64,000 bases of DNA from Halopelagius longus (GTDB taxonomy: Archaea; Halobacteriota; Halobacteria; Halobacteriales; Haloferacaceae): the NCBI RefSeq assembly GCF_900100875.1, contig NZ_FNKQ01000003.1, positions 620,001-684,000 of the forward strand, written 5' to 3'. Of this stretch, positions 1 to 64,000 are shown in pieces; the first letter of the stretch is position 1, and every line of letters begins with the position of its first letter. Below the pieces are notes generated by a model. It ran no database searches. It saw only the letters and a program-made list of their open reading frames with translations, and had not been told where the DNA came from. Both the position numbers and the translations under genes were made by a program.

Positions 1-198
1 CTTCTGCTGCACGGCGAAGAAGACGAGGTGGTTCCGGCCGAGTCCTCGGAGGGACTCGCCGAGGCGATGGCGGCGGCGGGGGACGAAGCCGAGGTGCGGA
101 CGTACCCCGAGGCGGACCACGTGTTCCTGCACTCCTCGTACTGGTACCCTCGCGTGCGCGAGGACGCGTTCTCCTTCCTGCGGGAGTCGCTGAACTAG
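1..198 (+). CDS. Alpha/beta hydrolase, C-terminal fragment (cut by window edge)
   Basis: Reading frame 1 is open from the first base to a TAG at 196-198, giving 65 residues. It begins LLLHGEEDEVVP, the usual strand-loop carrying the acidic residue of an alpha/beta-hydrolase triad (Asp8 here), and continues to PEADHVF with the probable catalytic His40. This matches the last quarter of dienelactone-hydrolase or prolyl-oligopeptidase type esterases. The nucleophile serine and the start lie before the window, so substrate cannot be judged. Its stop overlaps the end of the convergent gene on the minus strand by two bases. Confidence 0.75.
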   Translation, partial: LLLHGEEDEVVPAESSEGLAEAMAAAGDEAEVRTYPEADHVFLHSSYWYPRVREDAFSFLRESLN

Positions 199-383
199 GG
201 CATTCCTCCCATCCCGAGCATCCCCATCACCGACTGCGCGATGCCGCCGGCGACGAGAACGAGTCCGACGACGATGAGACCCAGACCCGCCGCCACGACG
301 GGCGCACTCCACGCGACGAGTCCGAATCCGGCGACCATGACGACCAGACCGGCGATACCCTTCGCTCCGAGTTTGTCGAGCAT
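195..383 (-). CDS. Small haloarchaeal membrane protein (DUF7470-like)
   Basis: A 62-residue protein starting MLDKLGAKGIAG, followed by two hydrophobic segments (about residues 8-28 and 31-52) and a Gly/Met-rich tail ending GMLGMGGMP. The frame opens further upstream, but that stretch is Pro/Arg-rich and not protein-like, so the ATG at 383 is preferred. The composition resembles the small two-helix haloarchaeal family I recall as DUF7470; that name is from memory. Function is unknown. It converges on the hydrolase fragment, overlapping its stop. Confidence 0.6.
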   Translation of the reverse strand: MLDKLGAKGIAGLVVMVAGFGLVAWSAPVVAAGLGLIVVGLVLVAGGIAQSVMGMLGMGGMP

Positions 384-519
384 GTCACCGCGTGGCGGCG
401 ACGGGCACCTAAGGGTACCGTTCGCGCCGCGACGCGGCGGCGGAATCGGGAACGCAATCGGCGTCACAGCGCCGGTAACAGTCGTCAGCGGTTAAAATAC
501 GGCCGGAGAGAACCGCGGG

Positions 520-525
520 TTTAAA
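520..525 (+). promoter_or_regulatory. TATA-like box for aIF1A
   Basis: TTTAAA centred 28 bases before the ATG at 551. This spacing puts the transcript start at or next to the start codon, as in leaderless haloarchaeal mRNAs. Confidence 0.6.
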
Positions 526-550
526 CAGCAAGACGACTAATCGCCCACGT

Positions 551-847
551 ATGGCGAAGAACGACAACGAAAATCAGGGGCGTCGCGACCTGCGGATGCC
601 CGACGAGGACGAGGTTTTCGCCGTCGTGACGAACATGCTCGGTGCGAACCGCGTCGAGGTGCGGTGCGCCGACGGCGTCGAACGAACCGCGCGCATCCCG
701 GGTCGGATGCAGAAGCGAATCTGGATCCGGGAGGACGACGTAGTGCTCGTCGAACCGTGGGACTGGCAGGACGAGAAAGGCGACATCACGTGGCGCTACG
801 AGAAGTCCGAAGCGGACCAACTCCGCGACGAGGGCCACATCCAGTAA
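551..847 (+). CDS. eif1A: Translation initiation factor aIF-1A
   Basis: A 98-residue protein with the full-length S1/OB-fold core of eIF1A. Motifs include [18 protein letters not shown], the [16 protein letters not shown] segment and the [13 protein letters not shown] block, which are family hallmarks. In the cell it binds the A-site of the small ribosomal subunit, homologous to bacterial IF1, and helps select the start codon together with aIF2 and aIF1. Length is normal for archaea. It is the first of three consecutive ribosome-related genes (aIF1A, RIO1, KH protein), each with its own TATA-like box, so they look like separate leaderless units. Confidence 0.97.
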
Positions 848-893
848 CCCGTTTTCGAGGACGCGTCTCCGCCGACCGAGGACACCTGTGACG

Positions 894-900
894 CTTTTAC
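894..900 (+). promoter_or_regulatory. TATA-like box for rio1
   Basis: CTTTTAC about 29 bases before the ATG at 926; the spacing fits a leaderless transcript. Confidence 0.5.
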
Positions 901-925
901 CGCGCCGTCCCGTAGTGACCGGTAG

Positions 926-1855
926 ATGAGCGATGAGTTCGGCCTAATCGCCTCGGACGAAGCCGACGTGCCCGGCGACGAGTGGGAAGAGATAGACGTC
1001 TCCGACACGGAGGCGGACCGCATCGCTCGCCGTCGGGACCGCGAGTTCGACGACTTTCGAAAACGGCTGAAAGACGCGGATCAGTTCAAGGTCGAACAGT
1101 CGGTGTTCGACGACGCCACGTTCGCGGCCATCTACAAACTGGTCCAAGACGGCTACATCGACGCGTTCGGCGGACCCATCTCGACGGGGAAGGAGGCGAA
1201 CGTCTACGAGGCCCTCGGGGAGGAGGGACGGGACGTGGCGGCGAAGATCTATCGAATCAACGCCTCGAACTTCCGCCACATGCGCGACTACCTCGAAGGC
1301 GACCCGCGCTTCGAGGGCATCGGACACGACAAGAAGCAGGTCGTCCTCGCGTGGACCCAAAAGGAGTTCGCCAACCTCAGTCGGGCGCGGCAGGCGGGCG
1401 TCCGCGTCCCCGAACCCATCGCCGTCGAGCGGAACGTCCTCGTGATGGAACTGGTCGGACTGGTCGAAGACCGGGCGCGGCGACTCGCCGAGGTGAACGT
1501 CGAGAACCCCCAGACCGCCTACGAAGTCGTCCGCGAGTACATGCGGCGACTCTACTCCGCGGGCCTCGTCCACGGCGACCTCTCGGAGTACAACATGATA
1601 ATCCACGAGGGCGAACTCGTCGTCATCGACCTCGGACAGGCGGTGACCGTCCACCACCCCAACGCCGACGAGTTCCTCCGGCGGGACTGCACCAACGTGG
1701 CGAAGTTCTTCTCGCGACAGGGGTTGGAGACGGCCGGCGACGACGTCTACGAGTTCGTCACGACGGCGGACCCCGACCCGTCGGGCGCGCCGAACGACCC
1801 CTCGGAGGCCGACGAAACCGACGCCGACGACGCTGGCGTGAACGAAGAGGACTGA
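926..1855 (+). CDS. rio1: RIO1-type serine protein kinase
   Basis: A 309-residue atypical protein kinase. The nucleotide-binding loop is STGKEANVYEA near residues 86-96, the catalytic loop is HGDLSEYNMI with Asp218, and the metal-binding segment is VIDLGQAV with Asp235. These are diagnostic of the RIO1 family, whose members act in late maturation of the small ribosomal subunit. The first 45 residues are very acidic, and residues after about 275 form an acidic Asp/Glu tail typical of halophile extensions. The next gene encodes a Dim2/Krr1-like KH protein; both are pre-ribosome factors, and this pairing is common in archaea. Confidence 0.96.
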   Translation: MSDEFGLIASDEADVPGDEWEEIDVSDTEADRIARRRDREFDDFRKRLKDADQFKVEQSVFDDATFAAIYKLVQDGYIDAFGGPISTGKEANVYEALGEEGRDVAAKIYRINASNFRHMRDYLEGDPRFEGIGHDKKQVVLAWTQKEFANLSRARQAGVRVPEPIAVERNVLVMELVGLVEDRARRLAEVNVENPQTAYEVVREYMRRLYSAGLVHGDLSEYNMIIHEGELVVIDLGQAVTVHHPNADEFLRRDCTNVAKFFSRQGLETAGDDVYEFVTTADPDPSGAPNDPSEADETDADDAGVNEED

Positions 1856-1937
1856 AATCCGGTTTCGGCGGCCGATCGAGGCCGCGATTCTCCTCGGAGC
1901 GAGACGCGCCGACGCGGGGGGAGCGGTCGAACAAACC

Positions 1938-1943
1938 CTTAAA
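1938..1943 (+). promoter_or_regulatory. TATA-like box for the KH protein gene
   Basis: CTTAAA centred 27 bases before the ATG at 1968. Confidence 0.5.
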
Positions 1944-1967
1944 CCGCTCCACCGGGTAGCCAGAGGC

Positions 1968-2510
1968 ATGCAACACGTGAAGGTCCCGCAGGACCGAATC
2001 GGCGTCCTCATCGGCGAAGGCGGCGAGACGATGCGCGAGATAGAGCGCAGAGCCGAGGTCCGCCTCGACATCGACTCGGAGTCGGGGTCCGTCGCCATCG
2101 AGACGGTCGGCGACCCGGTCAGCGGACTCGTCGCGCCGGACATCGTCCGGGCCGTTGGTCGCGGATTCACCCCCGAGTCCGCCCTGTCGCTTCTCGACGA
2201 CGAGATGCGAACCTTCGAACTCGTCGACCTCTCCGAGTACACCCGCAACAAGAACGACCTCCAACGCCAGAAGGGCCGACTCATCGGCGAGAACGGCCGC
2301 ACTCGCGAACTCATGGAGGAACTCACCGGAGCGGAAGTCGTCATCAAGGGTTCGACGCTCGGCGCCATCGGGCAACCCGAAGAAGTGCAGGCGGTCCGCC
2401 GCGCGGCGGGGATGATACTCGACGGCGCGCCGCACGGCGCGGTGTACTCCTTCCTCGAACGGAAGCACAACGAACTCACCGACGGGTTCGACGTCCGGCA
2501 GTCGGGCTGA
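1968..2510 (+). CDS. KH domain RNA-processing protein (Dim2/Pno1/Krr1-like)
   Basis: A 180-residue protein with two KH modules. The first has IGVLIGEGGETMREIE near residues 10-25 and the second KGRLIGENGRTRELME near 101-116; both carry the GxxG loop that contacts RNA. This two-KH arrangement is the archaeal counterpart of Pno1/Dim2, which binds the 3' end of small-subunit rRNA and is a partner of RIO kinases in eukaryotes. Position directly after rio1 supports a role in 16S rRNA maturation. Length is normal for the family; no anomaly is seen. Confidence 0.93.
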   Translation: MQHVKVPQDRIGVLIGEGGETMREIERRAEVRLDIDSESGSVAIETVGDPVSGLVAPDIVRAVGRGFTPESALSLLDDEMRTFELVDLSEYTRNKNDLQRQKGRLIGENGRTRELMEELTGAEVVIKGSTLGAIGQPEEVQAVRRAAGMILDGAPHGAVYSFLERKHNELTDGFDVRQSG

Positions 2511-2703
2511 ATCCGAACCGCCGTCTCGCCTCGGCCGCCTTCGCTCCCGTTTTTCTCGGCCGCCGTACCGCCCGCCGACGACCGGAGGCGATTCGCCCGA
2601 CGACGCCGACCGGCGGCGTAATAAACACCCCGAAATCATGGCAGTTGCTAGCACGGTTGACCCCTCCCCCGTGCGCCGTTTTGTCAGGCGCCCTGCCGTT
2701 ACT

Positions 2704-2711
2704 TTTTTATA
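2704..2711 (+). promoter_or_regulatory. TATA box of the thermosome gene
   Basis: TTTTTATA in a run of T, centred about 31 bases before the ATG at 2739. It is the strongest TATA box in this part of the window, and the AT-richness contrasts with the GC-rich surroundings. Strong, probably heat-responsive expression is an inference from the gene's identity. Confidence 0.65.
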
Positions 2712-2738
2712 GAATCGCAAACAACCTCACGAGTGAAT

Positions 2739-4424
2739 ATGTCTCAGCGAATGCAGCAGGGACAGCCCATGATTATTCTGGGCGAAGACTCCCAGCGCAC
2801 ACAGGGGAAGGACGCGCAATCGATGAACATCACGGCCGGGAAGGCCGTGGCCGAGTCCGTCCGGACCACGCTGGGTCCGAAGGGGATGGACAAGATGCTG
2901 GTCGACAACTCCGGCGAGGTCGTGGTCACCAACGACGGCGTGACCATCCTCAAGGAGATGGACATCGACCACCCCGCGGCGAACATGATCGTCGAGGTCT
3001 CCGAGACGCAGGAGGACGAAGTCGGCGACGGGACGACGACGGCCGTCGTCATCGCGGGCGAACTCCTCGATCAGGCCGAGGAACTCATCGAACAGGACGT
3101 CCACGCGACGACCATCGCGCAAGGGTTCCGTCAGGCCTCCGAGAAGGCCAAGGAGATTCTCGACGAGAACGCCATCGAAGTGTCCGAGGACGACCGCGAG
3201 ACGCTGGTCAAAATCGCCGCCACGGCGATGACCGGTAAGGGCGCCGAATCCGCCAAGGACCTTCTGGCCGAACTCGTCGTAGACGCCGTACTGGCCGTCG
3301 CAGACGAGGACGGTATCGACACCGAGAACGTCTCCGTCGAGAAGGTCGTCGGCGGTTCCATCGACAACTCCGAACTCGTCGAGGGCGCGATCATCGACAA
3401 GACGCGCGTCGACGAGAACATGCCGTACGCGGTCGAGGACGCCAACGTCGCGCTGTTCGACGGCGCGCTCGAAGTCCGCGAGACCGAAATCGACGCCGAG
3501 GTCAACGTCACCGACCCCGACCAGCTCCAGCAGTTCCTCGACCAAGAGGAAGAACAGCTCAAGGAGATGGTCGACGAGCTCGTCGACGTCGGCACCGACG
3601 TCGTCTTCGTCGGCGACGGCATCGACGACATGGCCCAGCACTACCTCGCGAAGGAGGGCATCCTCGCGGTCCGCCGCGCGAAGTCCTCGGACCTCAAGCG
3701 TCTCGCCCGCGCCACCGGCGCGAGCGTCGTCGGCTCCCTCGACGACATCGAGGAGTCCGACCTCGGCTTCGCCGGCTCCGTCGCCCAGAAGGACGTCGGC
3801 GGCGACGAGCGCATCTTCGTCGAGGACGTCGAGGACGCGAAGTCCGTCACGCTCATCCTCCGCGGCGGCACCGACCACGTGGTCGACGAAGTCGAACGCG
3901 CCATCGACGACTCCCTCGGCGTCGTTCGCACGACGCTCGAAGACGGGAAGGTCCTCCCCGGCGGCGGCGCACCCGAAACCGAACTGTCCCTGAAGCTCCG
4001 CGAGTTCGCCGACTCCGTCGGCGGCCGCGAGCAGCTCGCCGTCGAAGCGTTCGCTGAGGCGCTCGACGTCATCCCGCGCACGCTCGCCGAGAACGCCGGT
4101 CTCGACCCCATCGACTCGCTCGTGGACCTCCGAGCCCGCCACGACGGCGGCGAGTTCGCGGCGGGTCTCGACGCCTACACCGGCGAAGTCATCGACATGG
4201 AGGCCGAGGGCGTCGTCGAACCCCTCCGCGTGAAGACGCAGGCCATCGAGAGCGCGACGGAAGCGGCCGTCATGATCCTCCGCATCGACGACGTCATCGC
4301 CGCTGGCGACCTCTCCGGTGGCCAGACGGGCGGCGACGACGACGGCGACGACATGCCCGGCGGCGGCATGGGCGGCGGTATGGGCGGCATGGGCGGTATG
4401 GGCGGCATGGGCGGCGCAATGTGA
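2739..4424 (+). CDS. thsA: Thermosome subunit (group II chaperonin)
   Basis: A 561-residue group II chaperonin subunit (CCT/thermosome family), which forms the ATP-driven double-ring folding chamber of the cytosol. The N-terminus [14 protein letters not shown] and the block [15 protein letters not shown] are canonical, and the ATPase motif GDGTT falls at residues 96-100. The C-terminus is a Gly-Met repeat tail, GGMGGMGG type, common in haloarchaeal thermosomes. A GTG two codons upstream (2733) keeps the frame, but the ATG at 2739 matches family starts. Whether it is the alpha or beta paralogue cannot be settled by eye, so the symbol is provisional. Confidence 0.97.
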
Positions 4425-4613
4425 GCGCCCCCCGATAGGCCACACCCACCCCCATCCGATCTTCCGCCTCGAATCGCCTCTCGAACGTCGGCCCGTACGC
4501 CGAACCCGACTTTCTTTCGACGCTACCTGCCCGACAGCGACGGCTCCGTCCCGCCGCGCCAAACTGTGTAGCCGCGATAGCCACGTACTTCGGGAGCATA
4601 TACCACGAACGTA

Positions 4614-5219
4614 ATGGACCAGAGTCGCCGAGCGTTTCTCGAACGAATGGGGGCGGTGGCAATCGGCGTCGGCCTCGCCGGGTGTAGCGGCGAATCCGGC
4701 GGCGGAACCGAAACGGGTGCTGGCGGAACCGAGGCGGGCCAAACAACCACGGCAGAGCAGACGACGGCCGAGACGGAGTCGGGAACCGAAGCGACCGGAA
4801 CCACGGAGTCCACCGGCACGTCCGGGTCGATGGAGGGGACGGTAGTGACCGCCGAGTCCACGAACGGTCTGAACATCACGGAACACAACTTCTTCCAGTC
4901 GGGAGACGCCGCGGGCGTCGAGGGCGTTCTGAAGAACACCACGGACAAGACGTTCGAGTACGCCGAGGTGAAAGTCTCGCCGCTGAACGAGACGGGCGAC
5001 AGAGCGGGGCAGTTCTACACGTCCACGGAGGCGCAGAACGTGAACACCCTCAAACCGGGCCAGACGTGGAACTTCGTCGTCTCGTTCTCCTCGGAGTGGG
5101 TGCAGGACTTCAACAAGTACGAGATATGGGCCACCGGGACGACGCAGATGGAAGGCACCGAGTCGGGAGGAAACGGAACCGCGACCGGTACTGCGACCGA
5201 AACGCAGACTCAGGGGTAG
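4614..5219 (+). CDS. Tat-exported lipoprotein with FxLYD-like domain
   Basis: A 201-residue secreted protein. The N-terminus has a twin-arginine motif (SRRAFLERMG, Arg5-Arg6), a hydrophobic core and a lipobox LAGC with Cys24, so it should leave by the Tat pathway and be lipid-anchored outside the membrane. Residues about 28-75 are a Thr/Gly/Glu-rich linker, as in many haloarchaeal lipoproteins. The globular part (about 80-185) contains GVLKNTTDKTFEYAEVKVS and LKPGQTWNF, resembling the FxLYD domain. The end returns to a Thr-rich low-complexity tail. Ligand and role are unknown. Confidence 0.8.
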   Translation: MDQSRRAFLERMGAVAIGVGLAGCSGESGGGTETGAGGTEAGQTTTAEQTTAETESGTEATGTTESTGTSGSMEGTVVTAESTNGLNITEHNFFQSGDAAGVEGVLKNTTDKTFEYAEVKVSPLNETGDRAGQFYTSTEAQNVNTLKPGQTWNFVVSFSSEWVQDFNKYEIWATGTTQMEGTESGGNGTATGTATETQTQG

Positions 5220-5317
5220 ACCGGCCGAAGTCCGCCGTTATCGGCGGGTGACGACCCGTTCCGTCGTCCGACGGAACGGACGCAACGTTCTTCCCCCGGA
5301 GTGAGGTAGATGTTGGC

Positions 5318-5425
5318 ATGGGAGACCCCGCGTGCTACCGAGAGGTGTGTCCCGACTGCGACGCGCAGGTGACCATCGTAGAGGAGGAGTGCCCGGAGTG
5401 CGGGCGGCCGTTGGACGTGAAGTGA
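5318..5425 (+). CDS. Mini zinc-ribbon protein (35 aa)
   Basis: An ATG at 5318 opens a 35-residue frame ending TGA at 5423-5425. It has two knuckles, CPDC (residues 11-14) and CPEC-G (25-29), separated by ten residues, the layout of a treble-clef or rubredoxin-like single-zinc fold. An extra Cys6 precedes the first knuckle. Similar tiny CPxC proteins are common and often unannotated in haloarchaea. Function is unknown. It lies between the lipoprotein gene and the tRNA-Arg repeat region. Confidence 0.65.
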   Translation: MGDPACYREVCPDCDAQVTIVEEECPECGRPLDVK

Positions 5426-5473
5426 CGAAGGCGTCAGTCGTCGGGAGAGAGAACGGCACACTCGTTACTCACG

Positions 5474-5508
5474 GCTCACTTCGTTCGCGGATAGCGGGCA
5501 CGATGGGA
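5474..5508. repeat. Truncated tRNA-Arg 3'-end repeat, copy 1
   Basis: This stretch matches 5652-5685 at all but one position, from the flanking CTCACTTCGTTCGC block through GATAGCGGGCACGATGGGA. It carries the last bases of the tRNA-Arg gene (acceptor end plus a few TPsiC-arm bases) and then diverges. See the related copy at 5579 and the intact tRNA at 5672-5746. Confidence 0.7.
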
Positions 5509-5578
5509 GTCCCGCGAACGAGCGTAGCGAGTGAGTGGGACAACATCGTGGCCGTGAGGCCGAGTGGAACGAGGCCGA

Positions 5579-5601
5579 GCGGGCACGATGGGATTTGAAC
5601 C
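5579..5601. repeat. Truncated tRNA-Arg 3'-end repeat, copy 2
   Basis: A 23-base stretch identical to 5671-5693, the 3' end of the tRNA-Arg gene through the TPsiC loop. After it, 5623-5645 holds a diverged inverted copy (about 15 of 23 positions match), so the region can fold back on itself. It looks like a duplicated attachment-site remnant or a decayed tRNA 3' fragment. Confidence 0.7.
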
Positions 5602-5671
5602 ACGGTCGCTCACTTCGCTCCCTGATTCAAATCCCGTACGCGCCGCTACTGCTCACTTCGTTCGCAGATAG

Positions 5672-5746
5672 CGGGCACGATGGGATTTGAACCCACGACC
5701 GTCGGATTAGAAGTCCGACGCTCTATCCGGACTGAGCTACGTGCCC
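5672..5746 (-). tRNA. tRNA-Arg (anticodon UCU)
   Basis: On the minus strand the 75-base gene runs from GGGCACG to CGTGCCC plus discriminator G, a perfect 7-bp acceptor stem. The D-arm contains AGCTC-AG, the anticodon stem is CGGAC pairing with its partner around the loop TTCTAAT, with anticodon TCT reading AGA/AGG arginine codons, and the TPsiC arm is the canonical GGGTTCAAATCCC. CCA is not encoded. Several partial copies of its 3' end lie immediately downstream of it. Confidence 0.95.
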
Positions 5747-5796
5747 TCGTTCTCACACAAACCCCGACAGATGAAAAGCGATGTGGGTTTCGTCCG

Positions 5797-6279
5797 CTAC
5801 CCGTCGAATCGGTACAGCGAGGTGACCGCGGGCAGGCGATTGAGCATCCACACCGCGACGGGGAGGCCGACGACGGTGCCGAAGGGACTTCGGCAGGCCA
5901 CCAGACGTAGTCTGGTGACGGTGACGGCGAGGAACGACGCCGCGTTCGCCCAGAGGAACCCGAGCCACCACCCGGCGAACACGAAGTACAGCGCCCGCAC
6001 GAGAAGCGAGCGCTGACCGCGGGCGGAGTCCGGGTCGGTCAGAGAGCGCGGTTCCTTCAGCGTCAGCACCGTCGGGACGAGGTTGACGAGTTTGACGCCG
6101 ACCGGCGCGAGGAAGACGGTCACGTTGAGTGCCCACGCGAGGTTGGCGACGAGGGGCGTCGCCCACCACCCGACGAGGACGAACCACAGAGCCCGGACGA
6201 CGAGAGAGCGGTCGTTTACGTCGGAAGACAGTCGCTCGAAAGGAAAAGGCTCGCCGGATGATGCCGGAAGGGAGGACAA
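5797..6279 (-). CDS. YccF-like (DUF307) membrane protein
   Basis: A 160-residue integral membrane protein with two similar halves: RALWFVLVGWW near residue 28 and RALYFVFAGWWLGFLW near 95. That duplicated pattern, with WxxN-type segments following, is the YccF/DUF307 inner-membrane family. About four membrane helices are predicted by hydrophobicity. The start is uncertain: the only upstream initiator is a TTG at 6279 and the conserved part begins about residue 21. A probable role in envelope transport is not established. It is divergent from the kinase-like gene, with a large palindrome between them. Confidence 0.75.
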   Translation of the reverse strand: MSSLPASSGEPFPFERLSSDVNDRSLVVRALWFVLVGWWATPLVANLAWALNVTVFLAPVGVKLVNLVPTVLTLKEPRSLTDPDSARGQRSLLVRALYFVFAGWWLGFLWANAASFLAVTVTRLRLVACRSPFGTVVGLPVAVWMLNRLPAVTSLYRFDG

Positions 6280-6331
6280 GGGCGTGGAACCGCGAGCGAC
6301 CGGAGGGAGCGAGCGGCCTTTTTGGTCCAGA

Positions 6332-6375
6332 TTTTTACGGTGAGCGGTGCGCTTCGCGCACCCGAACCGTAAAAA
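6332..6375. repeat. 44-base palindrome (cruciform/hairpin) in divergent promoter region
   Basis: A 10-bp perfect outer stem (TTTTTACGGT at 6332-6341 with ACCGTAAAAA at 6366-6375) encloses a second stem GGTGCG/CGCACC with loop CTTCG. It lies between the divergent YccF and kinase-like genes, close to where the promoter of the latter must lie, so it may be an operator or transcript boundary. Confidence 0.75.
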
Positions 6376-6420
6376 GGTGGAACGGCAGCCCTAAGTCCGG
6401 CAGACGTGAAACGGGCGACG

Positions 6421-6999
6421 ATGAAGGTCATCGGAACCGTGGGCCTCCCGGGCAGCGGCAAGGGCGAAGCCGCCGCCGTCGCCCGCGAGGAGGAAATCCC
6501 CGTCGTGACGATGGGCGACGTCATCCGCGAGGAGTGTCGCGAACGCGGACTCGACCCCGCGGAACACCACGGCGAGGTAGCCACCGCGCTCCGCGAGGAG
6601 GACGGTCCGACGGCCATCGCGGAGCGGTCGCTACCGCTCATCGAGTCGGAACTCGAAGACGCCGACGTGGTCCTCGTCGACGGCCTGCGCTCGGGCGTCG
6701 AACTGGACTGCTTCGAGATGGCGTTCGGCGACGAGTTCGTCCTCGCGAGCATCGAGGCCCCGTTCGAGGTGCGCGCCGAACGGTTGCTTGACCGGGCGCG
6801 CGACGACAGCGACTTAGACCGCGAGGCGCTGAAAGCCCGAGAGGAGCGCGAACTCGGCTTCGGCATGGACGAAGCGATGGACCGCGCGGACGTGCGCATC
6901 GAGAACACCGACACGCTCGAACGGTTCCGCGAGCAGGTGCTGACGCTCCTTCGCGAGGGACCCGAGGCACTCCGCGAGAGAAACGAGGTGACAGAATGA
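6421..6999 (+). CDS. UPF0200 family P-loop nucleoside-kinase-like protein
   Basis: A 192-residue P-loop protein starting MKVIGTVGLPGSGKG, with Walker A at residues 8-15 and a VVTMGDVIREE segment like the NMP-binding helix of adenylate and dephospho-CoA kinases. A VLVDGLRSGVELDCF block supplies the Walker-B-like strand. This is the archaeal UPF0200 family, whose substrate is unknown to me. A GTG at 6406 would add five residues, but the ATG at 6421 places the P-loop normally. The stop codon overlaps the next ATG in an ATGA (6996-6999), so it is co-translated with the UPF0201 gene. Confidence 0.9.
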   Translation: MKVIGTVGLPGSGKGEAAAVAREEEIPVVTMGDVIREECRERGLDPAEHHGEVATALREEDGPTAIAERSLPLIESELEDADVVLVDGLRSGVELDCFEMAFGDEFVLASIEAPFEVRAERLLDRARDDSDLDREALKAREERELGFGMDEAMDRADVRIENTDTLERFREQVLTLLREGPEALRERNEVTE

Positions 7000-7409
7000 T
7001 ATACAGCATCGAGGCGCGAATCGTCGCGCCCGTCAGAGAGACGGAAGTGACGGACCGGGTCGAAGACGCCGTGCGCAACCTCTTTCCGAACGTCGAGTTC
7101 GAACACGAGGCCGGACAGTTGGTCGGAGAGACCCACTCGTTAGACCGTTTCTCGGAGCGACTGCACGAACAGGAGATACTCGACACCGCCCGCCGTGAGT
7201 TCGAGAAGCGCGCCGACGAGGACGGCTTCTCCTTCGCGCTGAAGAAGCAGGCGGCGTTCAAGGGCGTCGTCAACTTCGCCGTCGGCAACCCCGACGAACT
7301 CGGCGACATCGAAGTCTACGTCGACGTCCGCGAACCGTCCGTCGAGGAGTTCATCAACCACATCGCCCCGCCCACCGAGGACGGAAAACCGCTGGACTTC
7401 GACCGGTAG
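6996..7409 (+). CDS. UPF0201 family RNA-binding-like protein
   Basis: A 137-residue protein of the archaeal UPF0201/DUF54 family, recognised from the start MIYSIEARIVAPVRETEV and the repeated alpha-beta pattern. The fold is ribosomal-L5-like in known structures of the family, so an RNA-binding role has been suggested, but no molecular function is established. It overlaps the UPF0200 gene by four bases; the pairing is conserved in archaea and suggests joint action, for example in RNA or nucleotide metabolism (inference). Confidence 0.88.
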   Translation: MIYSIEARIVAPVRETEVTDRVEDAVRNLFPNVEFEHEAGQLVGETHSLDRFSERLHEQEILDTARREFEKRADEDGFSFALKKQAAFKGVVNFAVGNPDELGDIEVYVDVREPSVEEFINHIAPPTEDGKPLDFDR

Positions 7410-7439
7410 GTCCGGCCGTCCCGCGTACTCTCCTCCCCT

Positions 7440-7961
7440 TCACTCCCCCTCGAACAGTTCCGCGTGCCGCGAGGCGAGGTCCGTGTACGCACCGGAGTGG
7501 TACGCCTCGAACGTCTCCGTCGGATCCACCTCCGTCTCCGAAAGCGGCGTGACGCGCGCCGGGACGCCGCGGACGAACGACGACGGCGGAATCTCGTACT
7601 CCTCGGGGACGACGGTGCCGGAGGCGACGATGCTGTCCGCGCCGACGCTGACGCCGGTGTTCACCGTCGCGTTGAACCCGACGAGCGCTCCGTCTTCGAC
7701 GTGCGCCTCGTTCAGCACCGCGCCGTGTCCGACCATGACGCGTTCCCCGAGTGTGGCGGCGTGCAACACCGCGTTGTCGCCGACGTGCGACTCCGCCCCG
7801 ACGCGAACCGCGGAGACGTCGCCCCGCAGGACGACGCCCGGCCAGACGCTGGCGTCCGCGCCCACCCGCACGTCCCCGACGAGCGTCGCCTCCCGACTCA
7901 CGCGAGCGCTCTCGTGAATCTCCGGCCGTCCCCCCTCGAACTCGTACGTTCTGCCGTCCAT
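7440..7961 (-). CDS. Gamma carbonic anhydrase-like hexapeptide protein
   Basis: A 173-residue left-handed beta-helix protein with hexapeptide repeats, for example SVWPGVVLRGDVSAVRVG and THVG-like turns through residues 15-140. The zinc-ligand regions of the gamma carbonic anhydrase/YrdA family are recognisable (SHVGDNAVLHAA, GHGAVLNEA). It should trimerise and bind a metal between subunits. Whether it has carbonic anhydrase activity, or is an acetyltransferase-like relative such as PaaY, cannot be told. It converges with the UPF0201 gene and stands alone. Confidence 0.88.
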   Translation of the reverse strand: MDGRTYEFEGGRPEIHESARVSREATLVGDVRVGADASVWPGVVLRGDVSAVRVGAESHVGDNAVLHAATLGERVMVGHGAVLNEAHVEDGALVGFNATVNTGVSVGADSIVASGTVVPEEYEIPPSSFVRGVPARVTPLSETEVDPTETFEAYHSGAYTDLASRHAELFEGE

Positions 7962-8159
7962 GGAGGAAGTTCGAACCGCAGTCCCTTGGTAGTTTGTAGC
8001 ACTCGTTCGAGGGCGAACCGACCGAAGTCGTCGAGACGAGACGGTCTTCGACCGCCGTAACGCGAGTGTCGGCGTGCTCGAACGACCCGACGGAGCGGAG
8101 AGTCGAACCAGCGCCGCATCTCGGCGAGGGACGACTCCGGTTCGCGGCGCGTCGCGGTG

Positions 8160-8483
8160 TCAGGCGTCGTCGACGACTTCGACCACGACCGGATTCGAAT
8201 CGCCGAGATGCTCGCCCTCCTCGTGGGAGATGGCGACGGTGTGCCCCTCCACGGTGAACTCGACGCTGACCGCCGCGTTACACTCCTCCGCGTGGCTGAG
8301 TAGGTCGACCAACGCGTCGGGTTCGATCCGTTCGTACAGCGGTTCGAGGTCGCTGATCGGAACGTTCCGCATGACGGCCAACGTTCGTAACGTCACCTGT
8401 ATCACGGACTCCGATTCGCCCCTCGGGACGTGGAGTTCAACGCGGTTGTCGTCTCGACCGGAGAGGTTGTCATTCGATGCCAT
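8160..8483 (-). CDS. HalOD1 output domain protein
   Basis: A 107-residue acidic protein consisting essentially of one HalOD1 domain: VIQVTLRTLAVMRNV, then the characteristic LEPLYERIEPDALVDLL and a beta-rich C-terminus (SVEFTVEGHTVAISHE). HalOD1 is a haloarchaeal output domain found alone or with REC and PAS modules; its biochemical output is unknown. An ATG five codons further upstream (8498) is an alternative start. The upstream region to 8560 is AT-rich, consistent with a promoter. Free-standing HalOD1 proteins probably interact with signalling partners encoded elsewhere (inference). Confidence 0.82.
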   Translation of the reverse strand: MASNDNLSGRDDNRVELHVPRGESESVIQVTLRTLAVMRNVPISDLEPLYERIEPDALVDLLSHAEECNAAVSVEFTVEGHTVAISHEEGEHLGDSNPVVVEVVDDA

Positions 8484-8691
8484 GTCAGGTGATCTCATTG
8501 TAAGTAAAACAGACTTATGCCGAAACCTATATGTACGGCTACTGAAGAGACTGGGTGGAACAGTACCAGTATCTACCGTCCCTACCCGGTGAGTTCGATT
8601 CGACGGCCCGTAGCGAGTTCCGCCGCGGCGGTTCCCGAACGAGTGGGGCTCGTCCGCACCCGACGGCGTGCGCGTCTCTCTCGGACCGAAA

Positions 8692-9675
8692 TCAGACGGC
8701 GAGTAGGAACACCAACGCGACGGCGATGAACACCACCTTCAGGGCGGTGTTGACGGCGACGACTTTCGACCCGAAGCGGGGGCCCCAGATGCCGTACTGG
8801 AAGGGGATGGAGCGCTTGAACGTCGAGACGGCGAAGGAGACGATACCGCCGAGGAGCATCGTCGCCACCGCCGTCCGCGGCGTGAACGTCCCACCGACCA
8901 TCGGGGCGATGGTGGCCGCGCCCGCGGTGGTATCGAACGCGAACACCGCGATGACCGGGATGGACGCGCCGGGGAGGCCGACGAACGTCGCGAGGGGGTC
9001 CGCCGCGGCGGTGAGCGCTTGGAGGTCCGTCGTCCGGACGACGAGCGTCACGACGAGGTAGACGACGACGAGACGGGGGACGATGCGCTTCAACTTCGGC
9101 CACGTCTTCCGCGCCGCCGCCGCGACGACGTCTCGGGCCGAGTCGTCGTCCTCCGCGTCCGGGCCGCCGTCCGTCTGGGCCGCGGCGGTTCTATCGACGT
9201 TTCGCTCCGAGAGGAGGAGTGCGCCCGCGAGGACGCCGACGGCGGTGATGGCCAAGGAGACGGCCGCCCGCGTCCCCACGTACAGCAGTCCGACTTCGAG
9301 GCCGAGGATCGGGACGAGGACGGGCACGTAGAAGGTGAAGATGTGCTGGACGAATCCGAAGAACGTGTTCATGGTGACGGCGACGAGCGTCGCCCTGTCG
9401 TCTAACATGCCGGACTCGCGGAACTCCGCGAGCATCCCGTACCCCGCCGTCGTCGAGGCGGCGGTGGTGAAGATGGCCGTGCCCACCTCGTCGGGGAGGT
9501 TCGCCGGGCGCGTCAGGTACCGCGAGACGGCGGCCACGTACTGCACCAAGCCGAACCCGACGGCGACGTTCGCGAGGAACACGCCGACGGCGATGAGGGC
9601 GGCGATGCTCGCGACGCGCGGGAGAACCTCCGCGAGGACGGGCCACAGCGACGCGAACGTTTCGACGACCTGCAC
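8692..9675 (-). CDS. Nucleoside-recognition (GATE) domain membrane transport protein
   Basis: A 327-residue membrane protein with about eight helices in two halves split by a charged cytoplasmic loop near residues 155-195 (SERNVDRTAAAQTDGG onward). Each half carries a nucleoside-recognition/GATE-type segment: TAIFTTAASTTAGYGML in the first and IAVFAFDTTAGAATIAPM in the second. The substrate is unknown; relatives include spore-maturation and nucleoside transport proteins. It is followed on the same strand by two MgtE halves and a small membrane protein, all reading minus, which hints at a membrane-transport neighbourhood. Confidence 0.82.
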   Translation of the reverse strand: MQVVETFASLWPVLAEVLPRVASIAALIAVGVFLANVAVGFGLVQYVAAVSRYLTRPANLPDEVGTAIFTTAASTTAGYGMLAEFRESGMLDDRATLVAVTMNTFFGFVQHIFTFYVPVLVPILGLEVGLLYVGTRAAVSLAITAVGVLAGALLLSERNVDRTAAAQTDGGPDAEDDDSARDVVAAAARKTWPKLKRIVPRLVVVYLVVTLVVRTTDLQALTAAADPLATFVGLPGASIPVIAVFAFDTTAGAATIAPMVGGTFTPRTAVATMLLGGIVSFAVSTFKRSIPFQYGIWGPRFGSKVVAVNTALKVVFIAVALVFLLAV

Positions 9676-9717
9676 GTTCGAGCGTCGGGTCCGACGGACC
9701 TAATCGGCGTCGATTCG

Positions 9718-9960
9718 CTAGAAGCCGTACCCGAGTTTGATGTAGACGACGAGAAAGAGCACGAACAGTCCCATCGCCGCGAGGACGACGCCGCCGAGGC
9801 GGGAGCCGAACTTCTCGCCCGAACCCACCTCCTCGGAGTCGATGACGTTCACGTCACGCGCGCCCTGAATCTTGGGGTCTACGATGGCTAACGCGCCCAT
9901 CGCGGTGAGGAACAGACCCGCCGCGACGGCGAGTGCGGTCCCCCGGTCGAGCACCGTCAT
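9718..9960 (-). CDS. Small two-helix membrane protein
   Basis: An 80-residue protein with hydrophobic helices at about residues 8-26 and 55-76, separated by a polar loop (PKIQGARDVNVIDSEEV). No family name comes to mind. It sits 18 bases downstream of the second MgtE half on the same strand, so it could be a co-transcribed accessory subunit of the magnesium transporter pair (inference from spacing only). Confidence 0.6.
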   Translation of the reverse strand: MTVLDRGTALAVAAGLFLTAMGALAIVDPKIQGARDVNVIDSEEVGSGEKFGSRLGGVVLAAMGLFVLFLVVYIKLGYGF

Positions 9961-9978
9961 ATCTCGGCCTCGATTCGC

Positions 9979-10536
9979 TCACACTAATAGCTGCACGGAG
10001 ACGAAAAGCACCACCACGCCGAGAACGTCGCAGGTGTTCGTCACGACGGGGATGACCACGTCGTCGGGGTCGAGGCCGAACCGGTAGGCGGCGTACGTCG
10101 TCGTCATCGTCACGCCGATGGCGAGGAACGCCAAGACGATGCCCGAGAGGAGGGAGACGGCGACGACGGTCGTAACCGGGAGTTGGACGCCGCCGAGAAG
10201 CGCCGTCAGCCCCCACGCGCCGACGCCGATGACGGGGAAGACGGTCACCGAGAGGGCGACGGTGGCGAGGGAGTTGCCGGCCAGTTCCTCGTCCGCCGGG
10301 TCGAACGTGAGCGTCCCGAGGTGGAACGCCGTCGAGAGGCGCGCCGCGAGGATGCTTCCGAGATTACCCGCGGTGCCGATGGTGACGGGGACGAGAGCCA
10401 AAAGCGAGGGGTACCGGTACAGTTGCGCCTCGAAACTCCCGAGGACGAGTCCGCTTCCCAGTTCGACCAGCGTCAATATCAGGAGGACGGGGAGCATCGC
10501 GCGCGTGATGGCTCTGACCGTCCACTCCGTCCGCAT
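9979..10536 (-). CDS. MgtE/SLC41-type divalent cation transporter half (second)
   Basis: A 185-residue protein made of a single MgtE membrane domain of about five helices. The signature segments are PVTIGTAGNLGSILAARLST and VTMTTTYAAYRFGLDPDDVVIPVVTNTCDVLG, the latter matching the NPD/DN-type cation-pore motif of MgtE. It lacks the cytosolic N and CBS domains of bacterial MgtE. The start ATG at 10536 abuts the stop of the preceding half with no gap, so the two halves are probably translated together and pair into one Mg2+ (or other divalent ion) channel, as in the duplicated SLC41 proteins. Confidence 0.88.
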   Translation of the reverse strand: MRTEWTVRAITRAMLPVLLILTLVELGSGLVLGSFEAQLYRYPSLLALVPVTIGTAGNLGSILAARLSTAFHLGTLTFDPADEELAGNSLATVALSVTVFPVIGVGAWGLTALLGGVQLPVTTVVAVSLLSGIVLAFLAIGVTMTTTYAAYRFGLDPDDVVIPVVTNTCDVLGVVVLFVSVQLLV

Positions 10537-11118
10537 TCAGACGACACCCCCGACGAGAAGCACGAACCGAACCGCGACGAGCAGAAAGAGGACGCCGAAC
10601 ACGTCGCCGGTGGTGGTGACGAGGGGACCGACGAGCGTGTCGGGGTTGTGTCCCCGCCGGTAGCCCGCGAACACGACTGCGATGACGACGGCGGTGAGCG
10701 CGAGACCCGAGAGGACGCCCGCGACGAGGGCGACGCCGACGAGCACCCACACCGAAGCCACCTCTCTACCGAGGACGAGGAGGAGGAAGTACGCGACGAC
10801 GGAGGCGAACACCGACGCGAGGACGCCGTTCGCCAACGCCGCCGCCGCCGCGGCGCGGAGTCGTTCGTCCGCCCCGGAGAGGCGGGGTTCGATGAGCCCC
10901 TGGTGGAGCGCGGTGGCGATTCGCGCGCCGAGCGACCCGTAGACGTTCCCCCGCGTGGCGAGCAACGCCGGCACGATGACGAGGAGGCCGGGAACCGCCT
11001 TCAGTTCGGCCTCCATCCCGGAGAGGACGACGCCGGCGAGGAGGCCGCCCCCGACGGACGCGACGAGCGCCGGAAGCGCCTCCCTGTACGCCTCCGCGGC
11101 GGCGTCGCGCAGTGTCAT
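10537..11118 (-). CDS. MgtE/SLC41-type divalent cation transporter half (first)
   Basis: A 193-residue single MgtE membrane domain. The N-terminus is a short amphipathic segment (RDAAAEAYREALPALV), followed by VPALLATRGNVYGSLGARIAT and FAGYRRGHNPDTLVGPLVTTTGDVFG, the family's pore-lining motif with its conserved NPD. It is paralogous to the following gene; each supplies half of the two-repeat architecture seen in SLC41. There are no regulatory cytosolic domains, so gating by Mg2+ sensing, if present, must differ from bacterial MgtE. Confidence 0.88.
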   Translation of the reverse strand: MTLRDAAAEAYREALPALVASVGGGLLAGVVLSGMEAELKAVPGLLVIVPALLATRGNVYGSLGARIATALHQGLIEPRLSGADERLRAAAAAALANGVLASVFASVVAYFLLLVLGREVASVWVLVGVALVAGVLSGLALTAVVIAVVFAGYRRGHNPDTLVGPLVTTTGDVFGVLFLLVAVRFVLLVGGVV

Positions 11119-11188
11119 AGTCGATGGAACGTACGGAGACGTTAAAAGTCGGGCGTCTGGCGACGAACGGGCGGGGGGAAGGCGGTCG

Positions 11189-11203
11189 CTAACTACCAGT
11201 TAG
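11189..11203. promoter_or_regulatory. Perfect palindrome CTAACT-ACC-AGTTAG (putative operator)
   Basis: A 6-bp perfect inverted repeat with a 3-base spacer in the intergenic region between the divergent MgtE and DUF4129 operons. Short spaced palindromes of this form are typical binding sites of winged-helix regulators. Nearby sequence (TATACC at 11221 and an A6 run) is AT-rich, consistent with a promoter. The regulator is not identified. Confidence 0.45.
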
Positions 11204-11368
11204 TTTCGCGGAGAGTCCCGTATACCTCCAAAAAATGCCTTAGGCCGTACAGCCGACGACTCGTACCGACGTGAGTTGTTCGCCAGTCGCGGCGACGGAC
11301 GCGACCCCCCCGCAGTACCCCGTCGTCACAACGAATCGAGTCGGAGAGACACCCCGACGAACACGAAG

Positions 11369-12178
11369 ATGAACGTACGAGCAATCGCAACGCTCGTCGT
11401 CGCGTTCGCGTGCATCACCTCGGTGGGCGTCGCCTCCACGACGCTCCAATCGTCCGTCTCGTCGACGCCGGACGAAGTCATCAACGTCGGACACGACCTC
11501 ATCCCCCTCAGCCAGTCGGACACCGGGACGCTGAAGCGAGCCATGACCGGCGAGGAAGGATCCGGCGGCACGTCGGCCGAGAAAGGGTCCGACGGGTCGA
11601 TGACGAAGCAGGCGAGCGGTGACGACGGACCCGAGCAGCGGCACCAACGGCGCGACGGCGGGAGTTCCGGGCAACAGCAGAAGGACGTAGAGAAGAACAA
11701 ACCGGAGAGTTCCAGCTCCTCGCAGGGCGACCAGCCCGAACAGTCGGTCGGCGGCATCGGCGACGTCCCCGACCCCGGACAGAGTTGGCTTCCCCTGTTA
11801 GCGGCGGTTCTCGTGTTGGCGCTCCTGGTCTACTACCGCGACCGGGTGGCGTCGTTCCTCGAACCGCCGGAGGGCGAAAGGCCCGACGAGCCCGCGGGCG
11901 TCCCCGCGCCGAAGAACGATATCGAACGGGCGTGGCTCACCGTCGTCGGCGCGACGCGCGTCGAGAACCCGTGGCAGAAGACGCCCGCGGAGTGCGCCGA
12001 CGCCGCCGTCGAAAACGGCCTCGACCCCGACGCGGTCGAGCGAATCCGCCGCGTCTTCGAGGAGGTGAAGTACGGCGAACGCGAGGTGACCGAGGCCCGC
12101 CGCACAGAGGTGCGGCGCAACCTCGACCGCCTCGACGTGCGGACCGACCTCCTGACCGACGGAGGGGAGGAGCGATGA
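11369..12178 (+). CDS. DUF4129 domain protein
   Basis: A 269-residue protein with an N-terminal hydrophobic signal (RAIATLVVAFACITSVGVAS), a long Ser/Gln/Gly-rich extracellular stretch (about 60-130), one membrane helix (WLPLLAAVLVLALLVYY) and a cytosolic C-terminal DUF4129 domain (PKNDIERAWLTVVGATR through the NPWQKTPAECADAAVE block). DUF4129 proteins occur with DUF58 and MoxR ATPases, where they are thought to form a membrane complex for assembly or processing of surface proteins. The next gene overlaps its stop by four bases. Confidence 0.88.
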   Translation: MNVRAIATLVVAFACITSVGVASTTLQSSVSSTPDEVINVGHDLIPLSQSDTGTLKRAMTGEEGSGGTSAEKGSDGSMTKQASGDDGPEQRHQRRDGGSSGQQQKDVEKNKPESSSSSQGDQPEQSVGGIGDVPDPGQSWLPLLAAVLVLALLVYYRDRVASFLEPPEGERPDEPAGVPAPKNDIERAWLTVVGATRVENPWQKTPAECADAAVENGLDPDAVERIRRVFEEVKYGEREVTEARRTEVRRNLDRLDVRTDLLTDGGEER

Positions 12179-12885
12179 GGCGGAACGTCCGGATAGCGCT
12201 CGGCCTCGTCGGCATCGCCGTGTTCTCGCTCGCGGTCCTCGTCGTCGCGGTGCCGGCCGTCGGAAACGCCGTCCCGTCGGACGCCCTCGTCGAAGCGGTC
12301 GGCAACGACTACCTGCTCGCGGCCGCGGTCGGCATCCTCGCCACCGTCCTCGTCGTCGCCGTGGTCGCCCTCCGGGGACTCGACGGCATCGACCAAGCGA
12401 CGATGCCGGAACCGGAGACGGTCCAACACGCCGCCTATCCCGGCGTTCGGTTCGACCGCAGCGTCACGGAGCGGATGCACCTGCTCCCGCACCGCCCCAC
12501 CGAGGAGGAGAAGCGACTCCGCGACCGGATTCGGCGGGCGGCCGAGCGAGCGGTGATGCGGCGAGAGAACGTCTCTCGGGAGCGAGCGAACGCGATGGTC
12601 GAGAGCGGCGAGTGGACCGACGACGCGACGGCGGCGGCGTTCGTGAGCGACGCGCGACGCTCGCCGTTGCGGGCGCGGTTCGCCGCCCTCCTCTCGCGGC
12701 GGTCGTCGTTCCAACGCGGCGCCCGGCGCGCGGCCGAGGAAGTCTGCCGCCTCGACGGGCGCGAAAACGAACACGGAACCGACGCCCGCGAGGCTCCCTC
12801 GACCGGACGTGCGGCGAACGGTGCGAACGCCGCGAACGCCGCGAACGCCGCGAACGCCGCGAACGCGTCGGGAGGTGCGCGATGA
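12175..12885 (+). CDS. DUF4129/DUF58-cluster membrane protein (DUF7269-like)
   Basis: A 236-residue protein: two membrane helices (about residues 7-27 and 43-62), then a cytosolic region rich in Arg and Glu (HRPTEEEKRLRDRIRRAAERAV). The C-terminus ends with five tandem Ala-Asn-Ala units encoded by a 9-base repeat. It overlaps the DUF4129 gene (12175-12178) and the DUF58 gene (12882-12885) in ATGA junctions, so it is part of the same translation unit. I recall this position being occupied by the haloarchaeal DUF7269 family; function is unknown. Confidence 0.8.
   Translation: MRRNVRIALGLVGIAVFSLAVLVVAVPAVGNAVPSDALVEAVGNDYLLAAAVGILATVLVVAVVALRGLDGIDQATMPEPETVQHAAYPGVRFDRSVTERMHLLPHRPTEEEKRLRDRIRRAAERAVMRRENVSRERANAMVESGEWTDDATAAAFVSDARRSPLRARFAALLSRRSSFQRGARRAAEEVCRLDGRENEHGTDAREAPSTGRAANGANAANAANAANAANASGGAR
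12823..12867 (+). repeat. Five tandem 9-base units encoding Ala-Asn-Ala
   Basis: GCGAACGCC repeated in frame, the fifth unit ending GCG. It encodes a low-complexity (ANA)n tail at the end of the membrane protein. Perfect nucleotide identity between units suggests recent slippage, so copy number may vary between strains. Confidence 0.8.
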
Positions 12886-14147
12886 CGACGGTCCGCCGGA
12901 CGCGGCGGTGGCGCGGCGTCGCCGCCGTCGCCTTGCTCGCGAGCGCGGTGGGCGTGTTCGCGACGCAACCGCTGGTGTTGCTCGCCGGAGCGGTCGGCGC
13001 TGGCTTCGCGGCGTACCCATGGCTCCGGTCGCCGCCCTCGGTCGAACTCGACGTGTCGCGGTCGATGACGCCGACCGACCCCGCGGCGGGCGAGGACGTG
13101 ACGGTGACCGTCCGGGTCCGAAACGTCGGCGACTCGACGCTGACCGACCTCCGAATCGTCGACGGCGTCCCGCCGATGCTGAGCGTCAGCGAGGGGACGC
13201 CGCGGCACGCCGCCGTCCTCCGACCGGGTTCGACGACGGAGTTCTCCTACGCCGTGACGGCCGAACACGGCCGCCACCAGTTCGACCCCGCGACGGCGGT
13301 GGCCCGCGACATCACGGGCGCTACGGAAGTCGAGACGAGCGTCTCGACGGACGCCGCAATCGAGTGTGCCGCCGCAGTCCCGGACGTTCCGCTCCGGGAA
13401 CAGACGACGCTCGGGAGCGGTCGGGTGCTGACCGCCGACGGCGGAAGCGGCATCGAGTTCCACAAGACCCGCGAGTACCACTCCGGCGACCCGATGTCCC
13501 GCATCGACTGGAAGCGCCGGGCGAAGACGGGCGAACTCTCGACCGTCGAGTTCCGAGAGGAGCGTCCGGCGTCGGTGCTGCTCTGTCTGGACGCCCGCCC
13601 GGCCGCGTACCGCGCCACGGACGAGGACGAACCCAACGCCGTCGCCTGTAGCCGGGAGGCCATCTCGCAACTGCTGACGGCGGTCGGAAGCGGTCGAAAC
13701 TCCGTCGGTCTGGCCGCGGTCGGTCGGGAACTCTGTTGGCACCGACCCGGCCGCGGGACGGACCACCTCGCCGACGCCCGCCAGTTGATGGCGAGTCACC
13801 CCGCGTTCTCGACGGTGCCGCCGTCGGTGGACGCCGAGTGGTCCACGAGCGGGCAGTTCGAGGAGATTCGCCGCCGCCTCGGCGAGCAGACGCAGGTGTT
13901 CCTCTTCTCGCCGTTGACCGACGAGGAGGTGGCGTCGTTCGCGCTGGAACTGGAGAGCAGCCGAACCGCGGTGACGGTCGTCTGTCCGGACGTGACGGCC
14001 GACGACACGCCCGGCAGTCGCTTCGCGGCGGTCGAACGCGACGACAGGATACGCAGGCTCCGAAGCGGCGGCGTGACCGTCGTCCCGTGGTCGCCGAAGG
14101 AACCGCTCGGTCCGGAACTGCTCCGGGCCAAGGAGCGCGGCCTGTGA
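12882..14147 (+). CDS. DUF58 domain protein
   Basis: A 421-residue protein with two adjacent N-terminal helices (about residues 12-45), a beta-rich domain (VTVTVRVRNVGDSTLTDL) typical of DUF58 ectodomain-like folds, and the C-terminal von Willebrand-like DUF58 core with the signature REYHSGDPMSRIDWKRRAK. The following LLCLDARPAAY carries the Asp-containing motif. DUF58 proteins act with MoxR AAA ATPases. Overlaps on both sides (ATGA at 12882, GTGA at 14144) show a tightly coupled operon; the MoxR partner is immediately convergent. Confidence 0.92.
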   Translation: MTTVRRTRRWRGVAAVALLASAVGVFATQPLVLLAGAVGAGFAAYPWLRSPPSVELDVSRSMTPTDPAAGEDVTVTVRVRNVGDSTLTDLRIVDGVPPMLSVSEGTPRHAAVLRPGSTTEFSYAVTAEHGRHQFDPATAVARDITGATEVETSVSTDAAIECAAAVPDVPLREQTTLGSGRVLTADGGSGIEFHKTREYHSGDPMSRIDWKRRAKTGELSTVEFREERPASVLLCLDARPAAYRATDEDEPNAVACSREAISQLLTAVGSGRNSVGLAAVGRELCWHRPGRGTDHLADARQLMASHPAFSTVPPSVDAEWSTSGQFEEIRRRLGEQTQVFLFSPLTDEEVASFALELESSRTAVTVVCPDVTADDTPGSRFAAVERDDRIRRLRSGGVTVVPWSPKEPLGPELLRAKERGL

Positions 14148-14848
14148 CGTTCCTCTCGTACCCCACGCGGGTCGGGAGCGCCGCCTCCCTCGCCGCCGCC
14201 GTCGGCACGGTGGCCCTCGTCGCGCCCGACGGCGCGTCGGCGCTCTCGCTCGCCGCCGCCGTCGCTCTCGTCGTCCTCGGCGCACTCGCGGCGCGTACGG
14301 CGGTGAACGTCAGCGGCGACGGCGGAATCGGACGCAAGTCGCTCGGCGCGATACTGCTCGCCGTCGGCGCGGGACTGGCCGTCGGCGGCGTCGGCGTCGG
14401 CGTCCTCGCCGCCGAGACGTTACCGCACCGCCTCGTCGTCGCCTCGGGCTTACTCGGCGTCTGCCTCCTCGGCGCCGGCCTCGCCCCGGTTCCGGGGATT
14501 CGACCCCGCCGCCTCGTCAGCGCCGGGAGCGGCGCACTCGTCGTCTGCGTCCTCCTCGCCGGACTGATGACCGGCGTGGAGGCCGTCCCGATTCTGGCCG
14601 CGACGGCCGCGACCGTCGTCGCGTGGGACGCGGGCGAGAACGCCGTCTCCCTCGGCGAACACGTCGGCCGGCGCGCGCGGGCGTGGCCCGTCGAACTCGG
14701 CCACTCCGGCGCGACGGCGGCGTACGGCGCGGCCGTCGTCGGCGCGGCGTTCGGCGTCTCCGAGTTGAACGTGACGGACGTGCCCCTCGTCGGGTTGCTG
14801 CTTTTGCTCGGCGGCGCGGTGGCGCTGCTGCTCGCGTTGTCGAACTGA
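14144..14848 (+). CDS. Polytopic membrane protein of the DUF58/MoxR cluster (DUF7519-like)
   Basis: A 234-residue, almost wholly hydrophobic Ala/Val/Gly/Leu-rich protein with about seven membrane helices. It starts at a GTG (14144) inside the DUF58 stop, an overlap of four bases; no nearer ATG exists. The last gene of the operon. The position corresponds to the family I recall as DUF7519 in haloarchaeal DUF4129-DUF58-MoxR clusters; the name is from memory. Probably a membrane scaffold for the complex (inference). Confidence 0.75.
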   Translation: MTFLSYPTRVGSAASLAAAVGTVALVAPDGASALSLAAAVALVVLGALAARTAVNVSGDGGIGRKSLGAILLAVGAGLAVGGVGVGVLAAETLPHRLVVASGLLGVCLLGAGLAPVPGIRPRRLVSAGSGALVVCVLLAGLMTGVEAVPILAATAATVVAWDAGENAVSLGEHVGRRARAWPVELGHSGATAAYGAAVVGAAFGVSELNVTDVPLVGLLLLLGGAVALLLALSN

Positions 14849-14878
14849 GCAGAACCACCCCGGGACCGTCACATCCCG

Positions 14879-14883
14879 TTTTT
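14879..14883 (+). terminator. T5 run after the DUF4129-DUF58 operon
   Basis: CCCGTTTTTCC about 30 bases after the operon's last stop and before the end of the convergent MoxR gene. Short T runs are the usual archaeal intrinsic termination signal; no supporting hairpin was seen. Confidence 0.35.
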
Positions 14884-14929
14884 CCGCACTTCTTCTACCG
14901 CTCTTCGCCCCGTTACTGCGTTACCTCGT

Positions 14930-15892
14930 TCACTGAACTCGGCGCTCGACGGACGGCACGTCCAACCGGCCGAGGATGTCCGCTACGATGTCCCGCCTGT
15001 CCACGTTCTCGACGCGCGCGTCCGGCGTGAGGACGAGTCTGTGCGCCAGCACCGGCCCGGCCATCCGCTTTACGTCGTCCGGCGTCGCGAACTCGCGCCC
15101 GTCCCCGGCGGCCACGGCGCGACTCGCCTCGAACAGTCGCTGCGTCGCCCGCGGCGACGCGCCGGAGCGAACGCGGCCGTCCTCCCGCGTCGCCCGCGTC
15201 ACCCGCGCGATGTAGCGTCGAACCTCGCGCCCGACGTGGACGCGTTCAGGCGACTGTCTGAGCGCTTCGGCCATCCCGTCCGCGCAGACTCTGCTCGCGG
15301 AGGGCGTCTGTTCCGTCCGGTCGGCACGCCTGTCGAGGATTTCGAGCTCGCCCTCCTCGTCCGGGAAGCCGAGACTCGTCTTGACGATGAAGCGGTCCTT
15401 CTGGGCCTCCGGCAGTTCGAAGGTCCCCTCCTGTTCGACGGGGTTCTGCGTCGCGATGACGAAGAACGGGTCCGGGAGGTCGTACGTGTCGCCGTCCACC
15501 GTCACCTGCCCCTCCTCCATCGCCTCCAGCAGGGCGGACTGGGTCTTCGGCGACGCGCGGTTTATCTCGTCCGCGAGGACGACGTTCGCGAACACCGGCC
15601 CCGGTTGGAAGTCGAACGAACTCGTCCGCTCGTCGAAGACGTGCGTCCCCATCACGTCGGCGGGGAGCAGGTCCGGCGTGAACTGTATCCGCGAGGCGGA
15701 GAGTCCCAACGCCCGCGCGAACGACCGCGCGGTGAGCGTCTTCCCCGTCCCGGGCACGTCCTCCAAGAGCACGTGGCCCCGCGAGAGGTAGCCGACGAGT
15801 ATCGACTCTAACACCGAGCGGTCGGCGATGACCGCGTTCGATAGTTCGTCGAGAATCATCTCACACTGTCTCGAACAGTCTGCGACGTCCAT
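14930..15892 (-). CDS. MoxR-family AAA+ ATPase
   Basis: A 320-residue AAA+ ATPase. Walker A is EDVPGTGKT near residues 44-52, Walker B is VVLADEINRASPKTQSALLEAM, and sensor 1 is IATQNPVEQEGTFELPEAQKDRF, the exact MoxR-subfamily signature. The C-terminal lid contains GASPRATQRL. MoxR proteins act as chaperone-like partners of DUF58/VWA proteins. Here it converges on the DUF4129-DUF58 operon and supplies the missing ATPase of that system, with separate control. Confidence 0.95.
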   Translation of the reverse strand: MDVADCSRQCEMILDELSNAVIADRSVLESILVGYLSRGHVLLEDVPGTGKTLTARSFARALGLSASRIQFTPDLLPADVMGTHVFDERTSSFDFQPGPVFANVVLADEINRASPKTQSALLEAMEEGQVTVDGDTYDLPDPFFVIATQNPVEQEGTFELPEAQKDRFIVKTSLGFPDEEGELEILDRRADRTEQTPSASRVCADGMAEALRQSPERVHVGREVRRYIARVTRATREDGRVRSGASPRATQRLFEASRAVAAGDGREFATPDDVKRMAGPVLAHRLVLTPDARVENVDRRDIVADILGRLDVPSVERRVQ

Positions 15893-16137
15893 GGAGGGAA
15901 GACTCCCGTACGGAGCATTAGTAGACCGTCAGTAAACCCGTCCGACCGGGCGCGCCGCGGGACCGCCCGCAGAGGTCCGACAGTCGGCCGTTCCGCCGTT
16001 TAACGTCTGCCTTACCGCCGTCCGCGGGCGCGTTCGTCGGACGCGAGGCTGACGGCGCGCGATCGAAGAGAGGAGAGAAAGACGTTCGGTCGGTCGGCGA
16101 TTCGTCGGCGGACGGTCGGCCTCGTCGGGCGGCGCGG

Positions 16138-17538
16138 TCAGTCGCCGAACGGGCCGAGGCCGCCCATACCGCCCATGCCGCCGCCACCGCCGCCTTGGTT
16201 CTCCAGTTTCTTCATCATGCGCTGCATGTCGCCGTCGCCCATGCCTTGGAACTGCTTGAGGGTGCGCTCCATCATCTTGTGCTGTTGGAGCAGTTCGCGG
16301 ACGAGTTCCTCGTCCTGACCCGACCCTCGCGAGATACGCTCGACGCGCGACGCGCCGATGACGCGCGGGTTCTCCAGTTCCTCCTCGGTCATCGAGTCCA
16401 TGATGACGTCGAACGAGCGCATGCGGTCCTGCGTGACGTCCATCGCGTCGTCCGGCAACTGGTCTTTCAACCCGCCGCCGAGACCCGGAATCATGTCGAG
16501 GACCTGGTCCAAGGGACCCATCTTGTTCATCGCCTCCATCTGCTTTTGCATGTCCTTCAGCGTGAACGACCCCTTCATGATGTCCTCGGGGTCCCAGTCT
16601 TCGTCCTCCTCTTGGGTCTCGGCCATGGCGCGTTCGACCCGTTCGGACAGTTGCTTCAGGTCGCCCATGCCGAGGAGCCGAGAGATGAAGCCGTTCGGCT
16701 CGAAGCGTTCGATGTCCTGCACCGTCTCGCCGGTGCCGAGGAAGGCGATGGACGAATCCGTCTCGTTGACGGCGGTCAGTGCGCCGCCGCCCTTCGCCGT
16801 CCCGTCGAGTTTCGTGATGACGACGCCGCCGATGCCGATGGAGTCGTCGAACTCGCGGGCCTGTTCCTTCGCGCCCTGCCCGATGGCCGCGTCGAGGACG
16901 AGGAGCGAGCGGTCCGGTTCGACGACGGACTCGATGTCCTCTATCTCGTCGATGAGGGATTCTTCGAGGGCGTGTCGGCCGGCCGTGTCCACGATGTGGA
17001 CGTCGGCGTCCTCGGTGGCTTCGAGGCCCTCGCGGGCGATTTTGACGGGGTTCTCCTCGTCGGGGTCGCCGTAGAAGTCCACCTCGGCGCGTTCGCACAT
17101 CTGCTTTGCTTGGTCGTACGCGCCGGGGCGGAACGTGTCCGTCTGGATGACGGCGGGGCGCAGGCCCTTCTTCGAGAACCACCACGCCATCTTCGCGGCG
17201 GTGGTGGTCTTCCCGGACCCCTGCAGACCCGCGAGCATGATCGTCTGCGGTTCGAGGGGGATTTCGGTGGACTCGCCGATGAGACCGACGAGTTCCTCGT
17301 ACACTATCTTGAGGACGTGGTCGCGCGCGGAGGTGCCGCCCGGCGGTTCTTCCTCCGTGGCGCGCTCTTTGATGGACGAAGAGAGGTCCATCACGAGGCT
17401 CACGTCGACGTCGGCGGAGAGCAAGGAGCGTTGAATCTCCTTGACGATCTCCTCGACGTCCTCCTCGCTGAGACGAGATTTCCCCTGCAGCTTATCGAGA
17501 CTGCCGCGGAGGGAACTCCCGAGATTGTCGAGTACCAT
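16138..17538 (-). CDS. srp54: Signal recognition particle 54 kDa protein
   Basis: A 466-residue SRP54/Ffh GTPase. Residues 1-90 form the N-domain, the G-domain P-loop is [13 protein letters not shown] near 104-116, and the DTAGRH and [10 protein letters not shown] motifs follow. From about residue 300 the Met-rich M-domain binds 7S RNA and signal peptides, with the RNA-contact SRGSG motif near 403. The tail is Gly/Met-rich ([11 protein letters not shown]). It delivers ribosome-nascent chain complexes to FtsY, whose gene lies downstream of the next gene pair on the same strand. Confidence 0.97.
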
Positions 17539-17563
17539 TGAAACAGTCTACGCGAGGCGACGT

Positions 17564-17569
17564 GTAAAG
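17564..17569 (-). promoter_or_regulatory. TATA-like box for srp54
   Basis: On the minus strand CTTTAC, centred 28 bases before the ATG at 17538; fits a leaderless transcript. Confidence 0.5.
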
Positions 17570-17701
17570 GCTTTATCCGTCGGTCGGACGGCGTTCGGCG
17601 GTCCGGTTCGGCGGCGGCGTACACCGACGCCCTCGTCGCCGCACTCCCGGGCCCGCCTCGCGGGCCGGAGATTCTTCTATCGGGACCGACAACCGACGCG
17701 C

Positions 17702-18316
17702 ATGGCCTCCGTCGCCGGTCTCTCCGCGGCCACCTATCTCGCCTTCTGCGGCGCGGCACTCGCCCTCGTACTCACGCCCGGCCCCGACACGATGTACGTC
17801 CTCGCCCGCGGGATGCAGGGCCGCGGGGCGGGCGTCCGGTCCGCGTTCGGCATCTCGACGGGCGTGTTGCTCCACACCGCGGCGGCGACGCTCGGACTGG
17901 CCGCACTCCTGCGGGCCGCGCCGACGGCGTACCGACTGCTGAAGTACGCGGGCGCGGCGTACCTCGTCTACCTCGGCGTCTCCGCCCTCCGCGAGGGGGA
18001 GTTCGACCCGCAGGTGGAGACGGACCCCGAGGGGAGTTTCCGCCGGGGCGTCCTCGTGAACGCCCTGAACCCGAAGGTGGCGCTGTTCTTCCTCGCCTTC
18101 CTCCCCGGGTTCGCGGGCGCGGGGGCGGGTGCCGAGGTCAGGATGGCGCTCCTCGGCGCGACGTACGCCGTCCTCACGGCGGCGTACCTCTCGGTAGTCG
18201 CCCTCGCGTCGGTGCGCGTCGGGCGCGCACTCGCGGAGACGAGACTCTCTTCGGCGCTGAACTGGGCGGGCGGCGGCGTCATGGTCGCACTCGGCGTCGC
18301 ACTCGCCGCGGAGTAA
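17702..18316 (+). CDS. LysE/RhtB family translocator
   Basis: A 204-residue membrane exporter of the LysE/RhtB superfamily, with about six helices. Family marks are the N-terminal LVLTPGPDTMYVLARGMQGRGAGVR-type start (LTPGPD is diagnostic), GAAYLVYLGVSAL, and RRGVLVNALNPKVALFFLAFLPGF. Members export amino acids or related metabolites; the substrate here is unknown. The ATG at 17702 gives a normal family length. The upstream open frame to 17441 is antisense to srp54 and is not part of the gene. Confidence 0.92.
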   Translation: MASVAGLSAATYLAFCGAALALVLTPGPDTMYVLARGMQGRGAGVRSAFGISTGVLLHTAAATLGLAALLRAAPTAYRLLKYAGAAYLVYLGVSALREGEFDPQVETDPEGSFRRGVLVNALNPKVALFFLAFLPGFAGAGAGAEVRMALLGATYAVLTAAYLSVVALASVRVGRALAETRLSSALNWAGGGVMVALGVALAAE

Positions 18317-18448
18317 AGACGGAGGGGTCGGGTCCGGCGACCGGAGGTGTTTTGTAGCGACGGAAGAGAGTGGTGAGTAGACGGCACGGTCAGGCAGTCC
18401 TTTCGTCCCGTGTGGTTTCCACGCGGGTCACCGCTGACTGACCTACCC

Positions 18449-18518
18449 CGTCTCTCTAACACTCGTGAGCGACATCTCCCGCGCGTTCTACCGACACCGA
18501 ATCGGAGTTAGAGAGACG
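18449..18518. repeat. 12-bp perfect inverted repeat with 46-base spacer
   Basis: CGTCTCTCTAAC at 18449-18460 pairs perfectly with GTTAGAGAGACG at 18507-18518. It sits in the 268-base gap between the convergent lysE-like and ftsY genes. Size and placement fit either a bidirectional transcript-end stem or the ends of a tiny non-autonomous element; no coding content lies inside. Confidence 0.65.
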
Positions 18519-18584
18519 TCGCTCTCGATTTGCGGAGTCGAGTGAAAGGAGAGAGGTCGGAGAGAGACGGGAGAAACCGTCCGG

Positions 18585-20147
18585 CTACTCTTCCTCGCCC
18601 AGCAGTCGGTTGACCATCCACTCGGGGTCGAACCGTTCGATGTCGTCGTAGTCCTGCCCGACGCCGAGGAACAGGATGGGCTTGCCCGTGACGTAGGCGA
18701 TGGAGATGGCCGCGCCGCCGTTGGAGTCGGCGTCGGCCTTCGTGAGGATTGCGCCGTCGATTTCGGCGGCGTCGTTGAACTTCTTGGCGCGTTGGACCGC
18801 GTCCTGTCCGGCGACGGCCTCGTCGACGAACAGCGTCATGTCGGGGTCCACCACCCGGTCTATCTTCTCCAACTGCGACATGAGGTCGTTGGAGGTGTGC
18901 AGTCGGCCCGCGGTGTCGCCGAGGACGACGTCGATGTCGTGGGCCTCGGCGAACTCGACGCCGTCGTAGAGGACGGCCGCCGGGTCGCCGCCCTGTTCGT
19001 GACTGATGAGTTTCTTGTCGAGGTTCTCGGCGTGCTTCTGAATCTGCTCGTTCGCGCCCGCGCGGTACGTGTCGCCGTTCGCGAGGACGGTCGAGAGACC
19101 GCGCTCCTCGAAGTAGCGCGCCATCTTCGCGATGGAGGTTGTCTTGCCGACCCCGTTGACGCCGGTGAAGATGATGGTGACGGGCTTGTCCGCCTCCTGT
19201 ACTCGCTCGTCGAAGTCGAACTGGCCGACGCTGATGACGTCGTAGAGGGCGTCGTGAAGCGCCTCCTCGACGAGTTCGCCCGTGGTGTCGACCTGGGCGC
19301 GCGTCTCGCCGATCATCTTGTCGCGGATGGTCTGGAGAATCTCCTCGGCGACGGTCATCTCCACGTCGCTCTCTAAGAGCGCCATCTCCAGTTCCCAGAG
19401 GGGGTCCTCGAGGTCCTCCTCCTCGATGATTATCTTCCCCGTGGCGAACGCCGCCGCGCGCTTCAGGCGGCCCGCGCCGGACTTCTTCTTCTCCTCCTTC
19501 TCGAGGGCCTCCGACGCCGCCTCGGAGGCGATGGACTCCCGTTCGGGCGACTCCGCGTCGTCGTCTGCGACCTCTTCGAGGTCCGGTTCGGGTTCCGCCG
19601 CCTCCGCGTCCGTCGCGGCCTCGACGTCATCGGACTGCGTCCGATGGGCCGACGAGCTTCGCTCGTCGACGTCGTCGGACTGGTCGGGCACCCGTTCTTC
19701 GGCCTCTTCGGTGGGTTCGGGGTCGGCGTGTAGCGACGCGTCCGCCGTCGCGTTCGGTTCGATTTCGACCTCCGAGTCCGACGTTTCGGATTCGGCTTCG
19801 GTCGCCGCCTCCTTGGCGGGGGACGCGTCCTCCGCGCCCGACGGGCCGACTGCCGACGCGGCGTCGGTGTCGGGGGCGCTTTCGGCCGACGAGTCGGCCG
19901 TCGGCGCTTCGGTGTCGGGTTCGGACGCCGCCTCGTCGGCGACGGCCGCCGACGCGTCCGAATCCGTCTCGGCCTCGCTCTCGACGTCGTCGCCAGACGC
20001 GGTCTGGCGGGCCGACGAACCCTGTTCGTCGACGTCACCGGACGCGGTCTGGTCGGCCGCCTCGGCTTGCTCCTCGGCTTTCTCCTCGGCGGTGTCCTCG
20101 ACGTCGTCGCGGAAGTTCTGGAGTTTCTTTTTCAGTCCGTCAAACAT
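18585..20147 (-). CDS. ftsY: Signal recognition particle receptor FtsY
   Basis: A 520-residue SRP receptor. Residues about 1-215 are a long, extremely acidic Ala/Asp/Glu/Ser-rich A-domain, much larger than needed for function, that probably contacts the membrane. The NG domain follows: P-loop GVNGVGKTTSIAK, NGDTYRAGANEQ, LGDTAGRLHTSNDLM, and the end EWMVNRLLGEEE. In the A-domain two peptides of the form VDE-x2-SSA-x2-T-x-S-x-DDVE recur; at DNA level they are two double-hairpin palindromic elements. FtsY docks SRP54-bound ribosomes at the membrane. Confidence 0.97.
   Translation of the reverse strand: MFDGLKKKLQNFRDDVEDTAEEKAEEQAEAADQTASGDVDEQGSSARQTASGDDVESEAETDSDASAAVADEAASEPDTEAPTADSSAESAPDTDAASAVGPSGAEDASPAKEAATEAESETSDSEVEIEPNATADASLHADPEPTEEAEERVPDQSDDVDERSSSAHRTQSDDVEAATDAEAAEPEPDLEEVADDDAESPERESIASEAASEALEKEEKKKSGAGRLKRAAAFATGKIIIEEEDLEDPLWELEMALLESDVEMTVAEEILQTIRDKMIGETRAQVDTTGELVEEALHDALYDVISVGQFDFDERVQEADKPVTIIFTGVNGVGKTTSIAKMARYFEERGLSTVLANGDTYRAGANEQIQKHAENLDKKLISHEQGGDPAAVLYDGVEFAEAHDIDVVLGDTAGRLHTSNDLMSQLEKIDRVVDPDMTLFVDEAVAGQDAVQRAKKFNDAAEIDGAILTKADADSNGGAAISIAYVTGKPILFLGVGQDYDDIERFDPEWMVNRLLGEEE
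19628..19668. repeat. Double-hairpin palindromic element, copy A (inside ftsY)
   Basis: Two perfect 8-bp hairpins in series: CATCGGAC-TGC-GTCCGATG (19628-19646), a 3-base gap GGC, then CGACGAGC-TTC-GCTCGTCG (19650-19668). The element is in frame within the acidic domain of ftsY. It has the same 8-3-8, 3, 8-3-8 geometry as copy B, with different stem bases. Confidence 0.85.
19991..20031. repeat. Double-hairpin palindromic element, copy B (inside ftsY)
   Basis: CGCCAGAC-GCG-GTCTGGCG (19991-20009), gap GGC, then CGACGAAC-CCT-GTTCGTCG (20013-20031). Both stems are perfect. Compared with copy A, both sides of each stem have changed together. A decayed half copy follows at 20038-20052 (CCGGAC-GCG-GTCTGG, one mismatch). 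Confidence 0.85.
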
Positions 20148-20200
20148 CGTGCTAAGGGGTTAGGACGCGACGCTACCGCGTCGCGTCGTGGTCGGGGTGT

Positions 20201-20665
20201 TTACTCGTCGTCGTCGCTCTGCTGCTGTTGCTGCATCTGCTGCATCTGCTGTTGCTGCATCTGCTGTTGCATCTGCTGGGCCTGCTGTTCGAGTTCGCTG
20301 CTCTCGTCTTCCAGGTCCCCGACTTCGCCTTCGAGTTCGGAGATGCGCTCGTCGATGACGTCCTGCTTCGTGCGCAGGGCGTCGATGGCGTCGTCCTGCT
20401 CCTGTTCGGCGGCGTAGTTGCCGCCGAGGCCGACGATGACCTCGTCGATGTCCTGCACTTCCGCGCGGAGGTACGCGCCGCCGCCGAGCGGAACCTGCAC
20501 CGTGGAGCCGGTTTCGAGCGTCTCGATGGCCTCGACGGCCTCGTCTATCTCGTCTTTCTCGTCTTCGAGCTCCTCGATGTCGCCTTCGAGCTCCTCGATT
20601 TCCTCGTCGATAGCCTGCAGTTCCTGCGAGAGCTGCTGAAGTTGCTGCTGACCGCCACCCATCAT
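20201..20665 (-). CDS. pfdA: Prefoldin alpha subunit
   Basis: A 154-residue coiled-coil chaperone subunit. Helix one (residues 5-50, LQQLSQELQAIDEEIEEL) and helix two (90-150) flank a central beta-hairpin pair with VQVPLGGGAYLRAEV and VIVGLGGNYAAE, the fold of prefoldin alpha. The end is an unusually long Gln/Met-rich tract (QQMQQQMQQQQMQQMQQ) before an acidic SDDDE tail. Prefoldin passes unfolded clients to the thermosome, also in this window. Its ATG overlaps the L18Ae stop by four bases, and ftsY follows after 53 bases. Confidence 0.95.
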   Translation of the reverse strand: MMGGGQQQLQQLSQELQAIDEEIEELEGDIEELEDEKDEIDEAVEAIETLETGSTVQVPLGGGAYLRAEVQDIDEVIVGLGGNYAAEQEQDDAIDALRTKQDVIDERISELEGEVGDLEDESSELEQQAQQMQQQMQQQQMQQMQQQQQSDDDE

Positions 20666-20847
20666 GCGGCGGCCACCTCCTCGACGTCTTCGAGGTCAAT
20701 CTGGACGCGCTTGAGGCCGTGGCGACTGCCGACGTTGGCGTACACCCGTTCTCGGGCGACGTTTTCGTTCGGAGCCTCGACGGTCGTCTCGAACTGACGG
20801 TACCCGTCGCGGCTCTGGTACCGACCGCTCACAGTAAATTCGCTCAT
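20662..20847 (-). CDS. rpl18a: Large-subunit ribosomal protein L18Ae (LX)
   Basis: A 61-residue protein starting MSEFTVSGRYQSRDGYRQF, with the short alpha-beta fold of archaeal LX/L18ae/L20A and the block VYANVGSRHGLKRVQI. It binds 23S rRNA in the 50S subunit. An upstream in-frame start would add 16 non-conserved residues, so the ATG at 20847 is chosen. It sits between aIF6 and prefoldin alpha in the standard archaeal order, but a 211-base gap and a TATA-like AAGATACTT upstream suggest its own promoter. Confidence 0.93.
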   Translation of the reverse strand: MSEFTVSGRYQSRDGYRQFETTVEAPNENVARERVYANVGSRHGLKRVQIDLEDVEEVAAA

Positions 20848-21058
20848 ACTCCGAGGGTGTGGATGCGCGGGGAAGTATCTTCCTACTCGGGACACCCAAC
20901 GACGCTCGACCGCAGACGGAGCGAACCGGGTTCGAAGGAGGTAATCGACCGCCCGCGAAGACTCTTCGCGAACGGCCGGACGAAAGCGACGGCGAGAGCA
21001 GCGAGAGGAGAGTCGGTGCGACCGCTCGGTCGGGCGGCGACGGCCGTCCGCGAACGGC

Positions 21059-21724
21059 TCAGTCGATGTAGTCGAGTGCGTCCTCGACGCGACCGATTTC
21101 GGGACCGGTCGTCTCCTCGCCGACCACGTAGTCGGAGTCGTTGGCGATGAGGCCGGAGCCGACGAGGGGCGCGCCGTAGTTGACCGTCCCGATGTCCGCG
21201 CGGACGTCGAGGAGTTCCTCCAGCGCTTCGAGCTCCGGTTCGCGGGACTTCGGGTGACAGAGGACGCCCCTGTCGTTTGCGACGGCGGCGGTGCCGATGG
21301 TTCGGACGTCTGCGAGGTCGCCGTGTTCGACCGGCACCCCGAGGCCGTCCTCGACCGCTTCGACGGCCTCCTCCGAGAGGTCGGGGTGGACGCACGCGCC
21401 GTAGTTGTTCGCCAACACGACGTTCCCGGCGGCGTTGATTCGGCCCGGAAGCTCCGTCACCGGGAGGTCGGCCGCCTCGGCTATCGCCTCCTTCTCGCGG
21501 TCGGTCGCACGGGCGGAGACGAGCACGCCGTTCTCGTTACCGGTCGCGAGTGCGCCGACCGTTCCCGACCCGCCGACGGTCGTCTTCACGGCCGGAACCC
21601 CGAGCTCGTCGCTCATCGACTCGACGAGGCCGTCGTCCGCGTCCGGGCGGACGATGAGCACGTCGTCGGTGACGCGAGCGAAGACGCCGACGTACGACGA
21701 ACCGGCGAAGGAGGCGCGAAGCAC
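21059..21724 (-). CDS. eif6: Translation initiation factor aIF6
   Basis: A 221-residue anti-association factor. The five-fold pseudosymmetric pentein repeats are visible: [71 protein letters not shown] and [23 protein letters not shown]. It binds the 50S subunit and prevents premature joining with 30S. It follows rpl31e with a three-base gap (21725-21727), so L39e, L31e and aIF6 form one operon. Confidence 0.97.
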
Positions 21725-21727
21725 CGT

Positions 21728-22006
21728 TTACTCTGCCGGTTCCGCTTCGACGACGGGTTCGCCGTCCTCGTCGAAGCGAGCCGCGCGAACGCGGAACTTG
21801 CTCGGCGGTTTCTGGCGACCGTGCGCCCAGATGTCCTCGTTGATGTCGGGGTCGAGACGGACGGCCTCTTCCTCGACTTTGAAGTGCTTTGCGAGGTGCT
21901 GACGGATGAGCTTCATCGCGCGGTCCGCCGCCTCGTGCGAGGGGACGTTCTTGGCGTCGCGGAGCGGTACCGTGATGACGCGTTCTTCGAAGTCGCTTGC
22001 GCTCAT
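21728..22006 (-). CDS. rpl31e: Large-subunit ribosomal protein L31e
   Basis: A 92-residue protein of the L31e family. ERVITVPLRDAKNVPSHEAADRAMKLIRQHLAKHF and the segment LDPDINEDIWAHGRQKPPSKFRVRAARF are diagnostic. It lies near the peptide exit of the 50S subunit, where SRP also docks. The C-terminus carries a short acidic Glu-Pro tail typical of halophiles. It starts three bases after the L39e stop. Confidence 0.96.
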   Translation of the reverse strand: MSASDFEERVITVPLRDAKNVPSHEAADRAMKLIRQHLAKHFKVEEEAVRLDPDINEDIWAHGRQKPPSKFRVRAARFDEDGEPVVEAEPAE

Positions 22007-22009
22007 TGG

Positions 22010-22162
22010 TTACTCGTCCGTGTCGCTCCGCCGCCAGTTGCGGCGCTTGGGGTTGCGCGTGACTTCCATGTCCGTCTTCAGCATGACCCACGCGGGGACG
22101 CGGCTGTTCTGACGCTCGAGTTTCGCCAGCCGCTTCTTCTTCGCCTTCGTCTTCTTGCTCAT
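22010..22162 (-). CDS. rpl39e: Large-subunit ribosomal protein L39e
   Basis: A 50-residue basic protein ([18 protein letters not shown], then [11 protein letters not shown] and [15 protein letters not shown]), full-length L39e, which lines the nascent-chain exit tunnel. First gene of the L39e-L31e-aIF6 operon. The ATG at 22162 is 29 bases after a TATA-like box. The longer frame upstream is not L39e-like. Confidence 0.96.
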
Positions 22163-22187
22163 AGTGGACGATGTTTTCTCTGGCCCG

Positions 22188-22195
22188 CATAAAAT
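22188..22195 (-). promoter_or_regulatory. TATA box of the L39e-L31e-aIF6 operon
   Basis: Minus-strand ATTTTATG centred 29 bases before the L39e ATG. Confidence 0.6.
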
Positions 22196-22311
22196 CTTGT
22201 TCCTTCGGCCCCGCACCGTGCGAGAGCGTCGCAGTCCGAATCCGACGACTGCGGCGGAGTACCGTCGCGAAACCGAGTCATTCACGACGGGCGACCCCGA
22301 CTGGATAATCG

Positions 22312-23250
22312 ATGCGTCACCGAACTACCGCGGTTTTCCTTCTCGTCTCCGCCGTCTGGGGGACGGCGTTCATGGCCACGAAAGTCGGCCTCGGGTCGCT
22401 TCCCCCAGCGCTGTTCGCCGCCGTCCGATTCACGCTCGCGGCCGCGCTCCTCTTCTGTCTCGCCTCCGCCCGGGGCGATAGGCTCCGCCCGCGGACGCGA
22501 GCGGAGTGGGTTCCCGTCCTGACGGGCGGGGTGTTCACCATCGGCGTCCACCACGCCTTCCTGTTCACCGGCCAGCAGTACGTCTCGAGCGCCGTCGCCG
22601 CCGTCCTACTCGGCCTCATCCCCGTCGTCACCCCGGCGCTGACGCGCCTCACCGCCTCGACGGAGCGACTGACGCCCGTCGGCGCGGTGGGCGTCACGCT
22701 CGGCTTCGTCGGCGTCGTCGTCATCGCCGACCCGGACCCCTCGAACCTCCTCGGGTCGGAACTCCGCGGCGTCGTCCTCGTTCTCGCCTCCGCGGTGGCG
22801 TTCGCCCTCGGCGCGGTATTGACCCACGACGCGAAGTCCGCGCTCCCCCTCGTCTCCACGCAGGCGTGGATGATGGTCGTCGGCGCGGCGTTCCTGCACG
22901 TCACCACCCTCGCGCTTCCGTGGGAGTCGTACGCCGACGCGTCGTGGACGCCCGGCGCTCTCGCGGCACTGGCGTACCTCTCCGTCGTCGCCGGCGCGGG
23001 CGGGTTCCTGCTGTACTTCTGGCTTCTGGGCCGAATCGGGCCGGTCGAGGTGAGCCTCATGGAGTACGTCATCCCGGTGTTCGCCGCGATAGCCGGGTGG
23101 GTCGCCCTCGGAGAGACGCTGGACGCGAACACCGTCGCCGGCTTCGTCACCATCTTCGTCGGTTTCGTCCTCGTGAAGCGGGAGTCGATTCGAAGCGAAC
23201 TCCGTCGGATGCGGACCGCCGGTCGGACGCGGGCGAACGACGCCGACTGA
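22312..23250 (+). CDS. EamA/DMT family transporter
   Basis: A 312-residue membrane protein with ten helices in two EamA repeats. The first contains [19 protein letters not shown] and [13 protein letters not shown], the second begins at [25 protein letters not shown], and [20 protein letters not shown] is the family signature of repeat two. It belongs to the drug/metabolite transporter superfamily; the substrate is unknown. The C-terminus is a basic cytosolic tail ([16 protein letters not shown]). Its stop (23248-23250) abuts the convergent 2',3'-cyclic phosphodiesterase gene. Confidence 0.92.
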
Positions 23251-23811
23251 CTACAACTCCACCCGCGTCACCGTGTCGTACCTCGGCCCCTCGTCGGTGA
23301 GCGTGCTCTCCTTCAGCCGGATGTCCTCGACGCGGAACGTCCCCAACTCCGGGTCCTCCTCCTCGACGACCCGTTGGACGAGGTCCTTCCCGCGCGCGTC
23401 GTCCATCCGCGCGACGGTGACGTGCGGCGTGAACTCGTGGGACTCCTCCTCGAAGCCGAGTTCGACCGTCTCGCGTTCGACCGCCTCGTGGAGGCGCGTC
23501 GTCTCCGCCGCGCCCGCGCCGTCCCGGATACCGGTCCAGACGACGCTGATGTAGTCGAGCGAGGGGAAGACGCCGAACCCGCCGACCGTCGCGTCGAACG
23601 GGCCGACGCCCGCCTCGGCGACGGCGGACTCCATCGCGTCTTCGATTTCGGGGACGCGCTCCGAATCCGTGTCGCCGAGGAACTTCAGCGTGAGATGCGC
23701 CTGTTCGGGGTCGGTGAACCGGAGGCCGTCGGCGTCGGAGAGACGGGCTTGCGCGTCCGCGACGGCCTCCGTCAGCGTCTCGGGGAGGTCGATACTCACG
23801 AAGAGTCGCAT
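23251..23811 (-). CDS. thpR: RNA 2',3'-cyclic phosphodiesterase (ThpR/2'-5' RNA ligase family)
   Basis: A 186-residue 2H phosphoesterase. It begins MRLFVSIDLPETLTEAV and has the two catalytic HxT motifs, HLTL near residue 43 and HVTV near 135, on repeated half-domains. ThpR enzymes hydrolyse RNA 2',3'-cyclic phosphates and can join 2'-5' ends in vitro, probably acting in tRNA splicing repair. The ATG at 23811 matches family starts; the frame continues upstream only through unconserved sequence. Confidence 0.93.
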   Translation of the reverse strand: MRLFVSIDLPETLTEAVADAQARLSDADGLRFTDPEQAHLTLKFLGDTDSERVPEIEDAMESAVAEAGVGPFDATVGGFGVFPSLDYISVVWTGIRDGAGAAETTRLHEAVERETVELGFEEESHEFTPHVTVARMDDARGKDLVQRVVEEEDPELGTFRVEDIRLKESTLTDEGPRYDTVTRVEL

Positions 23812-23928
23812 ACGGGGATTCGGACCGCCGCGACCGTAAATGTCGGCGGTGGCGGCCGTCGGGCGGTCGAACTGGGCGGAGGCCGCGAAGACGACGCCGC
23901 GGGGACGACGGGCGCACCGTGACGTAGT

Positions 23929-23936
23929 GCTTAACC
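23929..23936 (+). promoter_or_regulatory. TATA-like box for the TPR-DUF424 pair
   Basis: GCTTAACC centred 27 bases before the ATG at 23960. Confidence 0.5.
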
Positions 23937-23959
23937 GTCCCGGCACCTAACCGCGGCGT

Positions 23960-24703
23960 ATGGCAGAAGACGGCGAGCGAGACCGTCCCCACCAGTTCTC
24001 CGAGGGACAAGGGTTCGACGAGGACTACGAGGAGTTCTCGCTGGACCCGCCCGAGTTGAAGATGGACCCCACCAAGGAGGACCCGGTGGACACGCGCGTC
24101 ATCACGGACACGCTGGACGAGCGTAACGTCGCGTCCGACCAGGTGGACGTAGAACAGCTCATCGACGTCGGCCTCTCGTACATGCAGATAAACCGCTTCG
24201 AGGAGGCCACCGAGACGTTCGAACGCGCCGCCCGGTTCGCCGAGGACGGGTCGGCCGAAGAGCAGGAGGCGTGGGTGAACAAGGGGGCCGCACACGCCCA
24301 ACTCGAAGAGTACGACCAAGCGATAGGCGCGTACCGCGAGGCGCTCAGCATCGACGCGGCCGAACACGAGGCGGACGCGCACACGAATCTGGCCTACGCC
24401 CTCTGGGAGTTCGGCGAGACGGACGAGGCGCTCGAACACGCCGAACGCGCCGTCGAGGCCGACCCGCGCTTCCCGCAGGGGTGGTACAACCGGGGCTTCT
24501 TCCTGCGAGAACGCGGCCTGAACGAGGACGCCGTGAACGCGTTCGATAACGCTATCCGCCTCGGGATGCGAACCGCCGACGTGTTAGAGGAGAAGGCCCG
24601 CGCCCTCGAAGAACTCGGGGAAAGCGAGGAAGCCGAACGCGTCCAAGAGCAGGCGAACGAACTCCGCAGGCAGCAAGAGCAGCAACTCGTCGAGGACCGG
24701 TGA
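23960..24703 (+). CDS. Tetratricopeptide repeat protein
   Basis: A 247-residue acidic protein. After an 85-residue N-terminal region rich in Asp/Glu, TPR units follow: LIDVGLSYMQINRFEEATETFERA, AWVNKGAAHAQLEEYDQAIGAYREAL, AHTNLAYALWEFGETDEALEHAERAV and GWYNRGFFLRERGLNEDAVNAFDNAI-type helices, about four to five repeats. The end is a Gln/Glu-rich helix. TPR proteins scaffold complexes; the partner is unknown. Its TGA overlaps the next ATG (TGATG at 24701-24705), tying it to the DUF424 gene. Confidence 0.9.
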   Translation: MAEDGERDRPHQFSEGQGFDEDYEEFSLDPPELKMDPTKEDPVDTRVITDTLDERNVASDQVDVEQLIDVGLSYMQINRFEEATETFERAARFAEDGSAEEQEAWVNKGAAHAQLEEYDQAIGAYREALSIDAAEHEADAHTNLAYALWEFGETDEALEHAERAVEADPRFPQGWYNRGFFLRERGLNEDAVNAFDNAIRLGMRTADVLEEKARALEELGESEEAERVQEQANELRRQQEQQLVEDR

Positions 24704-25005
24704 TGCTACTCCGCGAACGACAGACGCCGGAGGGGCTTCTCGTCTCCGTCTGCGACGACGACTGCCTCGGCGAGACGTACGAGAACGGGTCGGTGTCGCT
24801 CGAGGTGACCGAGGAGTTCTACGGCGGCGACGAGGCGACGCGCGCGGACGAGGACGCCGTCGTCGAGAGCCTGACGCGCGCGACGGTGGCGAACATCGTC
24901 GGCGAACGCGCCGTCGGCGTCGCCGTCGAGGCCGGAATCGTAGACGAGGAAACCGTCCTCGACGTGGGCGAGACGCGCCACGCGCAACTGCTCTGGATGC
25001 GGTAA
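24703..25005 (+). CDS. DUF424 family protein
   Basis: A 100-residue protein of the archaeal DUF424 family: LLRERQTPEGLLVSVCDDDCLGETYENG, EFYGGDEATRADEDAVVESL and the Gly/Val-rich ANIVGERAVGVAVEAGIVDEETVLDVG core. Two close cysteines (SVCDDDC) are present. Members are widespread in archaea, often near translation or RNA genes, but without a known function. It overlaps the TPR gene by one base. Confidence 0.85.
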   Translation: MLLRERQTPEGLLVSVCDDDCLGETYENGSVSLEVTEEFYGGDEATRADEDAVVESLTRATVANIVGERAVGVAVEAGIVDEETVLDVGETRHAQLLWMR

Positions 25006-25257
25006 CGCGAACGAGAACGCTCGCCTTCTGCATCGGACGCCGTACGGAGAGGACGCACCCCGCGGCGTCCGGTTTTACTCCGATTTCCGACGGTCGAGAG
25101 CGACGGCACCCCTCCGCAGGCGGGGAGAACGGAGGGCGCGACGGACGAGTCGCGCGGCCGTTTTCGACCGCGACGCCGGGGGAGCGTAACCGAATCCAGT
25201 TTCGATTCGACGCCGGGACCGAAGACGTGTTAGTGCTGTGGACGCTACCTGTCTTCA

Positions 25258-26538
25258 ATGGAAGCGCAGGAATCGTACCCAGTTGACGTCGCGGCCATCC
25301 GCGAGGACTTCCCCATCCTCGAACGGAAAGTCGGCGGCGACATCACGACGCCCGGCGAGAGCCCAGACGACTCCCTGCCGTTAGTGTATCTCGACAACGC
25401 GGCCACGAGTCAGACGCCGAAACAGGTCGTCGAGGCTATCGTCGACTACTACTACGGCTACAACTCGAACGTCCACCGCGGCATCCACCACCTCAGCCAG
25501 GAGGCGTCCGTCGCCTACGAGAACGCCCACGACAGGGCCGCCGAGTTCATCGGCGCGTCGGGCGGACGCGAGGAGATCGTGTTCACGAAGAACACCACCG
25601 AGGCGATGAACCTCGTCGCCTACGCGTGGGGCCTGCAGGAGCTCGGCCCCGGCGACAGCGTCGTCCTCACGCAGATGGAACACCACGCCTCCCTCGTCAC
25701 GTGGCAACAGATAGCCAAGAAGACGGGCGCGGAGGTTCGGTACATCCGCATCACCGACGAGGGCTACCTCGACATGGACCACGCGACGGAACTCATCGAC
25801 GACTCCACGAAGATGGTGAGTGCGGTCCACGTCTCGAACACCCTCGGAACCGTCGTCCCCGTCTCCGAACTCGCCGACATGGCCCACGAGGTGGGCGCGT
25901 ACATCTTCGTTGACGGCGCGCAGTCCGTCCCGACCCGGCCCGTGGACGTCGAGGACATCGACGCGGACTTCTTCGCGTTCTCGGGGCACAAGATGCTCGG
26001 TCCGACGGGCATCGGCGTCCTCTACGGCAAAGAGGAGATTCTGGAGGAGACGGACCCCTACATCTTCGGCGGGTCGATGATTCGCAGCGTCACCTACGAT
26101 GACTCCACGTGGGAGGACCTCCCGTGGAAGTTCGAGGCCGGGACGCCGCCGATAGCGCAGGCCATCGGCCTGCACGCGGCCATCGACTACCTCGACGACA
26201 TCGGCATGGAGAACGTCCAAGCCCACGAGGAACATCTCGCGGAGTACGCCTACGACGAACTCGCCGCCTTCGACGACATCGAAATCTACGGCCCCCCCGG
26301 CGACGACAGGGGCGGTCTGGTCGGCTTCAACTTAGAGGGCGTCCACTCCCACGACCTCTCGAGCATCCTCAACGACCACGGCGTCGCGATTCGCGCGGGC
26401 GACCACTGTACGCAACCCCTCCACGACGAACTCGGCGTGCCGGCCTCCACGCGGGCGTCGTTCTACGTCTACAACACCAGAGAGGAGGTCGACAAGCTGG
26501 TCGAGGCCATCGACGACGCGCGGCAACTGTTCGCCTGA
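25258..26538 (+). CDS. sufS: SufS-type cysteine desulfurase
   Basis: A 426-residue class V aminotransferase-fold enzyme. The PLP lysine is Lys245 in SGHKMLGPTG, and the sulfur-carrying Cys384 sits in RAGDHCTQPLHDELG, the short-loop arrangement of group II (SufS/CsdA) desulfurases. It removes sulfur from cysteine as persulfide for Fe-S cluster assembly. Compared with bacterial SufS, the N-terminus has an insert GGDITTPGESPDDS before LPLVYLDNAATSQTPKQ. The scaffold gene sufU follows 72 bases later with its own promoter. Confidence 0.96.
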   Translation: MEAQESYPVDVAAIREDFPILERKVGGDITTPGESPDDSLPLVYLDNAATSQTPKQVVEAIVDYYYGYNSNVHRGIHHLSQEASVAYENAHDRAAEFIGASGGREEIVFTKNTTEAMNLVAYAWGLQELGPGDSVVLTQMEHHASLVTWQQIAKKTGAEVRYIRITDEGYLDMDHATELIDDSTKMVSAVHVSNTLGTVVPVSELADMAHEVGAYIFVDGAQSVPTRPVDVEDIDADFFAFSGHKMLGPTGIGVLYGKEEILEETDPYIFGGSMIRSVTYDDSTWEDLPWKFEAGTPPIAQAIGLHAAIDYLDDIGMENVQAHEEHLAEYAYDELAAFDDIEIYGPPGDDRGGLVGFNLEGVHSHDLSSILNDHGVAIRAGDHCTQPLHDELGVPASTRASFYVYNTREEVDKLVEAIDDARQLFA

Positions 26539-26610
26539 TTCGGGCGATTCGCCGCGGAATTCTCCCGCCCCGGAACCCTTTTTGGCCGCACCACCGTATC
26601 GCAGATAACT

Positions 26611-27033
26611 ATGGGCATGGGCTCCGACATGTATCGGCAGCAGATTCTGGACCACTACAAGAACCCCCGGAACAAGGGCGAGATGGAGGACCCGACGTTC
26701 ACCCACACCGGTGAGAACCCCTCCTGCGGCGACACCATCACGATGCACGTCAAACTGGAGGACGACGGCGACACCATCGACTTCGTCAGCTTCACCGGCG
26801 ACGGGTGCGCCATCAGTCAGGCCTCCGCGAGCATGCTCACCCAGACGCTCCCGGGGGCGACGCTCTCGGAGCTCGAAGCGATGGACCGCGACGACATCGT
26901 CGACATGCTCGGCGTGGACATCTCGCCGATGCGAATCAAGTGCGCCGTCCTCGCGGAGAAAGTCGCACAGGACGGCGCGAAACTCTACGAGGGCGAAGAC
27001 ATCGACATCGACCGGACGACCACCGAAGAGTAA
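26611..27033 (+). CDS. sufU: SufU/IscU-type Fe-S cluster scaffold protein
   Basis: A 140-residue scaffold: MYRQQILDHYKNPRNKGEM, NPSCGDTITMHV with the first ligand Cys, FTGDGCAISQASASML with the second, and MRIKCAVLAEKVAQ with the third. The spacing between the second and third Cys is the SufU type. It works with SufS: in SufU proteins a zinc at these cysteines accepts the persulfide. ATG codons at 26617 and 26629 are alternative starts. A T5 stretch at 26579-26583 is the likely TATA region. Confidence 0.94.
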   Translation: MGMGSDMYRQQILDHYKNPRNKGEMEDPTFTHTGENPSCGDTITMHVKLEDDGDTIDFVSFTGDGCAISQASASMLTQTLPGATLSELEAMDRDDIVDMLGVDISPMRIKCAVLAEKVAQDGAKLYEGEDIDIDRTTTEE

Positions 27034-27197
27034 CGCTCTCCGTCTCTCTCCTCTCGTTCGTCTCGCGCGCGGAGTCGCTACTATCGAATTGTGGCAAAAA
27101 CGGGAAAGCGAACGCCGAAGAAACGGAAATCCGGTGTGACCCGGGGGAATGCGTGCGTCGGAGTGACGCGGAGACTGCGACCGTACCCTGAGCGGCT

Positions 27198-28229
27198 TTA
27201 CTCGGGCTTCAGACCGCCGTCCTGTACGCGCATGACCGCCTCGCCGTCCGCGAGGTTCGGCGCGTCCACGAGGCGGACGATACGCTTGTCGCCCTTCGAC
27301 TTCCGGAGGTAGATACGGAACGTCGAGGTGTGCCCGAGGATGTTCCCGCCGATGGGTTGCGTCGGGTCGCCGAAGTACGAGTCGGGGTTCGACGCGACCT
27401 GATTCGTCACGAGGACGATGGAGTTGTACAGGTCGCCGATGCGCATCAGGTCGTGGAGGTGCTTGTTGAGCTTCTGCTGTCGTTCCGCGAGTTCGCCCCG
27501 GCCGACGTACTCGGCGCGGAAGTGAGCGGTCAGAGAGTCCACGCAGACCAGACGGACCGGATACTCGGTGTCCTCGTGCTTGCTGGCGAGCTCCTTGGCC
27601 TTCTCCGCGAGGAGGATCTGGTGGTTGGAGTTGAACGCCTTCGCGACGTGAATCTTGTCGAGGATGTCGTCGAGGAGTTCCTGCATCGCCGCTTCGTCGT
27701 CCGGCGTCCCCTCGATGTCGCGGTCGTCCATCGTCGCCTGAAGCGTCTCGTCGTCCAGACCGCGGACCATGTCGTCGATACGCTCCGGGCGGAACGTGTC
27801 CTCGGAGTCGATGAAGATACAGCTGCCGTGGAGGCCGCCGTGTTCGCGCGGAAGCTGGACGTTGACCGCCATCTGGTGGGTTACCTGCGACTTCCCGGCA
27901 CCGAACTCGCCGTACACCTCGGTGATAGACTGGGTCTCCAGACCGCCGCCGAGCAAGTCGTCGGCCTCGGGGATGCGCCAGCTGAGTTTGCCGATCTGTT
28001 CGCGCCGTTCGAGGACCATCGACCCGGTCTCGAAACCGCCGATGTCCGCCGCGTCTCGGGCCGCGTTGATGATGTCCGACGCCGTGCTACTGCCGATGTC
28101 CGCCTTGTTCGACAGTTCGCCGGGGCTCGCGACCGCGATGCTCTGGTAGCTCTCGTATCCCGTCTCGATGAGTTTGTCCGCCGTCGCGGGACCGACGCCG
28201 GGGAGGCTCTCTAGATCGTCTTCTGCCAT
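27198..28229 (-). CDS. radA: DNA repair and recombination protein RadA
   Basis: A 343-residue archaeal RadA/Rad51 recombinase with no intein. The N-terminal HhH domain reads [20 protein letters not shown], the polymerisation/linker region follows, and Walker A is GEFGAGKSQ near residues 106-114. Later the [21 protein letters not shown] block carries Walker B, and the L2 region contains [16 protein letters not shown]. It forms ATP-dependent filaments on ssDNA for homologous recombination. Length is normal for haloarchaea; a TATA-like box precedes it. Confidence 0.98.
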
Positions 28230-28256
28230 CGTACTTTCTCCTCGGGCCTATACCCA

Positions 28257-28263
28257 CATAAAG
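28257..28263 (-). promoter_or_regulatory. TATA-like box for radA
   Basis: Minus-strand CTTTATG centred about 31 bases before the ATG at 28229. Confidence 0.55.
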
Positions 28264-28501
28264 CCTCGTTAACAGCGGAGTGAAAGTGAAACCGGCGGAC
28301 TGCGGCGGGGTCACAGATTCGAATCGGTGAACGTTCAAGTGAGATGGGTATCTCGACGGCGACGACGGACGAACCCTCTCGGCGGGGACGAATCGGCGTC
28401 GCGCGGAGAAAATCGGGACCGAAAACGGAGCGGGTCGGGTCGGACGGGAGACGGTCGGACGAAGGGAATCGAACGAGAGACGTTACCGCGGCGAGGGGGC
28501 G

Positions 28502-29107
28502 TCACTCCCACGGGTGGCCGCCGGTGCGGTCGGGCCACATCGGGTACCAGTACTCCTTGTCCGGTTCGATTTCGAGTTCGCCGTCGAGGACGGACTCTAG
28601 TTTCATCAGCACGCGTTCGTTCTGCTCTTTGCCGCGTTCCGGCGCGAACGGGTAGTACGCCCCGCGGCGGAACGAGTATATCCAGTACGCGCGTTGGCCC
28701 TCCTTCTCGAAGCCGAAGACGGCGGCGAGGAGGCGCGACCCGTAGCCGCGTTCGATGAACTCGTCGGCGGCGAAGTGGACGCTCGTGACGAGGTCCTCGG
28801 GGTCGTCGTCTTCGAGGACGACCCACTCCCACCCGTGGGAGTCCTCGCGCACCTCGAACGTCGTCCCCGTCTCCTCCTCGCCCGCGCCGAGGATGGCCTC
28901 AACCTCGGAGACGGTCTGTTCGAAGTCCGTGCTGTCGACGGAGGAGAAACAGAGGGCCGCCGCGTCGACGGAGTCGTAGCCTAAGTCCGCCTCCATCGTC
29001 AGGTAGGCGGTGCTCATCCCGAACAGGTCCTCGGGGTCGGCGTCGCGCGTCGCGTCGGCCTCGGCGCTGATTCCGAGCACGGAGCGGATGGAGTCGAACA
29101 GGCCCAT
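28502..29107 (-). CDS. pspAB: PspA-associated protein PspAB
   Basis: A 201-residue soluble acidic protein: MGLFDSIRSVLG, ALCFSSVDSTDFEQTVSEVEAIL, YSFRRGAYYPFAP and the end YWYPMWPDRTGGHPWE. This matches the PspAB family that occurs next to HtpX and PspA-linked stress genes in archaea and actinobacteria. It presumably supports envelope-stress control, but its mechanism is unknown. It starts four bases after the htpX stop on the same strand, so the two are one operon. Confidence 0.88.
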   Translation of the reverse strand: MGLFDSIRSVLGISAEADATRDADPEDLFGMSTAYLTMEADLGYDSVDAAALCFSSVDSTDFEQTVSEVEAILGAGEEETGTTFEVREDSHGWEWVVLEDDDPEDLVTSVHFAADEFIERGYGSRLLAAVFGFEKEGQRAYWIYSFRRGAYYPFAPERGKEQNERVLMKLESVLDGELEIEPDKEYWYPMWPDRTGGHPWE

Positions 29108-29111
29108 CGGT

Positions 29112-29981
29112 TCAGGCCGTCTCCATCTCGCGTTCGAGCTGGCGGAGTCGCTCGATGCGGTTCTCCGTCGAGGGGTGCGTCGAGAACAACTTCCCGACGA
29201 ACCCGCTCTTGATGGGGATGATGAAGAACGCGTTCATCTCCGACTGCTCCCGCAGGTCGTTCTTCGGAACGCTGTCCATCCGCCCGGATATCTTCTGGAG
29301 GGCGGAGGCGAGTGCGGAGGGCCTGCCGGTGATGAGCGCCGCCCCCCGGTCCGCGGCGTACTCGCGGTAGCGCGAGAGCGCGCGGATGAGGAAGAACGAG
29401 ATTATCCACACCACGAGGGAGGCGAGGACGGCCACGAGGACGCCGCCGCCCTGCCGGTCGCGGTTGCCGCCGCCGAAGAAGAAGCCCCAGCGGACGACCA
29501 TGAACGCCACCGTCGAGAGGAACGACGCGATGGTCATCACCATCACGTCGCGGTTCTTCACGTGCGCGAGTTCGTGCGCGAGGACGCCCTCTAACTCGTC
29601 TCTATCGAGCGTTCGGAGGAGACCGGTCGTGACGGCGACGGCGGAACTCTTCTGGGACCGTCCGGTGGCGAACGCGTTCGGGACGCGCGAGTCGGCGACT
29701 GCCACCTTCGGTTTCGGCAGGTCCGCCTGCTGGGAGAGGCGCGAGATGGTCGCGTGCAACTCGGGGTACTCCTCTTCGGACACCTCCTTCGCGCCCATGC
29801 TGTAGAGCGCGAGTTTGTCGCTGAAGAAGAACTGCGCGCCGAGGAACAACACGACGAAGGGGAGGGCGACTACGTACCCGGTTCGCACGAGCACCGCCAC
29901 GAAGACGATGTACAGGGCGAAGAGCAGGAACATCGTGAACGCCATGCGCCCACGCAGTCCCCAATCCCGTTTCCATTCCAT
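29112..29981 (-). CDS. htpX: HtpX-like membrane zinc metalloprotease
   Basis: A 289-residue M48-family protease. Two N-terminal helices (residues about 13-33 and 36-53) precede the zinc site HELAH at 136-140; the third ligand is in the REYAADRGAA segment. Two more helices lie at about 148-165 and 180-200. HtpX degrades damaged membrane proteins. The C-terminus SGFVGKLFSTHPSTENRIERL is family-typical. First gene of the htpX-pspAB operon; the promoter region is shared with a divergent epimerase gene. Confidence 0.95.
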   Translation of the reverse strand: MEWKRDWGLRGRMAFTMFLLFALYIVFVAVLVRTGYVVALPFVVLFLGAQFFFSDKLALYSMGAKEVSEEEYPELHATISRLSQQADLPKPKVAVADSRVPNAFATGRSQKSSAVAVTTGLLRTLDRDELEGVLAHELAHVKNRDVMVMTIASFLSTVAFMVVRWGFFFGGGNRDRQGGGVLVAVLASLVVWIISFFLIRALSRYREYAADRGAALITGRPSALASALQKISGRMDSVPKNDLREQSEMNAFFIIPIKSGFVGKLFSTHPSTENRIERLRQLEREMETA

Positions 29982-30000
29982 ACAGTCACTTCGCGCTCAG

Positions 30001-30010
30001 GATAATAAAC
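30001..30010 (+). promoter_or_regulatory. TATA-like box for the epimerase gene
   Basis: GATAATAAAC centred about 27 bases before the ATG at 30032; this spacing favours that ATG over the later one at 30059. Confidence 0.5.
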
Positions 30011-30031
30011 GCTGTTGGAGGGAGGGGAACT

Positions 30032-30949
30032 ATGGCGGTTTACCGCGTCGTCGTCCGCATGGAGACAGTCGTCGTCACCGGCGCTGGCGGTCGGTCCGGT
30101 CGTTGGATCGCGGACGCCCTCGCCGACGAGTACGAGGTGGTCTGCGTCGATATCGACCACCCCGGCTTCGAGGTGGACGCCCGCGCGAACGTTGACTTCC
30201 GCGCGGCGGACCTGACCGAGAGGGGCGAGGCGTTGGACCTCCTCGCGGAACTTGCCCCCGATGCGGTGGTCCACTGGGCCGCACTCCCCTCCCCCACGCG
30301 GCACGCGGGGGGACGCGTCTTCGAGACGAACACGCTCGCCACCTACAACGTCCTCGTGGGCGCGGGCCGCGCGGGTGCGCGCGTCGTCTGGGCGTCCAGC
30401 GAATCGGCCTACGGGTTCCCCTTCGCCGAGGAGAAGACGCTCCCCGACGAGTTGCCCGTCACCGAGTCGCACCCCCTGCGTCCGGAGGACCCCTACGGCG
30501 CGTCGAAAGTCGCGGGCGAGGAGGTTGCGAAGATGGTGACGCGGCGGTACGGCGTCCCCGTCGCCGCGGTTCGCCCGTCGTGGATACAGTATCCCGGCGA
30601 GTACAACTGCCGCGACGTGGCCGAGTCCGGCGACCTGTCGGGCGGCGCGGGCAACTTCTGGAGTTACGTGGACGTGCGCGACGTGGCGAGCATCGTCGCC
30701 GCCGCCGTAGACGCCGACTTCGAGGGCCACGAGGCGTTCCACGCCGCCGCCGGGGACAACTACCTCGGCCGCCCCACCGCCGAGGTGGTCGAAGAGTTCT
30801 TCGGCGGACTCCCCGACGACTGCGCGATAGACGGCGAGGCGTCGGCGCTCTCGACGGCGAAGGCGGCGGAGTACCTCGACTGGGAGCCCGAGCACTCGTG
30901 GCGCGAGGCGGAATCGGAGTCCGTGCCGGGGCCGTCGCTGACGCGGTGA
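30032..30949 (+). CDS. NAD-dependent epimerase/dehydratase family protein
   Basis: A 305-residue extended SDR. The Rossmann nucleotide motif is TGAGGRSG shortly after the start, and the catalytic pair is YGASK (Tyr and Lys) in LRPEDPYGASKVAGEE, preceded by the serine of WASSESAYG. It is most like UDP-sugar epimerases, but the substrate is not fixed. The start at 30032 has a well-placed TATA box and a purine-rich GGAGGGAGGGG in front; the ATG at 30059 (METVVVTGAGG) is the alternative and closer to usual family length. Confidence 0.88.
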   Translation: MAVYRVVVRMETVVVTGAGGRSGRWIADALADEYEVVCVDIDHPGFEVDARANVDFRAADLTERGEALDLLAELAPDAVVHWAALPSPTRHAGGRVFETNTLATYNVLVGAGRAGARVVWASSESAYGFPFAEEKTLPDELPVTESHPLRPEDPYGASKVAGEEVAKMVTRRYGVPVAAVRPSWIQYPGEYNCRDVAESGDLSGGAGNFWSYVDVRDVASIVAAAVDADFEGHEAFHAAAGDNYLGRPTAEVVEEFFGGLPDDCAIDGEASALSTAKAAEYLDWEPEHSWREAESESVPGPSLTR

Positions 30950-31046
30950 CGCCGCGGCCCGGACGGCGGACTCCCGGCGAACCGACGCCGAACGACCGAC
31001 TCCTGCAGAACGCCGCCGAACGGCGGACGACGCGCCTGTCGTGCAC

Positions 31047-31052
31047 CTTAAA
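31047..31052 (+). promoter_or_regulatory. TATA-like box for the NMD3-like gene
   Basis: CTTAAA centred 28 bases before the ATG at 31078. Confidence 0.55.
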
Positions 31053-31077
31053 AGTCCTCGCGGCCTACGCCGTACGA

Positions 31078-32205
31078 ATGAGTTCTGGCGACTTCTGTCC
31101 GCGCTGCGGCGACCCGGTTCCGGAGCGGAGCGAACCGCTCCCCGGGACGCCCCGAGAGCGAGACGAGGTGCTCTGTAACGAGTGCTACTTCGAGGACTTC
31201 GAGTTGGTAGACGCGCCCGACGAGATTCAGGTCCGCGTCTGCTCGCAGTGCGGGGCGGTCCATCGCGGCAACCGGTGGGTGGACGTCGGCGCGCGCGACT
31301 ACACCGACATCGCAATCGAGGAGGTGAGCGAGTCGCTGGGCGTCCACCTCAAAGCCGAGGACGTGCGCTGGGGAATCGAGGCCGAACAGGTGGACGAAAA
31401 CAGCATCCGCATCCACTGCACGTTCTCCGGCGTCGTCCGCGGCACGTACGTCGAGGAGGACGTGACGGTTCCCGTGCGCATCTCCCGCGAGACGTGCCAG
31501 CGGTGCGGTCGCATCGCCGGGGGATACTACTCCAGCACCGTCCAAGTGCGCGCGAACGACCGCACGCCGACGAAGGAAGAACAGGCGCGGGCCACCGAGA
31601 TAGCCGAGACGTACATCGCCGCCCGCGAGGAGAAGGGCGACAGGGACGCGTTCATCTCGGAGATAAACCAGACGCCCGAGGGTCCGGACATCAAGATATC
31701 GACGAACCAGATGGGCCGCGGCGTCTCCAAGCGCATCGTCCGCGAACTCGGCGGGAGTTTCGAGGAGTACCCGACGCTCGTCACCGAGGACGGCGACGGC
31801 AACGAGGTGTACCGCGTCACCTACGCCGTGCGCCTGCCGAAGTTCACGCCCGGCGAAATCATCGACCCCGACGACGACGACGGCGGGCCCGTGTTGGTCC
31901 GCAGCGTCCAAGGGAACCTGAAGGGCGTCCGCCTCGACACCGGCGAAGAGTACGAAGCCCGGTTCGAGGAGGGCGAGACGCCCGACGCGCGGACGCTCGG
32001 AACCGCCGAGGACGCAGAAGAGACAACCGTCGTCACCGTCGAGGACGAACACTCCGTACAGGTGTTAGACCCCGAGACGTACGAGTCGAAGACCATCGCC
32101 CGGCCGTCGTACTTCGACCCCGACGAGGCGACGGTGCCGGTGCTGAAGAGTCGCGCCGGACTGCACATACTGCCGTCTGACGCGGTCGAAACGGACGCAG
32201 AATAG
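31078..32205 (+). CDS. NMD3-related 60S ribosomal export/biogenesis protein
   Basis: A 375-residue archaeal homologue of Nmd3. The N-terminus holds treble-clef zinc pairs CPRCG (7-11), CNEC (near 37) and CSQCG (near 58), with a further CQRCG near 141. The middle carries the eL22-like alpha-beta region (DIKISTNQMGRGVSKRIVREL) and the end beta-barrel segments similar to eIF5A (GPVLVRSVQGNLKGVRL). In eukaryotes Nmd3 loads onto the 60S subunit for export; in archaea it likely serves 50S biogenesis or quality control. Confidence 0.92.
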   Translation: MSSGDFCPRCGDPVPERSEPLPGTPRERDEVLCNECYFEDFELVDAPDEIQVRVCSQCGAVHRGNRWVDVGARDYTDIAIEEVSESLGVHLKAEDVRWGIEAEQVDENSIRIHCTFSGVVRGTYVEEDVTVPVRISRETCQRCGRIAGGYYSSTVQVRANDRTPTKEEQARATEIAETYIAAREEKGDRDAFISEINQTPEGPDIKISTNQMGRGVSKRIVRELGGSFEEYPTLVTEDGDGNEVYRVTYAVRLPKFTPGEIIDPDDDDGGPVLVRSVQGNLKGVRLDTGEEYEARFEEGETPDARTLGTAEDAEETTVVTVEDEHSVQVLDPETYESKTIARPSYFDPDEATVPVLKSRAGLHILPSDAVETDAE

Positions 32206-32220
32206 GATTTTACGGTCGAA

Positions 32221-32415
32221 TCAGTCCGCGCCGACGCGGGTGCCCGACCCGGTCGGTACCGCGGTTTCGGAGTCGTCTCGCACGGGGATGCCGTGTTGCT
32301 TGAGCGCGACGAGGAGTTCCTCTTCGGACCTCCCCGCGCGGGCGGCCGCTTCGGAGAGCGAGAGGGTCCCGCTCCGGTACAGCGTCATCGCCGTGGTCAG
32401 GGCGTGTGTGTGCAT
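32221..32415 (-). CDS. Small HTH-like protein (DUF7317-like)
   Basis: A 64-residue protein with a predicted helix-turn-helix: LTTAMTLYRSGTLSLSEAAARAGRSEEELLVALKQHGIPV, resembling UPF0175-type or resolvase-like small DNA-binding proteins. I recall the family as haloarchaeal DUF7317. It may be a regulator or antitoxin-like partner, but no toxin gene is adjacent. The upstream 32416-32669 region is AT-richer and contains TTAACTATT at 32451 and again at 32566. Confidence 0.7.
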   Translation of the reverse strand: MHTHALTTAMTLYRSGTLSLSEAAARAGRSEEELLVALKQHGIPVRDDSETAVPTGSGTRVGAD

Positions 32416-32669
32416 GGCCGATTACAGCCGTACAAACAGAACAGAGGGTGTTAACTATTTCGTGAGAACGCTTGCCAGAGTGAGCGCATATAAGGAAGAT
32501 AATGTGTGGTTTCGGAACTCTAATCGGATTATGAGACAACACACGCCCAAAGCAATGGACAATCATTAACTATTCGGCGAAGCATCGTTGCGGTCGGTGT
32601 GATAGTTGCCAGTCTCGGGGGCGAGAATCGGGGCGAAGAATTGAAACCCTCGGGGGGTCGGGAAACCGT

Positions 32670-32759
32670 ATGGACAGACAGCAACTGATGGCCCTCGTGT
32701 TGACCTTCCTGATGGTCGGATCGATGTTCATCGCCGGCGCCAGTTACCTGTTCTACTAA
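32670..32759 (+). CDS. Single-helix mini membrane protein (29 aa)
   Basis: An ATG at 32670 encodes MDRQQLMALVLTFLMVGS followed by a further hydrophobic stretch and ends at TAA 32757-32759. It is one transmembrane helix with a polar N-terminal tag. It overlaps the stop of the convergent helicase gene by four bases. The clean amphipathic start and hydrophobic profile suggest a genuine small protein of the type that regulates membrane complexes, but no family is known to me. Confidence 0.5.
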   Translation: MDRQQLMALVLTFLMVGSMFIAGASYLFY

Positions 32760-34612
32760 CCGTCGCCCCACACGTCCGAGAGCGGGTGTTTGGAGCGACC
32801 GCCGTCTGAGTCGCTACCGGACGCGGCGGAGTCGGACCGGCCGTCGGCGCGAGAGTCGCCGCCCTTCGCTCCCGAGGAGGTGTCGCGAGTCCCCCCGGAG
32901 CGACCGGTCCGCGTCGACGTCGATGCGGTTCCCGCGTTCGATAGCCCGCCGGACCCGGCACCCGCCCGCGCGCCCGCCGCCTCGGGGTCGAACTCGGGGA
33001 GGTCGGGCGTCGTCGTGCGGTCCACCTGTTCGCGGAACCACGCGGGCATGTCCGAGCGGGTTCGCTCGAAGAGGTCCAAAAGACTCGAATCCGCGAGGTA
33101 CGTCGCGCCGTAGTCGTCGGGCGCGCGGACGACGCGCCCGCACGCTTGGATGACGGTCCGGAGGGCGGCGCGGCGGTACCACGGCCACTGGCCGTCTTCG
33201 AGGCGGCGCGCGACGCGGGTGTCGTTCGTGTTGAGGTACGGCGCCTTACAGATGACCTGCCAGCGACAGAGGTCACCTTTCAGGTCCAACGCCTCCTCCA
33301 TCTTCACCGAGAGGAACACGTCCGGGTCGTCCGTCGCCTTCCACGACTCCAGTTCGGCGTCGCGGTTCTGCCTGTCGTGGGCGCGGATTCGGTTCCCGAG
33401 CCCCAACTGCGCGAGGCGGCGCTTCAGTTCCGACTGGATGGCGTAGGAGTGGCAGTGGACGAGTCCCTTCTCCTCGCGGTGGTGCGCCATCAGTCGGACG
33501 AGGACGCGCGCCACCTTCGGGAGCGTCTCGTCGCGGTGTTCGTACGTCATCTTCCCCCGCGTCACGTCGTACAGCGGTCGGTTCTCCACGGGGAACGTGT
33601 GCTCGACGTCCACGAGGGCCACGTCGTCGGGGTTCAGGCCGACGCCGCGACAGAACGCCTCCTTGTTCAGAATCGTCGCAGAGAGCAGGGCGAACTTGTT
33701 GCCGCGGTCCCAGACGGTGTGGTGGAGGTATCGCTCGGGGTCGAGCGGTTTGATGCTCATCCCCTCGCCGTCGGGTTGGTCCACCACCCACGTCGTCGCG
33801 CTCTCGGGGTCTCTGTAGTCCTCGATGAACCACTTCAACTCCGAGCGGAGTTCCTGCAACCGGTCGCGCCGCGCCGCCTCCTCGGGCGTCAGTTCCGGTT
33901 TCGTGAGGAGTTCGTCCTTCGCGCGCTTGCAGACGCCCATCAGGGCCTCGGCGAACCGCACCGTCCGCTCTACGGGGTCGTCGGCTGCGGTCACGTCCGG
34001 AACGCCCACGTCGTCCCAGACGGGGACGGTGCGCGGGTTCAGGTCGATGGTGGCGTACATCTCCGCCCACTCGGCGAGTCCGTGCGCCTCGTCTATCACC
34101 ACCACGTCACGCTTACGGAACACGTCCGAGCCGGCGGTCTGCATGAAGTACGCGAGCGTCATCGCCGCTATCTGTCGGTTCGAGGCGATGGCGCGGTCCG
34201 AGAAGTACGGACACCGGTGGCGGACGGTGCAGTCGAACCCTTTCTGTCGGGCGCAGGGCGCCCGGTCGACGGGCGTGTCCTCCTCGCCGTTGATGATGCA
34301 GGTGTAGTTGCGCTTCCCGCGGATGACCTGCAGGTCGTCGAGGAGTTCGTCTTCGGCCACGTCGTCGAGTTGCGACACCTGCGGCGTCGTGTAGTACGCG
34401 TCCGTCGCCTCCGCGGGGGCCGCCTCCTCTACGGTCCGGGCCGCGCCCGCGATGGAACGCGCGAGGAGGGATTTCCCGCTCCCCGTCGGCGCGCGCACCA
34501 ACACGACGTCGTTTCCGGCGGCGAACGCGTCGCGGATGTCGCGGAGGGCTTGCTCTTGGGTTCCGCGGTAACTGGGGGCCGGGAACGAAGGGAGGATGCG
34601 CGAGGGGTCCAC
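32756..34612 (-). CDS. XPD/DinG-like Fe-S superfamily 2 DNA helicase
   Basis: A 618-residue helicase. Walker A is APTGSGKS at residues 41-48, the DEAH box is VVVIDEAHGLAEW near 170-182, and four cysteines lie between (NYTCIIN, APCAR, FDCTV, HRCPYFSD), the Fe-S domain layout of XPD/Rad3/DinG helicases. Motif VI is seen in VIQACGRVVRAPDDYGATYL. Residues after about 545 are a Ser/Gly/Thr-rich disordered tail with polar repeats (SGGTRDTSSGAKGG). It should unwind DNA 5' to 3' in repair. It is shorter than eukaryotic XPD, and its exact role is unassigned. Confidence 0.93.
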   Translation of the reverse strand: MDPSRILPSFPAPSYRGTQEQALRDIRDAFAAGNDVVLVRAPTGSGKSLLARSIAGAARTVEEAAPAEATDAYYTTPQVSQLDDVAEDELLDDLQVIRGKRNYTCIINGEEDTPVDRAPCARQKGFDCTVRHRCPYFSDRAIASNRQIAAMTLAYFMQTAGSDVFRKRDVVVIDEAHGLAEWAEMYATIDLNPRTVPVWDDVGVPDVTAADDPVERTVRFAEALMGVCKRAKDELLTKPELTPEEAARRDRLQELRSELKWFIEDYRDPESATTWVVDQPDGEGMSIKPLDPERYLHHTVWDRGNKFALLSATILNKEAFCRGVGLNPDDVALVDVEHTFPVENRPLYDVTRGKMTYEHRDETLPKVARVLVRLMAHHREEKGLVHCHSYAIQSELKRRLAQLGLGNRIRAHDRQNRDAELESWKATDDPDVFLSVKMEEALDLKGDLCRWQVICKAPYLNTNDTRVARRLEDGQWPWYRRAALRTVIQACGRVVRAPDDYGATYLADSSLLDLFERTRSDMPAWFREQVDRTTTPDLPEFDPEAAGARAGAGSGGLSNAGTASTSTRTGRSGGTRDTSSGAKGGDSRADGRSDSAASGSDSDGGRSKHPLSDVWGDG

Positions 34613-34719
34613 GTGCGTCCCTGCTTCGCGCCGAGGTAAAAACCTTCCATCGGCCCCGTCGCGTCTCGGTCGTCAGACACGTTCGCCGGCGAAGCGGTCG
34701 ACGCGCGGGGCGTTCGTCG

Positions 34720-34842
34720 TCATCGGGCGCTCTGTACTATCAGTCGGAGAATCCCGAACAGGGCCAGCATCACGAGCAACCAGAAGAGGAGTACGAAGAG
34801 CAGTTCGAGTCCACTGGGCGAGGTGGCGAATTCGTTGTACAC
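34720..34842 (-). CDS. Small single-helix membrane protein (40 aa)
   Basis: A GTG at 34842 opens a 40-residue frame: a short polar start (YNEFATSPSG), then one long hydrophobic helix (LELLFVLLFWLLVMLALFGIL) and a short basic end. The start is chosen because a minus-strand TATA-like TATCTATA at 34863-34870 lies about 25 bases upstream. GTG at 34857 is an alternative. Function is unknown; it sits between the helicase and another small membrane protein. Confidence 0.5.
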   Translation of the reverse strand: MYNEFATSPSGLELLFVLLFWLLVMLALFGILRLIVQSAR

Positions 34843-34883
34843 GGGGAGTCGTGGCACTCGTCCTATAGATACTTTCTCTCGAC

Positions 34884-35141
34884 TCAGCGTCGCCCGGTCC
34901 GCGTCGTATCGGAGCGGACGCGATGGAAGATGCCGACCAAGCCGCCGAGGAAGAGCGCTATCCCGCAGAGGACGAAGGGGAGTTCGACGAGACTCTCCCA
35001 CGGTTCGACGTCCGTGATGATGTGAAAGGCGTTCTGCGAGTGGACGGCGACGAGGTAGCCGAGGTAGGTGACGCCGTACAGTTTCAGCAGTTCCGGGTTC
35101 AGGGCGTACCGAAGCGAGTCGGCGGCGGGGCCGTCGGGCAT
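34884..35141 (-). CDS. Small membrane protein, unknown
   Basis: An 85-residue protein with hydrophobic stretches at about residues 20-40 (LYGVTYLGYLVAVHSQNAF) and 52-72 (LPFVLCGIALFLGGLVGIF) and a basic C-terminus (RVRSDTTRTGRR). No family is recognised. Codon use is like that of its neighbours. The next gene downstream on the same strand is the 40-residue membrane protein. Confidence 0.65.
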   Translation of the reverse strand: MPDGPAADSLRYALNPELLKLYGVTYLGYLVAVHSQNAFHIITDVEPWESLVELPFVLCGIALFLGGLVGIFHRVRSDTTRTGRR

Positions 35142-35279
35142 ACTCAGAGGTAGTGAAAGTCGCCGAATACGTCTTGTGATGTGAGAGACAGGTCTGGGGT
35201 CGAGAGGAGGCCGTCCGGCGGAGTATCGAAGTCCCGTCGAGAAGCAGTCAGGTCGCGTCTCGGAGCGATTCGCGTCGCG

Positions 35280-36956
35280 TCACTCGCCCAGAAGCGAGGA
35301 CATAATCTTCTGCTCCGCGGCGCGCATGTGCTGGGTGAACGTCGGCGCGGAGATGCCCAGCGTCTCGGCGATCTCCTTGCCGGAACTCTCGCGCGGCCAC
35401 TCGAAGAACCCGCCGTAGAAGGCGGATTCCAGCACCGAGCGCTGGCGTTCCGTGAGGTTGTCGAGGGGGTTCGTCGCCTCGCCGTCCGAGCGCTCGGTTC
35501 GCGTGGTGTGTCGCTGGGCGATGACCCTCGCGTCGGGGTACGCCTCCTGTACGCCGTCTACGACGCGGCGCACGTCGGCGCCCTGCGGCAGGTGGACGAC
35601 CACCCGGTAGTCGCCGTCCTCGATCTTCGCCTCGCGGACGCGGCCGCCCTGCGAGGCGACAAGCGCCACCACCGGCGGGTCGGTGAGTCGGACCGAGAAG
35701 CGCGTCATGCCGTCGCGTTCGCCCACCTCCGAGACGGAGTCCCACGACGGGAGCGCCTCGACGACCTTCTGGAGGGTCTCGCGGCCCTCCTCGTCGGCGG
35801 AGCCGTACGTGAGGAAGTGGTCCTCGTCCACGCGAATCGTCCGGTCGAGCGTTATCGTCCCCGACCCGGAGCCGCCGCCGAGGGAGTCGAAGATGTTCCG
35901 AATCTCGAACTCTATCTCGACGACGTTGTCGCTTATGAGCGCCTCCTTCCGTTCGATGGCGGCGATGGCGTGACCGACGATGTCGCCGAGTGTGCCGACG
36001 ACCTCCCGTTCCTCGCCGCCGAATGCCTCCGGGCGGGCCGAGTAGACGTTCAACACGCCGTAGAGGATACCGTCGTGGACGATGGGTATCGCCGCCGACG
36101 ACCGGACGCCGTACTCCACGGCGGTGTCTCGCCACGGTTCGAAGTCGGGGTCCTCGAGGACGTGTTGGACCACCTGCATCTCCTTCGTCTGGATGGCCCG
36201 TCCGGTGGGACCCTGCCCGGTTTCGCTGTCGTCGTAGGTGACGTCTACCTCGTCGAGATAGTCCCCAGTTCCGGCTTCGGCCTGCACGGTTACGCCCGGA
36301 TTCGCGCGTTCGACGCCGCCTATCCACGCGAACAGGTACGACTCGGTTTCGGCCAAGCGCTCGCAGACCAGCCGCTCTATCTCCTCGCGGGAGGACTGTC
36401 GGAGGACGGCCCCCGTGATGTCTTGGACGACGCTGTTCAGTTGGTTCAGCGCGGCCAACTGTTCGCGCTGTTGTCTGAGCTGTCGCTCCTGTTCGTTCCG
36501 CTCCATCGTGTGGAAGATGGAGCGGGTCAGGATGTCCGCGTTAATCTCGTCTTTGACGAGGTACTCGTCGGCCCCGCGACGGAGCGCCTCCATCCCCGTC
36601 TGTCTGTCGCGGAGTCCCGTGAGGACGACGACCGGCGTCTCCTCCGTCCGTTCGAGCACCGCCGAGAGCGTGTCGAGACCGGTGCTGTCCGGGAGGTCCA
36701 AATCGAGGAGGACCACGTCCGGTGGGTCGCTGTCCAGTCGTTCTATCCCCGGTTCGAGGCGCGACTCGCGTATCACCGTCGGTTCGGCGCGTTCGCGCGT
36801 CACCTGCTCGGCACCGACGCTTGCGCTGGCACCGGAGCCCGCCTCCGCCGTCCGTTCCGGGAGTTCGGTGGCCTCTCGGAGGATCTCGCGGATGTAGCGA
36901 GCGTCGCCGGGGTTGTCTTCTATCAGGAGGATCGTGAGCGTCGTCTCGTCCGTCAT
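35280..36956 (-). CDS. REC-GAF-HTH regulator, bacterio-opsin activator (Bat) type
   Basis: A 558-residue signalling protein. Residues 8-135 are a receiver domain with phospho-acceptor Asp85 (VVLLDLDLPD). It contains an insertion at about 38-70 (Gly/Ser/Glu-rich) that lengthens the usual beta2-beta3 region. A coiled linker (NEQERQLRQQREQLAALNQLN) leads to a GAF domain (about 190-350), a Bat-associated module (370-480) and the C-terminal HTH_10 domain (LTERQRSVLESAFYGGFFEWPRESSGKEIAETLG). It shares the GAF and Bat parts with the large regulator at 58689. Its start overlaps the stop of the response regulator by four bases. Confidence 0.93.
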   Translation of the reverse strand: MTDETTLTILLIEDNPGDARYIREILREATELPERTAEAGSGASASVGAEQVTRERAEPTVIRESRLEPGIERLDSDPPDVVLLDLDLPDSTGLDTLSAVLERTEETPVVVLTGLRDRQTGMEALRRGADEYLVKDEINADILTRSIFHTMERNEQERQLRQQREQLAALNQLNSVVQDITGAVLRQSSREEIERLVCERLAETESYLFAWIGGVERANPGVTVQAEAGTGDYLDEVDVTYDDSETGQGPTGRAIQTKEMQVVQHVLEDPDFEPWRDTAVEYGVRSSAAIPIVHDGILYGVLNVYSARPEAFGGEEREVVGTLGDIVGHAIAAIERKEALISDNVVEIEFEIRNIFDSLGGGSGSGTITLDRTIRVDEDHFLTYGSADEEGRETLQKVVEALPSWDSVSEVGERDGMTRFSVRLTDPPVVALVASQGGRVREAKIEDGDYRVVVHLPQGADVRRVVDGVQEAYPDARVIAQRHTTRTERSDGEATNPLDNLTERQRSVLESAFYGGFFEWPRESSGKEIAETLGISAPTFTQHMRAAEQKIMSSLLGE

Positions 36957-37408
36957 TGGTACTCTCGTGATGGAGGGAGGTGAACGAGCGTGAACCAGAA
37001 CTCCTCGAACGACCGGACGAGCTCGATGAATTCGTCGGGATCGACCGGTTTGGTGAGGTAGGCGTTCGACTGCAGTTCGTAGCCCCGTATTATGTCTTCT
37101 TCGGCCTTCGAACCAGTGAGGATTATGATCGGAATGCGCCGCAGTGACGCGTCGTCCTTGATTTCGTCGAGGACCTCCATCCCGCTTACCTTCGGCAGGT
37201 TCAGGTCCAAGAGGACGAGGTTGGGGCGCGGAGCGTCCTCGTACTCGCCGCGTTGGTAGAGGAAGTCCAAGGCGGCCTCGCCGTTCCGAACGACGTGCAG
37301 GTCGTTGCGTATCTGTCCCTCCTTGAACGCCTCCTGCGTGAGACGAACGTCGCCGGGGTTGTCCTCGACGAGGAGGATATCTATCGGGCCCCCGTTCGAT
37401 TTGCTCAC
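36953..37408 (-). CDS. Rcp1-like single-domain response regulator
   Basis: A 151-residue receiver protein. The acidic pair is Glu15-Asp16 in LLVEDNPGD, the phospho-acceptor Asp68 lies in LVLLDLNLPKVSG, and the conserved Lys is in YLTKPVDPDEF. This is the Rcp1/CheY-like type that receives phosphate from phytochrome-like histidine kinases; no kinase is nearby, so it is an orphan. It is translated with the REC-GAF-Bat regulator (ATGA overlap), making a two-receiver module. Its upstream region holds a strong hairpin at 37443-37482. Confidence 0.94.
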   Translation of the reverse strand: MSKSNGGPIDILLVEDNPGDVRLTQEAFKEGQIRNDLHVVRNGEAALDFLYQRGEYEDAPRPNLVLLDLNLPKVSGMEVLDEIKDDASLRRIPIIILTGSKAEEDIIRGYELQSNAYLTKPVDPDEFIELVRSFEEFWFTLVHLPPSREYQ

Positions 37409-37442
37409 GGTATCACTCCGTCCTCGGGAAGGTTAAGTCGAA

Positions 37443-37482
37443 CGTCGGACCCGCCGTCGCCGCCCCCGGGCGGCGTCCGACG
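37443..37482 (-). promoter_or_regulatory. Leader hairpin before the response-regulator operon
   Basis: CGTCGGAC at 37443-37450 pairs perfectly with GTCCGACG at 37475-37482, and inside it GCCGCC pairs with GGCGGC (37459-37464 / 37469-37474), leaving an eight-base bulge. It lies 35 bases before the response-regulator start. A TATA-like minus-strand GCTTATCC near 37535-37543 would make this part of a roughly 100-base leader. Confidence 0.5.
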
Positions 37483-37661
37483 CCGAGTCTCTCCTCGAAC
37501 ACACTCATGTACCGTACGGAGACAGTAGAGACGGATAAGCCCACCACTGAACCGATTCGAAGAACGTCTCGGAAGGAGACTCATCGAGCGACCGGCGAGA
37601 AGACGGCCGCCGGGAGGGCGCGTTCGTCCGGGCGGAGTTCGGGACACGCGAGTCGGCGGCG

Positions 37662-37865
37662 TTACAGCGCACTCACGTCGTCGCTCGTCACGGTTCTGTC
37701 GTCGGGCAGTTGTTCGATGCAGTCGTAACAGAGGAAGAACTCGCCGCCGTCGTCGAGTTCGAGCGTGATGCCGCCGGTCGAACTCGTCTCGAAACTCCAG
37801 AAGTCGCCGATGCCGCCGGCGATTCGGACCGCCTTCCTGCACCCGTCGCACGGTTCCGTCGTCAT
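37662..37865 (-). CDS. Small zinc-binding-like protein (DUF7561-like)
   Basis: A 67-residue protein with two Cys pairs, PCDGCRKAV near the start and FFLCYDCIEQL near residue 45, separated by a beta-rich acidic segment (GITLELDDGGEF). The paired CxxC knuckles imply one bound zinc. I recall the family as haloarchaeal DUF7561. Function is unknown. It stands alone between the response-regulator operon and a divergent YkgJ-type gene. Confidence 0.75.
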   Translation of the reverse strand: MTTEPCDGCRKAVRIAGGIGDFWSFETSSTGGITLELDDGGEFFLCYDCIEQLPDDRTVTSDDVSAL

Positions 37866-37958
37866 GGCCGACGAGAGGGACCCGACACGTAAACCTCCTC
37901 CGTCGCCCCGTGCGGCCGCGCCGAGGATTCATGCGAGTGTGTGACGTAGTATACAGGC

Positions 37959-38834
37959 ATGCGCGTTGACTGCGAAGGGTGCGCCGGTTGCTGTCTCGAC
38001 TGGCGACCGCTAGCGGCCGAGGGCGGCGGCGGTCGGCGCGGCCCGCGGGAACCGCTAGACGACGTGTACAACCTCGTCCCCCTCACCCGCGACGAGGTGG
38101 TCGCGTTCGTCGAACGCGGCGTCGGCGACGCGATGGTCCCCCGGATGTGGGCCGCCGCCGAGGAACGGGAGGGGGGCGTCGAGGTAGACGGCGTGGACGT
38201 CGCCGCCATCGGCGGCCGCCCGGCGTTCTTCGTCGGCCTCCGAAAACCGCCGAAACCCGTCGGGCCGTTCGGTCACTCGCGGCGGTGGCTCCGGTCCTGT
38301 ATCTTCCTCGACCCGGAGACGCTCCAGTGCCGCATTCACGGCGACGACGAGTACCCCGACGAGTGCGCGGAGTACCCCGGCCACAACCTCGCTCTCGACC
38401 AAGAGACGGAGTGCGAACGCGTCGAGTCCGCGTTCGGCGGCGAGAGACTGCTTGACGACGAGGCCCCCGAGGGACAACGTGGACTGCTCCTCGGCCCGCA
38501 GGCGGTCGGTTCGAAGGTGTTCACTCACCCCGACCCGGGTCGCCTCGATGGCGTCGTCGAACGGATGCGCCGCGGCGACCTGACGCCCGAGGACCGCGCG
38601 GAGTTCGTCGGCGTCGCCGCCGGGTCGCACGCGGGGTCGTTGGAGGTGAACGAGGACCGGGCCGAACAGACCCGCGAGGAGGTCTTAGCCGCCGATTCGT
38701 GGGTCGGTGAGTCGATAGCGGAGTGGACGGAACTCGCGGGCGAACTCGGGGACGAAGCGGACGCGCACCTCGACGTGGAGGAGTCCCGCGGCGCGCCGAA
38801 GACGCCGGGGTGGGACGCGGTGGACGGCGATTAG
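37959..38834 (+). CDS. YkgJ family cysteine cluster protein
   Basis: A 291-residue protein of the YkgJ/CxxCxxCC cluster family. The N-terminal cluster is DCEGCAGCC (residues 4-12), and further cysteines occur in SCIFLDPETLQCRIHG and DECAEYPGHN, the typical set for binding a metal (Zn or Fe-S). The remaining 130 residues are a haloarchaeal acidic extension. Members may act as metal-dependent oxidases or iron-sulfur proteins, but no reaction is established for this one. It reads divergently from the small zinc protein gene. Confidence 0.88.
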   Translation: MRVDCEGCAGCCLDWRPLAAEGGGGRRGPREPLDDVYNLVPLTRDEVVAFVERGVGDAMVPRMWAAAEEREGGVEVDGVDVAAIGGRPAFFVGLRKPPKPVGPFGHSRRWLRSCIFLDPETLQCRIHGDDEYPDECAEYPGHNLALDQETECERVESAFGGERLLDDEAPEGQRGLLLGPQAVGSKVFTHPDPGRLDGVVERMRRGDLTPEDRAEFVGVAAGSHAGSLEVNEDRAEQTREEVLAADSWVGESIAEWTELAGELGDEADAHLDVEESRGAPKTPGWDAVDGD

Positions 38835-38972
38835 TAGCCGGTGAGACCGTTTCTGTATTCGAGACAGGGGTCGAAACTCAGTGGCCGGATATGCTCGGTA
38901 AGTGCGCGTATCTATCAAATACCACTTTTTCTCTTCCGAACGGGTATGTCCTCCCGGTTGTGAGAAGGCGAT

Positions 38973-39197
38973 ATGAATCAATCCCAGCTCCTGCGAAGCC
39001 TTGCCGTCCTCGTTATTTTCGCCGGTGTAGGGCTAATCTGGCATGCGATACAAAATCCGCTCTGCGCAGGGTTCGGTGGAGGATGTGTGCCAGATATTGC
39101 ATACATCGTCCCCGGAACAATTGCCCTGTCTCTCAGAATTGCCCTCTTTCTATTTACCCATCGACAGCGGTTATCCGATTTTAGTACAAATGAGTGA
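38973..39197 (+). CDS. Small orphan membrane protein in AT-richer DNA
   Basis: A 74-residue protein with two hydrophobic helices (about residues 7-25 and 42-62) and a short polar end. The codons use A/T far more than its neighbours (for example TTA, ATA, AAT), pointing to recent acquisition or relaxed selection. An Ile/Thr-rich ATATG start region precedes it. No family is recognised. Confidence 0.5.
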   Translation: MNQSQLLRSLAVLVIFAGVGLIWHAIQNPLCAGFGGGCVPDIAYIVPGTIALSLRIALFLFTHRQRLSDFSTNE

Positions 39198-39674
39198 ATG
39201 TTCATGGCGGCGAGGGGACGTCTCGACAATCGCGGAAGGCTCTGTGCGGTTGATTCCAAAGGTTAGTGACACCACGGAACGCGTCCGTGATGACCCAACC
39301 CGAAAGACCAGTTCACTATTAGAGGCGGCCGATTGAAAGCCTTCCTAAATGGGTCATAAATTCGATAGGGTAGAGGGTGTACTCTCTCGACCCCGTCTGT
39401 GAAAAAATTCTGACGGGGCTGTCCGTGTCAGCGGGCTCTCACTCGTGGCATTCGTCGTCGTGTTCCTGCTTGCGTCCGGTCATGTATGGGCGAGGCCGAC
39501 GCCCGAGAACGTCGTCGGACGAGAGACAGCCACCGCTCTTCAGATGCTGAGTGGATGCCCTGTACTTAGCGCTTGTTTCAGCACGGGTACTGAATAAAGA
39601 AATCGTAGCACCGACTACGGTTCGGACGCCGACTGGCGAGAAGCGTTAACAGCGTCGCAACCCCAAAACGAGCC
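39198..39674. other. 477-base gap: AT-richer, no convincing gene
   Basis: No convincing gene. It contains a hairpin, CCCCGTC at 39391-39397 with GACGGGG at 39412-39418 and a 14-base A-rich loop, and a TATA-like CGTTAAC (39644-39650) 28 bases before the next gene. Base composition is lower in GC than the flanks. The TACTTAGCGCTTGTTTCAG stretch near 39570 looks transposon-end-like, but no element can be defined. Confidence 0.5.
39644..39650 (+). promoter_or_regulatory. TATA-like box for the NmrA-type gene
   Basis: CGTTAAC centred 28 bases before the ATG at 39675. Confidence 0.5.
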
Positions 39675-40697
39675 ATGCGCGTACTCGTCACGGGGGCGAC
39701 GGGGTTCGTCGGCAGCAACCTCGTCCCCGCACTCCTCGACGCCGGCCACGACGTGACCGTTCTCACCCGCGACGCCGACCACTACGACGGTCCCGAGGGC
39801 GTCCGCGTCGTCGAGGGCGACGTCCTCGAAGCGGGGACGTTCGAGTCGGCACTCGACGTGGACGCCGCGTACTACCTCGTCCACTCGATGGCGTCCGGCG
39901 AGGACTTCGAACGGCGGGACAGACTCGGGGCGCGGAACTTCTCGCGGGCGGCGTCGGAGGCCGGGGTCGAGCGGGTACTCTACCTCGGCGGACTCGGCGA
40001 GGAACGCGACAGACTCTCGCCGCACCTGCGTTCGCGCCGGGAGGTCGAACACATCCTCGAACAGGGCGACTACGAACTGACGACGCTCCGGGCGGCCATC
40101 GTCATCGGCGACGGCAGCGCCGGGTTCGAGACGGTCCGGCAACTGGCCGCCCGCCTGCCGGTGATGCTGACGCCGCGGTGGGTGGATACACCGTGTCAAC
40201 CCGTCGCCGTCTCCGACGTGGTGGCGTACCTCGTCGGCGTCCTCGACGCGCCCGAGACGGCGGGCGGGACGTACGAAATCGGCGGCCCGGACGTGCTGAC
40301 GTACGGCGAGATGCTCGAACGCGTCGGCGACCACCTCGGCCGCCGCCCCCGCCTAATCGAGATACCGGTGCTATCGCCCGGCCTCTCGTCGTACTGGGTC
40401 GGCCTCGTGACGGACATCCCCCCTTCCGTGGCGCGACCCCTCATCGAGGGCCTGAAGAACGAAGTCGTCGTCCGCGACGACAGCATCAAAGAGCACGTCT
40501 CCGTCGAACTCACGTCGTTCGACGAGGCCGTAGCGAACGCGCTCGGACCGCCCGCCGACGGGGAGGACGAAGCGGGCGCAAACGAGGGGGACGAAGAGAG
40601 CCCCGACATCGCGCCGCCGTTCGGCGACGACGGAGACGAGGGGACGGAGGCCGCCGACTCGGGGGCGGACGCGGGGTCGAGCGCGGTGGACCGGTAG
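39675..40697 (+). CDS. NAD(P)-binding atypical SDR (NmrA/NDUFA9-like)
   Basis: A 340-residue atypical short-chain dehydrogenase. The Rossmann motif TGATGFVGSNL is at residues 6-16. A YYLVHSMASGEDFERRDRLGARNFSRAA block follows, as in NmrA-type and complex-I 39-kDa-like proteins; the usual Tyr-x3-Lys pair is not seen, so a binding rather than catalytic role is possible. The last 65 residues are an acidic Glu/Asp/Gly tail. It abuts the next gene with no gap (stop 40695-40697, ATG 40698), so they are co-translated. Confidence 0.88.
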   Translation: MRVLVTGATGFVGSNLVPALLDAGHDVTVLTRDADHYDGPEGVRVVEGDVLEAGTFESALDVDAAYYLVHSMASGEDFERRDRLGARNFSRAASEAGVERVLYLGGLGEERDRLSPHLRSRREVEHILEQGDYELTTLRAAIVIGDGSAGFETVRQLAARLPVMLTPRWVDTPCQPVAVSDVVAYLVGVLDAPETAGGTYEIGGPDVLTYGEMLERVGDHLGRRPRLIEIPVLSPGLSSYWVGLVTDIPPSVARPLIEGLKNEVVVRDDSIKEHVSVELTSFDEAVANALGPPADGEDEAGANEGDEESPDIAPPFGDDGDEGTEAADSGADAGSSAVDR

Positions 40698-41423
40698 ATG
40701 GGAGACGGGCCTCCGGAGAACCGACCCGCCGCGCAGACGGAGTACGGCGAGGCGTGGGTGTACGAGAGCATCGTCGGCGCGCTTCCGGGCGTCCACCTCA
40801 CCGACGGGCAGGCGATAGCCATCCAGTTGGGCCTGTTCGAGGTCGGAGTGGTGGCGTTCGCGTGGGTGTACGACCTCTGGAACGCCGTCCTCCCGGGCAC
40901 CGTCGCGGTGGCCGTCGCCGCCGTCGGGAGCGTCGTGATGCTCCGGATGGGACGGACGACGCGCCGCCTCGACCTGCCGGACGCCTACGGGCGACTGCTG
41001 TTCGGGTCGAGCATCGAAGTCGTCCTCGGCGTCCTCGCGTTCGTCGCCCTCGTGACGCACCTGTTCGTCTTCGAACCGCGGCGGGCGGCGACGCCCCTCG
41101 TCGAGTCGATGTTCGGGCCGGAACCGCCGATTATCGTCGTCTACCTGATGCTTCTGGTGCTGTGGGACCTCTGTTACCGCATCGGCACCTCGTGGTGGAC
41201 CGCCGTCGTCGCCGCGTGGCGGTCCCGGACCTACGCGTTCGACGAGGAGACGGCGAGGGCGTTGCGCCGCGTGGACGCCTGGAACGTCCTGTTCGGCCTC
41301 TCGCAGATCGCAGTCCTGCCGTTCGTCGCGGACCGACCGGTGTTGCTCACTGCGGTCGGCGGACACGTCGTCGCCGTCTCCGTCGTCTCCACGGCGGCGG
41401 CGGCGTCGCTACGAGTTCGGTGA
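40698..41423 (+). CDS. Haloarchaeal polytopic membrane protein (DUF7530-like)
   Basis: A 241-residue membrane protein with about six helices (for example VAVAVAAVGSVVMLRMG, LGVLAFVALVTHLFVF, VYLMLLVLWDLCYRIG). The N-terminal 35 residues are polar (PPENRPAAQTEYGEAWVYESIVGALPGVH). I recall it as a haloarchaeal family called DUF7530. Direct adjacency to the NmrA-like gene suggests a membrane partner for a dinucleotide-binding protein (inference). Confidence 0.75.
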   Translation: MGDGPPENRPAAQTEYGEAWVYESIVGALPGVHLTDGQAIAIQLGLFEVGVVAFAWVYDLWNAVLPGTVAVAVAAVGSVVMLRMGRTTRRLDLPDAYGRLLFGSSIEVVLGVLAFVALVTHLFVFEPRRAATPLVESMFGPEPPIIVVYLMLLVLWDLCYRIGTSWWTAVVAAWRSRTYAFDEETARALRRVDAWNVLFGLSQIAVLPFVADRPVLLTAVGGHVVAVSVVSTAAAASLRVR

Positions 41424-41437
41424 CGGGAAAAGAGCGG

Positions 41438-41611
41438 TCACTCGTCTTTCATCTCGCGGAACTGGTCTAAGAGGGCCTCCGCGGAGTCCCCCGAGTCGTA
41501 CTCCACTTTGCCGTGGTAGACGGTACGCTCGTCGTCGAACCCCGCGTCGACGGACCCGTTCTTTCGCTCACGGCGCTCGTGTTCGTCTTCGTCGTATGCC
41601 CCCATTGACAT
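41438..41611 (-). CDS. DUF5786 family small acidic protein (57 aa)
   Basis: A 57-residue protein: MSMGAYDEDEHERRERKNG, then FDDERTVYHGKVEYDSGDSAEALLDQFREMKDE in outline. Very acidic, with a short helical C-terminus. The two start codons (41611, 41605) differ by two residues. It matches the haloarchaeal DUF5786 family, which is widespread and without known function. A minus-strand AT-rich stretch at 41638-41650 (ATTATATATGA) is a good TATA candidate upstream of it. Confidence 0.85.
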   Translation of the reverse strand: MSMGAYDEDEHERRERKNGSVDAGFDDERTVYHGKVEYDSGDSAEALLDQFREMKDE

Positions 41612-41640
41612 GGTACAACATACCTTTGGTAATCGGAGTC

Positions 41641-41648
41641 ATATATAA
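41641..41648 (-). promoter_or_regulatory. TATA box for the DUF5786 gene
   Basis: Minus-strand TTATATAT about 34 bases before the ATG at 41611. Confidence 0.5.
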
Positions 41649-41711
41649 TTATCGCCGAATATTTCGAGCCGGACGCGGAACGGATAAACCCGCCGACCGC
41701 GTATAGGAGGT

Positions 41712-42701
41712 GTGGCACGCCCGCTTCGATTCCGGCACGCGCCCGGCCGATGGACCGCAGACCGGGTCCGTCGGGACGTCTACGACGACCTCGACCGAAA
41801 TCTCGGCGCGACGATGACCTCGCCGTGGTTCAAGCCCCCCTCCGCGTTCGAGGGGTACCGATTCGAGATGGACAACGGCGACGTTGCGCTCTTTCTGTGG
41901 AACGACGACGAAGCGTACTGGCTCGGGAACACGGAGACGCCGAAGTGTCTGTGGAAGACCGAGAAGTACGGCTTCACCGAAGTACCGCACGGCGTCTCGC
42001 GGTGGGCGACGAAGGAACTGACGGCGCAACTCCACGAGGAGTCGCCGTGGCTCGAACCGTACCCGCACCTCTCGTGGTACTTCCTGCCCGTCTTCCTCTC
42101 GAAGGACGGCCGGGAGACGACGCGGACGTTCTTCCGAGACCACGCCGCCGGATTCCCCGACGCGACGGCCGAGGAGGCCTTGGAGTACTTCGAGTCGTTC
42201 CTCCGGACGGGCGTCTTAGACGACGACCGGGAGGTGATGGCCGGCAAACTCGGCACCTCCGAGTATCTGGACCTCACGCGGATGACGGCCGCTATGGGCG
42301 AGTTCAACGCGGCGAGGGTGCTCCACGACGCCGGCTACGACCTCGAACCGGAGATTCCGGTCTCGACGGGGCACGCCATCGACTACCGGGTCCAGAAGGA
42401 CGGCGACGGTACCCTCGTCGAGGTGACGAGGCCGTTGCCGCCGAACCGCAGAAACGCGGGCACCGGCGTCGCCGCCGTCCGCGACACGGCCGAGACGAAG
42501 TCCGTCGGGCAGTTACAGGAACACGGCGGCGGCGTCGTCCTGTTCGTCGACTGCTCGTCGTTCCCGGACGACGACTGGATGGCCGTCAAAAGCGAGAAGC
42601 CGGAGGTCCACCACCGTCCGGCGGTGGTGTTTCGGACGCGGCCCGACGGCCGCGTGGACGGGTACACGAAGGGGCGGGTGCCCCTCGAACTGCCGTTTTA
42701 G
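41712..42701 (+). CDS. DUF5784 family protein (possible nuclease-like core)
   Basis: A 329-residue haloarchaea-specific protein (DUF5784 from memory). The N-terminal half is Trp/Tyr-rich (WFKPPSAFEGYRFEMDNGD, YWLGNTETPKCLWKTEKYGF, LSWYFLPVFLSKDGRETTR). The C-terminal half contains GHAIDYRVQ with Asp224 and GTLVEVTRPLPP with Glu237, spaced as in the PD-(D/E)xK nuclease core, although the usual lysine is Thr239. GTG start at 41712, 26 bases after a TATA-like GATAAAC. Function is unknown. Confidence 0.85.
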   Translation: MARPLRFRHAPGRWTADRVRRDVYDDLDRNLGATMTSPWFKPPSAFEGYRFEMDNGDVALFLWNDDEAYWLGNTETPKCLWKTEKYGFTEVPHGVSRWATKELTAQLHEESPWLEPYPHLSWYFLPVFLSKDGRETTRTFFRDHAAGFPDATAEEALEYFESFLRTGVLDDDREVMAGKLGTSEYLDLTRMTAAMGEFNAARVLHDAGYDLEPEIPVSTGHAIDYRVQKDGDGTLVEVTRPLPPNRRNAGTGVAAVRDTAETKSVGQLQEHGGGVVLFVDCSSFPDDDWMAVKSEKPEVHHRPAVVFRTRPDGRVDGYTKGRVPLELPF

Positions 42702-42982
42702 AAAGAAACCTGTTGGGGACCGTTCTCGCCGACCGTGTAGACGTCTCGGTCGCTGTAGTACCGACGACCGATAGCCTCGTGGCCGAGACCGCAGAACACC
42801 GCGTTCCGCGCGTCGTCCGCGCAGGTGTAGGTCTCCGAACCCGCGCGTTCGAGTACCTCCGCGAGCGTCTCGGACCCGTTCGGGAGTTCGATGGTGTGCT
42901 CGCCGTACTGTTCGACGAGTTCTTCGGTGGTCGCGGGATACTCGTGGGCGTCTATCAGATCGCCGGTTCCGTTCAGGCGCAT
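42698..42982 (-). CDS. DUF5789 family protein
   Basis: A 94-residue acidic protein, MRLNGTGDLIDAHEYPATTEELVEQYGEHTIELPNGSETL, then a region with Cys in TYTCADDARNAVFCGLG. It matches the small haloarchaeal DUF5789 family. The convergent end overlaps the DUF5784 stop by four bases, so DUF5786, DUF5784 and DUF5789 lie in one 1.5-kb cluster. No function is known; the helical pattern resembles small DNA-binding or sensor proteins only vaguely. Confidence 0.85.
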   Translation of the reverse strand: MRLNGTGDLIDAHEYPATTEELVEQYGEHTIELPNGSETLAEVLERAGSETYTCADDARNAVFCGLGHEAIGRRYYSDRDVYTVGENGPQQVSF

Positions 42983-43125
42983 TACACCCGGACGAATCCG
43001 GCGGAGAACTATAATGGTTTTCCATGATGGTGATAAGTCTCCTTGGATTCCTTAATGAACATTAATGCACGTGGGGAGAGGGGAGAGACGCAAGCGATTT
43101 GCCGCCGCCGGGCGGAGCGAAGGCC

Positions 43126-43956
43126 GTGATACGGGACCGCAACGGCGAGTTCGACGGCGCGACGCCGGTCGCAGACTTACATCTCCACACGACGGCTTCG
43201 GACGGGACGCTCACCGTCTCGGAACTGCCGGCGGCGGCGCGGGAGGGCGGCGTCCCGGTGGTGGCCGTCACCGACCACGACAGGGTTCACCCGGAACTCG
43301 ACGCGCCCGTGACGACCCTCGAAGGGGTGACCGTCGTCCGCGGCATCGAACTCCGCGTGGACGCGGGCGACCAGCGAGTGGACCTCCTCGGGTACGGCGT
43401 CGAGGACGCGCCCGCGATACGCGACCTGACGGAGCGAATCCAAGCCGACCGGAAGGACCGCGGGCGGCGAATCGTCGAACGGGTGGAGTCGCACCTCGGG
43501 GTCTCCCTCGACGTGGAACTGCGCGAGGGCGTCGGCAGGCCGAACGTCGCGCGGGCCATCGAGGAGAGCGACGCGCCGTACGACTATCAGGGCGCGTTCG
43601 ACCACCTCATCGGCGACGACGGACCGTGTTACGTCGCGCGGTGGGTCCCCGACTTCGAGGCGGGCGTCGCCGCCCTGCGGGAGTCGTGCGCCGTCGTCGG
43701 ACTCGCGCACCCGTTCCGGTACCCCGACCCGGAGTCGGCGCTGGAACTCACGTCCGAACTCGACGCGGTCGAGCGGTTCTACCCCTACGGCGGAGAGAGC
43801 AAAGAGCGGGAAGACAAGGCGCTCCTCGCCGAGTACGTCGAGCGAAACGACCTGATCGCCACCGGCGGGAGCGACGCGCACGAGAAGACCCTCGGCGTCG
43901 CCGGGCCGCCGCGGGACGCGTTCGAGGCGTTCGCCGCGCGCGTGCCGGGCGTCTGA
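43126..43956 (+). CDS. PHP domain metal-dependent phosphoesterase
   Basis: A 276-residue PHP-fold hydrolase. Motif I is DLHLHTTASDG near residues 17-27, motif II VTDHDRVHPEL near 50-60, motif III GIELRVDAG, and near the C-terminus HPFRYPDPESA and GGSDAHE complete the metal-binding His/Asp set. Relatives cleave phosphoesters such as 3',5'-nucleoside bisphosphates or 5'-oligonucleotide ends. No separate motif of PolX is present. A GTG at 43126 is preferred; the frame opens at TTG 43099. Confidence 0.9.
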   Translation: MIRDRNGEFDGATPVADLHLHTTASDGTLTVSELPAAAREGGVPVVAVTDHDRVHPELDAPVTTLEGVTVVRGIELRVDAGDQRVDLLGYGVEDAPAIRDLTERIQADRKDRGRRIVERVESHLGVSLDVELREGVGRPNVARAIEESDAPYDYQGAFDHLIGDDGPCYVARWVPDFEAGVAALRESCAVVGLAHPFRYPDPESALELTSELDAVERFYPYGGESKEREDKALLAEYVERNDLIATGGSDAHEKTLGVAGPPRDAFEAFAARVPGV

Positions 43957-44021
43957 CGACCGCTCTCGTCGCCGATAACCGGGAGCGTAGAGTTAAACCG
44001 GGTGAAGAGCGAAGGTAACGT

Positions 44022-44186
44022 ATGAAGTGCCACTACTGCGACCGCGAGGCCGCGTACGCCGCCGAGAAAGACGGAATCAAGGTGGGTCTCTGCGAGCGGC
44101 ACTTCCGAGAGCGAGTGGAGGAACTCGCCGACTCAGAAGAACTCGCCGCCCTGAGAGAGCAGATCGACATCGAGCGCTCCGAGTGA
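44022..44186 (+). CDS. DUF6757-like small zinc-binding protein (54 aa)
   Basis: A 54-residue protein starting MKCHYCDREAAYAAEKDG, with CHYC (residues 3-6) and LCERHF, four potential zinc ligands (Cys-x2-Cys and Cys-x2-His), then a charged helix ELADSEELAALREQID. The TATA-like AGTTAAAC lies 28 bases upstream of the ATG. It matches a haloarchaeal family I recall as DUF6757. Role unknown; zinc knuckles plus a helix are typical of small regulators or adaptors. Confidence 0.75.
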   Translation: MKCHYCDREAAYAAEKDGIKVGLCERHFRERVEELADSEELAALREQIDIERSE

Positions 44187-44310
44187 TCGTCGGAGTACGA
44201 GGCGCGCTCGGTGTCGAGGAGACATCGACCGGACGGGGTGACTCCGTGTTACGAGCGGTCCCGCCCGAATAGAAACCGACCCGGACGGACCGCACCGACC
44301 CGCGCCGCCC

Positions 44311-44829
44311 TCACAGCATCGTATCGAAGTAGACGTAGAGCGCCGCGAGGATCGACTCGAACGAGAGCGTCCCGACGGCGGAGAGGACGACGAACTTCCT
44401 GTCGTTCATGTCGGAGAACCCGGCGGGGACGGTTATCATCCCGCGCGTGAACAGGAGGGTGTTGCTCACCGGGACGACTATCGGTCCCCAGCGGTCGAAC
44501 CAGCCGTCGAATCTGTCGAGTTTCTCCTCGCTTATCTTGAACCATCGCTTCGAGAGGAGATACTCCCGGCCGCCGCGTTGGGCGACTTTGAACAGGGCGT
44601 ACTGTCCGACCGTCGCCCCGAGGACGGCGACGGCGATGACGCCGACGAGTTGGTCGACGCCGAGGAGAACGAGCGCCGCGGGGACGACGAGTTCGCTCGG
44701 CATGAAGTACATCAACATCGCGCCCTCTAAGACGAAGACGCAGAACAGCGCCACGTAGGCCCACCGGGAGTTCAAAAGCGCCTGCAGTTCGGCGGGCATC
44801 TGCGCGACTTGTACCGGCAGGGCGTCCAT
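44311..44829 (-). CDS. DedA/VTT domain membrane protein
   Basis: A 172-residue member of the DedA/VTT superfamily. Segments VFVLEGAMLMYFMPSELVVPAALVLLG and GVIAVAVLGATVGQYALFKVAQRGGREYLL form the re-entrant pair, and RWGPIVVPVSNTLLFTRGMITVPAGFSDMNDRKF is the hallmark helix. DedA proteins flip or transport phospholipids across membranes, proton- or sodium-coupled. The family usually has about 200 residues, so this is slightly short at the N-terminus. Confidence 0.9.
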   Translation of the reverse strand: MDALPVQVAQMPAELQALLNSRWAYVALFCVFVLEGAMLMYFMPSELVVPAALVLLGVDQLVGVIAVAVLGATVGQYALFKVAQRGGREYLLSKRWFKISEEKLDRFDGWFDRWGPIVVPVSNTLLFTRGMITVPAGFSDMNDRKFVVLSAVGTLSFESILAALYVYFDTML

Positions 44830-44950
44830 CGCCTTCGACTATCCCCGTCGTCGGCAAACGCTTTTCGCTCGCCGCACCGCGTGAGAACCGTCCGACGGAC
44901 GCCGCACCGAGAGCGATGTGGTTTTTCCCGGTCGGACCGAACCACCGGTA

Positions 44951-45931
44951 ATGAACTTCAGCGACCGACCGCGCAGGCTCCGCACGGACGGCGTGCGACC
45001 CCTCGTCAGCGAGACGCGACTGGACGCGACGGACCTCGTCGCGCCCGTCTTCGTGGACGCGACGGCGGACGAACGCGTCCCCATCGAGACGATGCCCGGC
45101 CACGAACGGGTCCCGCTCTCGGAGGCCGTCGCGCGCGTGAGAGAGGTACTGGAGACGGGCGTCGAGGCGGTCATGCTGTTCGGCATCCCCGAGTCGAAGG
45201 ACGAACGCGGGACGCGCGCGTGGGCCGAAGACGGCGTCGTACAGGAGGCGACGCGCCGAATCACCGCCGAGACGGACGCCTACGTCATCACCGACGTCTG
45301 CCTCTGTGAGTACACGAGCCACGGCCACTGCGGGGTACTGGAGGACCGCGCCCGCGAGGACCCGAACCTCACCGTTCGCAACGACGAGACGCTCGAACTC
45401 CTCTCGAAGATTGCCGTCTCCCACGCCGAGGCGGGCGCGGACATGGTCGCGCCGAGTTCGATGACCGACGGCATGGTCGGCGCGATTCGGGAAGGGTTAG
45501 ACGACGCCGGGTTCGAGAGCGTCCCCATCATGTCCTACGCCGCGAAGTACGAGAGCGCGTTCTACGGCCCGTTCCGCGACGCCGCCGACGGCGCGCCGGC
45601 GTTCGGCGACCGGCGGCACTACCAGATGGACCCCGCGAACGCCCGGGAGGCCCTTCGAGAGGTCCGACTCGACGTCGAACAGGGTGCGGACGTACTGATG
45701 GTGAAGCCCGCCCTCGCGTACCTCGACATCGTCCGGGCCGTCCGCGAGGAGTTCGAGCATCCGGTGGCGGCGTACAACGTCTCCGGCGAGTACGCGATGC
45801 TTCACGCCGCCGCCGACAAGGGGTGGGTCGATTTAGAGGAGACCGCGTACGAGTCGCTGGTGTCGATGAAACGCGCGGGCGCGGACCTCATCGTGACGTA
45901 CTTCGCCGAGGACCTGGCCGCTCGCCTGTGA
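44951..45931 (+). CDS. hemB: Delta-aminolevulinic acid dehydratase (porphobilinogen synthase)
   Basis: A 326-residue HemB, which condenses two 5-aminolevulinates to porphobilinogen. Schiff-base lysines are Lys199 in AAKYESAFYGPF and Lys252 in MVKPALAYLDI. The zinc-type active-site cysteines are present: Cys117, Cys119 and Cys127 in VCLCEYTSHGHCG, so this is a zinc-dependent type. The ATG at 44951 matches family starts. It is not linked to the other tetrapyrrole genes here but lies 6-10 kb from hemL and hemC. Confidence 0.97.
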   Translation: MNFSDRPRRLRTDGVRPLVSETRLDATDLVAPVFVDATADERVPIETMPGHERVPLSEAVARVREVLETGVEAVMLFGIPESKDERGTRAWAEDGVVQEATRRITAETDAYVITDVCLCEYTSHGHCGVLEDRAREDPNLTVRNDETLELLSKIAVSHAEAGADMVAPSSMTDGMVGAIREGLDDAGFESVPIMSYAAKYESAFYGPFRDAADGAPAFGDRRHYQMDPANAREALREVRLDVEQGADVLMVKPALAYLDIVRAVREEFEHPVAAYNVSGEYAMLHAAADKGWVDLEETAYESLVSMKRAGADLIVTYFAEDLAARL

Positions 45932-46283
45932 GTCAGTAGTTTTAGAATGTCCCGCCGGACCGAACGTCGCGCGCACGCCGGACGCTCCGCCGATTCCAGG
46001 CGAGCCTCGTTGTCTGATTTCCGATAAGACGTACGTCGAAAAGTCCGGCAACATTTGTCCAGCAACTGGCCGAATTACGACCTTATATTTCTTGTACACG
46101 CATTTATATCGGACGTGCGTCGATTATACGCGCCCGAAACCATCATTTGTCAACACTAACTGTTATAAGCAATCAGGAGTACAGATATGACGAGAACTTC
46201 GAGACAAACCTCGGAGAATACACGAAAATAATGTACGACCGTCCATTCACCAGCGAAACGACGACGTTCGACGGAGGTATCGA
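45932..46283. other. 352-base gap: AT-rich amt promoter region
   Basis: No gene is evident. The second half is AT-rich with three TATA-like boxes (TTATATTTC near 46083, TTTATATCG near 46102, GTTATAAGC near 46163). An untranslated leader of 120 bases or more is implied for amt, because a real Shine-Dalgarno sequence precedes it. Confidence 0.55.
46273..46278 (+). promoter_or_regulatory. Shine-Dalgarno site of amt
   Basis: GGAGGT five bases before the ATG at 46284. Most genes here are leaderless, so a strong ribosome-binding site on amt marks a leadered, probably regulated transcript. Confidence 0.7.
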
Positions 46284-47630
46284 ATGCTAAGTCCCCTGCA
46301 AACCGACCTCGCGGCGGTGGTAGAGGGCGTGAACCTCGTGTGGGTGCTGACCGTCACGTTCCTCATCTTCTTCATGCACGCGGGCTTTGCGATGCTGGAA
46401 GCGGGGCAAGTCCGCTCGAAGAACGTCGCGAACCAGTTGACGAAGAACCTGCTGACGTGGAGCGTCGGCGTCATCGTCTACTTCCTCCTCGGAGCCGCCG
46501 TCTCGACTATCGTCGGCGGACTCACGGGCGGAGGCTCCGTCTCCGTGGGCGGGGCGTTCGCGGACCTGTACGCGCCGGAAGCCACGTCGGCGTGGGTCGA
46601 TTGGCTGTTCGGCGCGGTGTTCGCGATGACCGCCGCAACCATCGTCTCCGGCGCGGTGGCCGGACGGGCGAGACTCCGCGCGTACGTCGCCTACACCGTC
46701 CTTCTGGCGGGCGTCGTCTACCCCGTCGTCGTCGGATTCACGTGGGGAGGCGGCTTCCTCGACGCGATGGGCTTCCACGACTTCGCGGGCGGCATGATAG
46801 TCCACGGGATGGGCGGCATCGCCGGCCTGACCGCCGCGTGGATCATCGGTCCGCGGATGGACCGCTACAACGCCGACGGGAGCGCGAACGTCATCCCCGG
46901 TCACTCGATGACGTTCGCCGTCCTCGGCACTCTGATTCTCGCGTTCGGCTGGTACGGCTTCAACGTCGGCACCGCCGCCTCCCCCCTCGCCCTCACCGAG
47001 AGCGGCGAGGTGACCCTCGGCGCGTTCACCTACGTCGGCCGCGCCGCCCTCGTGACGACTCTCGGCATGGCCGCCGGGGCCATCGGCGCGGCCGGCATGG
47101 CCATGTACCGGACCGGGAAGGTCGACACGCTGTACGTCGCGAACGGCCTGCTCGCCGGCCTCGTCGGCGTCACGTCCCTCGCTGACGCCATCGTCTGGCC
47201 CGGCGCAGTCGTCGTCGGCCTCCTCTGCGGCGTCCAACTACCCCTCGTCTTCTCGTTCGTCGAGAAGCGCCTGAAGATAGACGACGTCTGCGCGGTGTTC
47301 CCGGTTCACGGCTCCGCGGGCGTGCTGGGTGCGCTCCTGTACCCCGCCTTCGCCACGAGCGTCTGGTCCGGAAGCGCCTCGTTCGTCGGCGCGGCCGTCC
47401 CGCAGGTCGTCGGCGTCGCGGTCATCGCCGCGTGGACGTTCGCCGCGACGGCGGCCGTCTTCGGCGTCTTCCGCGCGGCGGGACAGGCGCGCGTCACGCG
47501 CGAACACGAACGCGAGGGACTCGACACCTCGGAGCACGGCGTAGACACCTACCCCGAGTTCGGCCCCGAATCGGACGCCGGCGTCCGCGCGGACGGCGGT
47601 GTGTTCACGGAAGCGGAGCGTGAGGAGTAA
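46284..47630 (+). CDS. amt: Ammonium transporter
   Basis: A 448-residue Amt/Mep/Rh channel with 11 helices. Signature stretches are [20 protein letters not shown] at the start, [21 protein letters not shown] with one pore His, and [17 protein letters not shown] with the second. The cytosolic tail (about residues 405-448) is acidic and may bind GlnK. The glnK gene follows two bases after its stop, the widespread amt-glnK pair in which GlnK blocks the channel when nitrogen is plentiful. Confidence 0.97.
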
Positions 47631-47632
47631 CT

Positions 47633-48001
47633 ATGAGTGAAGACGTACCCAACGACGGAGAGATTCGACTGGTAATGGCCGTCGTCCGGCCGGACAAGCT
47701 GGGCGACGTGAAGCAAGCGCTGGCGGAGGTCGGCGCGCCGTCGCTGACGGTGACGAACGTCTCCGGCCGGGGGTCGCAACCGGCCAAGAAAGGGCAGTGG
47801 CGCGGCGAGGAGTACACCGTCGACCTCCACCAGAAGGTCAAGATAGAGTGCGTCGTCGCCGACATCTCCGCCGAAACGGTGGCGGACGCCATCGCAGAGG
47901 CCGCCCGAACCGGCGAACCCGGCGACGGCAAAGTGTTCATCATGCCCGTCGACGACGCCGTGCAGGTCCGCACGGGCAAGACCGGACGCGACGCCGTCTG
48001 A
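47633..48001 (+). CDS. glnK: PII nitrogen regulatory protein GlnK
   Basis: A 122-residue PII protein with the N-terminal [21 protein letters not shown], the T-loop [11 protein letters not shown]-like region ([20 protein letters not shown]) and [23 protein letters not shown]. The T-loop tyrosine equivalent to Tyr51 is present (EEYTVDL), but the position usually Tyr46 is Trp. An Ala/Thr/Gly-rich C-terminal motif binds ATP, ADP and 2-oxoglutarate. A short acidic N-terminal extension is halophilic. It should inhibit Amt and sense nitrogen status. Confidence 0.96.
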
Positions 48002-48198
48002 GCGGTCGGTTCCGACGCGGTTCGACGGTCATTTTCTTCGCGCGAGTACGCCGAAAGCGACCGCACGAACGCGTCCTCGGCGCGGCACCCGACGTGGGCC
48101 GCGAGTTTCCGGTCGGAGAGGCCGGCCGACGAGGTGCGAAGGTAGCGAACCGGAAAGACGAAAAGAGCAAAGACCGGGGGTTCGTTCGAACTCCGAGT

Positions 48199-48915
48199 AT
48201 GGACGCCTCGCCGGTCACCCTCGCGGGACTCGTCGTCGCCCTCGTCGGCTTCGAGCTGCTGGACCGCGCGAGGGAAGCGCTCGAGTTGACCGGCGACGAC
48301 GAACTCCGGGACCACCTCTGGAAGTGGGTCGTTCCGGCCGTCCTCCTTGTCGTCGTCGCCCTCGAAGGGAAGACGCTCGCGTCCGTCGGGTGGCGCGTCG
48401 GGTCGGCCCCCGAGTTCCTCGGCGACGTGGCCGTCGGCGTCGCGGTGATGCTCGGGACGAACTTCCTGATGGCTCCCGTGTGGGCGCGGGTGGGCGACGG
48501 CGGCGAGAGCCTCCTGGAGGGGATTCGGTCGTTCGCCTCGCTGTCGATTCCGGAGCGACTGTTCGTCGCGTTCACGGCGGGCGCGACGGAGGAGTTCGCG
48601 TTCCACGGCTACGCCGTCGAGCGACTGCTCGCTCTCACCGGCAGTTACCCCGTCGCCGGGTTCGTCTCGTTCGCGGCGTTCACGCTCGGTCACCACGGGG
48701 AGACGTGGGACCGCAACGCCGTCGTCCGCATCGCTCAACCCGCGCTTTTGACGACGCTTCTGTACCTGTGGTTTCGGTCGCTTCCCGTCCTCGTGGCGGT
48801 GCACACGGTGAACGACGTGGTCGGACTGCTCGCTGTCGAACGGTACGCACCCGAGGACGCCGACGACGAAAAAGAGGAGGCGGCCGTCGTTCGGTGGTTG
48901 GGAGGCGACCGGTAG
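48199..48915 (+). CDS. CPBP-family intramembrane metalloprotease homologue
   Basis: A 238-residue membrane protein with about six to seven helices in the CPBP/abortive-infection fold. The active-site motifs are EEFAFHGY (Glu131, Glu132, with His136 where most members have Arg), FTLGHHGE with His, and HTVND near residue 210. CPBP proteases cleave prenylated or membrane substrates. The Arg-to-His change in motif one means activity is uncertain. It is separated from glnK by a 197-base gap and is probably unrelated. Confidence 0.85.
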   Translation: MDASPVTLAGLVVALVGFELLDRAREALELTGDDELRDHLWKWVVPAVLLVVVALEGKTLASVGWRVGSAPEFLGDVAVGVAVMLGTNFLMAPVWARVGDGGESLLEGIRSFASLSIPERLFVAFTAGATEEFAFHGYAVERLLALTGSYPVAGFVSFAAFTLGHHGETWDRNAVVRIAQPALLTTLLYLWFRSLPVLVAVHTVNDVVGLLAVERYAPEDADDEKEEAAVVRWLGGDR

Positions 48916-48958
48916 CGCCCCGGGGACGAACGCTCCCGAGTCGCCCCAGTTCGCCTCG

Positions 48959-50761
48959 TTACTTCTCGGAGAAGCCCTCGGGCGAGTCGGTCGCTTCCAG
49001 TTGCTCCAGTTCGACGCTCCCCGCCGGGACGCGGTACTTCCGGAGGACGTCGCAGGCGGCGTCGGCGTCGTCCACCAAGTCGTCGACGGCGTACGTCGTC
49101 CACGTGCAGTGGTCGGGGGTGAACTCCGCGACGGAGTAGCCGTTGTACTTGGCGTTGAAGAACTCCACGTGGGGGTTCTCTTCGAGGACGACTTCGGTCA
49201 TCCGCTCGTTCGTCAGGTCGTCCGAGCCCTGCTCCTCGGCTATCTGCTCGCCGACGCTCCAGAAGTCCGAGGTGCCGGAGTTGCTGGAGATTGCGGGCGT
49301 CATCAGTTCGACGCCGACCTTCTCCTCCTCGGGGACGACGGGCGTGCGGTTCTCGACGCTCTCCCAGTCGTTCAGCAGGTTCGACACCATGTAGGTGTGC
49401 ATGTCGCCCGTGAACGCGACGAAGTTGTTCACGTCGAAGTGCGACAGTTGGCCGAGGATCTCCCTCCGTTCGTGCTGGTAGCCGTCCCACGCGTCGTAGT
49501 TCCGGCCGAACTGCGAGTCGTCGCCGAACGCGAGCCACAGCGGCGAGAGCGCGACTTCGTTCGTCCACGCCTTCCACGTCGCGTCGGTGGATTTCAGCGT
49601 CTCGAGGAGCCACTTCCGTTGCTCGAAGCCGAGTCGCGTCCGGTCGCCGTCGTCGGCCTCGGGCGCGTTCGGCGGCGTCCCCCACTGGCGTTGCCCGGCG
49701 TCGTCGCCGCCCGGCGGGAGCGAACTGAACAGGCGTTCGTCGGTGACCGGCAGTTCCAGCAGGTCGCCGAAGCGGACGCTGTGCCACAGGTGGAACTGGT
49801 CGAGAAGCGTGTCCGCCTCGGGGTCGTACTGGACGCGCGCGGGGTTGTACTCCCACCACGCCTGAATCCCCGCCTCGAACAGCTTCGTCAGGAACTCGGG
49901 GTCGTCGCTCTTGGGGTGGTCGTCCGTCCACGGGTTCTGGTTCTCGTAGTCCCAGTAGCGGTTGTTGATTATCTCGTGGTCGTCCCACGTCGGGATGAGC
50001 GTGTGGTTGGCCAGCGCCTGCTGGAAGAACTCGTCGCCGCGGTACGTCTGCCAGAGGTGCCGGTAGTCCTCTAAGTTCCACACCACGTCCTTACCGCTGG
50101 GGAGTTCGACGGAGCGCCCTTCGAGTTCGGAGTCGCCCGCGTACTCGTAGATTTGGTCGCCGAGGTGGACGATGTAGTCGACGTCCTCTTCGGCGATGTA
50201 GCCGTACGCCGGGTAGTAGCCGCTCTGGTACGACTGGCAGGTGACGACGGCCAGACGCACGCTGTCGGGACTCGCGTCCGGCGCGGGGAGCGTGCGACAG
50301 CGACCGACCTGACTGTTCGCACCCGCGTGGTGGAACTGGAAGTAGAGGTGGCTGTCGCCCGGGAGTTCCCCGTCCACGTCCACCTTCACCACTCGGTCGT
50401 GGTCCGCCGTGACCGAGTCGGCCTCGACTTTCCCCTCGTACACCGTCTCCGAGAACGACTCGTCGGTTCCGACCCGGACGTACACGGGGTCGGAGTCGGA
50501 GTGTGCGCCCTCGGAGAGCTTCGTCCAGAGGATGGCCCCGGAGTCGGTGGGACCCCCGCTCGCGACCGACAAGGGGAACGCGTCGGCGTCGGCCCCGTCC
50601 GTCGTCCAATCGACGGCGCCTTCCTCGACCGACTCGGCGCTGACGCCGCGGACGATGTCGGCGTCGAGAAGCGGCGCGGAGGCACCGACCGCCGCGGCAC
50701 CAGCCGCTTTCATGAAGTTTCTTCTGTTTGTTACATTCACGTCGTCTTGTTTGTCCGCCAT
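48959..50761 (-). CDS. phoD: PhoD-type alkaline phosphatase, Tat-exported
   Basis: A 600-residue secreted phosphodiesterase/phosphatase. The Tat signal is NRRNFMKAAG with Arg13-Arg14, and a signal peptidase site follows. A PhoD N-terminal immunoglobulin-like domain (about 50-150) precedes the catalytic metallophosphatase: HLGDQIYEYAG, NHTLIPTWDDHEI, LGFEQRKWLLE, FVAFTGDMHTYMV and others supply the Fe/Ca-binding Asp/His. It scavenges phosphate outside the cell. The start was set at the ATG (50761) before the Tat motif; upstream frame is not conserved. Confidence 0.93.
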   Translation of the reverse strand: MADKQDDVNVTNRRNFMKAAGAAAVGASAPLLDADIVRGVSAESVEEGAVDWTTDGADADAFPLSVASGGPTDSGAILWTKLSEGAHSDSDPVYVRVGTDESFSETVYEGKVEADSVTADHDRVVKVDVDGELPGDSHLYFQFHHAGANSQVGRCRTLPAPDASPDSVRLAVVTCQSYQSGYYPAYGYIAEEDVDYIVHLGDQIYEYAGDSELEGRSVELPSGKDVVWNLEDYRHLWQTYRGDEFFQQALANHTLIPTWDDHEIINNRYWDYENQNPWTDDHPKSDDPEFLTKLFEAGIQAWWEYNPARVQYDPEADTLLDQFHLWHSVRFGDLLELPVTDERLFSSLPPGGDDAGQRQWGTPPNAPEADDGDRTRLGFEQRKWLLETLKSTDATWKAWTNEVALSPLWLAFGDDSQFGRNYDAWDGYQHERREILGQLSHFDVNNFVAFTGDMHTYMVSNLLNDWESVENRTPVVPEEEKVGVELMTPAISSNSGTSDFWSVGEQIAEEQGSDDLTNERMTEVVLEENPHVEFFNAKYNGYSVAEFTPDHCTWTTYAVDDLVDDADAACDVLRKYRVPAGSVELEQLEATDSPEGFSEK

Positions 50762-50946
50762 GAGGCAGTTAGGCGGGCGTCCGACTGTATAGTAGCAGTT
50801 TATAATATGTATATTGACAGTTGGGGAGAGGGGGTGAGCGGTACGGGGAGAGGGAGTCGCGACCGGACCGGTACGTCGGCGTCGAACGGGGTCGGTTCGA
50901 CTCCCGAACCCCGCACTTCTTTTTCCCACCGGCCGAACCGCCGCCC

Positions 50947-52284
50947 ATGAATCACGACGAGTCCCGCGACCTGTACGACCGGGCGCTTTCGGTGATGCCC
51001 GGCGGGGTCAACTCATCGGTTCGCGCGGTGCGACCGTACCCGTTCTTCGTCGAACGCGGCGACGGCGCGCACGTCGTAGACGCGGACGGGAACCGCTACA
51101 TCGACTACGTGCTGGGCTACGGGCCGTTGCTGTACGGCCACGACATGCCCGACCCGGTTCGCTCGGCGGTGCAGTCGTACGCCTCCGACGGCCCGATGTA
51201 CGGCGCGCCCACCGAGATAGAGGTCGAACACGCCGAGTTCGTCGCGCGGCACGTCCCGAGCGTCGAGAAGGTGCGGTTCGTCAACTCCGGCACCGAGGCG
51301 ACGGTGTCCGCGGTGCGCCTCGCCCGCGGGTACACCGGCCGCGACAAGATAGTCGTCATGAAGGGCGGCTACCACGGCGCACAGGAGTCCACCCTCGTCG
51401 AGGGCGAACCCGGCGACACCGCTCCGAGTACGAAGGGCATCCCCGACTCGTTCGCCGAGCACACCATCCCGGTGCCGTTCAACGACCCCGAGGCCGTAGA
51501 CGAGGTGTTCGAGGAGTACGGCGACGACGTCGCCGCCGTCCTGACGGAACCCATCCTCGGCAACACGGGCATCGTCCACCCCGTCGAGGGCTACCTCGAA
51601 CACCTCCGCGAGGTGACCGAGGAGTACGGGTCGCTCCTGATATTCGACGAGGTCATCACCGGCTTCCGCGTCGGCGGCCTGCAGTGCGCGCAGGGGAAGT
51701 TCGGCGTCACGCCCGACGTGACGACGTTCGGGAAGATAGTCGGCGGCGGGTTCCCCGTCGGCGCCATCGGCGGGCGCGCGGACATAATAGAGCAGTTCTC
51801 GCCCTCCGGCGACGTGTTCCAGTCGGGCACCTTCTCCGGGCACCCGGTGACGATGGCCGCGGGTCACGCCTACCTGACGTACGCCGCGGAGAACGACGTC
51901 TACGACTACGTGAACGAACTCGGCGAGAAACTCCGCCGCGGCCTGACCGACGTCGTGGAGGACAACGCCCCCTCCTACACCGTCGTCGGCACCGACTCGA
52001 TGTTCAAGGTTATCTTCACGCGCGAGGGGCCGGACGACCTGACGGGCGCGTGCGAGGCCGGATGCGTCCAACGGGAGTCCTGCCCGCGGTACGACTACTG
52101 CCCGAAGACCGGCGCGGACGTGGCGAACGCCGAAACCGAGCGCTGGGAGCGCATCTTCTGGCAGGAGATGAAAGACCGCGGCGTCTTCCTCACGGCGAAC
52201 CAGTTCGAGTCGCAGTTCGTCTCCTACGCCCACACCGAGGAGGACATCGAGCAGACGTTGGAAGCGTACAAAGAGACGCTGTAG
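50947..52284 (+). CDS. hemL: Glutamate-1-semialdehyde 2,1-aminomutase
   Basis: A 445-residue PLP enzyme that makes 5-aminolevulinate, the first committed step of tetrapyrrole synthesis in archaea. The start [27 protein letters not shown] is family-typical, and the PLP lysine is Lys263 in [15 protein letters not shown]. Near the end is an insertion with four cysteines, Cys369, 373, 379 and 385 ([19 protein letters not shown]), absent from most bacterial HemL. Spacing C-x3-C-x5-C-x5-C suggests a metal or Fe-S site. Divergent from phoD. Confidence 0.97.
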
Positions 52285-52305
52285 CTCCGCATATCGGAGC
52301 TCTCG

Positions 52306-53115
52306 CTATCCGGTGTCGAACGCGCTGTCTGCGTCGGCGTCGGCGGCGGCGAGTTCGCCGCTGAGCGTCTCGTTGACGATGAGGCCCAAGAAGAGGACGA
52401 ACGAGGCGACGTACACGCTCGTGAGGATGATGATGATGCCGCTTATGACGCCGTAGATGGCGTACCGCGAGGCGTTGACGGCGTAGAGGTGGACGACGAC
52501 GAGGAGCGTCGTCCATCCGACCGCCGCGATGAACGCGCCGGGAAGCGCCGCCGTCGGTTCGGTTATCCGCCGCGCGGGGACGTAGTACGCCGGGAGGAAC
52601 GCGACGGTGAGGACGGCGAGGAGGGTCACGACGGCGGCGGCGGAGACGAACGGCGAGTTCGGGAACAGCGAGAAGACGACGCTCGTACAGAGTATCAGAG
52701 AGAGCGCGAGAACCAAAGAGAGGAGGACGGCGACGGCGCCGCGGAGTTGCTCGGAGTACGATCGGTCGTCCTCGCCCTCGACGCGTTCGACGACGGTCAG
52801 AAAGCCGACGGCGACGTTCGCTCCGCTCCACGCGAGGACGAGAATCGCGAGCACCGTCGAGCCGAGTCGCCCCGAACTCGTCACCGCCGCCTCCCACACC
52901 AACGCCTGGACGTCGGGCGTGAGAAACGGCGGCGTCACCTCGTGAACCCGGACGGCCGCCGACCGGTCGACGAGCGTCAGCACCAACAGCAACAGGGGAA
53001 ACAGCGCGACGAAGCCGTAGTACGCCAGCGACGCCGCCGGGTACTCCACGTCGTGTTCCTGCGTCGCTCGGAGGACCGCCAAGAGAAAGTCGGACCGCCC
53101 GCCGAGATACGACAT
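52306..53115 (-). CDS. YihY/BrkB family membrane protein
   Basis: A 269-residue membrane protein with about six helices. Family marks include EYPAASLAYYGFVALFPLLLLVL, AWSGANVAVGFLTVVERVE, and YAIYGVISGIIIILTSVYVASFVLFLG. The YihY/UPF0761 family was once called ribonuclease BN, but RNase activity is not attributed to this family now; function is unknown. It converges with hemL with a 21-base gap. The ATG at 53115 is chosen over an upstream frame lacking conservation. Confidence 0.9.
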   Translation of the reverse strand: MSYLGGRSDFLLAVLRATQEHDVEYPAASLAYYGFVALFPLLLLVLTLVDRSAAVRVHEVTPPFLTPDVQALVWEAAVTSSGRLGSTVLAILVLAWSGANVAVGFLTVVERVEGEDDRSYSEQLRGAVAVLLSLVLALSLILCTSVVFSLFPNSPFVSAAAVVTLLAVLTVAFLPAYYVPARRITEPTAALPGAFIAAVGWTTLLVVVHLYAVNASRYAIYGVISGIIIILTSVYVASFVLFLGLIVNETLSGELAAADADADSAFDTG

Positions 53116-53216
53116 ACCCCGCCTACGGAGTCGAGACGTAAAACCGCTGTAGCGGCGTCGCCGCGTCGTCGGAACCACCGGCTCCCTTTTTCTCCCCGGA
53201 GCGCGTCCTGTCAACT

Positions 53217-53669
53217 ATGGACGCAGAAGTGCGAACAGACGCGGGTGCGACGCGGGAGTACGACGACCCGTTGGGCGACATCCTCCCGCGGGCGGACGTC
53301 GACTCCCGGTGGTGGTACTGGATAGCGGCCGTCCCGGCGTTCGGCCTCGCCGCCCTCGTCGGGGGCGTCTTCTTCCTGTTCGGCTTCCTCTTCGATTTGT
53401 TTCTGACCGGCGGCCTCCTCACGTTCGGGGCCGCGTTCTTCCTCGTCCCCGCCGCCGGACTGGTCGGATTGGTGCTGACGGTGATGTACCCCATCGCGAC
53501 GTACGTGGACGCGCGGGCGGTGGCGGAGTCCCGCGCTGAGTGGACGCCCGACCCCCTCGTGTGGGGACTCGTCGCTCTCGCCAGCGTCGTCCTCAGCGCG
53601 TTCTCCCTGAGCGTCGTCGCGTCGCTGTACTACCTCTACAAGCGCCACGGCGCGGTCGGAACGCCGTAA
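53217..53669 (+). CDS. Small tetra-helix membrane protein, unknown
   Basis: A 150-residue protein: a charged start (MDAEVRTDAGATREYDDPLGD) and about four helices (WYWIAAVPAFGLAALVGGVFFLFGF and two more, then VALASVVLSAFSLSVVASLYYLY). The frame ends at TAA 53667-53669. No family recognised. Convergent with the frameshifted membrane gene that follows. Confidence 0.7.
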   Translation: MDAEVRTDAGATREYDDPLGDILPRADVDSRWWYWIAAVPAFGLAALVGGVFFLFGFLFDLFLTGGLLTFGAAFFLVPAAGLVGLVLTVMYPIATYVDARAVAESRAEWTPDPLVWGLVALASVVLSAFSLSVVASLYYLYKRHGAVGTP

Positions 53670-53670
53670 C

Positions 53671-54108
53671 CTACTCCGACCGGCCGCGGGCCGCGGGGTC
53701 CACGCGGACGACCATCTTCTGCCGCACCCGACGCGATACGAGAGCGACCGCGAACCCGAGCGAGCAGAGCCAACAGACCGCGTACGCGGCGGCGAGGGGC
53801 ACGACTCGCCCGCGGACCCGAGCGTCGTGAACCCGACGACAGCGGCGATGAAGACGGTGACCGAGAGCGACGTGAGGAGGCCGAACGCCCAGACGCGGAG
53901 GAGCGACGCGCCGGGGGACGTATAGTTCACCCACCCCGACGGCGACGGCGGCCGCGACCAGCGAGAGCCACCCCGGCGCGGCGGGGAGACTGGGAACGGC
54001 TGTCACGACCGTATCTATCGGCGATACGGCGGGCAGGAGGCCCGCCCATACGAGGGCGGTGCGGAACAGGTCGGCGAGTTCGTCGCCGAGGCGGGCGGGG
54101 AGGGACAC
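53671..54108 (-). pseudogene. Membrane-protein gene with two compensating frameshifts
   Basis: The start (MSLPARLGDELADLFRTALVWAG) and the end (LAAAYAVCWLCSLGFAVALVSRR) read in one frame, but the middle is only protein-like in another frame, where SPGASLLRVWAFGLLTSLSVTVF and VGFTTLGSAG supply hydrophobic helices. An extra base near 53932 and a missing base near 53812 would restore a single 145-residue polytopic protein. This is either a decayed gene or paired sequencing errors. Function is unknown. Confidence 0.7.
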
Positions 54109-54246
54109 GGGCGACGATTCGTATCGGATGCTGAATACGTTTCGGCGAGCGGACGGGACGACGCCGAACCGGCCGAAGACGGGGTGACGGACGCGCGGAC
54201 GGAAGTGGTGGCCTTTTCACCCACCGGCGCGCACGTTTCGACAACG

Positions 54247-55359
54247 ATGACACGCGGGACACTCCGACTGGCGACGCGAGGGTCGAACCTCGCGCTCCGG
54301 CAGGCGGCGAGCGTCCGGGAGGCGCTCTCCGACCGCCGATTCGAGGTAGAACTGGTGGAGGTGGAGACGCGCGGCGACGAGGTGCGCGACGAACTCATCC
54401 ACCGACTCGGCAAAACCGGCGCGTTCGTCCGGGCGTTAGACGAGAAGGTGCTCGACGGGAGCGTCGACGCCGCCGTCCACTCGATGAAGGACATGCCGAC
54501 GGAGAGCCCGCAGAACCTCGTGGTCGCCGGCATCCCGCCGCGAGCGCCCGCGGGCGACGTGCTGATTACGCCCGACGGCTCCGAACTGGAGGACCTCCCG
54601 GCGGGCGCGACGGTGGGAACGTCGTCGCTCCGGCGGAAAGCCGAGATTCTCGCCGCCCGTCCGGATTTGGAGGTCGAACCCCTCCGCGGCAACGTCGACA
54701 CCCGCGTGGAGAAGCTCCTCGCGCCGTCGCTACAGGCCGAACACGAGAAGCGCGTGGACGCCGACAGGGAGAAGAAGGGCGAACAGGCCGTGGCGTCCGC
54801 CAAGGGCGAGGAGTACGAGGCGGAGTTCGACGAGTCCATCGAGGAGTGGTTCGACGGCCTCCGCGAGATAGAGCGCCGGGCCCTCGAACGCGACGTGGAC
54901 ACCGAGTACGACGCAATCGTCCTCGCGGAGTCGGGCCTCGAACGGAGCGGCCTGCTTCACAACGTCGAGTACGTCCGCCTGCCGACGAACGAGTTCGTCC
55001 CCGCGCCGGGGCAGGGCGCGATAGCGGTCACGACGCAGTACGGCGACGTGGCCGACGACGTGCGCGACGCCATCGACCACCCGCGAACCCGCGTGGAGAC
55101 GACGGTGGAACGAACCGTCCTCGCGGAACTCGGCGGCGGGTGCGTCGCGCCGATGGGCGCGCACGCCAAACTGCAGGGGAAACACGTCCACGTCACCGCG
55201 CGAATCCTCTCGGTGGACGGCGAGGAGGAGGTCCGGGGGTCCCGGGACCTGCCGGTGGAGAACCACGCGAACGCCGCCGTCGAGTTCGCCGAAACGCTCG
55301 CCGAACAGGGGGCCGACGAACTCGTCGCGGCCGCCCGCGAACTCGCAGACGAGGAGTGA
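54247..55359 (+). CDS. hemC: Hydroxymethylbilane synthase (porphobilinogen deaminase)
   Basis: A 370-residue enzyme that polymerises four porphobilinogens. The start RGTLRLATRGSNLALRQA, the block AVHSMKDMPTE and GTSSLRRKAEIL are typical; the dipyrromethane cofactor Cys299 lies in LGGGCVAPMG. It is longer than bacterial HemC (about 310) because of a charged insertion of roughly 50 residues after RVEKLLAPSLQAEHEKR (residues about 158-215), rich in Glu and Lys. First of the hemC-cobA-hemD cluster; cobA follows four bases after. Confidence 0.97.
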   Translation: MTRGTLRLATRGSNLALRQAASVREALSDRRFEVELVEVETRGDEVRDELIHRLGKTGAFVRALDEKVLDGSVDAAVHSMKDMPTESPQNLVVAGIPPRAPAGDVLITPDGSELEDLPAGATVGTSSLRRKAEILAARPDLEVEPLRGNVDTRVEKLLAPSLQAEHEKRVDADREKKGEQAVASAKGEEYEAEFDESIEEWFDGLREIERRALERDVDTEYDAIVLAESGLERSGLLHNVEYVRLPTNEFVPAPGQGAIAVTTQYGDVADDVRDAIDHPRTRVETTVERTVLAELGGGCVAPMGAHAKLQGKHVHVTARILSVDGEEEVRGSRDLPVENHANAAVEFAETLAEQGADELVAAARELADEE

Positions 55360-55363
55360 GACG

Positions 55364-56233
55364 ATGAGCGAGGAACCCACCGACGACGCGCGGACCGGGG
55401 CGGGCGACGACGCGGACGCGGCGGCGGACGCCGCGCCGGGGATGGTCTACCTCGTCGGAAGCGGACCGGGCGACCCGGAACTGCTGACGGTGAAGGCAAA
55501 GCGCCTGCTTTCGGAGGCGGACGTGGTGCTGCACGACAAGCTCCCCGGCCCGGAGATTATCGGCCAGATACCCGAGGAGAGACGCGAGGACGTGGGCAAG
55601 CGCGCGGGCGGCGAGTGGACGCCGCAGGAGTACACGAACCACCGGATGGTCGAACTCGCCCGCGAGGGCAAGACGGTGGTGCGCCTGAAGGGCGGCGACC
55701 CGTTCGTCTTCGGCCGCGGCGGCGAGGAGATGGAACACCTCGCCGAATCGGGCGTCCCGTTCGAGGTGGTGCCGGGCATCACCTCCGCCATCGCCGGCGC
55801 GGGCGTCGCGGGCATCCCCGTCACGCACCGCGACCACACCTCCTCCGTCTCGTTCGTCACCGGCCACGAGGACCCGACGAAGGAGGAGTCGGCCGTCGAT
55901 TGGGAGGCGCTGGCCGCGACGGGCGGGACGCTCGTCGTCCTGATGGGCGTCGGCAAACTGCCCGACTACGCGGCGGCGCTTCGGGACGCCGGGATGGACG
56001 GCGAGACGCCCGTGGCACTCGTCGAACGCGCGACGTGGCCGGAGATGCGCGTCGCCACCGGGACGCTCGACACCATCGTCGACGTGCGCGACGCCGAGGG
56101 CATCGAACCGCCCGCGATAACGGTCATCGGCGACGTGGCGGCGACGAGAGACCGAGTGGTCGAGTTCCTCCGGAACCGGACGGGCGAACTCCCGGCCGGA
56201 ACCCCCGCCGACCCGGAGGTGCGCGAGGGGTGA
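55364..56233 (+). CDS. cobA: Uroporphyrinogen-III C-methyltransferase
   Basis: A 289-residue SUMT. The SAM-binding motif is GSGPGDPELLTVKA near residues 30-43, with RLKGGDPFVFGRGGEE and GVAGIPVTHRD. It methylates uroporphyrinogen III at C2 and C7 to precorrin-2, feeding siroheme and cobalamin, and in archaea heme b via siroheme. A 25-residue acidic N-terminal stretch is halophile-specific. The hemD start overlaps its stop (GTGA, 56230-56233), coupling synthesis of substrate and its consumption. Confidence 0.97.
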   Translation: MSEEPTDDARTGAGDDADAAADAAPGMVYLVGSGPGDPELLTVKAKRLLSEADVVLHDKLPGPEIIGQIPEERREDVGKRAGGEWTPQEYTNHRMVELAREGKTVVRLKGGDPFVFGRGGEEMEHLAESGVPFEVVPGITSAIAGAGVAGIPVTHRDHTSSVSFVTGHEDPTKEESAVDWEALAATGGTLVVLMGVGKLPDYAAALRDAGMDGETPVALVERATWPEMRVATGTLDTIVDVRDAEGIEPPAITVIGDVAATRDRVVEFLRNRTGELPAGTPADPEVREG

Positions 56234-56973
56234 ACCGCGACGTTCGCGTCGCCGTCTTCCGCCCGGACGACGACAGACTCGCAGACGCGGTGGAACTGCT
56301 CGATTCGCTCGGCGCGAGTCCCGTCCCCGACCCGATGCTCGAAGTCGAACCGACGCAAGCGACGCCCGAGGCGGCGGAGTACGTCGTCCTGACGAGCAAG
56401 ACGGGCGTCGAACTGCTCGCGGATGCGGGGTGGAGCCCCGGCGATTCGACGCTCTGTTGTATCGGCGCGGCGACGGCCGACGCCGCCCGCGACGCCGGGT
56501 GGACCGTAGACCGGGTGCCCGAGGAGTACACCTCCGCCGGACTGGTCGAACACCTCCGCGAGGAGGTGGCGGGCGCGACGGTGGAAGTCGCCCGGTCGGA
56601 CCACGGCAGCGACGTGCTCTTAGACGGCCTGCGCGAGGCGGGCGCAGAGGTACACGAGACGGTGCTGTACCGCCTCGTCCGCCCCGAAGGGGCGGGCCAA
56701 TCGACGGTGATGGCCGCGGGCGGCGAACTCGACGGCGTCTGTTTCTCCTCCTCTCTCACCGTCGAGAACTTCCTCGACGCCGCGGCGGAACGCGGCGTCC
56801 GCGAGGAGGCCATCGAGGGCCTGAACGACGCCGTCGTCGGTGCCATCGGCCCGCCGACGCGCGAGACGGCCGAATCGCTCGGCATCGACGTGGACGTGGT
56901 TCCGGACGCCGCCGACTTCGAGGAACTCGTCTGCGACGTGGTCGAACGCGCCGCCCCCACCTACCACGAGTGA
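56230..56973 (+). CDS. hemD: Uroporphyrinogen-III synthase
   Basis: A 247-residue HemD, which closes and inverts ring D of hydroxymethylbilane to uroporphyrinogen III. HemD is poorly conserved; the pattern VRVAVFRPDDDRLADAVELL, YVVLTSKTGVELL, CCIGAATADAARDAGW and VGAIGPPTRETAESLG matches. It starts at a GTG inside the cobA stop, and its own TGA is followed in frame by a further open stretch of 49 codons. Last recognised gene of the hemC-cobA-hemD operon. Confidence 0.92.
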   Translation: MNRDVRVAVFRPDDDRLADAVELLDSLGASPVPDPMLEVEPTQATPEAAEYVVLTSKTGVELLADAGWSPGDSTLCCIGAATADAARDAGWTVDRVPEEYTSAGLVEHLREEVAGATVEVARSDHGSDVLLDGLREAGAEVHETVLYRLVRPEGAGQSTVMAAGGELDGVCFSSSLTVENFLDAAAERGVREEAIEGLNDAVVGAIGPPTRETAESLGIDVDVVPDAADFEELVCDVVERAAPTYHE

Positions 56974-56991
56974 GTCCGGAGGACCCGAGCG

Positions 56992-57123
56992 GTGGCGCGT
57001 GACCGGCGGTCGGTCGGCACCGTCGCCGCGGGCCTCTGGTACGACGGCATCTTCGCCGCGACGGCACTGCTCTCGGCCGTCGAGCGCCGGACGCGGGGCG
57101 ACGGCGCGCAGGCGAGAGTTTAA
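56992..57123 (+). CDS. Possible small membrane peptide (43 aa) after hemD
   Basis: A GTG at 56992 opens a 43-residue frame ending TAA 57121-57123, in phase with hemD after its stop. It has a basic start (VARDRRS) and one hydrophobic stretch (GTVAAGLWYDGIFAATALL). It could be a real peptide or the tail of an ancestral longer HemD. No RBS is evident. Weak support. Confidence 0.3.
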   Translation: MARDRRSVGTVAAGLWYDGIFAATALLSAVERRTRGDGAQARV

Positions 57124-57125
57124 AC
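57118..57125 (+). promoter_or_regulatory. TATA-like box for the RecJ-like gene
   Basis: GTTTAAAC centred 28 bases before the ATG at 57150. Confidence 0.6.
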
Positions 57126-57149
57126 CCGAGACCGAACCTACACCGGGTA

Positions 57150-58562
57150 ATGGCAGGTCCCGTCCCCGAACTGGAGTCGCGCGCCGAGGCGTGCGCGGAA
57201 CGACTGCGCGAAGCGGACGAAGTTCTCCTCGCCTCGCACATCGACGCCGACGGGTTGACGAGCGCCGCCGTCGCCTCGACGGCGTTGGAACGGGCGGGGA
57301 TACCCTTCGAGACGGTGTTCTCGAAGCAGTTAGACGAGTCGGAGGTGGCGCGGATAGCCGCCACTGAGTACGACACCGTGCTGTTCACCGACTTCGGCAG
57401 CGGTCAGTTGGACGTCATCGCCCCCCGCGAGGAGGCGGGCGACTTCACGCCGGTCATCGCCGACCACCACCAACCGGCCGACGCAGAGACGGAGTACCAC
57501 CTCAATCCGCTGCTCTTCGGCATCGACGGCGCGTCGGAACTCTCCGGGGCGGGCGCGAGCTACGTTCTCGCTCGCGCACTCGAACCGAAGGGGTGCGACA
57601 ACCGCGACTTGGCCGCCCTCGCCGTCGTCGGCGCGGTGGGCGACATGCAGAACTCCGACGGCGGCCTGCACGGCGCGAACGCCGGCATCGTCGAGGAGGG
57701 CGTCGCCGCGGGCGTCGTAGAGGAGGCGCGGGATTTGGTCCTCTACGGGCGGCAGACCCGCCCCCTCCCGAAGTTCTTGGAGTACGCCAGCGACGTTCGC
57801 ATCCCCGGCATCTCCAACGACGCGAACGGCGCGGTGCAGTTCCTCTCGGACCTCGATTTGGACCTGAAGGCCGACGGCGAGTGGCGGCGGTGGGTGGACC
57901 TGACGATGGACGAACGGAAGACCCTCGTGAGCGCACTGCTGCGCCGGGCCATCGCCTCGGGCGTCCCCGCCGACAGAATCGAGAATCTGGTCGGGACGAC
58001 GTACACGCTGACCGACGAGGAGGCGGGGACGGAACTCCGCGACGTGAGCGAGTTCTCCACGCTCCTGAACGCGACGGCGCGGTACGAACGCGCGGACGTG
58101 GGACTCGCGGTCTGTCTCGGGAACCGGCAGGGCGCCCTCGACAGCGCCCGGAAACTGCTCCGAAACCACCGGCGCAACCTCTCGGAGGGGCTCCAGTGGG
58201 TGAAAAACGAGGGGACGACCGTCGAGGAGAACGTCCAGTGGTTCGACGCTGGGACGAGAATCCGCGAGACCATCGTCGGCATCGTCGCCGGGATGGCAGT
58301 CGGGTCCGGCGGCATCTCCCGGAGCAAGCCGATACTCGCGTTCGCGGAGAAGTCCGACGCGGAGGTGAAAGTGTCCGCTCGGGGGTCGCACGTCCTCGTG
58401 CGGAAGGGACTCGACCTCTCTGCGGTGATGCGGGAGGCGTCGCAGGCCGTCGGCGGCGACGGCGGCGGCCACGACGTCGCCGCGGGCGCGACCATCCCGA
58501 AGGGGAGAGAACGGGAGTTCGTCGCGGAGGCCGACCGCCTCGTCGGCGAGCAACTCGGCTGA
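57150..58562 (+). CDS. Archaeal RecJ-like DHH phosphoesterase
   Basis: A 470-residue DHH/DHHA1 protein. The first metal motif is ASHIDADG (Asp32, Asp34), the next is FTDFGSGQ, and the DHH motif is VIADHHQPAD near residues 105-114. The C-terminal DHHA1 part ends with GGDGGGHDVAAGA, its nucleic-acid-contact loop. Archaeal RecJ/GAN-type proteins are 5' or 3' exonucleases or partner with GINS and the MCM helicase. The interior segment 200-330 is the archaeal insert domain. Confidence 0.92.
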   Translation: MAGPVPELESRAEACAERLREADEVLLASHIDADGLTSAAVASTALERAGIPFETVFSKQLDESEVARIAATEYDTVLFTDFGSGQLDVIAPREEAGDFTPVIADHHQPADAETEYHLNPLLFGIDGASELSGAGASYVLARALEPKGCDNRDLAALAVVGAVGDMQNSDGGLHGANAGIVEEGVAAGVVEEARDLVLYGRQTRPLPKFLEYASDVRIPGISNDANGAVQFLSDLDLDLKADGEWRRWVDLTMDERKTLVSALLRRAIASGVPADRIENLVGTTYTLTDEEAGTELRDVSEFSTLLNATARYERADVGLAVCLGNRQGALDSARKLLRNHRRNLSEGLQWVKNEGTTVEENVQWFDAGTRIRETIVGIVAGMAVGSGGISRSKPILAFAEKSDAEVKVSARGSHVLVRKGLDLSAVMREASQAVGGDGGGHDVAAGATIPKGREREFVAEADRLVGEQLG

Positions 58563-58688
58563 AGCGGCGTTTTCGCCTCCGATTCCGCCGGAAATCGGGG
58601 CGTAAAACGCGTGAAACCGTGTGAAATTCGGGCGAACGGAACGTAACTGACGCGGCGCTTATCTCCGTAGCGCTCCGAACTGGGGGAG

Positions 58689-61283
58689 ATGTCCCCCGCA
58701 CCGAACGGCACATCTCCGCCGTGCGAGACGACGAACGAGGGCCCGACGATGGACGTTCCCGTCGGGAACCTGCTGTCGCGAGCGGAGATTGCGACGTTCG
58801 AGTTGACCCCCGACGGCACTGTGTCCGACGTTAACGAGGCGTTCACCGCCCTCACCGGGTTCGCTCGGGAGGCGCTTCTCGACCGCCCGTTCTCTCACCT
58901 CGCGGCGTCCGGACACCTGCCGCCGTCGGTGGAGACCCTCCTGCGAGAGAACGACGGCGCGGACCCCCGCGAGTCGGTGAATACCACCGCGTCGTTGGAG
59001 ACGGAGTCCGGGACCGCCGTCCTCTGTGAGGTCCACCTCCAACGGGTCGAACGACCCGACGGCGGCGAGCGATATCTCGGCGTCGTCCGGCCGAAGGGTC
59101 GCCGCGAACGCGAGGGAAGCGACGGACGCGAACGCCCCGAGGACGCGCCGGCGAAAGCGTTCGTCGCCCTCGCCGACGCCGTCCGAGACGGCATCATCGT
59201 CCTCGACGCCGACAGCCGGATACAGTACGCGAACCCCGCCGTCGAGCGGATTCTCGGCCACTCGCCCGAGGAGTTAGTCGGCGGGAGCAAGATACAGATA
59301 ATCCCCGAGCGACTCAGGGACGTCCACCTCGACGCCCTCCAGACGTACCTCGACACCGGCGAACGCAACATCGACTGGGGGTACGTCGAACTGCCGGGAC
59401 AGCACAAGGACGGCTACGAAGTTCCGCTGGGTATCTCGCTGAACGACTTCTTCTTCGAGGGAGACCGGTACTTCGTCGGCCTGTTCCGGGACATCTCGAA
59501 GCGAAAGAAGGCCGAGAGAGAACTGGCCGCGAAGGCGGCCCAACAGGAGACGGTCGCGGAGTTGGGCCACGAGGCACTCACTGCGACCGACGTCGATTCG
59601 CTCCTCGACGAAGTCGTCGGGCGCGTGGCCGACACCCTCGACGCGGAGTACTGCGAAGTGCTCGAACTGGACGCGGCCGACGGGCAGTTCCGGTTCCGCG
59701 CGGGCGTCGGGTGGGACGACGACGTCGTCGGGTCGGCGACCATCCCCGTCTCGGAGACGACGCAGGCGGGGTACACGCTCAGCACCGAACGGCCCGTCGT
59801 CGTCGAGGACTTCGAGACCGACTCCCGGTTCGACGGTGCCGACGGAATCGCCGACTTCGGCGTCCGGAGCGGAATCGACGCGATAATCGGTCCCGTGGAC
59901 GACCCGTGGGGTATCCTCGGCGTCCACGACGCGGCGGCGCGGGATTTCTCCGCGTACGACGTCCACTTCGTCGAGAACATCGCCCACATCGTCGCAACCG
60001 CGATAGACCGACACGCCTACACCCGGACGCTGGAGGTTCAGCGGGAGGAACTGGAGGCGTTGAACCGCCTGAACAGGCTCGCACAGGAGATTCAGCGGGC
60101 GATAATAACCGAGTCCTCCCGCGAGGAGATAGAGCAGTTGGTCTGTGACCGACTCGCCCGCAAGGACAACTACGCGTTCACGTGGATAGGGCAGGTGGAC
60201 TTGGCCGACCAGACGCTCACCCCCGTCGCGCGGGCGGGCGACGATAAAGGCTACGTGGACGACGTGACGGTGACCCTCGACGAACGGAAGACGGGGAAGG
60301 GGCCCGCCGGGATGGCGGTCCAGACCCGGGACGTACAGATAGTCTCCGACGTGGAGACGGACGAGGCGTTCGGACCGTGGCGGGAGGCGGCCCTCGAACG
60401 CGGCGTGCGGTCGGTCGCGACGATACCCATCGTCTACGAACAGACCGTCTACGGGGTGCTCGGCATCTACGCCGAGGAGAGAGACGCGTTCGGCCCGGAC
60501 GTGCAGTCGATCTTCGGGTCGTTCGGCGAGATGGTCGGCCACGCCATCGCCGCGGCGACGCAGAAGCACGCCCTCCTCACGAGGGAGATGACGGAGGTGA
60601 CGCTCCAGTTCCGGAACCTCGCGGACCTCTTGGACGGTCAGGAGTCGGACATCCCGCGGCTAGAGGTGTCGCAGGTGGTGCCGACCGGACAGGAGAGCTA
60701 CGTCCTCGTCGGGACGGCCCCGCCCGAATCGGAGGCGACGATTCTCGGACTCGCGGCGGGAGTGCCGTCGATTTCGGACGCGAACGTGACCGAGGTGAGC
60801 GACGACGAGTCGGAGTTCAGAGTGCGGATACGGAGTCCGCCGCTCATCTCACAGGTGGTCGCCCGCGGCGGACGCGTGAGCCGAATCGTCGTCAACGACG
60901 CCGGACTCACGGCGACGATGGAACTGCCGCCGCACGTCGAGACGGCGGAGATAGTCGAGGAGGTGAAGGCGTCGTACCCGAGCGCCGACGTCCTCCTCCA
61001 ACGGCGAAAGACGGTCGAACGGCCGGTCGTCTCCGAGAAGGGACTGCTCGAGTCGTTGACCGAACGACAGCGCACCGCTCTCGAACTGGCCTACCGCCGA
61101 GGGTACTTCGAGTGGCCGCGGAAGAACAGCGGAGAGGACCTCGCGGAGATTCTCGGCGTCTCCCCCGCGACGTTTCACCAACACCTCCGGACCAGCGAAC
61201 GGAAGCTACTGACCGAGATACTCGACGGGGCGGGACTGTCCGCTGACGCGTCCCCCGAGCGACGATCTGGGAACCGCAGTTAG
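58689..61283 (+). CDS. PAS-PAS-GAF-GAF-HTH regulator, Bat type
   Basis: An 864-residue sensor-regulator without transmembrane or kinase domains. PAS1 at about 30-130 (FELTPDGTVSDVNEAFTALTGF), PAS2 at 155-270 (ILDADSRIQYANPAVERILGHSPEELVGG), GAF1 at 280-435, GAF2 at 450-620 (highly similar to the GAF of the REC regulator at 35280), a Bat-specific module, and C-terminal HTH_10 (LTERQRTALELAYRRGYFEWPRKNSGEDLAEILG). Such proteins link light, redox or ligand cues to transcription. ATG 58749 is an alternative start. Confidence 0.94.
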   Translation: MSPAPNGTSPPCETTNEGPTMDVPVGNLLSRAEIATFELTPDGTVSDVNEAFTALTGFAREALLDRPFSHLAASGHLPPSVETLLRENDGADPRESVNTTASLETESGTAVLCEVHLQRVERPDGGERYLGVVRPKGRREREGSDGRERPEDAPAKAFVALADAVRDGIIVLDADSRIQYANPAVERILGHSPEELVGGSKIQIIPERLRDVHLDALQTYLDTGERNIDWGYVELPGQHKDGYEVPLGISLNDFFFEGDRYFVGLFRDISKRKKAERELAAKAAQQETVAELGHEALTATDVDSLLDEVVGRVADTLDAEYCEVLELDAADGQFRFRAGVGWDDDVVGSATIPVSETTQAGYTLSTERPVVVEDFETDSRFDGADGIADFGVRSGIDAIIGPVDDPWGILGVHDAAARDFSAYDVHFVENIAHIVATAIDRHAYTRTLEVQREELEALNRLNRLAQEIQRAIITESSREEIEQLVCDRLARKDNYAFTWIGQVDLADQTLTPVARAGDDKGYVDDVTVTLDERKTGKGPAGMAVQTRDVQIVSDVETDEAFGPWREAALERGVRSVATIPIVYEQTVYGVLGIYAEERDAFGPDVQSIFGSFGEMVGHAIAAATQKHALLTREMTEVTLQFRNLADLLDGQESDIPRLEVSQVVPTGQESYVLVGTAPPESEATILGLAAGVPSISDANVTEVSDDESEFRVRIRSPPLISQVVARGGRVSRIVVNDAGLTATMELPPHVETAEIVEEVKASYPSADVLLQRRKTVERPVVSEKGLLESLTERQRTALELAYRRGYFEWPRKNSGEDLAEILGVSPATFHQHLRTSERKLLTEILDGAGLSADASPERRSGNRS

Positions 61284-61519
61284 ACTGGCTGAACCTGCCG
61301 CCCCAACGGGAGAAACTCGGCCGGTTGGTGTTGGCGGACCGCGAGGCCATCCTGCTCGGGTCGATCGGCGAATCGAACGGCGCGCCCGTCGAGACGGCCA
61401 TCACGGGCGAGGACAACTCGCTCGTGATACTGATGCGGGACCTTCTCGGCAACAGACTCGACCGCCTCGACCGCCTCGACCGCCAAAGCGCCGACTTCCT
61501 CGATCACCTTCCGCTGTAG
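61250..61519 (+). pseudogene. C-terminal remnant of a TrmB-like regulator
   Basis: Directly after (and overlapping the last bases of) the Bat regulator, another frame reads TIWEPQLDWLNLPPQREKLGRLVLADREAILLGS, then ETAITGEDNSLVILMRDLLGNRLDRLDRLD, ending TAG 61517-61519. This is the C-terminal end of the haloarchaeal TrmB/ArcR-like regulator type, without any HTH or start. A stop at 61244-61246 closes the frame upstream. Probably a remnant left by rearrangement; a short GTG/ATG start within it is possible but not convincing. Confidence 0.6.
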
Positions 61520-62120
61520 TTGCTCTCGCCGCTTTTTGCCGTCCTCGGAGGTCACGAACCGCCGCGAGCGAACGCCTTCGACGGAGCCTCCCCGTTCCGA
61601 CGATTACCCGATTTCGTATAGCGTCATGAGATATATCCTGTGCGGGACCGGCGTCCGTCTCCGGTCGTCGAAAGCGGCGCGAGTGGGTCGAAAGCCGGTC
61701 GAACGGCGGAATATCGGGGTAAACCGACCGAAGCGACGAGTTCGGAGGAGGAAACGACGGGTAGCGTCCGCCCGAGTTCTCCGCGAAAGGGGAGGGTCGT
61801 ATCGCACTCGGACGCCGCCGAGTCGATGCTCTCGTGTCCCGCAGAGCGAATCCTCAGCAGAGAGAGTGAGATAATATCTGGCACAGACGTGGGGATTCGT
61901 ATACCGTTTCTAGGTGTACGAAACGGGGGTGAGTGCGCCCTCACAACCTCGGAGGAGGGGTCGCTCCACTCGCTTCCGAATCGAGTCGCGGTTTAGAGTT
62001 GCTACAGACAGAGGAATTACTCAACGTCCTTCCCCACCAACGATGCTTGGTACAGCGCGTGTTTCTCTTTCTGTGCTGGGAGAGATATATGGGTGTGTCA
62101 GTAGTAGTGTCAGAGAACGG
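61520..62120. other. 600-base gap: gene-poor, AT-richer toward the end
   Basis: No convincing gene; several frames are open but low-complexity or without homologous motifs. It contains a 7-bp hairpin (CCGTTTC at 61904-61910 with GAAACGG at 61920-61926) and TATA-like AGATATATGG at 62084-62093 before the next small gene. Confidence 0.5.
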
Positions 62121-62312
62121 ATGTCCGGTGTATCTCAACGCCGACTACTATTAATCGTCGTCGCAAGCGGTATCGCGGCGATTATGCAGGTATACAGAAT
62201 AATCGTCGGTGAAGGAGATATCTGGGCAATCGTGGCTATTGTCGGATTCTCAGTCATCGCGCTTAGCTCGGGTTGGCAACTTTGGTCTCGGCACCGACCT
62301 GACCATAATTAG
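62121..62312 (+). CDS. Small two-helix membrane protein
   Basis: A 63-residue protein starting MSGVSQRRLLLIVVASGIAAIMQVYRII, then a second helix (WAIVAIVGFSVIALSSGWQLW) and a polar HRPDHN end. The ATG at 62121 lies about 33 bases after a TATA-like box (ATATAT at 62085-62090). Codon use is less GC-rich than the core genes. No family recognised. Confidence 0.55.
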   Translation: MSGVSQRRLLLIVVASGIAAIMQVYRIIVGEGDIWAIVAIVGFSVIALSSGWQLWSRHRPDHN

Positions 62313-62731
62313 GGAAATGCGCAGTCGTACTGTTCGGCTGATTCTCCCTCTACGCTGCAAAAAAGAAGTCACGCGTCAAAATCAGCCTCCGGGTCGTGGT
62401 GCCCGGTTCGGACTTCCGGACGCGGGCGGGTCCGACCGCCTCCCTCGACGCCGCGGAGAGATGGGCCGAAAGCAGGGAGTCCGCGGCGAAGGAGGGCGCG
62501 ACGCGATACCGTCGAGACGTCGCTTCTCGGGTCGAACCAGGCAGGAACTCTCCGTCTCGCCCGGTAGTCGTTCGTGAGAGCGCCGGTGGGACGCCGGATT
62601 CGCTCGGATTTCGCGTGAGACGCCTGAAACTGCCGTTCGGAAGCGATCGAGCGTCGAAAGGGAGGTTCGGAGAGATCGCCGCGAACAACGGCATAAAGTA
62701 GATGTCGCTATACAAAATTCGGTTCGGCGGG
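62313..62731. other. 419-base gap, no convincing gene
   Basis: No gene is evident. The first part is AT-richer with an A6 run (CTGCAAAAAAGAAG at 62355-62368), the second part GC-rich without recognised motifs. The convergent UPF0261 gene ends at 62732. Confidence 0.5.
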
Positions 62732-63940
62732 CTACGTCGCCTCCACGAACTCGTGGAGTTTCTCGGCCATCGCCTCGGCGAACTCGTCGTCGTTGATGTC
62801 GGCGTCGAGTTCGACGAGTTCGACGCTCTCCGAGAGGTTCTCCCGAATCGCCTCGAAGAGGGCCTCGTCCGCCTCCGGGTGGTCGAAGTCCTCGCCCTCG
62901 GCGTCGAGCATCGAGACGCTTCGGAGGGGGAGAAACAGGGCCGTCGGCCCGGCGGCGTCGCCGAGTTTCTCCGCGAGGATGCGACCGAGTTCCGCGTTCT
63001 CCTCGGGCGTCGTCCGCATCAGCGTCACCGTCGGGTTGTGGACGTGGAGGTGCCTGTCGCGAAACTCCTCGGGCACGTCCTCCTTCGGGCCGAAGTTCAC
63101 CATGTCGAGTGCGCCGACGGAGACCACCTGCGGGATGCCGCGTTCGCCCGCCGCCTCCAAGCGGTCGGGCCCGGCGCTGAGGACGCCGCCGACGAGTTCG
63201 TCCGCCAGTTCGGTCGTCGTCGCGTCGAGGACGGCGTCGACGACGCCCTGTTCGACGAGGTTCTCCATCGCCTCGCCGCCGGTGCCGGTGGCGTGGAAGA
63301 CGATGCACTCGTAGCCGCGGTCCTCCAACCACGCCCGCGCCGCCTTCACGCAGGGCGTCGTCACCCCGAACATCGTGACGGCGACGGTCGGACTGTCGGT
63401 CACCTCGACGTCCGCCTCGTTGGTCACCATGCCGACCATCGCGAGGGCGGCGTTCGAGATGATGCGGCGGGAGAGTTGGTTCAACCCCTCGATGTCGGCG
63501 ACGGAGTATATCATCGTGATGTCGCGCGCGCCCACGTACGGGCGCGTGTCGCCGGAGGCCATCGTCGAGACGACGAGTTTCGGGACGCCGTACGGAAGCG
63601 CCCGCATGGCCGTCGTGACGACGGAGGTGTTTCCGGACCCGCCGAGGCCGAGAACGCCGTCTAAGACGCCTTCGTCGTGCAGTTCTTCGACGACGCGGGC
63701 GGCCCCGCGACCCATCGCGTCCATCGACTCCCCCCGGTCGCCCGACTCGCGGAGCGATTCGATCGTCGTCCCCGCGTAGTCCGCGACGTCGGCGTTCGTC
63801 GTGTCCGGTTCGAAGGCGGGGTCGCCCATCACGCCCACGTCCACGACGTGAACGTCCACGCCGTGGTCGGTCAACACGTCGCGGGCGAACGCGAACTCCT
63901 CGCCCTTCGTGTCGAGGGTGCCGACGAGTGCGACGGTCAC
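62732..63940 (-). CDS. Tm-1-like/UPF0261 family protein
   Basis: A 402-residue member of the UPF0261/Tm-1-like ATP-binding domain family. Signatures are TVALVGTLDTKGEEFAFARDVL at the start, GLGGSGNTSVVTTAMRALPYGVPKLVVSTMASGDTRPYVG, DIEGLNQLSRRIISNAA, VFHATGTGGEAMENL and GALDMVNFGP. The plant homologue Tm-1 blocks tobamovirus replication; the prokaryotic role is unknown. It starts at a GTG whose bases overlap the stop of the upstream gene, so it belongs to an operon continuing beyond the window. Confidence 0.9.
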   Translation of the reverse strand: MTVALVGTLDTKGEEFAFARDVLTDHGVDVHVVDVGVMGDPAFEPDTTNADVADYAGTTIESLRESGDRGESMDAMGRGAARVVEELHDEGVLDGVLGLGGSGNTSVVTTAMRALPYGVPKLVVSTMASGDTRPYVGARDITMIYSVADIEGLNQLSRRIISNAALAMVGMVTNEADVEVTDSPTVAVTMFGVTTPCVKAARAWLEDRGYECIVFHATGTGGEAMENLVEQGVVDAVLDATTTELADELVGGVLSAGPDRLEAAGERGIPQVVSVGALDMVNFGPKEDVPEEFRDRHLHVHNPTVTLMRTTPEENAELGRILAEKLGDAAGPTALFLPLRSVSMLDAEGEDFDHPEADEALFEAIRENLSESVELVELDADINDDEFAEAMAEKLHEFVEAT

Positions 63941-64000
63941 GTGCCGTCACCTCCGGCGTCTCGCGTCGGCAGTTCCCCCGGCGGGACGACGGTGCACTCT
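63937..64000 (-). CDS. C-terminal end of an upstream operon gene (partial)
   Basis: On the minus strand the frame is open from the window edge and ends at TGA (63937-63939), reading ECTVVPPGELPTRDAGGDGT. In many genomes the gene before UPF0261 encodes a TIM-barrel phosphoenolpyruvate-hydrolase-like protein; 20 residues are too few to confirm. It overlaps the next start by three bases. Confidence 0.5.
   Translation of the reverse strand, partial: ECTVVPPGELPTRDAGGDGT

Follow-up and report, generated by a model that had tools for sequence, protein, structure and literature searches.

The window, the whole 64-kb stretch of DNA that was analysed, carries an ftsY gene with two 41-nt elements in the acidic N-terminal domain, copies A and B (Table 1). 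Each element consists of two hairpins, H1 and H2, having an 8-bp stem and a 3-nt loop and separated by a GGC linker, exactly as an earlier note on this DNA had described them. The statements made there that all four stems are perfect, and that the stem differences between the two copies are matched on both arms, were confirmed directly on the sequence, as was the location inside the ftsY coding sequence. The "decayed half copy" placed at 20038-20052 does correspond to a decayed hairpin, but this is rather a whole 19-nt hairpin with two mismatches. The ftsY orthologue of the sister species lacks the entire copy B stretch including the decayed hairpin, about 21 residues, so the copy B insert amounts to about 45 + 18 nt. 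A mechanical scan of the 64 kb revealed a third perfect double with the identical 8-3-8/3/8-3-8 geometry, in the gene of a YccF-like small membrane protein. Eight perfect 8-3-8 hairpins were present in the 64 kb, six of them in the three double elements; the number of double hairpins expected by chance from base composition is about 8e-5 per 64 kb. Codon-preserving shuffles of the acidic domain of ftsY, which the earlier note had proposed as a check, gave any double in 12 of 20,000 cases against two in the real sequence, favouring an element. The computed fold of each window element was the double hairpin both as DNA and as RNA, and an Rfam search gave no match at the elements. A tRNA gene (Rfam match, 5680-5746) adjoins the yccF-like gene, and near copies of part of the tRNA (GGGCACGATGGGATTTGAACC) lie before it at 5560-5640, as an integration event would leave.

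Table 1. Copies of the element in the window, their target duplications and their host genes (positions in the window)
Feature	Position	Strand	Description	Model match (E)
ftsY	18585-20147	minus	host of copies A and B, both within the acidic N-terminal domain	
Copy A	19628-19668	minus	H1 19650-19668, linker 19647-19649, H2 19628-19646	5.7e-11
Copy A, peptide reading	19628-19668	minus	VDERSSSAHRTQSDD	
Copy A, left target duplication	19624-19628		ACGTC on the plus strand; base 19628 common to the 41-nt element	
Copy A, right target duplication	19669-19673		ACGTC on the plus strand; 45 nt from the left one	
Copy B	19991-20031	minus	H1 20013-20031, linker 20010-20012, H2 19991-20009	8.5e-10
Copy B, peptide reading	19991-20031	minus	VDEQGSSARQTASGD	
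Copy B, left target duplication	19987-19991		TCGTC on the plus strand; 4 of 5 bases match	
Copy B, right target duplication	20032-20036		ACGTC on the plus strand	
Decayed third hairpin	20036-20054		adjoins copy B; 19 nt, 2 mismatches	
YccF-like small membrane protein gene	5797-6279	minus	host of the third copy; empty site in the sister species	
Third copy (yccF)	5877-5917	plus	antisense to the host gene; reads VTRLRLVACRSPFGT	1.2e-9
yccF copy, left target duplication	5872-5876		GACGG	
yccF copy, right target duplication	5917-5921		GACGG	

A plain DNA search of the genome from which the window comes found copies in unrelated genes, a dispersal that is also a mark of RPE-like coding palindromes. 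In the model searches from which the copy counts were taken, a limited number of candidates was scored per genome. The first covariance model, built from seven copies found by plain DNA search or by a geometric scan, gave about 35 matches in this genome at E<1e-3, nearly all of exactly 41 nt, and 45 in the sister species of the genus, a few rows of both lists being two strands of one place; the rest of the family had 0-8 matches per genome at E<1e-5. The search of haloarchaeal genomes with such a model, suggested in the earlier note, was extended with a model of 56 copies, which had at least one match in 112 of 194 Halobacteria genomes at E<=1e-6 (24-29 places per genome in the genus, 1-10 in others). 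A reversed-sequence control model of equal composition and structure matched in none of the 194 genomes, even at 1e-3. Chance, or an origin as GC-rich repeat, was excluded by this control, the scan expectation and the codon-preserving shuffles. All genomes with a match in a phylum-wide search belong to the same order, and the two species of the genus had few insertion sites in common. Annotated public genes with a copy were merA on a Halorubrum trapanicum plasmid, reached through a search of plasmid proteins, and an AAC(3)-family gene of Halolamina sp. CBA1230. No element was found in viral contigs by a strict pattern, a weak negative since one mismatch defeats the pattern.

About 23 of the 29 copies inspected in the genome of the window were inside coding genes, according to heuristic gene calls. 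Coding copies there were about 19 in sense and about 4 in antisense orientation, all in one codon phase and free of in-frame stops, and the same trend was seen elsewhere. The common phase fits a target beginning on a GNC codon. Sense copies share the hydrophilic peptide VDExxSSAxxTQSDD, in agreement with the in-frame VDE-x2-SSA-x2-T peptides reported before. An acidic excess of 1.1 on average was obtained for the sense peptide, and averages between -2.5 and -3.9 for four of the remaining five frames; it is plausible, therefore, that copies were filtered for keeping the frame that suits a halophile. The predominance of sense copies with a peptide in common could also mean that the peptide itself is the conserved repeat and the hairpins a by-product of codon usage. 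However, this explanation, to which we give almost no credence, is refuted by the antisense copies, which read as other peptides and have perfect stems; stems moreover covary and lengthen on both arms, and a double hairpin almost never arises in codon-preserving shuffles. Since the antisense copies read as different peptides while their stems are perfect, it is the nucleic acid that is conserved rather than the peptide.

The insert, whose frame is open and which the protein alignments show as additional residues, may be translated and tolerated by the host protein. The proposal that the copies sit in a disordered region is too narrow: besides the acidic domain of ftsY, they are in a membrane protein and in enzymes, in the latter often where the length of the orthologues varies, and such sites look like surface loops. 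As an alternative, the insert might be skipped by the ribosome or removed from the mRNA, like the mitochondrial inserts of Magnusiomyces, to yield proteins without the 15 residues. The haloarchaeal inserts are of similar size, form hairpins, have short flanking direct repeats and are tolerated in conserved genes, but a stop-free and mostly acidic sense frame in one codon phase would be needless if they were skipped, and several are located at sites of orthologue length variation, which makes such a bypass extremely improbable.

Seven genes of the same genome have a clean insert of 45 nt, or 15 residues, that is absent from all relatives examined: purC, tmcA, endA, tgtA, yccF, an FAH-family (fumarylacetoacetate-hydrolase) gene and a glucose/sorbosone dehydrogenase gene. 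The names of these hosts are a reading of their sequences, and for the yccF empty site the sister species alone was aligned. As with RPEs, the insertions are in frame relative to the orthologues, and the empty sites in these seven genes support the suggestion in the earlier note that the palindromic element is mobile or structurally selected and similar to the RPEs. The sister-species ftsY has neither window copy and carries one copy at another site, so that the alternative raised there, of residues retained in orthologues with stems drifting apart, fails. The earlier observation is real and was understated. In the sister species the FAH-family gene (L124) is lengthened where the insert lies too, but less, by five residues (VDETH; DNA GACGTTGACGAG); GACGTTGACGAG resembles the start of the element and is perhaps a deletion remnant.

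The unit of about 40 nt comprises an 8-bp hairpin, a 3-nt linker and a 7-8-bp hairpin, with 3-nt loops. Column 41 of the alignment is always G, and column 23 is often A, in which case the outermost H2 pair is broken; column 41 therefore most likely belongs to a target duplication. A duplication of 5 bp with the consensus GRCGT was found in many copies, and a 40-nt unit together with it adds 45 nt or 15 codons, by which the frame is kept. Identity across the element at a spacing of 45 nt was far above that at other spacings (206 cells of 5-mer identity against 178 +/- 4.5, reached in 0 of 500 shuffles; flanks of different copies were paired as the control for the shared consensus). The duplication was exact in 15 of 56 copies, with 5.6 expected; examples are GACGT (dehydrogenase), GACGG (yccF), GACAC (FAH gene) and GGAGG (L045), and it was weak or absent in tgtA, endA and tmcA. 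The flanks carry a common GACG consensus, for which codon usage may partly account. A target duplication of fixed length, as in MITEs of DDE transposons, is thus present and statistically supported at 5 bp, being inexact in some copies; an autonomous relative with the same ends was not seen among the loci examined. Copying of the H1 arm from the target was considered and excluded, as the spacing-45 identity is near background inside the element.

Read on the strand that has H2 last, most loops are GNA triplets (GAA, GGA, GCA), those of the dispersed copies being mostly GAA or GGA, and the stem base is mostly C-G with no CCA tail. GNA loops make very stable DNA mini-hairpins. Among the 56 copies 95.7% of the stem cells were paired, 12 of 16 stem pairs had changes on both sides (144 double-change cells versus 48 in shuffles), and covariation was 0.442 versus 0.167 shuffled and <0.1 with the partner slid, with the caveat that most copies were found by the structure model and are biased toward paired ones. 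One stem has reached about 10 bp on both arms in several genomes to give 47-nt units; in the 47-nt variants of Halolamina and relatives (L161-L165, L208-L210) each arm of one stem has 3 additional nt. In six pairs of orthologous copies, which have about 85% identity in the flanks and are subject to the same detection bias as the family, there were three double compensatory changes, four single changes preserving the pairing and three single changes involving an unpaired state, and 13 of 180 stem positions were changed compared with 17 of 54 in loops and linker. This suggests, from a small and biased sample, that arm pairing is maintained in place after insertion.

The slower change of orthologous stems than of loops, and the mostly pairing-preserving nature of the changes, would also be expected of an RNA or DNA structure selected by the host for mRNA stability, translation pausing or chromosome organisation, with mobility secondary. 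We regard this as quite improbable, as the host genes have no function in common, the two species of the genus rarely share sites and most haloarchaea have few copies. Correction templated by the hairpin, a process considered for the coding palindromes of nematomorphs (PMC6649704), could preserve arm matching without any host function, but alone it would not slow stem change relative to loops.

In other genera, histidine kinases have tandem arrays at the N-box NLFRN-AVEHG, where 2-5 units follow each other at a strict period of 45 nt and H1 encodes VEHG. The stem sequences in these arrays (L218, L219, L228, L081, L230-L232, L158) differ by unit, each being paired. The kinase N-box may be a hot spot or the ancestral home of the units. 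Such arrays in several kinases, and the many kinase paralogues of haloarchaea, would agree with a family spread mainly by recombination from them, that is by gene conversion and not by transposition. This is very unlikely, however, since most copies are in unrelated genes whose flanks have no homology, and the clean 45-nt empty sites with 5-bp duplications require an insertion step. In genomes G002, G006 and G029, IS1341-type elements or deletion derivatives of them also carry the double hairpin at their right end (L063-L068, L080, L082), with eight identical copies in G006. If the double hairpin were the native right end, that is the guide-RNA region, the dispersed copies could be fragments scattered from there. 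Yet the same IS ends also exist without the hairpin pair, for example AAGCGCGTCGTTGAAACAGGAAGCCC in G029 itself; the pair was not found to be native to the IS1341/IS605 end and is a passenger inserted into the IS, so that we practically discount this origin.

Taken together with the pairing data, the insertions lead us to regard copies A and B and the yccF copy as probable members of a haloarchaeal family of palindromic elements that are mobile but non-autonomous. The elements insert at sites resembling GRCGT, in many copies with a 5-bp duplication of the target, so that each event adds 45 nt. The form recognised by the mobilising machinery may be the folded single strand, of DNA or RNA, which a trans-acting enzyme would join at a 5-bp staggered cut, and either selection for mobility or correction templated by the hairpin may preserve the matching of the arms. 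Tolerance by the host would follow from the absence of stops and the hydrophilic character of the sense frame in which the insert is usually read, and from the likeness of the surviving sites to variable loops.

Two hairpins in a short unit, strong covariation and loops mostly of the GNA type on one strand are also what a REPIN/RAYT-type system could produce, in which a Y1 (HUH) transposase of the IS200 kind, whose gene lies at another place in the genome, mobilises paired palindromes in single-stranded DNA form. No Y1 transposase (PF01797) was matched in the genome of the window or in the sister species, the two element-rich genomes, although the control was positive in Haloferax volcanii and Halolamina sp. 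CBA1230. Y1 transposition moreover predicts no target duplication, and the copies are mostly intragenic; this mechanism is strongly disfavoured and appears highly improbable. Likewise, no RVT_1 (PF00078) was found in the genome of the window, the sister species, Halolamina sp. CBA1230 or G003, with the control positive elsewhere. Mobilisation by Y1/RAYT or by RVT_1 was rejected, no such genes having been found in the two genomes of the genus; this leaves an integrase, of DDE type or other, or capture of the strand during break repair. A more far-reaching reading, which we hold tentatively, is that a hairpin pair as short as about 40 nt transposes through an enzyme that is neither Y1 HUH nor RVT_1 and has its arms actively kept complementary after insertion; a mobile element of this kind would evolve as a structure and not as a sequence.

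The haloarchaeal elements resemble the Rickettsia RPEs in being dispersed palindromes that lie in frame in conserved protein genes and would be translated as a tolerated peptide (PMC10969869, PMC2229807); both Rickettsia and Wolbachia are known to have palindromes of the protein-coding kind (PMC2229807). They differ in size, as the RPEs measure 105-146 bp (PMC2229807) and the haloarchaeal units 41-47 nt with two hairpins, and in having a 5-bp target duplication, which is not established for the RPEs. RPEs reportedly lose repeat identity over time (PMC6649704), whereas the haloarchaeal arms appear to be kept matched. The CGTC-tagged REP dimers, including RPE-4 and RPE-6, have 8-9-bp stems in dimers, are in part intragenic and have no associated transposase (PMC3733652), which is similar, but their loops of 4-5 nt, A-T stem base and CCA tails contrast with the 3-nt loops, C-G base and missing CCA found here; the survey of them names no archaeal host (PMC3733652). 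REPINs, too, consist of a pair of palindromes that moves as a unit (PMC3116915). They are extragenic and associated with Y1 transposases, whereas the haloarchaeal elements are mostly intragenic, have target duplications and abound in a genus with no Y1 gene found in its two genomes. The coding palindromes in nematomorph mitochondria are perfect inverted repeats in coding genes with arms apparently kept identical by conversion, but they reach 284 bp and are not described as dispersed insertions of fixed size (PMC6649704). By description only, the elements are also like the coding repeats of Methanocaldococcus jannaschii, which are archaeal, ORF-bearing and fused into protein genes; this organism is of a different archaeal class. 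Suyama et al. 2005 are said to have found these repeats to be palindromic. PMC2229807 cites Suyama et al. 2005 on coding repeats that are fused into archaeal genes.

The haloarchaeal elements were not reported in the REP, REPIN, PARCEL, RPE and MITE literature searched, most subscription journals being outside the search. The best reading, by analogy, is that they form a new family of mobile, palindromic and protein-coding elements comparable to the Rickettsia RPEs; as their length is outside that of the RPEs, they would be RPE-like in working and not RPEs in the strict sense. They would represent a widespread route by which a fixed 15-residue peptide is added to conserved archaeal proteins, with hosts that include FtsY, PurC, MutS, the tRNA-splicing endonuclease and histidine kinases, and thus matter for annotation and for the way proteins evolve. 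The old question of the mobility of protein-coding palindromes, and of what keeps the arms complementary, becomes testable with occupied and empty alleles now listed, along with a consensus of the target and a genome that has about 35 copies. If an enzyme does mobilise the 40-nt unit, it would be among the smallest known mobile elements.

Two loci show additional hairpins or adjoining copies. At L025/L007 (G000:C3:710674) a copy at the C-terminus of the protein is followed by a further perfect H1-type hairpin (TTGCCGAAC agg GTTCGGCAA), giving the order H1-H2-H1. An Orc1/Cdc6-like gene contains two adjoining decayed copies in its acidic N-terminus (G000:C3:742993-743091), which include VDGDERGGPSRGTQSDD.
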